Assembly (NCBI GenBank): GCA_011033025.1
Contig: WFMF01000342.1
Span: 1 to 64,000 of the forward strand
Source: Beroe forskalii
Taxonomy: Eukaryota > Ctenophora > Nuda > Beroida > Beroidae
Direction: 5' to 3'
Length of the DNA: 64,000 bases
Under the pieces are notes generated by a model, which was not told the DNA's origin, searched no databases, and saw nothing but the letters and a program-made list of their open reading frames with translations. The translations under genes and the position numbers were made by a program. Each line of letters begins with the position of its first letter. Positions within the stretch are counted from its first letter, which is position 1. Below are positions 1 to 64,000 of the stretch, one piece after another.

Positions 1-27
1 ATTATTATTATTATTATTTTTATTATG
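1..27. repeat. (ATT)n microsatellite
   Basis: The window opens inside a run of ATT trinucleotides with one interruption. It continues off the left edge, so its full length is unknown. Confidence 0.9.
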
Positions 28-105
28 ATTGTGAATCTCATCAACTTATCTAAGATTCCGGCTACTTAAGAATGAAGTTACCCTTCTACTGCCCCTCTGC
101 CTCAC

Positions 106-286
106 CTAGCACAGCGAAGAGAAGGTCAGTGACTGCCAGGTTGAAGACAAGAGCCATGTAGGGCGGCAGAGATCTCCTGTTCACCAGCAAGTTGAGGATT
201 AGTGCCAGGTTCAGGAGGATGGCCAAGCTGTTGATGGCGATCACAGACACGCCACTCACGATACCGTCCGGGTTTAGTACAGACAT
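106..286 (-). CDS. Rhodopsin-family GPCR, first coding exon (partial gene)
   Basis: Minus-strand exon starting with ATG at 286 and ending at a G|GTGAGG donor (intron begins at 105). It encodes about 60 residues: a short extracellular N-terminus, a first hydrophobic membrane span rich in Leu, Ile and Asn, a basic loop (NRRS), then the start of helix 2 with the class-A hallmark NLAVTDLLFAVLG. The LAxxDLL motif carries the conserved helix-2 aspartate that holds the sodium site in class-A receptors. The remaining helices must lie in further exons beyond the left edge, so the ligand class cannot be told. Continuing the frame past the donor reaches a stop within a few codons, which supports the splice site. 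Confidence 0.75.
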
Positions 287-2910
287 TCCTGAAATACACA
301 GAGCTGGTTTGGTTCGGAAATCATTACTGGATGCCTTGGGACAAGAACTTGCAATAATTTAACTCTATTATATTTTGAATCTTATAAGAAATAAGATTCA
401 AATTATGATAGAGTGACTTTTCTTATGAATCAAAAGAAGAACACTAGAACAATCAAAAAATGTCAAAGGCTGGCTTCTAAAGAATTGATTACCGGGACAA
501 AAAACAAACCATAAATGCGCCAGGAAACGGCATAAATGCTCGATGGAGTACATCATAAATACTCGGACGATAACATCGTGACGAAGGCTGGAAAGAAGCT
601 TGAAGTTATTCACAACGCGTGACAAGGACTAAAGTTTGGAATACAAAGTCGAGTGCTCCGGAGTGCTCTGATTAAACACTCCATCAAATGCTCGTTGTGG
701 GTTAACTCAAGTACGTGATAATAGGCTACTGATATATTGATTATATCGATTAACGCGTTTGATTCGAGTGAACACATGATTGACATAAACCCTCTGTTGC
801 CAAGTCCCAAACACCCTGCATTATCAGGCGTCTTTTGTACTATCTACCTGTCCTTATATGCGTCACATGATATGGATGCACACAGTACCATTTTTATCAC
901 GTGATCACTTCATCACGTGGTTAGATTTTGACCAGACACGATTGCAATGTAACGGTCTAGCAGTTACCATAGATTGGATTTGCTTGATCACATGATTTAG
1001 CTTGGTTATCACGTGACCATGGTTTGTGACCTGTCAACAAAGAAACCAGGTCTCATCTCCAAGCTTAGATCCGTACCATTAGGTAGTATAATATGAAATT
1101 AGCTTCCGTACTCCTTGCGTGGTATGAGAATAATGCTACATATGTCACTGGACAGTGGACTGTGTTGGATTGAACAAAAATAGTGAATAACATTCTCACT
1201 TAAAAGATTACGATGAAAAGTAAATATAACATGAGTCACAAGACACTTATAATAAGTTGTTGGAATGGTAGATACAGAGTGTTGCCAGAACCGTACCCAG
1301 ATTCTCATCAATGTACACAATTGTATGACAAAACAAATTTAACACACCTCGATTTTACGTGTTATTCGTTGAATGAAAGACTGTCGATAGCTTGGGGAAG
1401 GTTCAATCATGATTGAAAGATAACTTATAACAACGAACCCGTACTGAACTACAAACATAATTAATCAAAGTAGATTCGTGACAATGGTATCTGTAAACCA
1501 TCATTCAGTAACAGCTCCTGTTAATAAGGAGTGTGACGTAGTGATCGGTAACCAATCACAAATATTGCATTTAGGGAGGAGGAAGAAAGCACTGCTTAGA
1601 TACAGCGCTAAGATGCCAAATTGCTCGGAAACCGGTTGTATTGGCAGTAAAAGAATGGGAATCCTGGAGCAAACGCTTTTCAATGCAAAGTGCGGCATTT
1701 AAAAATGCATTAAGAAATAGGTTCTAGTGTTATCCAGAATTTGTCAGAAAGTCAGAAAGAACCCATTTATAGGTTTGTTGAAACTATTTTGACGTCAATT
1801 CGGGTGCATTGCCCTGCTTCTGGAATATTTGTGTAATTTATCGATTTCTGTTCTTTTGAAGCTCCGTTGGTACTTGGTGGTGCCCTTAGTGACGGATCTT
1901 GTCCACATAGCCACCAAGGGTGTTCAGAGCTCAGGGAAGGATGGGTCCTGAAGATGGGGACTGAGTAAGAACCATCGGTAGGAAATGTTGAGGACCTTAC
2001 TGAACAAAGCAATGCTACCAAAACTTGCAAAATATTTCATCAATAATCCTTTTAAATGTTTATATCAAATATAAAACGTGTCTTTATAGAGCAAGCGTGA
2101 GAGTCAAGTGATTTGTCATCGTTTTCACACAGAGCGCTGTTTCATTAAAGGTGTTATTAGGACTGGTGACCGCAGCAGTGGTTTCATTACTAATCCACAT
2201 AATATATACTACACGTATTAAATAATATTGTCTTGTGTTGTGTCATACTGCTCGGGGCATTACATTAATCCCAAAAATAGAGGTGCACTCCCATGCAGTG
2301 CATATCTAACAGATTTATTCAATAAGTTGTAATTTAAATGAAATCCAAATTAGAATATATTTTACTCTTGAAAACATTTTAGAAGCTGGCTTAGGTATTA
2401 TATACCAATTACCATGACAGTTATGTGGATTGTGGAATGGCTTGTTAATACAATTTTTCAGATTTCGAAATCGTGCTACACTTCCAATGATATTATATGG
2501 CATTTTAATGGAATATGATCGTTGCGCTTCAATATTATTCAAGAATAATAGGACACTCCAAGTTATGAGAGACACGAAATATCAAAGGTGACACAAAGAA
2601 TTAGAATTGACACAAAGTCAAGTACTCAGGTAATAATCACATATAACCATCCGGTAGGAATTATGGAACAGTTGAATATATAATATTGGGCCTGAGATCT
2701 TGTAGGTTCATCAAATTATGACTGTACATGTCACCGTGTCTTACCGCACTAGCTGAAGTAACTGAGGTTCCGTTTATTCGTTTAATACGAAGCTGCATTT
2801 CTAATTATTGGCTGCATAGGTATATATATATCCAATCTTATGATCTGAGAGCACCATTAACCGTGTTCTAATTCTAAGTGGTATTAGAGGTTGTCACCTG
2901 GGGGTATCTG
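287..2910. other. Gene-free stretch upstream of the GPCR exon and tankyrase exons
   Basis: I find no coding exon with family resemblance on either strand. Open frames here are short and lack conserved motifs. The stretch holds an E-box cluster (861-1018, listed separately) and ordinary AT-rich sequence. The missing 5' tankyrase exons were looked for here and not found. Confidence 0.5.
861..1018. promoter_or_regulatory. Cluster of CACGTG / CACATG E-boxes
   Basis: Within 160 bases there are three CACGTG cores (about 898, 913 and 1010) and two CACATG cores (about 864 and 990), mostly in a TCACRTGA context. TCACGTGA is the preferred site of MiT/TFE and USF-type bHLH-leucine zipper factors. The cluster lies about 600-700 bases upstream of the GPCR start codon, so it could belong to that gene's promoter. 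This is motif evidence only; bHLH sites also occur by chance. Confidence 0.35.
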
Positions 2911-3045
2911 TCAGGAGTCACAAAGCTCACCAATCCATCAGGAGTCACAAAGCTCACCAATCCATCAGGAGTCACAAAGCTCACCAATCCATCAGGAGTT
3001 ACAAAGCTCACCAATCCATCAGGAGTTACAAAGCTCACCAATCTA
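2911..3045. repeat. 27-bp minisatellite, five copies
   Basis: Five head-to-tail copies of a 27-bp unit that includes GGAGTCACAAAGCTCACCAA. Copies differ only by C/T changes (GTCACA or GTTACA) and one change in the last copy. Because 27 is a multiple of three the array is open in several frames, which creates short spurious ORFs. No sign that it is coding. Confidence 0.9.
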
Positions 3046-3197
3046 TCTCTCAACTCGAATGACAATGAGTTGGCTTTGAGTTTGTGATGGGGTGATATGA
3101 CTGATATTGTGTGAAGCCATTTGAATCAAGTGTTCACATAATCTCATGGATAACATTGAGCCATTGTCAATGTTATCCATTAGTTTATGAAATTACG

Positions 3198-3432
3198 TAA
3201 TACGTTATTCGAAATCATATTTTTCTTTTGATCCACCCCTTCATTACAATAAAATCTTCAAAACAGCGCTTTAAAAACAGTACACTTTTTCTAAAAACTT
3301 CCTTTACTAGAAGTCTAGAATGTAGACTTCAAGTAAAGGAAGTTTTTGGAAAAAGTGTATTGTTTTTAAAGCGCTGAAGATTTTATTGAAATGAAGAGAT
3401 CAAAAGAAAAATATGATTTAAATAACGTAATC
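3198..3432. mobile_element. Foldback / MITE-like hairpin element
   Basis: Two arms of about 115 bases are inverted copies of each other with few mismatches and almost no loop. The turn is near 3313-3320 (TCTAGA), and both arms contain AAAGCGCT and a CTTCCTTTAC/GTAAAGGAAG block. The outer ends read like TTACGTTATT on both sides. A smaller TCTAGA-rich palindrome follows at about 3436-3466. This is typical of a non-autonomous inverted-repeat transposon. No ORF inside. Confidence 0.7.
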
Positions 3433-3551
3433 CCAGACTCTAGAGTCTAGATTTTAGACTCTAGAACCCCAAAGTATAAAAGTATCCGTATTAAATGTTG
3501 TTTATAATCAACCCCTCCCTGTAATCAATTTAACCCTCCTTCTTACCCCAG

Positions 3552-6500
3552 GCGTGAAGTGTGTTCTCTGCTCCTGAGTCATGGGGGAGAGCCCCACAAA
3601 GCCAACTGCCACAACAAAACCCCGCTGGACGTGTGCCAGACCCCCGAACTCAGAGACAGGATATCACGCGAGTACAAGGTCCATTGATTTCGCACTTTGT
3701 TACTGTGTAACACCTTGATTGACTACATTCACTCTTTCTTGGAGGACTTGTAAGGTTACTCAAACATTCTTAAACACAACCCCATTGTAAACTTCTAACA
3801 TTCCAACATTCATCTCTAGATCAGTATATCACATATCCTCACACAGGAGAGTACAAGGGTTATTCCTTACTGAGAGTCTGTAGTAAGGGTGAAACATGGC
3901 TCCTCAAGAAACACCTCTCTCCTGAAACTGTGATGTTCCAGCACCCCTTCACACTCGACACTCCCCTGCACATTGCAGCTTCATCAGGTTAGACTATGCA
4001 CAGATATTATACCGGAATACAGAATAACATAGATAATATACACATGTTGGTATTCGGATAATTACTGAAAAACACGCCGAAAGGGCGTTAATATCAAAAT
4101 CTTAGGATCTCCCTATGAATACGTGATCGCGTGATGGTAGCGGCAAATTAAAGTAACTTAGCGTCTATTTGATTCTTTACGGAATCGGATACTCCGTGTG
4201 TGACCGGTCAAATGTTATTGACACCGCTAATATAAAACGCACAACCATCTTATAGCGTTTGTGTGATAACCTGTCAATAAATGTTGTGAAACAGCGGTTA
4301 TTTCCGTTGTGAGGAAGAAAGATGGTACATTTCAAGACAAATATCTGAATTATTTGTATCATGTGTAGGTTATCAGAAAAAAACCTTAGTTAGATTGATA
4401 TTTGATAACTTATTTCCAGTCACGTATCCGTTGAGGGTACCTTATGCGTTGCACAAAATAAAACTTAAAAGCTTGCAGTCTGCACCTTCAACGAATTGTC
4501 GGCAAATTGATTCCATCAGGCTGCATTCATCAAACGCAAAATACTACAATATGCCTTACGACTACGTTATTATTAACACCCCATATTATATTAAAGCGGT
4601 AAATTTATGTAATTCAAACACAATGAAATAAACTGAAATGGTTTTAATACTTTTGATAGCATACTCATAACACCTTGCGGCTTGCAGTTACTCCCAAGAG
4701 CAAGAACATGGTGGATCTCCTGATAAAGAAGGGTGCGGAAGTTAATGCAACGAACAAAGAGGGCGCCACGGCCCTACACAAAGCAACAGAGATACACAAC
4801 CTAGAGGTCATGGCTAGCTTACTGCGTCATGGAGCAAAGGTGCGCTAATAACGCTTTATGTTGTGCTGTTAGATTTTATAATATAATACTGATCATACTA
4901 CGGGGGAAGTAGTGGTTATTTGCTATCGAATAAACATCTCATAACGCTTTTATGGGAGGCTAACATGTTATAATGTTATTGCAAGACAGCATCGTCGCAA
5001 TACATCAGACTTATAAGGATTGTATTGTTGTTATGTTCTAAGCGGTTATGAAGCTTTATAAATGTTTCAGTTCTAGCTATAAACAAGATCATACTGTATC
5101 GTATTGTATGAAGAACCATTGCTATCTATCCTGTATCTGCTTATCTGCCTCGTTATCTATCTACCCGCTGTTATCTATTCGCTGTTATCTAACCCACCAC
5201 CTACTTAGTCTCTTAGCTACATAGTTAACTACATTCTATCTACGCAGGTAAACTGTCAAGATGAAAGTGGATTGACGCCCATGCACCGTGCTGCTGCACA
5301 AGGTCTGACGGAAGCAGCTCGGCTGCTGCTCTCTCACGGCGCTGACGTAACACTGCCGTGTAACAACGGCTCCCCCTCCACCGACCTAGCAAGCGAGGGT
5401 GTCCTAGCGGTCATCAGAGAAATGGAGAAACCTGCTGTAGTGTGCGTCAACACAGAGGAGGAGTTGAGGATGCTGGAGGCAGCCAAGACAGGAGACATAG
5501 AGACGCTCAAGGGCATCGGGAACAGCACCAACTGCAACTGTCAGGACCTCCAGGACGACACTCCACCCCCATCCACTTCGCATCGGGCTACAACAGAGTG
5601 GATGTTGTGGAGTTGCTGCTGAGTCTGGGAGCTAATGTCCATGCTAAGGACAAGGGTGGGCTAGTGCCCCTACACAACGCCTGCTCCTACGGCCACCTGG
5701 AAGTGGTGGAGCTCCTAATAAAACACGGCGCTAACGTTAACATCAGCGACCTCTGGAAGTTTACGCCCCTCCATGAGGCAGCAGCTAAAGGGAAGTACGA
5801 GATCTGTAAACTCCTGCTGAAGCACGGTGCAGACCCGGCCAAGAAGAACAGGGACGGTAAGACAGCCCTGGACTTGGTGAGGGAGGAGGACGAGGATATC
5901 TCGGATTTACTGCGGGGTGACGAGGCGTTGTTAGAAGCTGCAAGGAAAGGAGAACTGCCGAGGATCTTGAAGTTGCTGAACACGACCAATGTGAACTGCA
6001 GAGATGCTAACGGTAGGAACTCCAGTCCGATACACCTCGCAGCAGGGTACAACCAGTTAGAAGTCACTGAAGTGTTGCTGGAGCACGGAGCTGATGTTAA
6101 TGCACAGGATAAGGGCGGTCTTATCCCCCTGCATAACGCTGCTAGTTACGGACATGTGGAGATAGCGGCCCTCATGATAAAGTACCACGCTGATATTAAC
6201 GCTATGGACAGATGGGGCTACACCCCGCTACACGAGGCTGCTCAGAAAGGTCGCACTCAGCTCTGCTCCCTGCTGATCCTTCACGGAGCTGACCCCATGT
6301 TACAGAACCAGAACGGAGAGACCCCCTTAGAGCTGGCCAGTGCTGCTGATGTGAGGTCGCTACTGATGGATGCCATGCCCCCTTCCTCACTCCCTGTCTC
6401 AGGTCTAACCCCCGTCTCACCCCCGCCACATATTGGGGGCATGTTGCCGCTACATCCTGGCCTGGGGGAGAACTTCACAGAACCTGTCAGCTCAATGGAC

Positions 6501-7370
6501 AACATCACCATAGACACATTCCTAGAGAAAATCAGCATGTCTCATGTGTCAGACCTCTTCAAAAAGGAGGATGTAACTTTGGACTTGTTACTGGAAATGT
6601 CTCATGACGACCTCAAGAACATGGGCATATCAACGTACGGACAACGACATCGTATCTTGAAGGGGATCCGGGATTACAAAGTGGCGACAGCAAAGGGACC
6701 GGTCCCAGGTGACAATCCCTTCCAAGGTCAGGCCTCCAACTCAGATTACCCTGACTTGGTGGACTTGTCAGTCACGGACAAGGACTACATATCAGTGTGC
6801 ATGGAAATGCAGGGCTCAGTAAAGGAGCACGCTGATAAGGGCGCTGCAGGAGGCTCCTTCAGATCCTACAAGATAATCTCCATCCAGAGGATAATAAACA
6901 GCAGAATCTGGTCTAGTTACTCTTACAGACGCAGTGAGATAGCGGCAGCTAACGGCTGCCCTAATGAACGCATGTTGTTCCATGGCTCACCCTTCATTAA
7001 CGCTATTGTCTGGAAAGGGTTCGATGAGCGGCATGCCTACATTGGGGGCATGTTCGGGGCTGGTATTTACTTCGCAGAACACTCCAGTAAAAGTAACCAG
7101 TATGTGTACGGTATTGGAGGTGGGACGGGCTGTACTCTCCACAGGGACAAGAGTTGCTATATCTGCCACAGACAGATGCTGGTCTGCAGGGTGGCACTTG
7201 GTAAGCCGTTCATTCAGCTCAGTGCTGTGAAGATGGCTCATGCGCCACCCGGCCACCATTCAGTCATTGGTAAGCCCTCCAGTGGGGGTCTTCACTTCCC
7301 AGAATACGTTGTTTACAGAGGCGAACAAGCCTACCCAGAGTTCCTTGTAACTTATCAGATTGTAAAGTAA
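3552..7370 (+). CDS. TNKS: Tankyrase (poly-ADP-ribosyltransferase), 5'-incomplete, one frame break
   Basis: Exons 3552-3678, 3858-3987, 4688-4839 and 5248-7370; stop TAA 7368-7370. Tankyrases PARylate partners such as axin and telomere and spindle proteins. The exons encode ankyrin repeats (about 3552-6370), a SAM polymerisation domain (about 6505-6690, ending near [12 protein letters not shown]) and the PARP domain. The catalytic H-Y-E triad is visible in [14 protein letters not shown] and YRGEQAYPE. The tankyrase zinc site is intact as C-x2-H-x4-C-x2-C near 7130-7165. The first exon starts inside an ankyrin cluster ([10 protein letters not shown]), so the N-terminal ankyrin clusters are not in the recognised exons. 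Near 5553 the frame shifts by one base: QDLQ runs into a wrong frame while the correct one ([12 protein letters not shown]) resumes. One G appears to be missing from a G run. Everything else reads cleanly to the stop, so a consensus error is more likely than a pseudogene. Confidence 0.93.
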
Positions 7371-8340
7371 ACAGATAATAGCACGCGTTATTTATTGATT
7401 TAATCGGGAATGTTTCATTTTATTTATTACATTTTATTCTCAAATTTTCATGTAAAATAAGTGTTTATTAGATGGGATGCATTTGGTTTACAGACTTGGT
7501 AGTTAGAGTAGTCGTTATTTCTTCCATATTAATTGTGATATTTCATGTTTACTCCTGAATTCGGGCAGCACTTACTATCAATAGAGTGAAATTTGGGCTG
7601 ATTGTGACATATTTTGCCATTTTTGTGACCATTATTTGTACTAAATACGTACGCGGCAACGACATTTTAAAATGTAAAGCAATTTTGACAAGTCCTTTTT
7701 GGAGCCGCGCAACGCGTGCGCGCGCAACCCAACATTCGTGCTATGCGTTTCGTCCGTAAACAAAAACCCTGATCAAAGTGATACAACAGAACGAAATTTG
7801 CTGCCAAACGAAATTTCCTTTCAATTGTGCATATATCACTCAAGACAGTACTTGGTTTTGGACACATACGCATACCACGAATGTTAGAACTGAGAACGTC
7901 ATTTTGATACTCCTAAATCAATCTTCCTGAAGTCATGCTGTTCAACTAGGAGTTGATGGGATTGTTTTAACTATTCGGTAGTCGATTGGTAACTGGTGTA
8001 TGATCTATATATTTGTGTATATTACGTGTTCAAATAAACCACTTTTCAAAAGGTAGTTTCTCTTGTTCATCACTCTGGGGAAGTGTGATTCACAAATTAT
8101 GTCAAATTCCTTCGTTATCAATTCTGAGTAGAGCTTTTAAGTTATGGAAGGGGAGGCAATATCAAACTAGGTACTGAAAAATAAATCGGAGTCCAGATTC
8201 CAGGCCTTGCCCTCCAATCGGCCATGATGTTTTCTCGTCCGGGTTTAATTGTAACAATTTCAAATTTATGTGGGACAATATTTCTGGGGATCGAAGTTTA
8301 ATGGGGATTTTTTCATAACCAAAAGCATGGTCATACATTA
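7371..8340. other. Tankyrase 3' flank with candidate poly(A) signal at 8033
   Basis: No further coding sequence. An AATAAA at 8033-8038 is followed by a T/G-rich tract, a reasonable polyadenylation signal for tankyrase about 660 bases after the stop. The rest is AT-rich with nothing recognisable. Confidence 0.45.
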
Positions 8341-8746
8341 CGAGCGAATTAGTGCGGGGGGGCTCCTGCGGGAGTCCTATGGGAATACCTCGGGAGTCCT
8401 ATGGGAGTACCCCGGGAGTCCTATGGGAATACCTCGGGAGTCCTATGGGAGTTGTCGTACGATGTATGACGGCGCTGATTCTCGAGAGGGTCTGTCAACG
8501 TCAGACAACTATGGGAGTACCCCGGGAGTCCTATAGCTATGGGAGTCCTATTGGAGTACCCTGGGATAACTCCGGGAGTACCCCTGGGTACTCCCATAGG
8601 ACTCCCGAGGTATTCCCATAGGACTCCCGGGGTACTCACGTAGGAATCCTGGGGTACTCCCATAGGACTCCCGAGGTGCTCATATTAAACCAAATGAAAC
8701 TCCAACATGGTGGTGCACCAGGGAATCTCCCGCAGTAATACGCTCG
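8341..8746. mobile_element. Short inverted-repeat element containing a 21-bp GC-rich array
   Basis: Imperfect 18-base terminal inverted repeats: CGAGCGAATTAGTGCGGG at 8341-8358, with its inverse complement (two mismatches) ending at about 8746. Between them is a tandem array of a roughly 21-bp unit containing GGGAGTCCTATGGGAGTACC. It runs direct in the left half and inverted in the right half, so the whole element can fold on itself. The array is far more GC-rich than its surroundings. No coding content; open frames across it are a by-product of the repeat. Confidence 0.65.
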
Positions 8747-9809
8747 TCTGACCAATAAAACAAAACTGGGGATGAATTTAGAAATTTTATGGGGTGCGAA
8801 AATTTATCTTCGTAGAATTCTTAATATCGTTCCACCAGAATCTGTATGGTAAGATGTATGGTAAGGTATAGTGGCACCAAGCGTGATTATGGCGACAGTA
8901 AGCGGTTACATGTCGAAGTGGTGACCGTATACCGCAACTTACATGGTCGAGGCGACAGCCGAGACTGTGTAAGTTGGATAATGGACGAGGCGTGCCGAGT
9001 TCATTATCGTAGGTATACGGTCACAGCTGAGATCATGGAACCGGATTATACCCCGACCGGAAACAGCTGGGACTGACTATTCTACGGCCAAACAACAGTA
9101 TTTCTTCCCACTCGGGTCTGACGACCCTCGTCCGGATTCATCGCTAAAGTAGATTTTTGAGTGCTCCTTTATAAAATCAAATTTCATTTGCAGCTTTTTT
9201 GCACTGTTATTCAGTGGAGACCGTATAACCAAACTTACACGGTCGCTAAAACAAGCTTGGGAGGGGTATAATGGAACTTACGCAGGAAGCGTTTGTGGAG
9301 CTTCTCATGCAAAGAAACATTTGCCATATCTGTACATACATATCCACAAAAGGCACGTTTTATCTTATCAGTTAGAAATAAAACACCGCACACGCTGCTA
9401 ATAGTAATCCTGAAAATCACGCAATGTGCGACATCTGATACATGTTAAGTCAGACATCTTATTTCACGGGCGGATCATGCGACATATTCTTTGACACTTA
9501 ATCACCTTCTCGTGACACTTACAGCTCTATTTTCGCTTGTGCATTTTCCTTTCTTAAAGTATGAACGTGAAAATTATTCTGCAATTTCACTGATAACATT
9601 AATTCAGCCTCTTTTGTACGCTAGGATTGCTTCATTGACTCACTGAGTGTAATGTACATCCTCTGACCGACTTGTAGTAGTTGTTGTTACTCGAATCATG
9701 AATAGTTTCTGTTTGAAACCTATTTTTTATATAAGCTTGAACAGTGCAATCTTGGTAATTTTATCTCTGTGTTCACTTTTTCATACATAGGCTTACCGCC
9801 TTTACGCAG
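8747..9809. other. Intergenic stretch, probable 5' UTR intron of the GPR155-like gene
   Basis: No conserved ORF. A motif of the type GACCGTATA-(CC)-AACTTACA-GGTCG occurs near 8924-8952 and again near 9218-9245, with an inverse fragment near 9010, suggesting a decayed repeat. A splice acceptor (TTTACGCAG) ends at 9809, nine bases before the GPR155-like start codon, so the 5' UTR is probably split by an intron beginning somewhere in this stretch. Confidence 0.4.
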
Positions 9810-9818
9810 GTTTTCACC

Positions 9819-12394
9819 ATGGATTTTGATGACTATGACTCGGATGGTTTTTACAAGTACAAATACAGCAACAAAAGCGACCACAACTACCCCGACATCC
9901 TTGCTGAACTAGCGGCCGACTTCTTTCCAATCTTCGTGTACATCTTCCTGATGATACTGGTCGGTTTCCTCTCGGGTCGGTTGAGCATTCTCCCCACCGG
10001 ACGGGGGCGGTCTGTCCTGGCATCCCTGCTCTTCAACATAGCCCTCCCTGCAGGTATCTTCCTCAACATGATCACCATCAAAGTGACCAGTCTCAAGGAC
10101 TCCAAGTGTCTCTATGTCTTCGTGGGTTGCATCATGATAGTCAAGTCTATTCTCTACGTGTTAGTACTGGGCGTGGGGCTGATTATAGTTAGGAAATCTA
10201 CCCTGAGCTGGGCTATAGTCTCTCTGTTCGCCCTGGCAACAGTCCACTCTAACGACTACGGGATAGGGCAGTCCATGCTCCATGTACTGTATGACAACGC
10301 AACCATCATACCCGCTCGACACTTTCCCATGTACATGGACGCTTCCATCCAACTGTCCTACGTTACCTTCATCCCCCTGTCCCTGTTCCTCATGGAAGTG
10401 AAGAGACACAGGGACCTGTCTCTGAAGTGGGGTAAGAGTATCTGCTACGCGTTCCTCACATGCCTCCTCAGACCTATAGTTCTGTCAGCCATCCTCGGGA
10501 TATGCTTCAGGTTTGCGCTGGGAGTCGACAATGACACTGAAACGTCCAAAGCTGCCGTGGGTAACTTCATGAAGTGGCTGGGAGACCGGTTCTTCATGAG
10601 TCTCATCAACACCATCCCCCCGATATACCTGATCTACACGGGCCTGGTCCTGGCAGGGAGTGTCCGGCAGTTCATCTCACCCCGCGAAGTGATGGCCATT
10701 TCAGCTGTTACCATCCTCAAGCTAGGCTTCTCACCCCTCATGATGAAGTTTGTTAACCACAAATTCCTCCCGGCCCCACCTATGTGCAATACCACCAACA
10801 CTAACACCAGTCTACCGGTCATGCTGAATCTCTACGGCACCTTGCCCACATCCCCCATAGTTGTCATTATTGCTGCCCAATACGATCTCCTGCCCCAGAT
10901 ATTTTCATTGATAGTGCTCATGACAACACTAGCATTCGCACCCATAGCAACCTTCTTCCTTTCCCTTAGCTACCTGGACAAAGCAGAGTTATTCAGCCAG
11001 GAGACAGCTAGAGTTATGGACACTGTTACTAAGGGCACTGGGTATGCTACACTGGCACTATCAATCTGGGTGCTGATTGTGCTGTTCTTTCTAAAGAAGT
11101 ACAGGAAAGTCCTGTACTTGTTGCTCCTTGGTCAGATCCTGTGCTTGGCAGCGTATGGTACCCTCACTGGTGCCGTACAAATAGAGGATATAAAGGATGA
11201 CATGTGGAGGAAATCGGTGGCGTTTGGCAAGGCAGTGGCGTGCTGTTTGTTCAGCATGTTGGGTTGCACCTACATCCTCACACTCGGCATTGTAGATAGA
11301 GGCACCCAGCACATGATCAGGGTTATCAACTCTGTCAAGGCGTGGGTCTGGTATATCGTGATGTTGTTAGTGATACCTGTGGGTTTACTAGCCATCACCG
11401 CACTGTCTCCATCACTCTCTCAGACGCCACAACCTAACGATTTTATGTGGGACCTATGTAATAATATTGCCGACCAATTCGTGGCTGTCAAGATATCAAT
11501 ACTGGTGGTAGCACTGATACTTTATACGCTGCCAATGTTTTTCAACTGCTGTTCAGGAGAAAGGGTGAGGCGGACACTGACCAGACTCAGGTATGAGCCT
11601 ATCTTGGAGGAAACGTCCGAAGCTGAACTGTCGACAGCCATGCGGGATTACCACAGGACTAAGATGGGTCGGAACCCCTTGGACCAGGAAACTAGTGACC
11701 GGTGGGAGCTGAGCAGGGGGAATTTTCTGAGGTTTCAGGCTGCGGGGATCATGACCATTATCATGTCCATGGTGACACTTCTAGTGGAAGCCTGGAGTCT
11801 CTGCCTCAAACAAGCGAGTGACAAGTCCGGCTTTGCGGGTCTGGTCGTGTTGTACCAGAACTTGTGGCTGTTCGTGGGACTGGGCATGGCTGTGATATTC
11901 GGTACGCCAGTCACCGAACTACGACAACAGTTGGTCCGAGTGAAGGACGCGATTATGGAGAAGATAGTCCGTGAGGGCAGCGAAGTAAACCTACCCCAGG
12001 TGGAGTGTCTGCCCCCCGAAACGGTGCTGACCTGTCAGCGCTTCGTCAAGTACCACCTGACGGCGTGTATCAGTGCTATCGGCAAGTCTATCGAGGGCAC
12101 GTTCGGGAACTCCTACGACAATGTCTTCACGGGGAGGACCTGGTCACGTGGCTGATTAACGTGGGTCTTGCGGAGGACAGGAGCGAGGGGGAGGAGTACG
12201 GGGCCCGGCTGGTGCTGGGCAGGGTCGTGGCACACATAGACAGGAGGAAACTCTTCTACGATCGGGACTATTTGTATCGTTTTGTGAAGGTGAACATTCC
12301 AACTAGAGACGGGGTGGACAGTATGAGTTCTAGTGCGCTAAGGGACGAGTTTCATGTGTCTAATACCACCAGGGCTATGCCAGATTGGTTCTAA
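9819..12394 (+). CDS. GPR155: GPR155/LYCHOS-like membrane protein with DEP domain, one frame break
   Basis: Single coding exon; ATG in a strong CACCATGG context. About 858 residues after allowing for one break, close to vertebrate GPR155 (about 870). GPR155/LYCHOS is a lysosomal protein fusing a PIN-type transporter fold to a GPCR-like helix bundle and a C-terminal DEP domain, and signals cholesterol to mTORC1. Visible here: an acidic N-terminus, about ten hydrophobic spans to residue 400 with the PIN-like segment LYGTLPTSPIVVIIAAQYD, further spans to about residue 715, then the DEP domain (TCQRFVKYH, then EDLVTWLINVGLAEDRSEG, then DYLYRFV). Within DEP, at GGGG 12131-12134, the frame is broken: the first frame stops at 12155 while the domain continues one base out of phase. 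One G looks missing from a five-G run. The last codons and stop belong to the first unit of the downstream 31-bp minisatellite. Confidence 0.9.
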
Positions 12395-13323
12395 TTCTAC
12401 CAGGGCTATACCAGACTGGTTCTAATACTACCAGGGCTATGCCAGACTGGTTCTAATACTACCAGGGCTATGCCAGACTGGTTTTAATACTACCAGGGCT
12501 ATGCCAGACTGGTTCTAATACTACCAGGGCTATGCCAGACTGGTTCTAATACTACCAGGGCTATGCCAGACTGGTTCTAATACTACCAGGGCTATGCCAG
12601 ACTGGTTCTAATACTACCAGGGCTATGCCAGACTGGTTCTAATACTACCAGGGCTAGGCCCGACTGGTTCTAAGACTATCAGGGCTATGCCAGACTGGTT
12701 CTAATACTACCAGGGCTATGCCAGACTGGTTTTAAGACTACCAGGGCTATGTCAGTCTGGTTCTTATACTACCAGGGCTATGCCAGACTGGTTCTAATAC
12801 TACCAGGGCTATGCCAGACTGGTTCTAATACTACCAGGGCTATGCCAGACTGGTTCTAGTACTACCAGGGCTATGTCAGACTGGTTCTAATACTACCAGG
12901 GCCATGCCAGACTGGTTTTAAGACTACCAGGGCTATGCCAGTCTGGTTCTAATACTACCAGGGCCATGCCAGACTGGTTCTTATACTACCATGGCTATGC
13001 CAGACTGGTTCTAATACTACCAGGCTATGCCAGACTGGTTCTTATACTACCAGGGCTATGCCAGACTGGTTCTTATACTACCAGGGCTATGCCAGACTGG
13101 TTCTAATACTACCAGGGCTATGCCAAACTGGTTCTTATACTACCAGGGCTAGGCCATACTGGTTATAATACTACCTGGGCTATGCCATACTGGTTCGAGT
13201 ACTGCCTGAGCTATGCCGGGCCGGTTCTTAGACTACTAAGGCTATGCTAGACTGGTTCTAAGACTACCTAGGCTATGCCAGACTGGTTCTAATACTACCA
13301 GGGCTATGTAAGACTGGTTCTGA
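12364..13323. repeat. 31-bp minisatellite beginning in the 3' end of the GPR155-like CDS
   Basis: About 31 head-to-tail copies of a 31-bp unit whose core is CAGGGCTATGCCAGACTGGT. Unit 1 supplies the last residues (TTRAMPDWF) and the TAA stop at 12392-12394. Later units carry scattered substitutions (TATGCC to AGGCC or TATGTC) and a few 1-base losses, with more divergence towards the 3' end. The array would be transcribed as the start of the 3' UTR unless cleavage is immediate. Confidence 0.95.
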
Positions 13324-16274
13324 TCCATGTAAGGATATAACAAGAGATTTGTTTTCAATTTCAATGATATGACAAATAGAAGTAGAAGTTTCTCAGATTC
13401 AACATAGAAATGTTCATACTTCAATGATGAATGAATGCACAGCGACTTGAGAGTTTCAGAAATTACGTATTATGGTACATTATGCAATGTTTAATGGTAT
13501 CGTGAATAACTATGTTCTATATTCAGTGAATCATGTTCGTTATTCAATATTCAGTAAGGTTAAATTCAATGCACTAATATCATGAGTTACATTGGATTGA
13601 AAATGTGATCATTGATCACGACTAAACTCCAGTATACGATAAATTTCAATATATGATAGGTTTTTCAATCCCTGCTTATACCACTATGACCATGAAGTCA
13701 AACCGGAGTACCAATTTCACAGTGAAGTGTAAGGGGAGAAAATGACAGGTGGAGACGGGATCGTTTAAGACTTGATTGTTCATGATAATTATCCTATTCT
13801 ATTTCTATGTCACTTGACACATATTTATCTTGAAATTTTGTCTTAACAAAAAGTAACAAGGCGTTTGTCTGTCGTTTGAGTGTTTTGGAACTGAATTCAT
13901 CCAAACAAAGCTGCTAAAACAATGCAACTCGTAGCGCCTTTGTGTCTACCGTCGCCCTTCTGGCCCTTCAGGACCACCCCGAACGTCAAGTTTTATATCT
14001 GGCACCTGTCACTTTGCTTTGACACTTTCCAACTTTGAAACGATTCGTTCAGTATCTCTCATTCTTGTGTGCATTGGACATTGGTTGAGTGTTGTGTGCT
14101 GAGACACGATGTCAGATGAACTGGAGCACGTCAGTCAGGTTCCAGCCAGGCACAAGGTATTGGGTTATCCCGGGAGGTGGGGTTTATGTCATTGTATTAG
14201 AATTACTCATGAAACGACTGAATCTATTGCCCAAAATTTTGTGTTTTTTCATAATTAATGGCAATGGCATGTTTTCTATTGCTTTGACCAAGAGTTTAGT
14301 ATCGAAACTATAGGGGTGTCATTTATACTAAGTTTGTTGACCATGTGTCTTTTCAACATAATGAGTTGTGAAACATGAGCTCTTGGAACAATCAGTAAAA
14401 ATGTACAATATGACGTAAAATCAGCCGAAAAAAGCTTTGTTAGGAGGAAAAGCACGCTGGTAAGTCGTAACTTGATAATCACATCAATCTAAAATAAAGA
14501 GCCTCGAAAACATCTGCGTGCACCTTTAGAAACTCCGTATTACGATATTAAAATGACGATATAAGATATCAATCTTATCAGACTTAGAATCAGCAACGTA
14601 TCTTAACATAGTTTTCACCTCCTGTTGGGCTCCTAATTGATTGTGAGTGAGCTATAAATGGCTCCTATCTCTCGACTGGTACCCGCTCTGCTTGTCCTAA
14701 GTCTTTGTCTCAAGTATTGAAATTAGTAAAGACTTGATGCGGCACCAGACGTAGTGACTGCAGTCGTGTACTTAGTAGTGCTTACACCGGAGCTCTCCTC
14801 TTCATTTCGAGCTGATCTTTTTCCTTATCTCATTGTAAACCAGACGACCGTACTTCTTCCACTTTCTTATCGCGCTATATATGGGGGTCAGGGAACGCTT
14901 CAAACGGGTAAGATTTCACCGTTATTTCAATCGTTCGACACAAAATGATAGTGTTATTGATAAACTTGAAAAAACTTATATTACATTGCCGAACAGTATT
15001 TTTGCTAATGTCAATTGCCATGAAAATTACCATGAAAAAACTTTTCGAGTCAAAGTTGTATGAATATTGCATGTAGTAACTAGGAAATCTTCACATAAAA
15101 TAGTGTCTTATCGGGTCATTTGCCTCTTTGAGACATTTGAGGAGACAAGGTCCTATTTCCCACAATAGGATCTTGTCACCAGCAAATTATGACACCACAA
15201 CTTTCACGGTTGACAGAAAATATAGAAACGGCAAGAATTAAAAAGTCCAATTGTTAGAACCCAGGACAAATTTCTATCAGTCGGCAGGGACCACTCATGA
15301 GCAGTATGAGTAACATGTTCCACATTGATGACACAAGGCTTAGGGCCGAGTATCACTTGACATACCATTCAGAACATGATGTCAAAGTTATGCATTGCAT
15401 TCGACATATCGCTCCAAGAATGCCTTTAATCTTAAAAGCTTCAGGTGACAGCCATTACTATCACTGAAAGCATGTTTTGAATCTTATGCATCATTCGAAA
15501 TACCACTCAAAGCATCCTGAACGTCAAATACGTCAAGTTGAAGTTGACTCATTTGACGTTCAGGAGCTCAAAGTGGCATCAAAATAGCTCAAAGTCAAAG
15601 GTGGTCAAGCAACTGCATCGTTGTTCATCAATCAATAGAAAAACGCTCAAAAGTGCTCACTCCTGAGCAGTTTGGCGCAGACGTTATCAAAATATGTTAC
15701 TTGCAATTGACTTACAATGACTTTCGCGCAAAGCTACGCCTGCATGAGCAGTACTGGTGCGAGTTTTTCAATCGATCAGTTCAATCGATCGATGGACAAT
15801 GATGCTACCGCCTGACAATATTGTACAGATGAAGTCAACTCAGTGGAATTCCAGTACCACATGGGAACTGTTGGAAGTCATTGTTAATCTCACGATGACA
15901 TTATACGCAGAGAGCAAGTAATTGGTGTAAAAGAGTGATGTCATTATTTTGGTTTTGATGTGCGAATTGATGACGTCACGCCATCCAATTTTCGTGGGCG
16001 GGAGAAATGTGTGTGAAATATACCAATCAGCTTTTAGTTTTCATGGAATTATGTGGAGTGTACACATCGTATTGCATCACCTAGCCTGATTAGAGTTAGA
16101 CAAGCCTCATCAACTAGCGTACGTTGAGAATAATACAGATTAGTCAATCTAAACGTTCATTCAGTACCTACTCGGATAAAAATCGTGTGGCTCGGCTGTC
16201 AATTTGTTGTCAGTTCGACTTAAGTAATAGCGTTGTTTTGTGCTGTTCATCTTTGATATCTGAAGCTTAAATTG
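13324..16274. other. Intergenic stretch between the GPR155-like and ferlin genes
   Basis: No ORF with recognisable motifs on either strand. Contains a 51-bp palindrome at 15515-15565 with arms TCCTGAACGTCAAA and TTTGACGTTCAGGA. Otherwise AT-rich and unremarkable. If exon 1 of the ferlin is correctly placed at 16275, the promoter should lie near the 3' end of this stretch, but no core element stands out. Confidence 0.4.
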
Positions 16275-19200
16275 ATGGCTGAAGAAGAAGAAGAAGAGGT
16301 AAGTCAAAAGTTCGTTCTTGAGTTCGTTGTTGTCTTGAACAATCACCAGGAACATGAGGTTCTAAATTCCCTTACAGCCAGGGGGCTTGAGTTTCATATT
16401 TGTTAATTTGGCATCACGATTATATGTTGTTTGCAAACCAGGGACAACCTGCCCGCAATATCGACGATCAAAATTTTCGGTCCTAAAAAGCAATTACTCC
16501 AGTAAGAAAAGAGCTAATCGCCTTAGAAGAATTATGAGCTCATTAGGATCACATCAAATGTTCATGAGCATTTCAAAATTCAGAGAATTATAAAAATGCT
16601 CCAGAATCGACTCTTTAGAGGCAAAGAAATACAGCATTGTTTCGAGTTCATTACAAATCATAGAGTTGCTCAGTTGCTCAAAAGACAGATGTGTATACTG
16701 TAAAGAAGTTGGTTGTAGTTGCTGTTGATGTTGTGTTGGAAGCTAGGGAAAGCTACCGGATGTGTGGAGCAGTTCTCAACATCATCGTAAGGAGATATTG
16801 CACTTTTGCCATTTAATAGTGCCATCTTTTAACAGTCATGGGCTGATAATATGTTGGAGTATTTGTCCTCCTGTATCTTGGGTTAATCGTCTCTAAGTCG
16901 GATGAGCTGTGAACACTGAGAAAATTTAAGAATTCCTTATGGCTACGATAGGTAATGGAAGCAGATAATGTAAGTCGAATCAACCCAAATCCACCCGACC
17001 CTGTCCCCACAAGAAAACCTGCTAGAGCCAAGCAGAACGAAGACGAATCAACCCGAATCAAGGCGAATCAACCTGTTTAAGTCTCCATTCAACCCAAATA
17101 TCAGCTTGAGCTAGATTCATTTTGTTTCGAGCTGATTCGCCAGGATTCGGTTAGGTCAGCGTTAAGTATTTTTGGGTTAATCTGGGTTGACTCGCATTAA
17201 TTTCGGTTAATTTGCCTTGACTTGGTTTGATTCGCTCTTACTGTGCTTGATTCAATTATTGGGGGAAGTGTTTCCGTAGGTTCGGGTTGTTTAGTTTCGC
17301 TTGATTTAGATCATCAGATCAATTCGCCTGAGTTGATCCGCCTTGCTTTCAGTTTCGACCTTCCTGATTATGGTGTGTAAGAAACTCTTTCAGAAACAGG
17401 ATTCCAAAGAGTTGCTTTTGACATCATCAGATCGAGCACTTTGAACATCACTCCCACTCATCAGTGGAGTCCACCGTCCCACACATCATGAGGAGTGGTA
17501 GCTGTCACTGCACGCCTCATGAACTACTGTGTGTGATGGAAGAATGGGAGGGACACGCCTACTTGCTGCCTACTCGCTTACTGGTGTGCAGTTTAGAGAG
17601 CATTGGAGTTAACACTGAATTGTATGTCAACTTGAATAAACTAGTAAATGACCCAGCTTTTGAGGGGACTGAGGCAAAACTTGACGAATTGGTTCATACT
17701 CATCAAACGTAATGCGGGCATCATTTCTAAAGTCTTTCTTAAACCCGATTTCACAACATTCTGTCAACCCTTTGTCCCTAGCCATAACTGATATGGCTAC
17801 GAAAACTAGCCCCCATCGCCATATTTATTTACATGGAAGTGAAGAAGTCATGGAACAACCCAGGAATAAACTATGCTATAAAAGTGGTACCCTCGAAGTT
17901 CTGGTTTATTGAAGGACAAGGCCGTTGATGAAAGTCAACTAGCACATTCCAATACCTCAATACGATATTCCAGGATTAAGAAATCATGAAATGCAGCTTC
18001 AAGATTATTTTCTAATCCTATTTCCAATTTAGTTGCATGCTTTGAAAACACCTTAAGTGTATATTCAAGCATTTATTTCCACAATATTGTTTTTATCTTT
18101 CAAATATCCATTTTATTTCCATTCTTTTGTCACGATGTATACACAAGCCATTATTATATGGAAGATCTATTCATATGATCATTGTCACATATCACATGTG
18201 CTGTGTGAGCTGCGCTGTGACGTACAATGTACTAACACAGCAGGTGCGCTTCACTGTTTGTGTGTCCGTGTGTTTGTGTGTCCGTGTGTTTGTGTGTCCG
18301 TGTGTTTGTGTGTCCGTGTGTTTGTGTGTCCGTGTGTTTGTGTGTCCGTGTGTTTTTGAAGCTTTGTTTGTCTGCGCTAGAAAAGCAATGAGGGAAGGTC
18401 ATCAACTTGTGTAGTACATGTGTGTACTGAAGACAAAGGACCGGCCAGCTCGTCTCTCAGGTCTTTGATGGTTATATTATAAAGGAGCACTTTAGTGTAT
18501 ATATATGTGTTGGGACAAGTCACTAGTGTTTAGAAGGGCGTCACCCGCGGTGGCAATACACACATACCACCGTTCATATACCACTACAGACTCGTGACCA
18601 GGGGGAGTGTTGTTTGCAGCTCACTTACAAATGCTGGAACCAGCATCAACATGAACAACTCCCATTCACCACAGCACTGACATCAACATTCAACAACCTG
18701 CATATGCAGGAAACTGGGATAGGATATGACAACCGAGCTCAAACTACATCGTTTTCTGATTGGATGAATAATTCTCTCATTTTAGTAAATGCTGACCACC
18801 ACAGGGCAGACCAGCATAAGAGAGGAGGGGGTTTTGGAGAGGAAGGGCTATGAAGGATCGAAAGTGGGCTTGTCTAAGCCAATATTAGAGAATTAGATAA
18901 GCACATTTTACACAATGGGATGACACACCTATATATTCTCATTAAAAGCTTTTTAAATCTTAATTTAATACTTAGCCTCTACTCTCATTAAACCGTCATT
19001 ATTTCATCAATCATCATCTTGAAATATAAAAAGAGCAAAAACGTCCTTGTACAAGTAATAATGCGGCATATATGGGTGCCCGCTGCAAGTGAATGGGTTG
19101 TAGCACAAGGTACCCAATAAACCACTTTGAACTTTGTCGTTCTTCTCTGTCTTGTTTGAGTTGTATCGAGTGTGATTGGTAGTAATAATAGAACTGATAG

Positions 19201-22200
19201 GATCATGAAATTAAGTAGGCTTACATCAGTCGCAAACTTCGAGGTGAACAAACCAAACATTGCACCATGAACCATCACAATTTCCAAAGAATCATCAATT
19301 ATGTCAAAATCTGATCAGTTTCGATTCAAGTCCGTTTCATTGTTTCAATTACATAAATTTTCCACGAGGATTCCATTTTAAATATGTAAGAAGACTAGGA
19401 AAATCAATAGTTCAAGTCACAATAGATCTCACGTTCCACCACAGGGAAGGAACAAAGGGGAGGAAGAGGAGGAGGATGACGATGATTCTGACTCGGAAGA
19501 CCCTGACTCCAAGAAGAAGAAGAAAAAGAAGAAGAAGAAGAAGAAGAAAGGAGGGGGAGGTGATGCTCCTGCCACTCAAACAGCTGAGCCAGACGATGGG
19601 TGAGCGTGCATATGTTACTTTTTAGGTACCGCTAATTAAACTATTTTAATATTTGTATTCTGTTATTCTGTTCATAAAACGAATAACACAGATTTGTGAC
19701 ACATCAGACAAAAGCACACAGTCTGTTAAAAGCCTGTAGTCAGTAATATCACTTGTTATCTGCAGCACAGAGAACAGGAACAATTAATGGTTAATTATTT
19801 AATGGAGAGATTAATTCTTGTGAGGAGCCATTAAATACAGCGCCAAAACTCGTCGATTCGTTGATTGAGACCAATGGAATACCAGAAGATCCCTCACCTG
19901 CGTCCAATCAAATTTACCCGATAAGCTATTGAACCGTGAAGTTAATCAAAAGGAGTAAATTAATTTCAATCAAAATATAGAGCAACATCATTACATGGAA
20001 TACATCCCAATAACATCATTCTAGGCCCATACTTTAAATTCATGGATAATGGATTTTTATGATCAGCCAATAAATATCAATAACAAGTATGTTACGTAAC
20101 AACCATTTATTTTGAAGACTTTCAAGTCAGTAGAGTTGAATAGCTGAAAATTATGAACTATGTATGATGTTCATAATATTATGAAACACAAATTATCGAT
20201 TATTTTGCTTTTTTATTCACCTGATCACACTGGTTCTGGGCACAACTGGTTTCTATACCTTCATGTTCAACGTACTAACCTAATCCGACGAGATTAATCC
20301 ATGTCCGGCTAGGGTCAGCCAGGTGTCGAACTAGGAGTCAGCCAAGGGTCACTGTTTCAATTTCAAATGATTGTTTCTCGTTAAGGATACTTGTGAAACA
20401 ATAATTGGTTTCAGTCACTTCTTACACAAGGCATAATATCTTCCACAAGATACCCAGGGTGATCAATGATGTTCGATCTCCATTATTATTGTGAGATATA
20501 GCATTCATGACTAGGTACACTGCACATTGTTGCTTAAAGTGTAAAACTTCTGTGTCTATTTCTAAACATGGCTTTTTGACACACTACGCCGACGAAGGAA
20601 CTTGCAATTTAAGTCATATTGTTAACTGACCTTGTGAACTTGTCACCCAGTGAACTTTATTGTTATTTGTTATCGTTTACTAAAGCTTTGGTTGCACCAT
20701 AGCTCTCGGTTTATCTGAATAGTTTGTTATATTTGCTTGAAGTGTGAGAGAGATAATATGGAACAGGACCCTTGATACTGTCAACAGAACCCCTGATCCT
20801 GTGAAAGGAATTTCCTATCCTGGAAGATGGTGAAGTTGAAGCTCAGGAGCAAGAAATCAGAGGATGGCAAAGAGACAGCGGATGATGGACTCTGGTCTCC
20901 AACCAAGTATGTGAACAATGAAAATATTCAGGAGATTTTTTTGCAGGGTAAATCTAGAAGGTTATATGAAAATGCATCCACATACAATTCAAATTTGAAC
21001 ATCAATGTGCCCGATTATTTGATGACCTATTTAGTATAAAAAACTCGCCATAGTCATACATGCTCAATTTTATAAACCTTTTCAAGTTTAAAATAGCTGT
21101 TATAGGTGCTCCTAGCTTTGCCCTCAGGATGAACAATCACGTTATCAAACATAGGTGGAATTTCTCACATTTTATCAGCTGGCACGAAGCTCATCCGTAT
21201 TTGAGTTTTGTTCCAATGTGAATTTATAACCAAAATGCCAGCTTTAAAAATAAACGAAACAATGATTTTTTTGTGAAACCTTGATTCAAAGCACATTATT
21301 CGGCTTTATTTCATAAATGAAAACTAATTTTTTGATGGTTGCAAACGATCACAGAAATTCCCCTATTTTTACAACACAACACCTGGCTGACCCCGTCTGT
21401 TATTCTTATTCGAGTTAATTCTCTAATTGGCTTATTACGTTGAAGTTTTCATTATATTCTGCCGAGCACTTTGCACGGCTATTCTCAGTCTCATTGAAGG
21501 TTTAAGTTCATTGTTTGATTTCGTTCTTGTATCTTTGTTGAATTTCCGCTTGTTTGTTTGCAAAAAAATACAAAAAAATAAGAATAATATTCTTACACTT
21601 CTCATTGATTCTGTTCAGATTTATCTAGATTCTAGATAAATGTATCATTAATTAATGTTACTTACTGAATATCATGGTATCAATGAACAGGTGTCCACTA
21701 AGAGCTGGTGCAATAATGTTTAATCTGAAACATCCTTCTGAAAGGGAAACACCCATGAAGACAAATCGAATCCTTATAAAGAATCGGAAGATCCATTCGT
21801 TATTAATAAGTGACAAGAGTTTTATCATTTCACATTCCGAACATAGTGGTCGAAATAACTTCTCGGTATCTGTCATTATTCATTAGTTTTTTAGTGACTT
21901 AGGGCCGGATTACACAACCGTTTAAGGTCGACCTTTAGCCCTAGGTGCTCCTTAAAACGGTCCAAACTGCAGTTTAAGGTCCACCTTAAAATTCCGTATT
22001 ACCCAATGTGCTCCTTTAAGGCGATTTTAAGGTGCTCCTTAGCGAGTTAGGTCGACCTTAAAATTCCCGAAAAATCAGTATTACCCAATCTACCTCGTCC
22101 TTAAATTGGTCCTTTAGCTGCTCCTTAAACGGCGAATTTTTAAGGTACCTCCAGCTCGTCCTTAAAACCAGTAGGTGCTCCTTAAACCACACGTTATATG

Positions 22201-25200
22201 TGATAATAATTTGGAGCTACATCGTTGTCACAAGAGAAGAGATAAAATACAATGATTCGATGTGCTGATACCTTAGTTTGCGGTCCGGCTGTAATCGGTT
22301 CAAACAGCCAAAATCATTAAACAATTTACCTCCATAATGTGGTGTGTTTTATTGGGATTCGTAAACGGTAAAATTTGTGAACGGTAAGACCGATGATAAG
22401 CTCTTGTGTACAACATTTTTATTCAATCTCAATTCAGCAATTAGGGTAAACAGAGCTGGTAGTGGCAGCTCTCATGCTTTTGGGAACTGTGTGAGTGCCC
22501 CACCGTAGGCTTCAATCACTCAAATTGACAATAGGTCTATTATCCAGCAACTGTGTTTGATTGACTGATAAGGCATGTTTATTTTTTAAAGAGCCCCATC
22601 AATCATCATAGCAAGATATTTACTCGCTAGCAGTAAAATCCATTTCACTGGCAACGAGCACATTCAAACCCATCTATAATTTAGTTTGCTAACAGATTCA
22701 ATTTGCATCTGATTTCTAGATTTAATTTCACTTCCATATGAATTCCCTTATATGGTGGTCTCTACCATATATGGAGCTGCTCCTTAACTGAGTTGCTCCT
22801 TTAATTTGGGTAATCCCAGAAAGTGTCAAAGGAGGAGCTGCTCCTAAGATGCTCCTTAGCGTTTGAGGACGACCTCCTCCTTTACGGTTTAGGTCGACCT
22901 TTACGAATTGTGTAATACCGATTTTGCTAAAGGAGGACTTACAGGAGGTGCTCCTAAGAGCTCCTCCTTAAACTTCGAGCCTCTTAGGTCGACCTAACAC
23001 GAAAATTGTGTAGTCCGGCCCTTAGTCCCCACTAGCCACTCACGCGCGTCATGGTCCATTAACTGTTATAGGGAATATTGCGGAAATTGTAGTTTGTACG
23101 CGATAAACACAATAAGGGTGTGTATAAGCGGCTAAATCATCAGTAGCTATTATATTAACCGCTTCGGATAGTGTCCACTGTTTTGCTAGTAATTTAATAG
23201 GGAGTTGCTCGGAGTTTTGTATACACATATTCGATTTTATGAATCTATTTCAGTTGAAAATTATCAAAGCTTCAATGCATTAGTCGTTATTTTGCCCCGG
23301 GCCCTCGAAAGTAGATCACATGACAGCAAGAAGGAAACTGAGGAAAGAAGCGAATGAAATTAAGATACTTAGCCCTGCTGAACCGTGCTTGGATTGATAC
23401 CAAAGCAGATACCTTATAGTTGTTGGCCTTTTGTTGGCCTTTTAACCGGCCCTTTTTTAACCGGCCCTATGGACAAAAATTGAATCATTTTTGAACCATT
23501 TAACCGGCCTTTTGAACTTAAATTTTTAAGCGGTTGCCAAACCAAGAAATTTTTGCTCAAAAATAGCCACGAAAACGAACTCATACTATAAGTAAATTGC
23601 ATCAAAAACCCATTTGCTGGTCTAATATAATGATTTAGGTCATTATCTGTGCTCTATAAAAGTATAAAGATGCTAAAATGAATTTTATAGTACATAACCC
23701 AAGTAATAAAAGTTTCATCTGACCTTATTAATTAACTGGCCTCTAATTTAATTCGGCCCCACTTTTACCGGCCATTTTCTTAACCAGCCCTTTGGACAAA
23801 AATTTCAAAGTTGTTTTCGTCCTTAAGGGCTGGTTAAATAAGGGCCAATAAGGTAATATAAAACGCAAATTAAATCAACAAACTGAAACTGTTTAATGTG
23901 AACAATAACCGTAATAAACACAACCTAGGATACAACTTGGTCACGTGACTCGTCTTTATATTATCACTATAGCTCTGTGACACTCTATCACCTTTATATC
24001 ACACACCGAATGTACATTACTACTTCTATTATTATTAGTTAGTTCTGCAGCATTTTATCGTTAGTATAAAACTAGTCTTATATGTTTTTGGAACGTGTAA
24101 AACTCAGTTTTTTATGAGGCGCGTGACGGTGAACGCTCCTTTTTTCACTCTATTTGCCGACTTTTCAATAAATATATTACTCAGATGCGTTGTGTATGTA
24201 TGTTTTTTGTTTGTTTTTGCTGGGCCTTTAACATTGCTGAACTTGGGACCTTGAAATTCCAATCAAAATTTGTGCAGACAAAGTTTTAGGAGGGACATTG
24301 GACAATTATGCACGTACATCTTTGAACAAAATGCAAGTAGGACTGTAAAATGGATCAAAATAATTGCATGGACGGTACCATCAACCATGAATGGAATGAA
24401 ATTAATTTACCAAACTTGTTAGCACAACCACCTGTCGGGCTCATCATTCATGAGCAATCAACCGGAACTTAAATCATAAAAACAACTTCAAAATGTAAAA
24501 ACTCAAAGTATTCCTCTCAAACAAGTAAACAAGTAGTCCTCGTAAACTTTTATAGGGAAATGAATATACACCACCAATTCACAGCAATCCTTAAATGCAA
24601 TGTGGTCCGGCAGTAAACAAAAATCCGTGATCTCAAAAGCTATTGTTGTTTACGAATTGCATCAGAGGGACCATCTTGAAAACACAAAAACACAGGGCTG
24701 CATTGTAATCATCTAGTTAGCAAGAAGTTGCTTTGTAGTTTTTAGAACAGCGCTTCGTTTGCTTCTTTTTTAACATTTGCCTCTTGGCCTCACCAAGAAA
24801 CATACAACCTTCTCCCTGGATTTTGGGCTGGTAAGTATGGACTTAATGTACCTGGAATTTTGGGCTTCGGAAATGAAACATGGAATCACCCAAACAAGGC
24901 TAGCCCATACCTTGGGATCAAGTTTAAAGCGATAACCAATCATGTGTTTCCCCAGGACTTGGGTTAACCCTATATAACCTTCTCCCCTGGATCTTGGACC
25001 CTATACTATTTTCACCCTGTGACCACTCTCCAAACACAGTAAAATCAAAGCAGGATAATCCTTAGCTGGGGACTTTGTACCTGGCTGATTCAATTTTCAG
25101 GACTCACAGACAACCCGGGCTTACCCTGAAACATGGAATCACCCGAACAAGGCCCACCCATATCTTGGGCTTCACCGTATAATATGGTCATGGCTCCACC

Positions 25201-26314
25201 CAATCATGGAGGCGATGGTCCCCAGCAACCAAGCAATGAAGTGAGCCTCGTATGGTGGATCAGGGGAACATGTCATAGGGGAGCCCGTTCAGGGAAAGTT
25301 TGGTAGGGTTGTAACTATTTTACTTTATCCCGTGTAAAGAGGATAGTACTTTATGCTTTCATAAGATGCCGTTCTAAAATTTAAACCGTTTCTCAGAAGT
25401 TTTGCTTTTATTGATACTACCAAACATTTTTTATTTCAATCTTATAGCTCCTCATTCTACCCTTGACTCATACGCAATACTAAAGCAAATAGTACTATTG
25501 CTTTTTGTCGATTCTCATCCCAATCTGCCACCTAATTTAACCCCACATAATGAAAATATGCCGAATAATAATACGATGTAATTGCACCACAATGCAGACA
25601 CAATACGTAGTAAGGACCCGGCCCCAGGAAGCTACGATAAAGCATTTAACTTGTGCTGACCGGTCAATTGTTTGTGTACACTCAATTCAAACCTGCCCTG
25701 TTTTAACCAGTGTTTTCACTGCCTTGTGATATATAACGTAGCTTTGTTTTTGATGGTACAAGATGCTGTGCTTCTTTTTGCAGTGTTTTATACTGCTTTT
25801 TCTAGTTCATATTGCGTAATAAGAAGTTTTGTATCATTTCTAATTCTATTGTCATTCTTTTTGTCTTTTTTTTTTATTTCAGATTTCTTATTTTCAATTC
25901 GAAGTTTCATAAGGACAAATGCTAACAAGAATCAGAATTTTCAATATCATTTCCTTGTTTTTGATTTTATATTGATAAAATCTTATCAGCACGTTAGCTG
26001 TGTCTATACCTATAGTGTAAGTTCGAACTCAGCTCCAACTAAAAGTGCCCTGATCCTGAAACCACGATCTTATAACTCACTGCTTTTCTTCAAAAAATCC
26101 CACTGACTTTCTGTTTGAAAAGACGCCGAGCATACCCTAATCCAAAGTCCAACTATTACTCTAAACTCCAAGTCTTACCCCCTCTGAAAACAGTCACCAC
26201 CCTCCACCATTCCTCCAACCCTCCTCAACCTCCGAGTGTCCTATGATTAATGACAAGCGCTGCTGTGGAACCCCCAAACAACACCAGGAATGATCCACTC
26301 GACTCCGATGACGA
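16275..26314 (+). CDS. Ferlin exons 1-4: charged N-terminus
   Basis: Exons 16275-16298, 19445-19599, 20847-20906 and 26258-26314. Exon 1 encodes Met-Ala followed by six Glu and ends at a consensus GTAAGT donor. Exon 2 encodes an acidic run ([17 protein letters not shown]) directly followed by about 13 lysines and four glycines. Exon 3 is Lys/Asp rich and exon 4 ends in DPLDSDDE. Phases chain without conflict into the C2B exon (0, 2, 2, 2). Evidence is splice consensus, phase and composition, not homology, so exon 3 (weak pyrimidine tract) and the choice of exon 1 are the least certain. In most ferlins this position holds a C2A domain, which I could not find in the introns here. Confidence 0.55.
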
Positions 26315-29300
26315 GTACGTTTGAGTTTTATCAGAATATTATCATTGATCGATTTCTGTGTTAGTTGTTTCTATATTATCACAATTTATCAAACAACATT
26401 CAACAATAGGTTCAAAAGGGTAGAAACTTCTCCTTTTTCTCTGCAATGTCACATTAGAATTAATATAGAAGTTTTCATTGGACCTAATTTTTTTCAATCG
26501 GCCCTTGAACCAAAATTTATATATAGTTTTCAAGGGTCGTTAGGTAAAAAAGGTCCGATAAGTTACAGCGAAATATGAAGCTAAAAATCCCTTACCTTTG
26601 AAAGCTGAGTCAATGGATCCTCCACTAAGAGAACATCCTTCCGTGTGTGCTGCTGATTCCTATGAGAATCCAAACCGTTCAGGAACGGAATCGTGTACCT
26701 AGGATATAAGCAAGGTTATTAAGTAGCTGAGACTTAGAAAACACATGGTAGCCGGCATAGTCGCTGGAAAAGAGCAGGTGTTATCAAAACCAAATTTTAG
26801 CCATTTTTCACTTTTCCGCTATTTTTAGCAGCCGTTAAAATAAGTTGATGAAAAAACTTTCTCAATGATCACTGACCACTCCTACCATTCAAAATTTCAC
26901 GGTGAGTGAAATAACGTCATAATTAGCTCACTGACGTGATTATGTAACAATGGAGCTTGGATTGATGCCAAGTCTACTGAATTACTCCAGTGCGATTGTT
27001 ACAGTTCAGTTCGGAGGAAAGGGAAATTCGCCTTCTCCCTCCTGAAAAACGTGCAGGTATAATACATCTCAGTGTGGAGGCCCGGTACAATACCTGTTGA
27101 GTAACATTTCACACAACGTACTACACGTCGTCTTCGCAGCTGCAACACGTTTTGTACAAGCTTCGAACAAAGAGAATATTATGTAATGGTCTCTAGTGTT
27201 CGTTTCCTGCCTCAATGCCAATATGGAGTAAGTTTTGCGACATTTTAGCGATTTGAGTAGTTTTGTTGGAAGATTTTTTCAAGAGCTTTTCAAATTTTTT
27301 TGTACATTCTTTGAATATTTTGAACTCAAACCGGTATCATTGGAGCATCCTGTCCTGAATGTGGCTCGGACAACTGACCAGTGACTCCATTTTATCAAAA
27401 GGCCTTAATTACTTAATTAGTCCTCATAAGATTTATGATAAAGTGCTCTAATGAGAAATGAGTAATGCACTTCGGCTCTGTTTTGAAAACTACATTGAAA
27501 GTATTGTGTCTTCTATCCTATCCTCCCCTACATTTTTTAGCAGCATTTGTTGAAAGTTTATGTAAAGTTATGTCATCGCAGCCGCATTTTTCACCATTTT
27601 ACCGCATCTCTCAAAGGAGAAGCACTCCTTTGAGACGCTTTAAACCGAATATTTCACCTACTCTTGCCCCTACAGCAGTGGTTATTGTGTGTTTGAGCCG
27701 AATAAACACGTGGAAAACGCACTTACCGCGATCTCAACAAGATGCTATTATCAGATACTTTCAAAATCTGAAAAAAATCACTGAGATTTGACCGAGTGTC
27801 TGGGGTCAAACACAACACATGACATCTACTAAGCTGATTTCACTACTCATTCTCACACCCGAATCTAATATATTAACATCCCCACTCCCTCAGAGACGCT
27901 CACCAGCGAATCAATGTGGAGCAGCTCTCCAAGAAGGAGGAGCTCTTCCAGATCAGGTTCATCGTCCACAAGGCCAGGAAACTCTCAGGGGCCTGCGAGA
28001 TGCCCCTGTTAAGGGTCCTTCTAGGAAGCAAGATACTCAGAACCAAGGCCAAGAAAGGGGAGGAATCCAAGGTGGAATGAGGTAAAAGAACTGATTAGAT
28101 AGCGATTGGTTGAGAAAGAGTATCGAATCAATTTTGCCACATCCTTCAACCGCACTCGCAAGTTTATGGCTTTTACTCTTTAGAACAAAATTCGCTCGAT
28201 ACTAAACGTAATTGGAACAAAATTTAAAACAAAATTGAGAACAAAATTTGCTTGATACTAAACGTGATTTAGAATTTTTTCAGACACTGTTATTCTCCAT
28301 CACCAAGTCAGAAGCTGATTTGATCTCCGAATCCATTGAAATCAAATGCATAGACTCGGCTAAAACCCCGCAGTTTGGACTCATCGGCTTGTATATGGTG
28401 AGTAAATGCACGGTCCCAGTCTCATTTATGCACTCATGTCTGTGGCGTGTAAGCTTACTTCATAGCCTGACTCTCATGAACTCACGTCAAAAACCTTTAC
28501 ATTCATATCCAGGTGTGGATTATAAATTAATCCATGTACACACAATCTACACCGAGGTCACAGGTGCAGATATAGAACTTGAAACTTGATAACCTACTAA
28601 AAGTTTTATTTAAAATACTGTTAATTACCGCACAGTTATTAATTCTTTGATTAATAAATGATAACGCAATGAGAAACAATGACACGGAATTAATGATTCA
28701 CTCAGAGTGATTTGTCAATAGCTTGGGTGGAAAAAGGAAAGAATCTCTTCTACAAATGGTTTGCTCTGACAAACCCTGACGAACCACAAGATGGATTGAC
28801 AGTGAGTATCAAGAATCAAGTGCTTGAGAATGAAATGACCCTTTAAACGTTAAAATTCCTCTTTTCTTTGTAGAATCATGCTGCAACTTCCACCTTCGAA
28901 TAACCCATCCACATCTCCAAATCACAATCATTTCAGGGCTATGTCAACATCTCGATCCAAATCATTCCGCCTGGGGAGAGCGCCAAAGACCTTCCTAAAC
29001 TGAGGGATGAGCAGATAGACGTGTCTGACAACGTGTTCTTTCCTCCTGGTATCATCCTGCAACCTGGACAGTTCAACATCAAGCTGCTCAATGGGGAGGA
29101 TATGCCTCAGAGTAAGTTGTAGGGACTGTGGTTTCTTGTTATTTTGTTATTCAAAAATTGATTTGCTTAGAGACAAGAGTGTATATAAGAAACTGTTACG
29201 TTTCTTCGAGGGAATTACATCACAAAACTTTTTAGCATTGTTTAAGCTTTCTTGTCCTTGAAGAGAAGAATTCAGGTTGCTTTAGCTACCGTTTTCTATT

Positions 29301-32300
29301 ATTGGATGATTTAAGATCCACATTGTTCAGTGTGTCAGTTCTTCTCGTCTTCACTAAATTTAGAAATATGTGTACTGAGCTAGTGAGCTGTATACATGTA
29401 AAAATGGATCGTGATCACAGATAACTAACATGCTATATTTACAGTGGACAGCTCCGTGTTTGATGGCCTCAAAAACCTGGTTACTGGCGGTGGGGAAGAG
29501 GTAAATGGTTGGGAATGGTAGTTCATGGAAAAAAGTTCTTGCTCATGTATTTCATCAACATTCACACTCAATGCTTATCTAAAATCATGACCCAAATTTG
29601 CTTCACTTCCAAACTGCTTAATAAATTAATAATCTTCATCTCTGCTTTTATTCACATCTGTCATTATCTGTACTAGTCGGTTCCCGTCCTACGGACGGCG
29701 AATGATGGCAGCCGCATGAGCTAACAGCCACATGTCCCTTTGACAGTGATTTGACCGTGCGAGTTTGGACTTGGAGGGGAAATTCGAAACTTTAATTTCT
29801 GCGAAAAAAAAGCTTCCCACGCCCCTTAGGGTGACCCAATAATTCGGACAAAATTCGCAAAACTTTTATTCATCATAAGCAACTTGATGGCGAAGGAATT
29901 TTGAAAAAATTCGAAAGTTTAATTTTTGCGAAAAAGGGCGTGGCCCCCACGCCCCTCAGAGCCGAATAATTCTGACAAAATTCTCAAAATTTCTATTCGT
30001 CATAAGCAACTCAATGGAGAAGGAATTTTGAAAAATTCGAAAGTTTAATTTTGCGAAAAAAGGGCGTGGCCTCCCGCCCCTCAGAGTGACCAATAATTCG
30101 GACAAAATTCTCAAAATTTTTATTCATCATAAGCAACTCAATGGCGAAAGAATTTTTGAAAAATTCGAAAGTTTAATTTTTGCGAAAAAAGGGCGTGGCC
30201 CCCACGCCCCTCAGAATGGCCGAAAAAATTTCTCATTATTTTTCTGATTTATTACTAAGTTTTTGCAACACGACTAAAACATAATTTCGTTGCCTACCTG
30301 AAGTTGCTAACGCCTGCCAACCACATATATATATATATATATTAACAACACGCATTATATATAGTAAGATTATTGTGTTTTGGTCCCACTCTCTAACTAA
30401 GAAATCGACCAGGGGCAAGCCAAAGAGTTGGTTGATCCATATGCAAAGTTTGAGTTCGCCGGGACAACCCTGGAGAGCTCTGTCAAAGAAACAACCTTCG
30501 ATCCCATGTGGAACGAGTTGATGATCATTCAGGGAACTTCCCTAGCATGTGTGAAACCATCGTCATCAAACTGTATGACAAGTAAGTGAGAAACAACGGA
30601 ATAGACAACGCATATAGATTATAAAAGTTGACTTGAACTATTTAAGATCTTGAAATCTTCAGAAACTTATAGCTTTTGAAATTATACGTTTGTTACTTCT
30701 CTACTTATTATTCATTGCAATCCTGTGCTTTCACTAATTCTACCCTCTCCACAGTGATGAGTTCCAGATAGATGATCTGATTGCCACCAAGCTACTCCAG
30801 ATGGAACAGATATCCCACTCATCAGCGGAGGCAGACCAGGGCTTCCTCCCCACATTCGGACCTGCCTACATCCCCTTCTACGGGTCTTTCAGAGAGTACA
30901 ATGATGTGTATGACAAGTACAAGGACATGAACCACGGCGTGGTGAGCAGATTTTATATATGGCTGATTTTTCAGAAGACTTAATTACAATGCCCTGTATA
31001 TTATGAACTCATCATGAGTCTAATGGCAACATGCCAAATCACTCCAACTCCCTGCAGGGCGAAGGTATCGCGTATAGAGGTCGTATTCTGGTGGAGCTGA
31101 ACACGCAGATGGGAGAACCTCAGCCGGACCAGGAGCTCCTATCAGCGCTGCCTCAGGAGGAAACAGACATGATCATGGTGGGTGGATATGGTAGATACTT
31201 GACACCAGACTCAGATAGGAATTCGTGATCGCGAATAACTCTAGAAAGTTACCACTTCTGGTAACAGTGCTGGTACTGGCAGTTCATCAATTATTTGATT
31301 CTTTGATTGTCTGAAATAAAACCAATTTCTTTCAGTCCCACTTGAGCCGGTACAAGTACCATCTCTTCGCTTCCTTCTTCCAAGGAAACATGGTGGGAGA
31401 GAAGGAGAACCAGGTGGAATTCGAGGTTAGCATCGGTGACTATGGCAACAAGTTCTCTCCCCATGGCAGCACTGCTCCTTCAACAACACAGCCTTGCAAT
31501 GCAGGTAAGAGATTATGAACAAGACTTTGGCAATTGAAACACGTGTGATTTAAGACGTATAACCAACTTCTTTCCATTTTTCAAATCTATGAACCACGGT
31601 TTCCATTTGATCGGTATATCTTCCATTAATTCCAACACTATTTTACAAATCCTGATCCTGTCACTGATATTCCTTGCTCTATTTCCACATCTTTCCAGTT
31701 TACGACGGTACGAAGTACCACTTCATGCCTTGGAGCAGGACTAAACCCACTGTCATTCTGCACAGTGAGTGGGAGGACATCGAGTACAGGGCTGAGTGCC
31801 TCAACACCCTCATTTGGATGAGAGACTTCATGGTACTTTGATGTTGATTTAATGCAAATTGCAATCAGATCAACTAACACTTCTGTAAGCGTTTTTCTCC
31901 ATCCAACTATCCAACGAGAAGAGAAATTGGACTCAAGTATTAAACACGAGCTGCAAACGAAAATTTCCTTTCAGCAAGACAGGATCGACGAGTACATCAC
32001 TCTGGAGAAAGCCTTTGCTGAGGAGTACGAACAAGACTGCAAAATGGACAGCAATCTCAAAGCAATTTACGATATTCTGAGTGATACTCCGCTCCATGAC
32101 CCTGACGAAGATGAAGCAACTCAGTTAGATAAACATCTGAACGAGCTCAGAACCTTCACCATTGTAAGATTTTTGGAAATTCGCCAGACCCATTGTTTAT
32201 GAATTAGGGTAATTTGAATGCTATTCTTTTCCACTTGGACTTTGGGGTCTAGTGATAAATAGTATATGGGGTGCGGCGATAATTACTCTCTAATTGAAAT

Positions 32301-35300
32301 CTTTCATAATCATTACAAACTGTGGGACCAAACTTACTGAATTTCAGAATAATTTGGTGGATGAAGTAACGGCCATGATTGACGGTAAGTTCCAGTACAT
32401 CTCTCGAGATGACAAACTCAAGAGGTTATACGGAGTCCTGGAGAAACTAGACGAACTATGCTTCGAGGTAAGGAAGTCCTCTGGTGTTTACCATCAATGT
32501 AATTCTGATGTTCTGATTTCTGGAAATATTCTGATTCAATGCTATTAATGACATCGTTTGTGATATGAACCACTCCTTCAGCCTCAGCTTGGGATTCCAG
32601 ACGTCTTCATCTGGATGTTAAGTGGTACTAAGAGGATAGCTTACGTCAGGATACCCGTCAATGAGATAATGTACTCAAAGTCTGAGTGCGCAAAGGGAAA
32701 GCACTGTGGTATCACTGGATCATTCTTCTTGAAGGTGATAAAAAGTAGCTTTGATAAGTCCTTAAAAAAACATGAACTCCCAATAGCCTTCAATTTCAAT
32801 GAGTAAATGAAAATCAGCAACTCGGTCAATGGTCATCCAACTTAGTGACACAAATCGACTGGAAATTTAGATACTGATAGATTGTAGATCTGGATGGTTA
32901 TTTAAAAAACATTCACAGGAACCCAAATCAGAAGAGATCGGAGCTCACTTGACGCTGACCCTGTGGTTTGGCAAGTTTGAGGATGTTAACGACACTTTCA
33001 ACCCACCTCGAGGCTCGGAGGTCATTGTGTACGCTGAGACTTATGAGAATCAGATGTCAGTGCTGGGAAGTTGGACTACCAAACTTCTCCCCAGACCTGC
33101 TTTCTCAGACGCTACAGGCAAAGTTAGTACTCGTAACATGGCATGATTCGTCTATTAATTTCCGGATTCCATGCTTCTAAATCATGAGTTGGCAGATATC
33201 CAAGTTTCAGATTGATTCACCTCTCGAGAAGATGTGAATTTGACAGATACCACCTGGTGAAATGCCTCAGAACTCTTCGAGTTTATCTCTTGCATTCTTT
33301 TGATTTCAATGTGAAGTTTGAATTCAATCAAATTAGCAAATCCATGTTAATCGAGGAATCTCTGGGCAAAGTTGATCTAAATGAGCTCTTACATGGCTAA
33401 CTGTCCTGAACACGGCTAGTTAACTGTTAAGTAGTTACAATAGAAAGATAGATACAAATTTTCAATCAGCTGTCTCTTGCAGTTCTATGACAACCCACTT
33501 CTATCTTCAGCACAGCCTACCACTGGATGTGTTCGTACCGCCAGACGGCTGGAAATTTGAGGACGAATGGTTCATTTCAGTGGATAGGAGTCTTACTTTC
33601 GATAACGAAACAGGCCTAAAAGGTACCAGAATACCAAATGTTTAATTGATTAATTGAATCCCAATCAATAGACAGAGGATTTCAAAATAACAGTTTAAAT
33701 TTTCTCAATCTTCTGATCAAAAGTAACCCCAGCCTCTTACAATGAAAACTAATCAACACTTTCTTCCATTATCACAGAGGTGTCTGAAGTGACGTATGAA
33801 GGGGAGACCAGGGTTCCTGGGACATCCTGGACAGGTCCATTGGTAACCACTTGGTGGCAAGATGTGGTGAGTGACAGGGGATACTGGCAGGTTATAGGAC
33901 GGTTCTCAGTGCATTGGATCAACTTTATTTTAAAATCCTAACCAATGAAACTATCGTGTGAAATCATTAATCAGTATCACTATTTAATCTTCATATATGC
34001 GATATCTAATGAGTACACCAGATTACTTCATCTATCCACATAGAAAGGAGACGAAGCGCCAGCAAAAGACCAAGTTGAGTGTCCGGAGGGCTGGCACTGG
34101 GCTTCAGAATGGGAGACCGATACAAACAGAGCAGTAGATGCAGACGGTATGTGAGAATATGGAGAAGTTCTGAAATAGAGATGTGTTCGGGGTGTGGCGT
34201 GTTGTTTCAACCATCTTTTGGCACACTTCCATGACACTGATTACAGTGAAAGTAATTGGTACATATCTCAGGTTGGGAGTATGCACTAGATGCCAACATA
34301 GCCAGCTACAGTCCCATTGAACGGTCCTACCATCTCTCAAGGAGGAAGAAGTGGCAGCGAGTGAGGGAAAGAAACGCAGAGTCCAGCCAAATCGTTAGTA
34401 CAATCTAAGTTCAGTAGGTAGAAATTCAACTATGCCTTAACAAAACAAAATGCTAAACAATAGATGTAATCTGTAATCAATATTCAGCATGTTTCTATCA
34501 TTTGCAGAAAAAGAAAGACATAGACCCGGACGGATGGGAGTACAGTAAGATCTTCACGACCAAGTTCCATCCTCGGGAGAGGAAGTTCGACATGGTGAGA
34601 CGGAGAAGGTACAATCGGAGGATGGTCAGCAGTGTTCCCATGCCTGTTGTCTTCCAGATAACAGAGGAGGAGGCTAAGGGAGACAAGCCGCCTAAGATCA
34701 TCAACATGGCTCCTAGGATAATCACAGAATACGAAGGTGAGTGACTGAGTGGGTGTCAAAGATTGGCCAAAAATTATCAGCACTTAAAAATGATACATTT
34801 GAAAATATTTTGGACAAAGAATCCCGTTCCAGCGTTCATTGATATCAAAGTGCAATAAGGGGAGCTAAGAAAAATATTTTCGGGTAAACTTTTGATTACA
34901 AATTTTCCAGAGAAACACGTGCACAAGTATCAGCTGAGAGCCTATCTCTACCAAGCAAGAGGAGTACTGGGGGCAGACCCTAGCGGGTATTCGGACCCTT
35001 ATGCGAGGGTTATCTTCGGGAACAGAAGCGCCAAAACACATGTTATCAAGGTATGAATTAAAGCAAATGCTGATGGTGTTAATTGGTGTAATGTGTGAAA
35101 CACATCGCATGCCTGAAAGCATCAATCAGTATCACTACCGTCAAAAGGTGCACTTCTTTTATCCTAACTCTGCAATTTGCAGACCTCAGTGAGTCCAGTG
35201 TGGGATACGACCCTCATTCTTGATGCTGTTGAGATATGCGGGTACCCAGAAGACATTGCCAACGATCCTCCCAGGATAATAGTTGACCTCTTCGATGAAG

Positions 35301-38300
35301 ATATACTGGTATGTTGACTCTGAAACTGATAAAAAATCCTAATTATTTGTTTCAGACATCGAATTCGAGAGGAAGGACAATTTTGTGATGAGAACAATTC
35401 CAAATTGTCACAAACCACCCAAAACAATATCTTAACTTTAATGCGCTTGTTACAGGATCATGACCAGCTAGGAAGGGTGGTTGTCCAGCCAGTGGTGTTC
35501 AACAGTGGCAAGTACGAAGTGACAAAGCTGAAATGGTACCCAATTGGTGGTGTCAAGAAGTCAAAGGGAGATCTGCTTGCTGCATTTGAAGCCTTCAAGT
35601 TAGGTCCTGACGGTATTGAGTTGCCTCTTCTTCCTACATTCGAGGAAGAGAAGTACATAGTCCCTGAAGTTATCCGACCAGAAAAACAGCTTATGAGAGT
35701 AGAGGTAAGTAATATAGGTGGCGGGTAATTCTTGATGATTTATGAAAATGCGTTACGTGCTGAGAATGGAAAATATATCAAAAAAGGATTTTAGACTCAA
35801 ATTGCACTTTCCATATTTTAAGCTGTATAAGTATTGTGTGTTGCATCAGTCCACGCTCAGTGCTCACGCTTCACATTTCAGGTCTTAACATGGGGAGTGC
35901 GGCAGTTGAAGGACTACAAGATGCTTCCCATTGAGTCACCTCATGCTGACATTGAAATCGGAGGAGAGACCATCACGATCGACAAGATCCCGAGCCTCAA
36001 GAAACACCCCAACTTCGCAGTGCCCTACGTGTACTTTGATGTGTGGCTGCCAGTCAGAGAGGAGTTCCTGCCTCCTATCAATATCAGGGTCATGGACAAC
36101 AGGTGACTGGCGTGTCAATAGGATTTGGGTTGGTAGCATGGCAGCTATCACATTCTTTGACATCAAACCTGACATCGATTCAATAAAATAATCTTGAAGT
36201 TTCACAGCACTGTCGTGTGAAAGTTTCAACTCACATTTCTCCAGGGCATTCGGATACACTCCGTTGGTGGCAGTGGCAACAATCAAGGAGTATGGTAGAT
36301 ACAGAACAACTTACTCAGGCGTTATGGCCGAAGCTGAGGATGAAGAACCAAATGAAGGTGAGGCTGCTTGGAAATGATGTCTTAGTAACACATTACACAT
36401 GAGTTTATGCCACCGAATGTCATTTGATGTCGTTGGATTTTGCATCAAAATTTGATTATGCTGAGACAAAAATTGCAATCATGTCACATTCAACCATCCC
36501 AGACGTTGGAGAAGAAGCTGAAATGCTCAAGGAGATCATGGCAGGAGGACTTTTTGGGGGAATAGATGACGACGATTATGATGTTAGTAACAGGCAGCAA
36601 TTTTCTATTCAATTGATCACAGTGCAGCTGATGCCCGATCTTCATAATAAAATTATTGTATTTTGTATCTTTGATAATTTTGAGCTATGTCGTCAAAACA
36701 ATTTCAGGAGAGTGAAGTAGCAAGCACAGCAATCGACCAGGACGACATATCAAAAGCATCATTTGGACCAATGGAATCTCGAGTATCTGAGGCCCCATCT
36801 ACTGATGGAGCTCGACAAGAGGAAACAGTTGTGCCCATAGACACGCAGGTTTTATGAGAGATTCATATATAGCCGATAAAATGACTTCAATATAAGAATA
36901 TACCAGAATACATTGAAAATTTTATATTGAATTCTTATGAAAACCCACCGGCCCCCTTTTTCCAAATTTGTTATTATAAAAGTCCCTGCTATTTTCCAGA
37001 GAGACGTTGTGGTTGCGATTGGGAGTGAGGAGGAGAGAGAAGAGGAACTCCACTTGGAGAGCCAAGCTGAGATACAAATCAACATGGAGGTGGAAGTAGA
37101 CAACATGGCGAGTCTCATGTCTCCCGGATCAGAATCAAGTGGGTAGAGGAAAACAATATTCAGCTGTCTTTACTCTTTTAAGTTTACGGGTCGAAACGTG
37201 ATGACTACCAACCCGCTTCAAATGAACGCTACGTTGCTACATGAATAATGAATATTGAGCAAAAACACTCTGAACGCTCTGTGAACACTACATGAACTCT
37301 CCGTGAACTGAGCGGACGACATTCGACCAGTAGTTCCAATTTCCACGAATATAAAATGTGAAAGTTACAATTGAAATGTTTGACTAATTTCTTAAATTTC
37401 ATCACTTCAGGGCACCAGCTCATTCCTGATGAAGAAGACAGGTCGGTGTACAAGTCAGAAAGCCAAGAACTCATCATTTCCAATGAGGGAGCTGTTGACT
37501 GGGAAACGCAGGATCCGATAGGCAATGGTACTGCTGAAATCTCACAAGGAGTCATAGAGGCTGTAGAAGAGGAGGTACCGATAGATCCCAAGTTGAAGAA
37601 GCAGATGGAAAAGGAATTGAAGAAACAACAAAAAGCGGAAAAGAAACAGGCTAAACTGCGGAAAAAGAAGGAAGCAAAAGAAAAGAAAGCTGCAGAAAAG
37701 GAGAGGAAACTGGATGAGAAACGCAAAGCCAAAGAAGCTAAGGAGTTGGCCAGGGCAGCGTACAGGGAAGAACAGGAAAAGAAGAAGCTGCTGCTTGACG
37801 CTGAAGACTCGGATGAGGAAGACTCTGAGGAAGTGCTGGCTGAAGACCTGGATTCACCTGCTCCCATCCCTACTGCACCATCCACAGGAGCCCCGTCAGA
37901 TGTCCCTGAGAAAGCTGCCGGATTACTCGGTATGTGGTATGGTAAGTGTCGTGTCAGCCGAGGGAAGCTATGAGTGTTGGGAAATAGTTAACACAGCACC
38001 TTTCACACCGGTGCCTAGGTAACAGCAGCTGCGAGATTTGCCTGAGAGCTGTGTGCTGTGTATGTTGGCATATTTGCTGCGAGTGATTTAAGAATGACAA
38101 CATCGCCTTGGGAGCATGAGTAAATTCAGACTTTACGGTATCACGAAATCTATTAGAGTGATGTCTGGTGATCAAGTCATGATGAATGCTATGGTACGAA
38201 TCATGTTCGTAGTTTGTTCTGTTGATTATCATTGAATACTTGCAAGAATGATTATTGATACTAATTGTTATGCAGATTATCATAAATAGAAATTGAAAAG

Positions 38301-41300
38301 ATTACATCATAATACATGCATGAATAATATCCGATTGAGCAGTTAATTGCCATGGGATTTTCGCAATTTTGCAGATAAATAACCGCTAGCGAAGCTGGGG
38401 ATGAATTGATTGATTATTTCACATCCCAACGATTTATTCGCAGGAAAACTCTCGAGACCAATCATAACCATGCCTGATGCCATGAGAAACTGCCAGATTC
38501 ATTTAAAGTTGATAAACCGAATACTCTGAGCTACTAACTCTTGATTAATGATTTAAAACTGAGCTAAAGCAGTAAAGCACATACTACGATGAAAAAAATT
38601 AGAACTCTACTCGATTCCACACACGCACACACATGAAAATGATCTGCCAGTTTCTGCATGGAGGCATCGGCTAATTTCCGCTAGGAAGCACGGGCGATGC
38701 TATGTCTCCAACTAATGGGAGCTTCTTAGGAACGGAAGAACCCCAGGACGACCCAAAGAACACCATCTCCAAACTGTCAAGGAAGGAAACAAGGAAACTC
38801 AAACAGGTGCGTAGTAGTATGTATGAGCATTATGCATGCCTTGATTCATGACATTATAAAGCTGCTGCTGGATTGTTTTTGAATTGATTGAGCATGAGTC
38901 AATGCAGAAAACTAAAAACTATGCTAAAAGATGCCCCGTTTTTCCATTCCTGTAGGGTGAAGAAGAGAAGGAACCTCATCCTGATGACATCCTGGTGTCA
39001 GATTGGTGGAGCAAGTACTACCATGCCCTCGGTAAAGACCCAAGACTTGAGAGGGTCTTCAAGGAAAGGGGCTTACCTACTCTCAAGGTAAACTGGTGAC
39101 CCACATATAAATTTAGAACTTTCACCGTCGTGGAATGTGGATGTTTTCTTGTAATTGTGTAAAAGATCGCAGCAGTGTCAGAATGCCATCTCTATGCATC
39201 GTCTTTGAAACATCAACTGTAACTTCTCCTCAGATGTATGACGAAGAGTTGGAAAAAGCCCACGGTAGATTCAGGGATATCATGGAGGTGGTAAAGTTAC
39301 AGAGACCAGACAACGAACTGAGCAGTGACTTCGAGGAGGACTCAGACGATGAAGATGCTCATGTCGGACTTTTCAAGGTAAGTTTTTATAAAATCAGATA
39401 TCTCAGTTTTCAGAGCAATCAGTGATCTTGATTAGAAAATGCTTCAAGCATCCAGGTTTAAAAATAGTAACCATGAATCGCTCATTTGTGTTCACCATCA
39501 CTAAACTCGCAATCCCTCAAGGGCTCATTCAAGATATACCCGATCACAGAAGAGATGCACAAAAGAGCGGAGATCGAGCCTCCAGAACTCATGTTCCAGA
39601 ACCTTCCGTCCAACACGCCTCAGGATGTCATCGTCAGGATCTACATCATTTCGGTACGTTGAATGAAAAATGAGAATCTAGAGTATTTAAAAGAAATTTT
39701 GCTCTGTTTGTCAGGAAAGAACCTGATCTCGGTGTACCATTGCTTTACAGCGATCTCCCTACCTTCTCACGACTCTAACAATTCCAGGGAATGAACCTAA
39801 CACCGCTGGATTTCGGAGGCAGTGTGGACCCTTATCTGTGGATTAGGTGTGGAAAAACCATCATAGACGACAAAGCAAACTACATGACCAGACAGATCAA
39901 TCCTGAATTTGGAAGGTAGGAACTGATCATCTCTAGAAATCAAGTAAAAATCCTAAAATGCACATAGCACAATTTAGCTTGTTCATTGTACAACAATTTG
40001 CCAAATTGTCAGGACAGTAATGCCGGGATTTTTCCATTTTCTAACCCCGGTTCTCTCTCTAATCCAGGATGTTCGAGTTCAGATGCTCCCTCCCCCGTGA
40101 CAGTCAGCTCCAAGTCAGAGTCATGGACCACGACCTGATAGGAGCTAATGATTTGGTGGGCAGCACCACTATAGATCTGGAGGACAGATTCCTGTCCTGG
40201 AGACACGCCTCTTGCGGGGTAGCCACCCAATACATCGTGTGAGTAGCCACCCAATACATCGTGTGAGTAGCCACCCAATACATCGTGTGAGTAGCCACCC
40301 AATACATCGTGTGAGAAGCCACCCAATACATCGTGTGAGTAGCCACCCAATACATCGTGTGAGTAGCCACCCAATACATCGTGTGAGTAGCCACCCAATA
40401 CATCGTGTGAGTAGCCACCCAATACATCGTGTGAGTAGCCACCCAATACATCGTGTGAGTGTAGTGACAGATGGCGAGAAACCTCTTGACGAATAATTTT
40501 CTAGCTGAATGGCTGATGACACTGTTTATACAGCTCACTAGCAGATCCACCTAATGACTTTGTATTGACAGAGCAGTGATCATAAAATTAAAGTAAATTA
40601 TTGCATAATGCCAATGATCCTGAGTTTCCCAAGAAAGGTCGCTCGAAATCTCGCTTATACACATTAATGATAGGCTTGTCACATATAATTATAAATCAGA
40701 TGTTCGATGTGATCACTTGATCAGTTTAGACACATTTTAATTGCCAAGCTGCACAGATGCAAGAAATTATAAATTTAATAGATTTAATAGTGTGTACAGT
40801 AGAAGCAGACAGTTATTAACTTTCATACTAGTCTTGATGTTGTTAATCTATTACGAAACTAAGTGGAATGGCGGACAAATGAATGGCCACAGAAATGGTA
40901 GAAAAGGCCCAATTCATTAATATGGAACTTTTATATATCTTCAACTACACCTCACTCCAGGGACAAGGAAAACAAGGACCTGTGGAGAGACACAACAAAA
41001 CCTATCAGCTTGTTAAAGACCATCTGTGTTCTGAAAGGATGGAAACCGCCCACTTTCAAAGGGAAAGGATCGACTCTGCGCCTCTATGTCAATGGATCAG
41101 AGTACAAGATGAAGTTCTTCGGTAATTAGTATACGGCCACTCTGCAACGATAACACCCACTTTAGCCGTAAGAAGCAAAAGGGGCGCTGGTGGTGCAGTT
41201 AATAACAGGCAAAATCGAATCATCTGGTCATTCATCAATTTCATTAACAACACATTTGAAAGTTTTCAAAATCAACGTTCATTCTAGACAAAATTGCCGT

Positions 41301-43974
41301 GCTCTCAGACCCCGAAATTCCCTCAGAATCGAATAAAAGAAGGAGAGACATAGGTATGGACAAAACATACGGTAAGGATGAACAGAGACTAGCACTGTAT
41401 GTCCTGCATGAGTTAGATGTGATACCAGAGCACTTTGAAACGAGGACCCTCTACAATGATGACTGCCCTGGTATTCCACAGGTGACTTGATACAAAAAAC
41501 CAAAATTATCAAGCTTGTTAGATGCACATTCCACTGCAAATGAAGGTTCAAAAGAACACGATATTTCTTTTCAATCATCAAACAGAGATCTTTCGAACCC
41601 TATCTCCATACAACATACGTCTTTCAGGGTAAGCTACACCTGTGGGTAGATATCTTCCCATACGACAGAAACCTGCCCAATCCTGTAAACATCACACCTC
41701 GTGCTACCGAGAAAATGTGTCTGAGGTAAGAGAAAGATCCAAAAGAGAGGAATGCATTTCAATATATTTTGCCGATTCTTGTGAACTCTCTCCTATACGA
41801 AGGAATAAATCAATCATTTTAATAGCTACATGACGGACTTAATTGAATGTTACACCTCACCAGGTTGATTGTGTGGAACACTCAGGATGTCATTCTGTCA
41901 GATGAGAACATCATGGGGGAGAGGATGAGTGACATCTACGTTAAAATGTAAGACCTACTATAGTCAACACTCAACAGGCCCTTGATCCAACCGTGGGTTT
42001 CAAGCGTTAGCTAAAAGCTAATGCTTTAAAATTAATACAACTTTGAAAAAAGCAATTTAAAAACATGACTCCCAAGACGAAAGGCACTTCTGACACAATG
42101 CTCACATTCGATATGATTTCAGTAACTTGGAGGGTATGCCTAACGATTCCCAGCAAACAGACGTGCACTACCGGTCACTGACCGGGGAGGGTAATTTCAA
42201 CTGGAGGATGGTGTATGACTTTGACTACCTCATGGCAGAGCAGAAGACGGTGGCTTATACCAAGGTGAGTGTGTATACCAGGTATCATGTATGTAAACAT
42301 GGTAAACAGGTAGCAAAAAATATGGAAATTCAGTATAAGATACACCAAAAGAAGAACAAGAAATATGAAAATGAGGATTCATGCCCGAAAATTGGATCTA
42401 TTTTCAATTCATACTGCCCTTGCAATAGTCTAAGTCGTAAAACATTCTAACATTTCAGAAAAGCTTCTTCTCGCTGGACAAGGAAATGGAGAAGTTGGAC
42501 CCTACTCTTCACATCAAAGTGTACGACTACGACATCTTCTCATCAGACGATCTTCTAGGTAAGTGATCAGAATTCCAGTTCAGAGATTGATAATACCATT
42601 ATCTGAAGCTTGCTTAAACTGCAGAAATGTGAATCATAAGTTCATGGTAAGACTGCGGTGACAAAATTAAGTCTAATTCCTTAGTTGAGCGTACGTCTAG
42701 ACAATAAAATCATACTATTATTATCGACGGTGTATTAGTCTACCCACAGATCCAGTCCTGAGATTGAAAATCAGTGCACGAGTTAGAAGTAAACTCGCGT
42801 GCCGATTGGTCAAAGTCATGACCATGGTTGAAGTCAAATATGCAAATCCGCTGCTGATATTGTTTAAACCTTCACTCATATGTCCTATTTCCTCAGGATG
42901 GGCAGAGCTGAGTTTGGTAGCCCTGGTTCCACCCACAAAGACGGCTAAGGAATGTAAGCTGGATGTCTACGAAACACCGGTGGAGAAGAGGATATCAATA
43001 TTCGAGAAGAAGAAAATCAAGGGGTTCTGGCCTGTGTTCGATGATACCTTGGGGGAGCAGGAGCTCACGGTATATATAACATCATCCTTACTACGTATTA
43101 CTTTGATATTTCCAAAATATTTGGAATCAGTCAAGAAAACCAAGCATGTATCAAGGTGTATAATAGCTGCTCGATTCTTTGACTCCTATGGACTCAATGC
43201 CATGCTTCCTCACGGAACAAAGCAGTTTTCAGTCATAGTTAAGATCTCTAGGGCCATAAATTGTCCAAAAATCCCATTTCATAGCTGATTTGCTATTCAG
43301 GGTAAGGTGGAGCTTGAGATTGAGATCATGACAGAGGAGGAGGCCCTGGAAAAGCCTGCCGGACAAGGAAGATCAGAACCAAACGACAACCCTGTCCTCG
43401 AACCTCCAGAGTAAGAAAGAGCAACTAATATTTCAATAGTTTCTCTATGATAATAAAATACTAAAGTAACCTTATCAATCCCCTCCCGTATAACTCAGCA
43501 GGAATAGATCTCTATTCCACTTCAGCCTGGTGCCCGGGCCAAAGTATGTTTTAAACCGGTCTGAAACAACACAATCCTTAATAATAATCGTTACTCAACA
43601 TTGGTATATAACCCCACTTTTCTTTTTTAACCCCAGTTTTCTTCCCTCAGTCGGCCGGATACCTCGTTCAGCTTCTTCATGAACCCCTTCATGGTATTCA
43701 AGATCCTCATCTGGGACAAGTACAAGTGGAAGATCCTCATGGCTTTCCTCATTCTCCTCCTCATTGTCTTCATAGGCCTCCTCTTCTACACGTCACCGGT
43801 ATGTGTTGTACACGCTACTTTTAGGTAATAGTATTTCTTAGAAGTAGCGGGTATTGCCTAATACCCGAGGATCTTTGTCTGAACTTTGTCGTGCAGCTAT
43901 CACTGATTTTATCCTGTTACGAATAACTACACTTTTTTCAGGGCGCTATCACGGCGAGAATATTTGGAGCATAG
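16275..43974 (+). CDS. Type-I ferlin (dysferlin/myoferlin-like), 48 coding exons
   Basis: Ferlins are large tail-anchored proteins with several C2 domains, acting in Ca2+-triggered vesicle fusion and membrane repair. The model gives about 2274 residues; vertebrate type-I ferlins have about 2060-2080. Order: charged N-terminus, C2B, C2C, FerA/FerB, DysF, C2D, C2E, long charged insert, DWWSKYY motif, C2F, C2G, C-terminal membrane span, stop TAG 43972-43974. DysF repeats ([25 protein letters not shown]) mark it as type I, not otoferlin. The near-C-terminal sequences [15 protein letters not shown] and RPDTSF are family signatures. Every intron is GT-AG and all 47 junctions keep phase, except for one-base breaks near 28073 and 30532. 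No canonical C2A was found. Exons are detailed in the following entries. Confidence 0.93.
16980..17260. repeat. Degenerate inverted array of an AATCAACCC motif (ferlin intron 1)
   Basis: The left part repeats CGAATCAACCC-like words (about 16976, 17043, 17056, 17066, 17089). The right part repeats their inverse, GGGTTRA and TTGATTCG (about 17174-17260). The arrangement resembles an old foldback element or degenerated inverted satellite. No clear ends or target duplication are visible. Confidence 0.4.
18250..18355. repeat. 16-bp T/G minisatellite (ferlin intron 1)
   Basis: About six and a half perfect copies of a 16-bp unit, GTTTGTGTGTCCGTGT, in a potentially Z-DNA-forming purine-pyrimidine alternating context. 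It generates spurious Cys/Val-rich ORFs. Confidence 0.9.
21902..23021. mobile_element. PIF/Harbinger-like MITE with TTA target duplication (ferlin intron 3)
   Basis: About 1.12 kb bounded by inverted ends GGGCCGGATTACACAA (left) and TTGTGTAGTCCGGCCC (right), and flanked by TTA on both sides (21899-21901 and 23022-23024). Three-base TWA duplications and GGGCC-type ends are characteristic of PIF/Harbinger transposons. The interior is filled at both ends with GGTCGACC and GTGCTCCTTA subrepeats in opposite orientation around an AT-rich core. No transposase ORF is seen, so it is non-autonomous. Confidence 0.7.
23420..23870. repeat. Repeats of a TTAACCGGCCC motif (ferlin intron 3)
   Basis: TTTAACCGGCCC / TTAACCAGCCCTTTGGAC words recur near 23439, 23456, 23499 and 23783, with an inverse copy (AGGGCTGGTTAA) near 23826-23838. 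GGACAAAAATT follows two copies. This suggests one or two small decayed inverted-repeat elements. A related fragment (CGGCCCTTGAACCAAAATTT) lies near 26500. Confidence 0.45.
27894..29500 (+). CDS. Ferlin exons 5-9: C2B and entry to C2C
   Basis: Exons 27894-28081, 28284-28397, 28706-28801, 28937-29111 and 29445-29500. Exon 5 starts C2B ([15 protein letters not shown]), exon 6 continues at [13 protein letters not shown] and exon 7 holds [18 protein letters not shown], aligning with the family KW-LLSDPDD-GY segment without gaps. Exon 8 begins [13 protein letters not shown] and leads into C2C ([12 protein letters not shown]). In exon 5 the frame meets TGA at 28078-28080 just before the donor. Removing one G of GTGGAATGAG (28072-28081) gives Val-Asn-Glu, restoring both the family xNE-TL junction and phase 0 into exon 6, so one extra G is the simplest explanation. 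Confidence 0.85.
29770..30225. repeat. Tandem repeat of about 126 bp (ferlin intron 9)
   Basis: Roughly three and a half direct copies. Each contains AATTCGAAAGTTTAATTTTTG, a GGGCGTGGCCCCCACGCCCC palindrome and TTATTCATCATAAGCAACT. Copies differ by a few substitutions and 1-2-base indels. Entirely intronic. Confidence 0.85.
30413..31504 (+). CDS. Ferlin exons 10-13: C2C and following linker
   Basis: Exons 30413-30581, 30755-30941, 31058-31177 and 31336-31504. Exon 10 has [12 protein letters not shown] and [12 protein letters not shown], the DPY and P-W-N core of C2C. After GGG at 30532-30534 the frame is wrong by one base; the correct frame resumes as [15 protein letters not shown] and is the only one whose phase fits exon 11 ([12 protein letters not shown]). 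Exon 11 carries the family segment [15 protein letters not shown], exon 12 [14 protein letters not shown] and exon 13 [14 protein letters not shown]. These four motifs occur in the same order in human ferlins between C2C and FerA. Confidence 0.93.
31699..33122 (+). CDS. Ferlin exons 14-18: FerA / FerB region
   Basis: Exons 31699-31832, 31975-32163, 32348-32467, 32582-32734 and 32919-33122. Exon 14 has the pair [19 protein letters not shown] and DIEYR typical of the start of FerA. Exons 15-16 are helical and charged, as expected for FerA, a four-helix lipid-binding domain. Exon 17 has [20 protein letters not shown], the FerB signature. Exon 18 reads [10 protein letters not shown] and [16 protein letters not shown] and ends at FSDATGK just before DysF. 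All junctions are in phase. Confidence 0.92.
33511..34736 (+). CDS. Ferlin exons 19-23: nested DysF domain
   Basis: Exons 33511-33622, 33778-33866, 34044-34146, 34272-34393 and 34508-34736. The acceptor at 33510 was chosen over one at 33482 because only it keeps phase and gives [17 protein letters not shown], matching the family spacing. Tryptophan/arginine motifs of inner and outer DysF follow: [78 protein letters not shown] and [10 protein letters not shown]. These W-R stacking residues are where many human DYSF disease mutations fall. The domain separates this gene from otoferlin-type ferlins. Confidence 0.93.
34911..36357 (+). CDS. Ferlin exons 24-28: C2D and C2E
   Basis: Exons 34911-35050, 35183-35308, 35456-35704, 35882-36102 and 36245-36357. 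C2D begins [20 protein letters not shown] followed by [11 protein letters not shown], with the Asp residues expected in a Ca2+-binding loop. It continues [14 protein letters not shown] and [17 protein letters not shown]. Exon 26 then reads [19 protein letters not shown] and ends in [12 protein letters not shown]2E follows in exon 27 as [20 protein letters not shown] with [18 protein letters not shown], then [15 protein letters not shown] in exon 28. All phases match. Confidence 0.93.
36503..39377 (+). CDS. Ferlin exons 29-35: long charged, coiled-coil-prone insert
   Basis: Exons 36503-36582, 36708-36848, 37000-37138, 37411-37929, 38685-38806, 38956-39087 and 39234-39377. Exons 29-31 are acidic and Ser/Glu rich. 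Exon 32 (519 bases, the longest) holds about 75 residues of Lys, Glu, Ala and Arg with heptad-like spacing and then an acidic stretch ([17 protein letters not shown]). Exon 34 carries the family motif [12 protein letters not shown] and exon 35 leads to VGLFKGSF before C2F. The insert is much longer than in human dysferlin at this place; otoferlin also has a lysine-rich tract here. Reverse-strand Ser/Phe-rich ORFs over exon 32 are shadows of its AAG/GAG codons. Confidence 0.88.
39522..41121 (+). CDS. Ferlin exons 36-39: C2F
   Basis: Exons 39522-39653, 39788-39915, 40068-40238 and 40961-41121. C2F reads [20 protein letters not shown] then [55 protein letters not shown] and [10 protein letters not shown]. 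Exon 38 ends ATQYI plus two bases at the GTGAGT donor 40239-40244; exon 39 completes a Val codon and continues [18 protein letters not shown]. The donor lies at the start of ten tandem copies of the same exon end (see the 24-bp array). Only use of the first donor keeps the frame open. Confidence 0.92.
40219..40458. repeat. 24-bp minisatellite of ten copies made from a ferlin exon end and its 5' splice site
   Basis: Exactly ten units of 24 bp. Each has GCCACCCAATACATCGT followed by GTGA; the next unit begins GT, recreating GTGAGT. Unit 1 is the last 20 bases of coding exon 38 plus the first 4 intron bases. The copies are identical except that unit 5 starts GAAGCC, so the fourth donor is GTGAGA. 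Read in the exon frame, every unit encodes VATQYIV then TGA, because 24 is a multiple of three. Confidence 0.96.
41288..43974 (+). CDS. Ferlin exons 40-48: C2G and C-terminal membrane anchor
   Basis: Exons 41288-41481, 41628-41725, 41864-41947, 42123-42264, 42459-42558, 42897-43069, 43301-43410, 43651-43798 and 43942-43974. Exon 40 has [21 protein letters not shown]2G spans [87 protein letters not shown] and [11 protein letters not shown]. Exon 46 ends [16 protein letters not shown] and exon 47 opens [13 protein letters not shown], then a single membrane helix ([19 protein letters not shown]). The last exon adds ten residues on the luminal/extracellular side before TAG. No AATAAA occurs soon after the stop; the first clear one is at 45202-45207. 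Confidence 0.95.
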
Positions 43975-46100
43975 CAAGACGAGCCCATAGCATAGGGAAT
44001 AGAATGCCATCAAAACAGTAGGATGATCTGAGCCCTCTACTTCAAGTCCAGAAAGTAGAAAACTTCAATAGCTCTCCAAACAGAAGCGTCTAACAGCAAA
44101 AAACAGCAAGTGTACGCAGCCTCTCGAGTTTTAAAGCGCTTTCTAAAACGTTATAAAGGCTTTGTTTGGGAGATAATATCAGAATGTCGTGGAGACCAGG
44201 ATGTGTATTGTGTACAATAGAAATAAGTATAGAAAAATAGTTCGCAGAAGAGCCGAAAAAGTTGCATCTTTCATCAAAGAGAATACGTTTTAGATGAGTT
44301 CTGAATCCTGATGAATAAGCTGGTACTTTCATCAAGGTTATTACTATCAGTTATCGAGATGAAGATGTCAATGTATGTCAAATAGGAAAGAGGAAACATA
44401 TATGCAAATTGACTGAAATTGGTATGGTATAATTTTAGAAAGTTTTAAGTGTATGTAATTTGAGTTGACGAATGAATGTATCTTTTTAAAATGTAAATTA
44501 TTATTTGATAAATATTTTCATATTTGATTTATGAAACACAAATTCTGTTTCCATGAACTCAAATTTCAATTTTCATGTTTCAATAGGATCGCAATTCACG
44601 AATTCAATTTTATAAATCAAGACTTTTATAAAGTCGAGCAGAAGCCACCAGTTATCACTTAGTGGCTACAAATTCATTACATAATACATATTCATGCCAG
44701 ATCTCATTCGCTATGCTTAGCAAATAGCTCTGTCCCTTGCTCACTTGAAAAGCCATTATCTGTAATTCACACCGGTGAAGCTATGCGGCCTATTTATAGA
44801 GGCAAAGATGGACATTAACATGAAGAGGAACAAGCGAAATACTTGATTCTCATTTCGTGTAGCAAGGATCTTTCGAGCTGTATTACCCTTCTCTTGGCTT
44901 TAAAGACAACACATTTCTCTTTCGACTTTATGAGTGCTTCGTGGTTTGTATGATTTCAAATTTCTTATTTTCCTTTATAAGTTTGTGAAAAGCAGATGAG
45001 CAATGCGCTTCTTATAAGATTTGAACCCAGCATTGGATGATTCCTCATTCAACGGTGACAGTGGAATTGCTGAAATTCCGAAATGTGTAAAGATTTCTGA
45101 CCTATGTCGTAATATTATGTACAAAATGCAGATAATATATTACCCTAGCGCGCACAACGTCAATATGAATATCAATTGCCGACAGTTGACTTCTAATGCA
45201 GAATAAAAACTAATTTATGCAAAAATATCGAAATATTCTGACAGTTGATTTTTTGTGCACAGCGTCAGCGGACGTTATGCGGACGGTAAATTTATGATGT
45301 CAATGAAATATGCCAACAAGAGACTTAATGCTTTAATTTTGACTGGAGAATTCATGTCAACAGCGGACTTTTATATGTGCTGAGAGCACACTATATGCCA
45401 ACAGTGGACTTTATTCCTGCACTGATGGCTAGGTAGCGCAGCGGTTTTAAGGCATCGACGTTCAATCGAGAGGTTAATGGTTCGAACTTCGATTTCCTTC
45501 GTGCAAAGGGCAAGAATTCTGACTGAAGCAGCTTCAGTCCTCACGGTCCACTCAGACGAGGGTACAAGAAACTGTGAAAGAGGGTCAAATGAGGAGCTAC
45601 ACATTGCAGCGAAGTCTTGGGCGAATGAATGAAGTATGCAGCACATTTCCTTAATAGCCACTGGCTCGATAGTTGATAACACTTGAATCCTCCGATTCCT
45701 GTCATTGGCTGTCACAGCTTGAGCTATTGGATTAGAAGTAAAATCTCAGGTCTGCGCTCTGAAGCTTTTTATGAAGTCATAAGTGAACTTTGACCTCTGG
45801 TGTTAACTGTATAATGTTTCCGACTATAGTAATAAGTTGTTTTTTTATTATTATTAACCTCTATTGTGAATGACAATAAGTATAATTTTTCAACATGGCT
45901 GCCGGCTGGGGCGTGTGCTGTGTAATATAGAAAGGAAATTATAATTGTTATGGGACAATATTATTGTCTAGAATAATAGTTTAAATGCCTAAGCTTAAGG
46001 TTATAATTCACATTAGCCAATTTTGAGGGTACTTGTAGGCGTGCAATAATTTGTAATAGTGCATGACTGATTTGATTGTTTGTTTTGGCAGGGGAATGAT
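43975..46100. other. Ferlin 3' flank, no further gene
   Basis: Presumed 3' UTR and intergenic sequence. No AATAAA until 45202-45207. No conserved ORF. The SINE-like head at 45425 is listed separately. Confidence 0.4.
45425..45497 (+). mobile_element. tRNA-derived SINE head (A and B boxes)
   Basis: An A-box-like TAGCGCAGCGG (45434-45444) and a B-box GGTTCGAAC (45479-45487) are spaced as in tRNA genes, with a TCGA/TCGA stem around a seven-base loop between them. Acceptor-stem pairing is poor, so a working tRNA is unlikely. About 220 bases of unrelated body follow (to about 45720), with no obvious A-rich tail. A tRNA-derived SINE is the best reading. Confidence 0.5.
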
Positions 46101-46118
46101 TTCATTCTGCTCATCGTG

Positions 46119-46242
46119 CAATAATTAATGATAGAGCATTTTGCAATTAAAATGCTCATGCAAATAAGTTGAATCGAAAGTGCAATATTTTATAATAGAG
46201 CATTTTGCAATTAAAATGCTCATGCAAATAAGTTCTATTATT
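46119..46242. repeat. Tandem pair of a 64-66-bp hairpin unit (copy 1)
   Basis: Two adjacent units, each with the perfect hairpin GAGCATTTT-GCAATT-AAAATGCTC followed by ATGCAAATAAGTT. ATGCAAAT is an octamer (POU-type) motif. The same pair recurs at 47916-48035. Confidence 0.8.
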
Positions 46243-46267
46243 GCACTCCTAAAAATTTTGCTCTGAA

Positions 46268-46877
46268 TACCTTAGTGGTAGAAATTAAGAAGTGTATTTA
46301 TTAAGGACGTACTAATTAAGAAGTGTACTAATTAAGGCAGTAAAATTTCTCCAAAAATCAGGCAAATCCATAAGGACTAAATTTCACGTCGTTTCACCAA
46401 TTTTCAGCCAAAAATACCGATATGAAAACAAGAAGAGGGCAGATTTTTTTTTCATTGAATTCAATCTATTTGATTATTTGGAATCTATGAAATAGACAAA
46501 AGTAAAACTATGCGTTCTAGAGAAACAGATTAACAAACGGGTCAATGAAGACGAAGAAGCTGAAGAAATGCCTATAATTTTTATCGAGTGATAATTGTTT
46601 ATCATATCAAATTTGATTTTGTCTGCACTGATGCTTTTGCTGAAAATTCTGAACCTGTATTGATAAAAAATAGAATGCCTAGAATATTGTAGTGAAAGAA
46701 AAGATAGGTATAGATGTACAAATCTTTACTTAAACAAAATTTTCTAAAATTTCGGTATTGTACAAATTACGGTAGGTAGAAATTAAGATTTGTAGAATTT
46801 AAGGAGTGTACTATTTAAGGTAGTAAAATCGCTTACTGCCTTAAATAGTACACTTCTTAATTTCTACCACTAAGGTA
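46268..46877. mobile_element. Inverted-repeat element with TA ends
   Basis: About 0.6 kb with ends CCTTAGTGGTAGAAATTAAG and its inverse complement, flanked by TA on each side. Internal subterminal copies of AAGTGTACTAWTTAAGGCAG occur in both orientations, and the last 100 bases (46775-46876) form a palindrome by themselves. A TA duplication and roughly 30-base inverted ends suggest a Tc1/mariner-type non-autonomous element. No ORF. Confidence 0.6.
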
Positions 46878-46939
46878 GTTATGGGATGATGATTATAGAA
46901 CCCTCTGACGTTTTCTGTAATATATAGACACTTGCCTGC

Positions 46940-47065
46940 TCGGGTCCATATTGGTTTAGACCCTCGCCCTACGGGCTCGGGCCAAAACCGGATACATCCC
47001 TCGGGCTAACGCCCTCTGGAAGTATCCCAAAATGGACCCGATAGGCGTGTGTACTGTGTCTATGT
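46940..47065. repeat. GC-rich palindrome cluster
   Basis: CGGGTCCAT...ATGGACCCG forms the outer inverted pair (about 46940-47040), with CCCTCGCCCTACGGGC-like hairpins inside. It stands out by GC content from AT-rich flanks. Probably a decayed foldback element. Confidence 0.4.
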
Positions 47066-47915
47066 ATTTCATAGATTCGTCTGGGCTATTGCGTGAGGGT
47101 TTAGCCAGCGGGAGGGGATAAAAAATAGAGCGATAGACAAGCTGGCAGAATCCCTCTATCAAATACATTCACTGTCTCTATCACATAGTTTCAGTGTATT
47201 GTACTCCTTTCAAACAACACACTCTCTTACTAGCAAATGTATACCAAATCAAATGCAAATGTTTCGTTCCCGCGAGAATCTCTCTAAACATGTAATTACC
47301 GTCCCACGGGACTCGCACACGTGCCACCGTTACTGTACCAAATCAAGGTCAGGTGTTGCGCGCGCGCACGTGCCAATGGTTTCGGAGCAAACGGTTTCTC
47401 ATTCTCTCATTCACAGTTTCTGTCTTGTTTCGCCGTTCTGGCTCTGCTTTACTTGTTTACACGGCGAGAAAGTCCATTTACCTCTTTTGCATGCTCTGCA
47501 GATTATATCGCAATGCCCTTATTCATTAATATTGTTTTTGTTGTATTGATTCTTTGATCGATATTGTTTTTGTTGTTGCATTTGTAATCGTACAATAGTG
47601 CTCTTTGAGACATACTCCTGTTTGATTCATTAAATTATCAATTATTTCTGTTCACGAACCATCCTTCTCCTTCAGTGATTATTTGTATCATAATTTTCAT
47701 TTGTATCATAATTTCCATTGTTTCGTTCCTTTAGTTAACAAATTGTTTTATTTTAAAAGGCGTATCGTAATGAATTTCAGACTTATTTGTAACACACGGT
47801 AACATGATTTGTAGCTGTCACTGCGCGTCACGTGACCAACTTTATCATATAGTAGCTGTGATTCATCTTTTCACCTTTTCATAAGTCAAATTGACGAACA
47901 ATAGGTTTTCATCGA

Positions 47916-48035
47916 AAGTGCAATAATTTATAATAGAGCATTTTGCAATTAAAATGCTCATGCAAATAAGTTGAATCGAAAGTGCAATAATTTATAATAG
48001 AGCATTTTGCAATTAAAATGCTCATGCAAATAAGT
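47916..48035. repeat. Tandem pair of a 64-66-bp hairpin unit (copy 2)
   Basis: Second occurrence of the GAGCATTTT-GCAATT-AAAATGCTC hairpin pair, nearly identical to that at 46119-46242 and directly before the foldback element at 48071. Confidence 0.8.
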
Positions 48036-48070
48036 TTTAATATCGTTTTCCTCACATTGGCTAATACACT

Positions 48071-48240
48071 AAGAGCATGGCTTGGGATACGCTAATTACA
48101 GTTATTGCACTCGGCTTCGCCTCGTGCAATAACTTGGGTTATCGCACTCGGCTTCGCCTCGTGACGATAACCCAAATTATTTGCACTCGGCTTCGCCTCG
48201 TGCAATAATTTTTATTAGCGCATCCCAAGCCATGCTCTAA
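48071..48240. mobile_element. 170-bp foldback element with three GCACTCGGCTTCGCCTCGTGC cores
   Basis: Inverted ends AGAGCATGGCTTGGGAT (left) and ATCCCAAGCCATGCTCT (right) enclose three copies of CTCGGCTTCGCCTCG separated by inverse TGGGTTAT/ATAACCCA. The centre is itself palindromic. No ORF. Confidence 0.7.
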
Positions 48241-48912
48241 GCGTATATTGGTCGTGTCCTTTCGCTATTTAATACTAGTATTATTTCATTTTATTTCGGG
48301 TGTACAGTTTGTTTCGGTCCCAATTCACCAAACTAAGCCCTTCAGCTATCATTCACAAACTTTAACAGTTATATTTAGACTTATATTAGCTAGTTTCACA
48401 TGATGTCAAAGTATCGTTTGGATAATAAATGTACGTGAGCATTATCCAGGTGTCCCTCCCTTTTGAGGCGCGGCGCATTACGGAATGTACTTTTAATGCA
48501 ACCCACCTTGAAAAAGCACTTAAGCGCGGAGTAATACGCCGCGCCTTTTAAAAGTTCTAGACACCACAGTCACCGATACAAGCCTTCATTAAAATTTCGT
48601 AGAAGATACTGGGACAATATTAATAGAGATAGATACTTAAGAAGATTATGCATGAAATTAAATTGAATTTTAAAAGAAACATTTCCTTGTGTTTGACAAC
48701 ACCGTTAAAAACTTCGCGATAGAGCCGCACAGAGAAAATTCAATCCTTCTTTGTACGTGTTAATTATGGTTGCAACTCGCATTCCTTGTATTAATAGCTA
48801 CATTATGTTTATATCGTGGGTGGTGGCCTAGTGGGATCACTGCATCCCTTACCCTTTGTTGTTTTGGTTTTCTCCTCATTGTTAGCAACCGCTTTGATTA
48901 TTATTTATAGTC
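48241..48912. other. Gap before the palindromic element
   Basis: No gene. A GCGCGGCGCATTA and TAATACGCCGCGCC pair (about 48470-48546) forms a small inverted repeat. Nothing else recognised. Confidence 0.4.
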
Positions 48913-49024
48913 TAGTCAGTTAAGGGCAGAGGTCTGCAACGTCTTGAAACAAAATAATGACCGGTTCAGAGATGTTGTTTTAGGCCTCCTGATTGAAAAT
49001 CCGGAGACCCAATTTGTTAGGTGG

Positions 49025-50225
49025 TGGAACATGGCACAATTGCGCCATTTTGGCACCATGGCGCCAAAAATACTAACTTTTGATAGGAAGGTCGTAGAGA
49101 CTCCATTTTTAGCTTAAAAGAACCGCAATGGCCATGTTTATATACGACTTGTTAATAAACATATGCCCTAAAACGCTCACAAACCGAGTTATGGGCGAAA
49201 AACTGTTTTTAGCCCATACGCGGGCTTGAAATCGGCGATTTTCTTAACTCGGGCCAGGAAGGTCATAGAAACTCCATTTTGTATTTAAAAAGAATCGCAA
49301 TGGCCATGTTTATATACGACTTGTTAATAAACATATGCCCTAAAACGCTCACAAACCGAGTTATGGGCGAAAAACTGTTTTTAGCCCATATGCGGGCTTG
49401 AAATCGGCGATTTTCTTAACTCGGGTCAGGAAGGTCATAGAAACTCCATTTTTAGCTTAAAAGAATCGCAATGGCCATGTTTATATACGACTTGTTAATA
49501 AACATATGCCCTAAACCGCTCACAAACCGAGTTATGGGCGAAAAACTGTTTTTAGCCCATACGCGGGCTTGAAATCGGCGATTTTCTTAACTTGGGTCAG
49601 GAAGGTCATAGAAACTCCAATTTTAGCTTAAAAGAATCGCAATGGCCATGTTTATGTACGACTTGTTAATAAACATATGCCCTAAAACGCTCACAAACCG
49701 AGTTATGGGCGAAAAACTGGTTTTAGCCCATACGCGGGCTTAAAATCGGCGATTTTCTTAACTCGGGTCAGGAAGGTCATAGAAACTCCATTTTTAGCTT
49801 AAAAGAATCGCAATGGCCATGTTTATATACGACTTGTTAATAAACATATGCCCTAAAACGCTCACAAACCGAGTTATGGGCGAAAAACTGTTTTTAGCCC
49901 ATATGCGGGCTTGAAATCGGCGATTTTCTTAACTCGGGTCAGGAAGGTTGTAAAAACTCCATTATTTTTTAGCTTAAAAGAATCGCAATGGCCATGTTTA
50001 TATACGACTTGTTAATAAACATATGCCCTAAAACGCTCACAAACCGAGTTATGGGCGAAAAACTGTTTTTAGCCCATATGCGGACTTGAAATCGGCGATT
50101 TTCTTAACTCGGGTCAGGAAGGTCGTAGAAACTCCATTTTTAGCTTAAAAGAATCGCAATGGCCATGTTTATATACGACTTGTTAATTAACATATGTCCT
50201 TAAAGGCTCACAAACCGAGTAATGA
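49025..50225 (+). repeat. Tandem array of a 171-bp unit, left arm
   Basis: Seven copies, judged from GAGTTATGGGCGAAAAACTG recurring near 49186, 49358, 49529, 49700, 49871 and 50046, with a diverged last copy near 50216. Spacing is 170-175 bases. Each unit also has CGCAATGGCCATGTTTATAT and an AACTCGGGTCAGGAAGGTC block. Copies are over 95 percent alike by eye except the innermost. Confidence 0.92.
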
Positions 50226-50491
50226 GGAAAACACTCCTTTTTGCCCACACCCAGGCTTGAAATCATCATCAAAAAGTAATAATTTGTAAAGGGATATTTG
50301 GAGGGTTCAAACAATTTTCTAATATCAGGGAAGTCATAAACTTGAATTATTTGAAAATGATGTAAAGTAAATATTGAAGCATGCTTATATTGACACATGG
50401 AAAAAGTCACTATAATGATATTATAGTATTATGTTACTACATAATCTGTATCTAAGAATGATAAGTGTCCTCGCACTCCATCCATAGAATG

Positions 50492-51069
50492 CTAAACTGT
50501 CGATGTGTTGCACTTTCCTTTGCAGCCACATCTGAGTAAACACACCTTGCAGGACTTTGTACAGGCACATATTTCACATTTGGCTGACCGACACTTGCAG
50601 CACTTTATCAGGCCATTCAAGAGGTTACAGGTGACCTCTGACCCTTCTGTCCATGTGGCGGTGATGGAACCCTCAGAGATGCTCCATCCAATTTCAGCAA
50701 GGTTTGGGCAATCGTTTTGAGAAAACGTGTTTCCCCATACCCAACCAGCTTGGTAACATGCTCGAAGAACAAGGAGCCTTAAGCTACTAGTTGTGGGAGG
50801 TAGTTCCCTCAGAGCATCAGTTGTCATCGTCAGAAACTTATCAAGGCGGAGATGACCTAGCTTTGAAACAGATGAGGATCCATAGAAGAAGCACACAAAC
50901 CTTTCAATGAAATTGTCTCCATGGTAGGTTGCCATGACAATTGTTGGAAACAAGCTGTCAAATCTTCTTGTTCAGGGAACGATGCCCATGAGCCCATGAT
51001 TTGTCCTTTATTGTGTCTGAAAAAGGAAGCAGTGAATAACAGCCACTGAGGGCATGGAAAAACAATAAG
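50492..51069 (-). pseudogene. Left-arm copy of the CXC-tailed element ORF (truncated, frame-broken)
   Basis: Inverted, nearly identical copy of the 3' two-thirds of the right-arm ORF. The C-terminal part is open from 50953 to 50492 (LGHLRLDKFLTMTTDALREL, YQAGWVWGNTF, then the cysteine cluster). Upstream, sequence matching the right arm around NKGQI-GSWASFPEQ is in another frame, and a stretch equivalent to TISRCLPL is altered. The 5' portion is absent because the arm ends at about 51069. Confidence 0.75.
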
Positions 51070-51127
51070 AGCCGATAGTCTGCTTCTTCTAGCAGACAAT
51101 CGGCTCTTAATACATATACAACATGCT

Positions 51128-51916
51128 TTGAATCGAGGAAATCAGAAATGTGTAGTTAGGACTGTCGACTCTGATGTAATCGTCATTTGCACAAGTTATT
51201 TAGCACAATTCCTAGACCATGATTCAAATTTCAAGTTATTCATTGACTTTGGAACTGAGCAAAATAGACATTGGTATTCTATAAATTCATGTTATGAAAC
51301 AATAGGAGTTCCTACAGCACTGGGCTTATTGTTTTTCCAAGCCCTCAGTGGCTGTGATTCCACTGCTTCCTTTTTCAGACACAATAAAGGACAAATCTTG
51401 GGCTCATGGGCATCGTTCCCTGAACAAGATGATTTGACAGCTTGTTTCCAACAATTGTCATGGCAACCTACCATGGAGACAATTTCCAGATGTCTGCCGC
51501 TCATTGAAAGGTTTGTGTGCTTCTATGGATCCTCATCTGTTTCAAAGCTAGGTCATCTCCGCCTTGATAAGTTTCTGACGATGACAACTGATGCTCTGAG
51601 GGAACTACCTCCCACAACTAGCAGCTTAAGGCTCCATGTTCTTCGAGCATGTTACCAAGCTGGTTGGGTATGGGGAAACACGTTTTCTCAAAACGATTGC
51701 CCAAACCTTGCTGAAATGGGATGGAGCATCTCTGAGGGTTCCATCACCGCCACATGGACAGAAGGGTCAGAGGTTACCTGTAACCTCTTGAATGGCCTGA
51801 TAAAGTGCTGCAAGTGTCGGTCAGCCAAATGTGAAATATGTTCCTGTACAAAGTCTGGCAAGGTGTGTTTACTCAGATTTGGCTGCAAAGGAAAGTGCAA
51901 CAAATCGACAGCTTAG
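51128..51916 (+). CDS. Transposon-associated protein with PIN-like core and CXC (tesmin/TSO1-like) tail
   Basis: 262-residue ORF. Near the N-terminus are VRTVDSDVIVICT and ALSGCDSTASFF, reminiscent of the acidic motifs (DTDV and GCD) of FEN1/PIN-like nucleases. The middle has LRACYQAGWVWG. The last 50 residues hold clustered cysteines (CCKCRSAKCEICSCTKSGKV then CLLRFGCKGKC), as in CXC DNA-binding repeats. I recall this motif order from many unnamed repeat-encoded proteins of cnidarians and other invertebrates, where the protein is longer. The N-terminal part is probably missing here (first ATG at 51128 is already inside the conserved block), so this may be a fragment. Catalytic function is inference. 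Confidence 0.6.
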   Translation: MNRGNQKCVVRTVDSDVIVICTSYLAQFLDHDSNFKLFIDFGTEQNRHWYSINSCYETIGVPTALGLLFFQALSGCDSTASFFRHNKGQILGSWASFPEQDDLTACFQQLSWQPTMETISRCLPLIERFVCFYGSSSVSKLGHLRLDKFLTMTTDALRELPPTTSSLRLHVLRACYQAGWVWGNTFSQNDCPNLAEMGWSISEGSITATWTEGSEVTCNLLNGLIKCCKCRSAKCEICSCTKSGKVCLLRFGCKGKCNKSTA

Positions 51917-51986
51917 CATTCTATGGATGGAGTACGAGGACACTTATCATTCTTAGATACAGATTATGTAGTAACATAATATCATT

Positions 51987-52990
51987 ATAGTGGTGGGTGC
52001 CACTGTCCCAATTGCCCCTAACTCAAAAAAGTGAATTTGGACAGGGACAAATGGGACATTTGGGACAAATGAGACATTTGGGACAATTGGGACAGAGAAA
52101 ATGGGACAATTGGGACTCAAAAAGTGACTTGCAACTGGTAAAAATGGGACATTTGGGACACATGAAACAGAAAAAAATGGGTCTCCAAAAATGAATTGGG
52201 ACAAGGAAAAATGTGACATTTGGGACAAATGTGACATTTGGGACAAATGTGACATTTGGGACAATTGGGACAAATGTGAAATTTGGTACAAATGTGACAT
52301 TTTGGAGGAATATGACATTATGGACTGAGATAAATGGGACTCAAATGGTTGTGTTTGTGAGCAGCATTTTAGCATTATTTTCCTCACAACATATGATATG
52401 AGAAACAGCTGCTTTAATGTTAAAATATCAGTCGAACTGACTTATTTACCTACTTACCTAGTATAGTAGAATACTAGAATAGTAGTATGGTTTAGGTAAA
52501 TTGAGCAATCCGTATAGGCCAGTATCACACCTGTATCGCCAGCTCCACGCCAGTTTTGCACCAGTATCATGCCTACCTCACCAGCATCGCTCCAGTATCA
52601 CACTAGTATCACGCTAGGAGCATGCCAGTAGCACACCAGTATCAGATCATATACTGGCGTGTTACTGGTGTCCTGGCTTTTAAGTAAGTTTCGATTGGCG
52701 CAATACTGGCGTGATACTGAAGATGCTACTGGCATGCTACTGGCGCAATACTGGCACGTGGTACTGGGCCTTAACAGATTGCTCAATTTACTATGGTTTA
52801 GTAGCATGGAAATAAATTTCTGACAGAAATAGTCAGAAATGATTTGAATGATAAAACAGGGACAAATTTGAAAATCAATTATTTTTTCCCACTTTTTTCT
52901 TTGTCCCAATTGTCACAAATGTCTCAAATGACAGATTAAAAAAAAGTAAATTGGGACAGGGACATTTGGGACAGTGACATTCCCCCCTAT
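51987..52990. mobile_element. Nested inverted-repeat element rich in GGGACAAATGTGACATTT
   Basis: Inserted in the right arm of the palindrome: the left arm reads straight through this point. Ends are inverted (CACTGTCCC near 52000 and GGGACAGTG near 52975; outer ATAG / CTAT). The left part is a degenerate tandem of GGGACAWWTGKGACA words; the right end has a matching inverse set. It contains a further element at 52496-52791. No ORF. Confidence 0.7.
52496..52791. mobile_element. 296-bp TIR element with 10-bp target duplication
   Basis: Perfect 15-base inverted ends, GTAAATTGAGCAATC and GATTGCTCAATTTAC. They are flanked by a perfect 10-base direct repeat, TATGGTTTAG, at 52486-52495 and 52792-52801. 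The interior is built of CCAGTATCAC-like words in the left half and their inverse (GTGATACTGG) in the right half, giving a large hairpin. A 9-11-base duplication is typical of Mutator-like elements, but the ends are not diagnostic. Confidence 0.82.
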
Positions 52991-53179
52991 AATGACTTTT
53001 TCCATGTGTCAATATAAGCATGCTTCAATATTTACTTTACATCATTTTCAAATACTTCAAGTTTATGACTTCCCTGATATTAGAAAATTGTTTGAACCCT
53101 CCAAATATCCCTTTACAAATTATTACTTTTGAGTTTTGATGATGATTTCAAGCCTGGGTGTGGGCAAAAAGCATTTTTT

Positions 53180-53790
53180 GCTCATTACTCGGTTTGTGAG
53201 CGTTTAAGGACATATATTGATTAACAAGTCGTATATAAACATGGCCATTGCGATTCTTTTAAGCTAAAAATGGAGTTTCTGACCTTCCTGACCCGAGTTA
53301 AGAAAATCGCTGATTTCAAGCCCGCATATGGGCTAAAAACAGTTTTTCGCCCATAACTCGGTTTGTGAGCGTTTTAGGGCATATGTTTATTAACAAGTCG
53401 TATATAAACATGGCCATTGCGATTCTTTTAAGCTAAAAATGGAGTTTCTATGACCTTCCTGACCCGAGTTAAGAAAATCGCCGATTTCAAGCCCGCATAT
53501 GGGCTAAAAACAGTTTTTCGCCCATAACTCGGTTTGTGAGCGTTTTAGGGCATATGTTTATTAACAAGTCGTATATAAACATGGCCATTGCGATTCTTTT
53601 AAGCTAAAAATGGAGTTTCTATGACCTTCCTGACCCGAGTTAAGAAAATCGCCGATTTCAAGCCCGTGTATGGGCTAAAAACAGTTTTTCGCCCATAACT
53701 CGGTTTGTGAGCGTTTTAGGGCAAATGTTTATTAACAAGTCGTATATAAACATGGCCATTGCGGTTCTTTTAAGCTAAATATGGAGTCTC
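53180..53790 (-). repeat. Tandem array of a 171-bp unit, right arm (inverted)
   Basis: Four inverted copies of the same unit, with starts near 53187, 53356, 53526 and 53697. The innermost copy is again the most diverged, mirroring the left arm. Array length therefore differs between arms (7 against 4). Confidence 0.92.
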
Positions 53791-54492
53791 TACGACCTTC
53801 CTATCAAAAGTTAGTATTTTCGGCGCCATGGCGCCAAAATGGCGCAATTGCGCCATGTTCCTACCTAACAAATTGGGTCTCTTCGGATTTTCAATCAGGA
53901 GGCCTAAAACAACATCTCTGAACCGGTCATTATTTTGTTTCAAGACGTTGCAGACCTCGGCCCTTTTTTTTGCTTTAACTGACTATTAGATAATTCAACA
54001 TAATAATAACGGTGGTAATTGATATTTACCATATGCATTAAATTCAATCATTTTATTCGGCCCATCGTTTAATTGGCGTTGTAGCGCAGAATCCAATTGG
54101 CTGAATCCATTAATCCAATAGAAACAATGGAATCATGAATCATGTCGTTTGAAAATCCAACGCACGTATACCAGACATAACTTTGGACAGGATGGATTCA
54201 ATGGAGCCAATAAAGAAGTACAACTTTTAGTTTTACAACTCTTGAACTTTTTACCTTAAATTACTCTTGATGGATCATACGTTTTGAGCTCAGCAGCGCC
54301 ATTAGTGTAGCTCTATGAAAAGCACGTATTCACAAACCCACAAACTCCGTGAGCCTTTATTATTAACAAACAGTGTGTTAAAAGTAATGTCCTTTTCCCA
54401 CTCTTAACACATAGCCACGGTTTGTTGACTTTTAAAAGAGTATTTGCTGTTACACTTCAGTTCATGTTTTGATTTTAGCCTTCCACCTTCGT

Positions 54493-55341
54493 GAGAAATC
54501 CATCCGCACCGAGGGAGTAGGGAAAAACATCTATTTTTCCATCTTGTAATAAATTGTAGCTCATAGCGAGCAGTTTGCTGGTATGTGAGTAAGTGATATG
54601 TGAATAAGTGGTAGTGAGTAAATGATTGGAACTAGTGACTTGGCAATAATGAAAACACGGCAATGTGGTGTAATTGGTTACTTTTCGAGAGGTTTTCTCG
54701 GAATTTCAGAGGGTACCGAATCTCAATGACATGGGATATAAAGTTTAATGTTATATATGAGTTCATGAATATTACTATAGAGTAGCTAGCCAATGTTGGG
54801 TAGGCCTTCTCATAGGAATTTTACATAATAACAAACAACTTTGAAGGGGAGGAAAGTTCTAAATTGTGGCGAACAGGCAACCACGCCCAGTGCCCACTTT
54901 AAATTGATTAATTGGGCACTGAGAAATCCATCCGCACCGAGGGAGTAGGGAAAAACATCTATTTTTCCATCTTGTAATAAATTGTAGCTCATAGCGAGCA
55001 GTTTGCTGGTATGTGAGTAAGTGATATGTGAATAAGTGGTAGTGAGTAAATGATTGGAACTAGTGACTTGGCAATAATGAAAACACGGCAATGTGGTGTA
55101 ATTGGTTACTTTTCGAGAGGTTTTCTCGGAATTTCAGAGGGTACCGAATCTCAATGACATGGGATATAAAGTTTAATGTTATATATGAGTTCATGAATAT
55201 TACTATAGAGTAGCTAGCCAATGTTGGGTAGGCCTTCTCATAGGAATTTTACATAATAACAAACAACTTTGAAGGGGAGGAAAGTTCTAAATTGTGGCGA
55301 ACAGGCAACCACGCCCAGTGCCCACTTTAAATTGATTAATT
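54493..55341. repeat. Direct duplication, 428-bp period, two copies
   Basis: Two nearly identical copies of a roughly 421-base segment start at 54493 and 54921, each from GAGAAATCCATCCGCACC to AAATTGATTAATTG, separated by GGGCACT. I saw no differences by eye over most of the length, so the duplication is recent, or an assembly repeat. Non-coding as far as I can tell. Confidence 0.88.
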
Positions 55342-55583
55342 GATGCGCAGATGGTAGGACAAAACCCCACCCGGACAAAACCCCACCCGGACATAACCCC
55401 ACCTTAGAGCACAAATTGCGCGATGGGAACGTTCGTGCGAACCATACGTCCTAACCCTAACCGTAACCATTGCGTCACAGGATAGGCACGAGCGTCCCTT
55501 TCGCGCAATTTGTGCTCTAAGGTGGGGTTATGTCCGGGTGGGGTTTTGTCCGGGTGGGGTTTTGTCCGCGCACCGATGCGCAT
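55342..55583. mobile_element. Foldback element with GGACAAAACCCCACCC repeats
   Basis: Inverted arms of about 80 bases. The left arm has GGACAAAACCCCACCC twice, then GGACATAACCCCACC and TTAGAGCACAAATTGCGCG; the right arm is the inverse. The outer ends are GATGCGCA / TGCGCATC-like. The loop (about 55425-55495) contains CCTAACCCTAACCGTAACC, which resembles a telomere-like word but is only two to three units. Confidence 0.75.
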
Positions 55584-55589
55584 AGTCAG

Positions 55590-55860
55590 AATTCTGTATC
55601 TCGTGCTCCAAATTTCGTTAAGACTTCGTTTTGGGCTCAAATGAATTGTGATGTCCATGTTTCATGATTTTTTGCAAATGCTCTAAAAATGCTCACGAAA
55701 CGAGTTCTAGGCCAAAAGCTGATTTCAGCCGACGCGACGGCTTAAATAAGACATTTTTCCATAACTTTGGCCAGGAAGGTCGTAGAAAATTGGCTTTGGC
55801 TCAAATGAATTGCAATGAACACGTTAATATTCGACTTCTAATAAAGTTAAACATGAGCAA
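55590..55860 (+). repeat. Diverged relative of the 171-bp unit
   Basis: Line-by-line resemblance to the 171-bp unit of the palindrome: GCTCACGAAACGAGTT (unit: GCTCACAAACCGAGTT), TTTCAGCC..CG.CGGCTT (unit: TTTTAGCC..ACGCGGGCTT), CCAGGAAGGTCGTAGAAA, and AATTGCAATG (unit: AATCGCAATG) then a CGACTT-TAATAAA end. A partial second copy precedes it (55605-55670). Roughly 70 percent similarity by eye. Confidence 0.6.
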
Positions 55861-58800
55861 AAAACTAAACCATTCGAATTTCCACATTAAAACCAGAAAT
55901 TGGACCATTGCAGAATGGAGGGGGTCTTAAACCTACCCTGGTGCCAAAAATGAAATAATCAGACGGCTTGGAACTTATCCTAAGCTGCAATTCATCACAA
56001 TTTCATGTCAAAACCCCATAAAGCCAGCGAAATTCTTTTCTTTACCACCCTGCAAAAAATTTCGGCGATTCAACTCCATTTTGTTCAGTTATTTGGCTAC
56101 CGTAGGAATTGGGGGTACCAATTGAAACTCTCCCTCTTTCCTTTATGTTACTAAGGAGGATTGGCACCTTTTCTAACATCATCGTGATTCAACGCAAACT
56201 CAATACTAATTGATTCTTTCTTAGTTAAAATAGTTCTATAGTTACTAACGACATTCTATAATTAGGTGGATAATGCCCGTTAATTAAGTTTTTATGTCGA
56301 CTGAAAGACTGATGTTTGACCTTCAATAGCAGCCATAATTGAGTAATTTATGATAACCGTACCACACCCTTTTTGAATTGAAATGAAAAAAATGTTCATC
56401 TATAGCACAGTTATTATACAATTTTTTCCAATTAATAAGCAATGAGCTCTAAGTCCAATAATAAATCATTGGCAAAAACACCGATAGACTTACTTGATAC
56501 TTTGCTTTTGGTTTCATAAATCTAAATGAACTTAAATTTTGGTTTCATAAATCTAAATGAACTTAACTTAAACGTCTCAAAAACTTTTATTCTCGTTTTA
56601 AGTTTTAACGGAAACGTTTGATATTAAATTTTTCACGGGAACGTTATTGATCAATGTATTAGAAATGCTTTTTGATAAAGTTTTACGGACGCCAAAATTG
56701 AACCAAAGAAAGGTGTTTTTCTTGGTTTATTTTTGATTTCGTTTGACTTGCCGGAGGATATTCGATACCTCAAAGGAACGCTCCCTATTATGGACCCGAA
56801 ACACAGGATTAGAGGTCACAATTTACATTAGATACAAATGCCAGACGTTGTCTGCACCATATTTTTTCAAGCGCACGGAGGGGGCCAGGCAACGCCTGGC
56901 AAAGATACACACGACCATACTGGCGGCTGGCTTAATGGCACGTTTCCATCCTGATAAGTGTACAAGCTACCAAAGCACTGAGTAATGAGTAATAAGTGCA
57001 CTTTGGTACGTTCAGTTCCAATTTCCCTTCTTCCACTAATCACGACGACTTGGGAATAAAAACTTTGATTCTGAGGACTAGCAACTGCCAGTGTTCTAAT
57101 TGTAGCTTGATCAGTGAGATCTAGCAACTAGTTTCTAAAGTGTTGTTCTCAGGGAATGCGTGCAAAGGGCAAGAGCTACGAGGAATTGAAAATGAAAGTG
57201 AAACTAGTGGGTGCCACCAAATTACTTTTGCGGCACTAAATTTAAATTCAATGTATCATAAACTTTGGCTTGCTACTAGAGTATTTAATATGAGTAATTT
57301 AGGTGGTATATGATAATTGATGAATTATGCTGGTTCGCATAAAGTATAAACCCCGTAATAGCTGTTCTTGCCTATATAGTAGCCTACGTACTTACATATT
57401 CTAGCCTATATACTCCTGTAGTACCCTACATATTCTAACACTAATGCTAGAAGAACGCGGAACTCAGCACTACACACCACTACAGATATCACATACGAGC
57501 ACTAGACGGCTGAGAGTGACGTCATTATCATGGTTTAGAATTGTAAATTAGTGAGGTTAAACCGTCGTTCTATGGACGGTATTTGTATATACCGGTAGCC
57601 TAAAGTCCAATGCACTTTTGACTTTATGCACTACGTGTGAAGAATTCATTATCCCGAAGTATATTCCTATACCTAGTCTTTGACTATTTGGCAATGACAA
57701 GTGTTCGTTATGACAGTTGTTTGTTTGTGCGAAAGGATGCTTGTTTGTTTGTTTGTTTGTTTGTTTGTTTGTTTGTTTGTTTGTTTGTTTGTTTGTTTGT
57801 TTGTTTAGGTTGTAGTATGTGCGTCTGCTTTCAAACCGTTCCATTCGACATGTGTTATGCTCACGTGCGATGGATGGCCTTGTTAAAACTAACAGCGCAG
57901 TTTTTCGATGTCTTAAACCAACGGACGGCATTTGGGGTATGGAATTACGGAGGTTATGTTAAATATTCAAATTCAGACGTGTAAATTCTAAATTGTCAAT
58001 TGTTGTTGACGATTGACATGTCAAAATGTCAAGTCACCCGTCTTGTCTCAATGTCATTGCAAGATTTGAGTTTTTGCCTCAAACAAAATTTTCTAGTTAG
58101 AAATTATTCGATTGGTGATCAAATTAATGGCCACGTAAGAAACGGATACACATTTTCATCCATAAATTTTGCTTTCTTTTCCATCTTCTCGATCAAAATT
58201 GTTATAAATTCAGTCATTCTCATCTAATGACGAAACAAATTTCCTTGCATGTCTCCATAGAGACGTGTCTTTTTCCTTTGTGTTATATTTTTCATCCTTC
58301 GTTTTCTGTCGTTTTCACTGAGGATAATTATCGTTTAATTTGCTATACGTAACGCTATTCAAACGACGACGACTACTATTATGCATCTTATTATGCTATT
58401 AGCTATCAACATATACGACAAAACAAATCACAACAAGATTATTATGTGTTCCATTTAAACATAATGCCATTGCTATTAAACTTTCTTGAAAGTTCATTTA
58501 TGCAAATTGCCTATTTATAGCTAGTTCGAATTTCGAGAATGTGGATTGATTTCAAGTACTTGGACAGTAACCAATATAAATAATACCCTAAGTTTAAGCT
58601 TTTGGAAAAGCTTGTGATGATATCATAGATCATACAGCAAGATCTTCACGTCACCGCCCACTTAGTTCTAACAAGTGAGTGACGTCACAACTCCGCTCAT
58701 TTCCACCGGAGACCAATAACCTAGCACTTGCTAAGTAGTGTCGGCTCTCAGAATGGGGTGTTTGAATGCCACATATTATCTATACACGCCCCATGCTTTG

Positions 58801-61800
58801 TTGGTGTCTGTGTTCTTTATTCGCTCCTGAGTCCGATGCTAATTGTAGTTTTGCTTTGCCTGTATGATCTTCTAAAGATAATATCAGTGGGAGGCAACAG
58901 CGTGGGGATTTGACAGTTTATCGCCCATTACTAAAACAGTCGGTTAGATTTTAATATTACTTAAAAGTACTTAGAAATTGATTGATCATTTGTATTTAAT
59001 CCGCAGGAAATTCCAAAAGTGAGCCTATAATTTTGTGTTCTTTTTCATTGATCAGAAAAATTATCAATTAGTATTATTTCTGAAACAACAGAGAGTGAGT
59101 ATTTGAGCTATGAAATTGTCAATTATCAAAGATCTGTTCCACAGTTTAGCAGTTTGACTTAGGACCCTGGACCAAACTTGTCTTTTGACGCACCATATTC
59201 TTAGAGGGGTCATGTATTTCTTAGCACGAATTAGGTGGTCATGAATATTTATATGTTTCAATCCTCACTTTACTTATGCTCACTGCTGAAACACAAGGAA
59301 ATATTCTATTGACTCTACCTATTTATACCCGCACATGCTCCAGATCATGTTAATAACTGCAACACCTGTCACACTTAACAAGGCAAACATTGTACACCGT
59401 TTATATGATGTGTACATTGGTGTGTATTTTGTACTGGGAATTACATATGCAAGTGTACCTTTAGTGTGCATGCTTCACCTTTCCTAGCGTGCTTTCCCTC
59501 GTTATGAAGCGTATTTTTCCTATGGTCGCGAAGTTTTTAACTTTCTAACGAGTCAAAGCATTATTACCTATGTTTTGTCCACAGCTTAGTTTCGTGCCTT
59601 CGTGGGGCATCTTTGAGCGTAGTTTTGTAAGTCATGAAATGACACATGTTGTAATTTTCTCAGTTATAAGACTATAAGGTACCACCCACTCCTTGCATCA
59701 GCACTATTCTTACCTTCAAAGAACAATCCTATTTTGCCTTCTTTTCATCTAGATTACACGTTAAATGACATTCTTCATCTGAGAGAAAAGCTTCTTTAAA
59801 CATTCTACCAGTCGATAACTTCCTAATATACTTTACGTCTTAAACTCCTCATTCTAATTCAGAAAATAAAACAACAAGTGGCACCCTCATTATAATTGTT
59901 TTGTTGAAGAACTTATTGTTGAATGAGATTGTAGGCGTGTAGCGCCATATAGTCTAAGCTTCAATTGGACGGCATAATTTTAAATTATAACAGAATCTTG
60001 TTTAAACAATCCCCATTATCATCGAAAAACTTAGTTGTATTTGGACCGCTAGAAATTGAAAAGAAAACTTTTAAAAATTTATCAGTCGTATGAGATTAAT
60101 TGTATTTGAATTGAACAAATTCTTGGGCGTCTGGATCTCAAATTAAGCTTTGACTAAGTATACGTCTTGTATCTATTTTGTAACTATTCATGCCAATTTG
60201 ATATGAAATTTCTTTAATTATAGATTGCTATTTTGATACAATACCCCTTTTGGCTTGTTTCCTTATCCCTTCGTATACTGTTCATTAAACGATACGGACA
60301 ATGAGAATTTGTCTTGTTAATCTACCACTGATTAGCCATTGGATGAGGCATTAAAGGAACCAAACGAGAGTTATGGTAACCATTATAACCGTTATAGTGA
60401 TGCGACAGCCACATTTGTATTAAAAGAGTAATGGATGATTTGTTTGTAAATCTATAAGTGACACACCTGTTCTCTCATTTACAGCTTCTCTCAATTTGTA
60501 CTATCATTGCTATTCACTACACTAAGTGATCTGTAAGCTACAAATCCCTAATAGAAAGTAGATTATATTATTTACCTTCGATTTGTGTGCGGTCACAGCT
60601 TTCCTTCCTGTTGCTAATGGAACTTGGGCTCGAGATCAAAGTGCACAGCTTTCCTTACTCCGCCCATACTCCACCCTGTGCGAGCGCAGCTTTGGCCCTG
60701 ATCACAGCTTTACCGGTCCAATCATAGCAAGATCACAGCGTCCTGAAATATCAAATGTTTACCAGGAGACAATCCCACAAATATGGGTTGAAATTATACA
60801 TTTTCATTTTCTGTGAGTATTTGAGTTGTCTCGATAAGGACTCGTAAAGCCTATTCCCTGCCAATGTTTTCTCCCTTGTTCATCTAAAACTCCGTATTCT
60901 AATAGTTGAAATTACCTAGTTAATAAACATAATTGGTGAGACACGACTCAAGTTGCCCTATTGTTTAAAAATTTGTTATTCTGAAATGGCCTACTGTTTG
61001 GTGTTTAAAGTTTTACGATTAACGTTCGAGATAGGGTCTTTTGAGTGGGCTGGAACGGTGTAATTTATTTGTTTAAGAACCCTTTTATTGAGTAAAGTGT
61101 TTGACCCATGTCCTAAAGCCGCCAGGAATGGGTCACACACTTCACACAATGAAATGTTTCAAAATAATAAGCAGTTACTTGCCGGGCACTACGCAGTAAT
61201 TAATCTCTTATTATCTTCATGAGAAACACGCGCCAAAGGTCTCTGTAGCCAGATAAAAACAATATTTTGTTGCTATATTATTTGGCTTTCATTATTTTAT
61301 TTAGTCCCCAGAACCTTTTTTCACGTGCTGCTTGTAGTTCTAATTATTTGAGCTGAGTTGGTATAATTTGCGTAGTTTGTTTACCGCACCATGTTTTTCT
61401 ATTTAGACTTTTTCGAAGGAGTCAATAGACTGCATCCTTTTGAAGAGCAACCATCAGGGTTTTGCGATGTGTCACTTCATTAAATTTTAAGAAGAATATC
61501 TCGTTTTGAAAGTGGAGGGGTCTGAGTTTTTTACATGCTTTCATGCGATTTCCACATTTGAGTCAAACAAAATATGATTATAGAGTAATTGACACTGACA
61601 GTTGCTGAAAATAGGGAAAGATGATTACGTAGACTGCTTAGAGATGTCTGAAATGCCTTAAATTATAGCTTATACGTTATGAGGATTCAGACTGTCGATG
61701 TGATAACGCCGCATAGGATTTTCATGTGGTATTGAAGCTCGGCAAATAAATCCATATCAAATCGCAGAAGTAATGTAAGCAAGTTTTGAGCTTTATCAAA

Positions 61801-61960
61801 CGATTCCTCGTCGCGAACACATGATTTGTTCTCAGTAATTGTGAGTTTCAACTGTAGTTATGATTCATCAATTGTTAAGACTTAATCCGAGTCCCTATCG
61901 TTAGTTTAAAAGTTATTCACCAGCCGAAAGCACTTCGTCTCCCTTTTCTCGCCGCCTCAT
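55861..61960. other. Gene-free stretch
   Basis: Both strands were scanned for conserved motifs and exon-like blocks with splice sites; none recognised. Open frames are short and compositionally like the flanks. Contains a microsatellite (57738-57807), a TGACGTCA site at 58679-58686 and a cluster of CACAGCTTT words near 60595-60735. Distal exons of a flanking gene could be missed if they are short. Confidence 0.4.
57738..57807. repeat. (TTTG)n microsatellite
   Basis: About seventeen uninterrupted TTTG units. On the minus strand it reads as an NKQT repeat, and on the plus strand as CLFV; neither is likely coding. Confidence 0.95.
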
Positions 61961-62092
61961 TAGTAAACACACGGGAAAAAGCACCACGGCCATACTACTA
62001 AATCTCCACGTTTACAACTTTGTACATTCCTCACAGTTGTCTTGACTCTTGGGCCGTCCCTTACGTATCTGAAGCTGCAGCGGAGGTCTTCA

Positions 62093-62516
62093 GCGTGCTG
62101 AACACTGTAGCGTGCTGAGTTCTGCAGCATGCTGAGTTCTGCAGCATGCTGAGATCTGCAGCGTGCTGAGTTCTGCAGCGTGCTGAGTTCTGCAGCATGC
62201 TGAGTTCTGCAGCGTGCTGAGTTCTGCAGCGTGCTGAGTTCTGCAGCATGCTGAGTTCTGCAGCGTGCTGAGTTCTGCAGCATGCTGAGTTCTGCAGCAT
62301 GCTGAGTTCTGCAGCATGCTGAGTTCTGCAGCATGCTGAGTTTTGCAGCGTGCTGAGTTCTGCAGCATGCTGAGTTCTGCAGCGTGCTGAGTTCTGCAGC
62401 ATCCTGAGTTCTGCAGCGTGCTGAGTTCTGCAGCATGCTGAGTTCTGCAGCGTGCTGAGTTCTGCAGCATTCTGAGTTCTGCAGCGTGCTGAGTTCTGCA
62501 GCTTGCTGGGCTTCTC
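62093..62516. repeat. 17-bp minisatellite, about 25 copies
   Basis: Unit GAGTTCTGCAGCRTGCT (17 bp). Near-perfect apart from one position that is G (CGTG) or A (CATG), plus a few other single changes (CATCC, CATTC, GAGAT). Period 17 keeps all three minus-strand frames open over about 400 bases and gives long spurious ORFs. The flanks at 62540-62600 carry two decayed units. Confidence 0.95.
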
Positions 62517-63195
62517 AGCTTAAAATAATAATCTAGCATAGTGAACTCTGCAGCGTTGAGAAATCACCAGCGTGCTAAAATCTTCAGTATGCTTAGCACT
62601 TCAGTCTTCAGCCGGTATGCATTAAACTGGGTTCCCTCAGAATTTTCTTTCTTAGTAAACGCATTTATTATAGGGCCTTTTTCGAAACTATGTTGCACGT
62701 TGCTGTTGAATTTTTTGATCAAGGAAGGCATAATGGTCAAACTCTGCAAATGCTCAAATGACACATTAAGAACCTATAAACACGTTAGAGTATAAGTATC
62801 AGATGAGTATAAGTATCAGATGAGGTTTCAGATCATTGTTTGTACTGAGCCATGCTACAGTGGATAGTTGATAGTACGAGGTTTTTGATAGGCCTGCGCA
62901 TGTGCCATTCTTGAGAAATGGCAATCAATGACCTACATAAACCACGAGTTGCTGACTACCATTATGCCTCTTTTTGCTTTAGAAATTCTCAAATTCTTTG
63001 AGCGTAAAATCCTTGATCCTTTCTGTTTGATGTCGAATTTCGTCCAACCAAGAATTATAAGTGCATTAAATGATAAACTCTTGCAGTTTTACACTATACC
63101 AAGTCGGTTTGAACTTTGAGCTGTTTGAGCACCTCAGACTCTGAAAACATCAGCCATGTCATCTGCTGCACACAGGCCTCGCAACCGGGAACCGG

Positions 63196-63240
63196 ACACG
63201 AGGTCGGGGGACACGAGGTCGGGGGACACGAGGTCGGTGG
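63196..63240. repeat. 15-bp minisatellite, three copies
   Basis: ACACGAGGTCGGGGG three times (third copy with GTGG), with single related words (GAGGTCGG, TAGGTCGC) up to 63320. Confidence 0.85.
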
Positions 63241-63754
63241 ACGCTATAGGTCGGCGACGGAAAACAGGGTGGACGTTAGGTCGCCGGTCGGTAAATCCCC
63301 ACAGGGTGGACGCGAGGTCGGCAGCCCTTTCCTATTTTATTCCTTTCCTTTAGTGTGTTGCTCATACGGTAGATCACTTGGTATAACCAAGTCAGAAGAG
63401 CAAGTCAAGTGTACTGTACCCAAATCCCTATATTGGGCTTGAATGTGCCTCAAGTCTCAACATCACATGCACAAGAATTGCTGCAAGTGCAATGGTAAAA
63501 ATACAAAATATGAATGCCCTTAGCAAATGCAGACTACAGAAATTCGTCTCAAGGATTTTTAATGTTTGAAGGACGTTTTTATTTCGATTGAATACCTCTT
63601 TTTAACCATTATAAAAGTATAAACCTGGATTAAATTTCAAATCCACCCCGACCAGAAAAATGTTATTGTTTTTTTTCTTGAAATGCAAAACTTGCGGATT
63701 GATGTGAATTATAAATCTTGCTGAACTTTGAACTAATAGTAATACGTCATAGGA

Positions 63755-63955
63755 CAGGAGGAAACGACCGGTTATAACCGAACCAAAACACCGGAAACCG
63801 GGCGCTTTTAGCCAAGCCAACCGAAGCCCGAAACCGTAACCGGATATTTTGATTTCGCAATCGGTCGGTTAACCGAACCGAAACCGAAATATCGATAAAC
63901 CGGAGTTTTTGGCAAACCGAAACCGTAGCCGGATTTATTGAGAAATGGTAATCGG
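63755..63955. repeat. ACCGAAACCG / CGGTTAACCG-rich segment
   Basis: Words of the type AACCGAAACCG and their inverse CGGTCGGTT recur about a dozen times, with TCGGTTAACCGAACCGAAA as a palindromic centre near 63865-63885. Looks like a decayed foldback element. No ORF. Confidence 0.5.
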
Positions 63956-64000
63956 TCGTTTGGTAACACCCAGCCCATCAAATGGGCTTGGTGGTCTGCG

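Follow-up and report, generated by a model that had tools for sequence, protein, structure and literature searches.

Ten tandem splice donors at a ferlin exon end in the ctenophore Beroe forskalii: a probable mirage and its likes elsewhere in the genome

Introduction

In the ctenophore Beroe forskalii, one exon of a ferlin gene is followed by ten near-identical 5' splice sites in a row, which raises the question of how such a gene can still yield a whole protein and how the copies came to be there. The window analysed is a stretch of 64,000 nucleotides (assembly GCA_011033025.1, contig WFMF01000342.1, positions 1 to 64,000), and positions given without a C label refer to it. Competition between neighbouring donors is familiar from alternative tandem donors (GYNGYN), which lie a few bases apart; the array described here differs from these in its 24-nt spacing, its ten copies and their single origin by duplication.

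Tandem repeats that cross exon-intron boundaries have been described in lancelets under the name of mirages. As far as the consulted parts of PMC3087553 go, they occur in Adh3 and globin (BflGb6/BflGb9) genes, lie at both boundaries and are unstable in length, and RT-PCR suggests that they leave regular splicing unaffected. The consulted part of PMC3902484 adds troponin C and PGBD5.

Results

The array-bearing gene is very probably a ferlin and appears to read intact. Stop-to-stop frames and the gene model gave consistent frames across 44 modelled exons (Table 1). A 469-aa piece translated from them matched myoferlin in the PDB (E 1.4e-87) and also dysferlin and otoferlin, and Pfam recognised C2 (two stretches), dsrm_Ferlin and Ferlin_C in the C-terminal 576 aa, in agreement with the identity proposed by a first-pass annotation of this DNA. 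The model was built by dynamic programming with a codon table from obvious exons, the array-bearing exon included; the junction itself was not used. Its weak points are a few short predicted exons that are doubtful and an unsettled 5' end, with the array-bearing exon now placed 34th of 44 (earlier labelled exon 38). The model joins this exon to the next at 40238/40961, and across this junction GVATQYIV and the residues of the next exon align with myoferlin GIPEEYCV...TWRD. At 722 nt, against a median of 155 nt for the predicted introns of this gene, the intron is exceeded by only two of the 43. Since an in-frame TGA bars donors 2-10 in the model, the model shows the productive donor and not the donor in use.

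Table 1. The ferlin array and other boundary arrays of the genome
Feature	Location	Strand	Basis or remarks
Ferlin gene, 44 predicted exons, open through C-terminal membrane segment	27894..43798	+	gene model, PDB, Pfam
Exon with amplified end, 171 nt, ends ATC GT, phase 2	40068..40238	+	sequence, gene model
Tandem array, 10 x 24 bp GTAGCCACCCAATACATCGTGTGA	40219..40458	+	about 20 nt exon end and 4 nt intron start per unit
Array-holding intron, 722 nt	40239..40960	+	gene model
Donor 1, GTGAGT, only donor predicted to keep the protein	40239..40244	+	sequence, gene model, single-donor paralogue intron
In-frame TGA, met from donors 2-10 or on intron retention	40240..40242	+	sequence, frame from gene model
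Variant donor 4, GTGAGA, weaker U1 pairing	40311..40316	+	TRF, pairing energy, 9-mer list
Following exon, begins with G completing Val (GT + G)	40961..41121	+	gene model, PDB alignment
Citrate synthase donor array	C110		PDB E 2.4e-27; 46-bp unit, 8.9 copies
NEK-like kinase donor array	C248		PDB NEK1 E 9.4e-11; 25 copies
Fifth octamer-array locus	C248:410701-414700		at least 61 copies of NEK exon-end unit, ~10 kb past NEK array
Piezo-like gene donor array	C209		weak upstream-exon match, 17.5 bits vs cut-off 28.8
Second donor array, upstream at the same locus	C209		56 bp x 5.0; TRF
WWE-like exon donor array	C67		18.2 bits vs cut-off 21.1
Ferlin arrays	C201		donor arrays 68 bp x 9.9 and 22 bp x 3.0; acceptor array 45 bp x 4.0
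Ferlin arrays	C814		acceptor arrays 67 bp x 6.4 and 20 bp x 3.7
Array in coding-looking stretch	C495		read by open frame alone; acceptor array 40 bp x 4.9
Sushi exon donor array	C386		Pfam above cut-off
IQ-motif exon array	C3:325001-326900		Pfam above cut-off; first junction AAAG/TTAACGG, no clean donor
Coiled-coil-like exon donor array	C358		no Pfam match

The array itself proved highly uniform. TRF scored 10.1 copies at 99% match over 40219-40460, the periodicity continuing past the end of the tenth unit at 40458. The sole difference among the units is a change from T to A at 40316 (one in 240 bp), and the 9-mers at the ten donors comprise nine copies of CGTGTGAGT and one of CGTGTGAGA. Each unit ends in the junction CGT/GTGAGT except at donor 4, which reads GTGAGA; the sequence, TRF and the 9-mers thus bear out the ten 24-bp donor copies and the single exception described in the first-pass annotation. 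Ten near-identical 24-mers are not attributable to chance. The repeat unit spans the exon-intron boundary, as in a boundary minisatellite, and in silico the authentic boundary lies at the exon-side edge of the array with the coding sequence intact, as in a mirage. The assembly holds no second allele of the locus, its three matches being the locus itself, a ferlin paralogue and an unrelated array. L011, considered as a related array, was dropped as an unrelated 23-bp minisatellite.

The intron is in phase 2 (ATC GT, then G), and the unspliced reading is ATC GTG TGA. Donors 2-10 and intron retention all lead to the same TGA directly after the native Val, with no residue added. Judged by this frame, a whole protein would be possible from donor 1 (40238/40239) alone. 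The earlier view that only the first donor is productive therefore agrees with the gene model; the accompanying claim that the other donors add VATQYIV and a stop is right about the stop and wrong about the added residues. The product of donors 2-10 is predicted to end at residue 1681 of 2,113, without most of dsrm_Ferlin and all of Ferlin_C and its membrane segment. The second C2 stretch, for which the Pfam output gives no position, probably also falls within the lost part. Any phase-2 intron with a GTRAGT donor necessarily has such a stop at intron bases 2-4.

Local features explain no choice of donor 1, because eight other donors equal it locally: its sequence, U1 pairing and predicted accessibility are those of donors 2, 3 and 5-10. 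All donors have the same 20 nt upstream, and they are alike downstream except for the donor 4 variant and the last copy. The genome contains ten matches to U1 genes, and the one examined starts with the usual ATACTTACCTG. The calculated energy of pairing with U1 is lowest in strength at donor 4 (-4.5 kcal/mol); the common array donor reaches -7.2, the last donor -7.5 and the consensus -14.5, and donor 1 is the eighth weakest of the 43 predicted donors of the gene. Masking of the inner donors by RNA structure was ruled out, as predicted accessibility is alike and low throughout (0.001-0.013 unpaired at +1 to +6). The array RNA folds less stably than shuffled sequences (z +2.2).

Other ferlins in the genome (five FerB matches) place the array in time. 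On C495, the paralogue carries a corresponding intron, identical in place and phase (...CAA TAC ATC AG/GTTAGT), with one donor and no array, and the paralogue on C201 likewise breaks at this position (CTACGT/gttagtac). The ferlin intron is therefore older than the array, and because the paralogue intron carries a single donor, donor 1 is taken to be ancestral. Intron gain by tandem duplication was rejected, since an array-free paralogue shares the intron's place and phase. Repeated ferlin sequence was also seen at two other places. On C814, at 84342 and from 87616 onwards, a block of ferlin exons is tandemly duplicated, and its two FerB matches score equally and are separated by 3.35 kb. In the joined region that starts at C201:186001, the ferlin exon start GAGTACGGAAAC occurs five times, at 13488, 13665, 13821, 13997 and 14679, the last copy in a full exon; this is probably a larger acceptor mirage.

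Boundary arrays recur in other genes. A genome search for three AGGTAAGT octamers 10-40 nt apart returned 322 places, and the 100 listed were grouped into ten array loci. Four of the ten fetched loci adjoin the end of a coding exon (C110, C248, C209 and C67); the exon at the octamer array of C209 has a weak stathmin match only. A fifth, beyond the NEK-like array, matches the NEK exon in the repeated part only, with no NEK exon beyond. No coding exon was recognised before the array at the other five. Two of these five, the arrays of C1 and C159, are preceded by long open frames built of other repeats. Read by eye, the next exon of the citrate synthase and NEK-like genes is in frame from donor 1 and the first repeat leads into a stop. 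The last array copy reads GTTAGG at the citrate synthase locus; at C209 it lacks a GT.

A sample not selected for arrays (194 kb) comprised the window and 13 further stretches, each of 10 kb, that had been retrieved because of ferlin paralogues. Minisatellites with a period of 10-100 and at least 2.8 copies occupied 52 loci in it and make up 17.4 kb, or 9%. In the acceptor arrays of Table 1 the last copy runs into the exon; a 52 bp x 9.2 array on C814, with 2 nt in the exon only, was left out of the count. A wider search with AGGTAAGT 41-70 nt apart gave 254 places, of which the 100 listed yielded eight new array loci by grouping. Five were fetched, partly for their coding-looking units: those of C386, C3 and C358 (Table 1), that of C2, which has no coding exon, and that of C35, excluded from the donor-array count. 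At the IQ-motif array of C3 one frame is open into the second copy, and donor 2 may be in use there.

The totals are at least 11 donor arrays, that of the window included, and at least four acceptor arrays whose units include 8 or more exon bases; some of the ten further donor-array exon ends were read from open frames only. Wherever the frame was read, the protein is kept only through the exon-adjoining copy (first donor or last acceptor), with C3 as a possible exception. Viability requires this outermost-site pattern, which in itself does not demonstrate a rule of splicing. The window has a further 31-bp array (x 31) at 12359-13321, which starts at the end of a coding-looking frame, GEDLVTWLINVGLAEDRS..., DEP-like by eye, and may be another boundary array.

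Are boundaries preferred sites of such growth? Arrays with a period of 10-200 and at least 2.5 copies were located within four ferlin gene spans and counted as straddling with at least 3 nt on each side of a predicted junction. Seven of 25 straddle, one of them (C814:24696) by virtue of a doubtful predicted donor, against 4.6 +- 1.8 when one unit is placed at random, not wholly exonic (P for seven or more, 0.14). The placement fits random minisatellite growth: junctions do not clearly attract arrays, nor are they cleared of them. General enrichment of donor arrays is likewise not claimed, as the comparisons of words with their reversed controls differ in direction. Triples of AGGTAAGT at 10-40 nt number 322 vs 50 for the reversed word, and at the 41-70 spacing 254 vs 102, yet array loci among the 100 places listed (to C248) are ten vs six control loci on the same contigs, with 22 control loci overall. 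Single AGGTAAGT octamers in the 194 kb number 12 vs 9, AGGTGAGT 1,093 vs 3,512 and GTGAGT pairs at 24-nt spacing 1,325 vs 1,603.

Selection on the decoy donors was not detected in five other arrays, where the donor hexamer, ranked by divergence among the windows of each array, stood at 0.39, 0.34, 0.61, 0.07 and 0.89, a comparison of low power; its conservation was neither above nor below that of the remaining unit. The five included C248:410701-414700 (L044), where no exon was found, and the ferlin array is too uniform for this test.

The make-up of the units is less even. Exon/intron lengths are 20/4, 40/6, 41/5, 50/6, 37/6, 40/9, 49/19 and 19/3 in eight donor arrays that were not picked from lists for exon-like units (although the C209b and 68-bp arrays among these eight were first noticed for such units), and 46/9, 27/9 and 70/7 in three partly picked ones. 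All 11 donor units are thus exon-heavy, with 3-19 intron bases, whereas acceptor units are mixed (20/47, 23/17, 27/18 and 8/12). For the eight arrays P is 0.003 under uniform breakpoints, 0.003 by Fisher and 0.0015 under other bounds; for all eleven it is 0.0004 (uniform breakpoints) and 0.001 (Fisher). The sample is small and rests on gene models of this analysis, and unit boundaries were read by hand with a microhomology uncertainty of up to ~6 nt. Selection does not explain this excess, because intron-heavy units should be as harmless.

Other repeats and a mitochondrial contig were recorded along the way. The window carries 171-bp satellite blocks at 49085-50264 and 53144-53802, whose consensus units appear by eye to be mutual reverse complements, and a 428-bp tandem duplication at 54492-55342 with 100% match (TRF). 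The mitochondrial contig C1134 (13,339 bp, GC 17.5%) carries COX1 and has open frames of at least 100 codons on one strand only; ARAGORN in bacterial mode found no tRNA in its first 10 kb. On this contig two open frames, at L046 4311-4691 and from 7546 onwards, share a stretch of ~50 residues, a partial duplication beside a likely URF1 after ND5.

Discussion

Our analysis indicates that the ferlin array is a mirage, one of several in this genome; it is new for the lineage within the literature searched, and not a new kind of element. What is read directly from the DNA is the array, the open gene with its frames, the ancestral position of the intron and the fact that the pattern recurs in the genome. 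Based on these observations, we consider it highly probable that the array is a boundary minisatellite born by chance. Tandem duplication of 24 bp that run from the exon end into the start of the intron would have come first, and slippage or unequal exchange would then have raised the number of copies to ten. With the outermost donor in use, all later copies would be intronic and the protein unchanged. The inner donors would be decoys whose use gives a single truncated protein, or RNA decay. The same architecture in the citrate synthase, NEK-like, WWE-like, Piezo-like, second ferlin, sushi, IQ and coiled-coil-like genes speaks for this history.

Several points stand against it. In vertebrate work, as given in the consulted part of PMC6002489, splicing prefers the intron-proximal donor where two are comparable, for a reason not known, and such a preference would ruin most ferlin mRNA. 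Donor 1 is locally equal to donors 2, 3 and 5-10, and random duplication does not predict exon-heavy donor units. The outermost site may also not always be used, because the first junction at C3 is no clean donor. Since the intron-proximal rule would leave little protein here, we infer that enhancers in the unique exon body favour donor 1 (exon definition), which would then be used in most transcripts, and that nonsense-mediated decay clears those spliced at inner donors. The array would then be nearly neutral.

Among known systems the lancelet mirages come closest. They share minisatellite-like repeats at 5' and 3' edges, splice signals within the units and an authentic site at the array edge; they differ in that the host here is a ctenophore, that arrays reach 25 copies at the donor and that the present ones are known from DNA alone. 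The variable tandem repeats at exon-intron boundaries of human segmental duplications (PMC2812944, as far as consulted) are likewise minisatellites at exon edges. Those, however, are tied to alternative splicing and the emergence of introns within duplicated genes specific to primates, whereas the ferlin intron predates its array. Dual-specific splice sites in the tandem repeats of UBC (PMC10809524, in the part consulted) also place a splice signal in a repeat, but there AGGT acts as donor and acceptor; the ferlin junction, CGT/GTGAGT, has no AGGT, and a dual-specific array was rejected for that reason. No ctenophore mirage appeared among the matches listed in the literature searched, which is not proof of absence from print, and the main text of the Beroe ovata genome paper (PMC11184263) contains none of the words 'tandem', 'minisatellite' or 'introns'.

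Four other explanations were weighed. The haplotype could be a damaging recent allele, in which inner donors are used as the intron-proximal rule (PMC6002489, as above) would have it and one animal carries a weak or null ferlin. The near absence of mutations, one change in 240 bp, would suit a young array. Against this, comparable arrays lie in the citrate synthase gene, in the NEK-like gene and in a further ferlin, and they are probably older, because their copies match at ~90-95%; we regard a damaging allele as unlikely. A helper array, in which extra intronic U1 sites strengthen exon definition at a weak donor and stay uncut, would fit the low rank of donor 1 (8th of 43, -7.2 vs -14.5 kcal/mol for the consensus). 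In the consulted part of PMC8724738, a pre-mRNA given a consensus donor at its 3' end was spliced more, and a larger fraction of the molecules carried two U1, though that donor sits beyond the next exon and not within the same intron. The 24-nt unit is shorter than the U1 footprint of 23 + 12 nt (PMC6002489, likewise in part), so neighbouring donors are probably not bound together; with inner donors that show no special conservation, we regard a helper role as rather improbable.

The first-pass annotation had also raised a noisy regulator of ferlin dose, in which inner donors divert a share of transcripts that depends on copy number into unproductive splicing, under selection. Nine extra donors, eight of them locally as strong as the first and all leading to the same early stop, would provide the means. 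Nevertheless, hexamers in five other arrays are conserved neither above nor below the rest of the unit, and arrays occur in unrelated genes such as citrate synthase, on junctions at a random-like frequency, which leaves the regulator unsupported and very unlikely. An assembly error, conceivable with one assembly only, is hardly credible for 240 bp with an internal variant and with arrays of the same kind at other loci.

A bolder proposal goes beyond chance growth: boundary arrays may be recurrent genome-wide products of a process tied to splice donors, with splicing by an outermost-site rule, the reverse of the intron-proximal one. Its basis is that the duplicated piece mostly ends just past the donor consensus and reaches 19-70 nt into the exon. 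We hold this to be doubtful, and the boundary minisatellite of chance origin remains our preferred reading.

In conclusion, mirages, named in the literature searched only in lancelets, are suggested here to occur also in an animal line very distant from these. What decides the choice among several equal 5' splice sites is given as not known in the consulted part of PMC6002489. Position is nearly the sole difference among the ferlin donors, and the array thus offers a natural test of choice among equal sites. If the outermost site is used in all array genes, exon-side position would beat intron-proximity.
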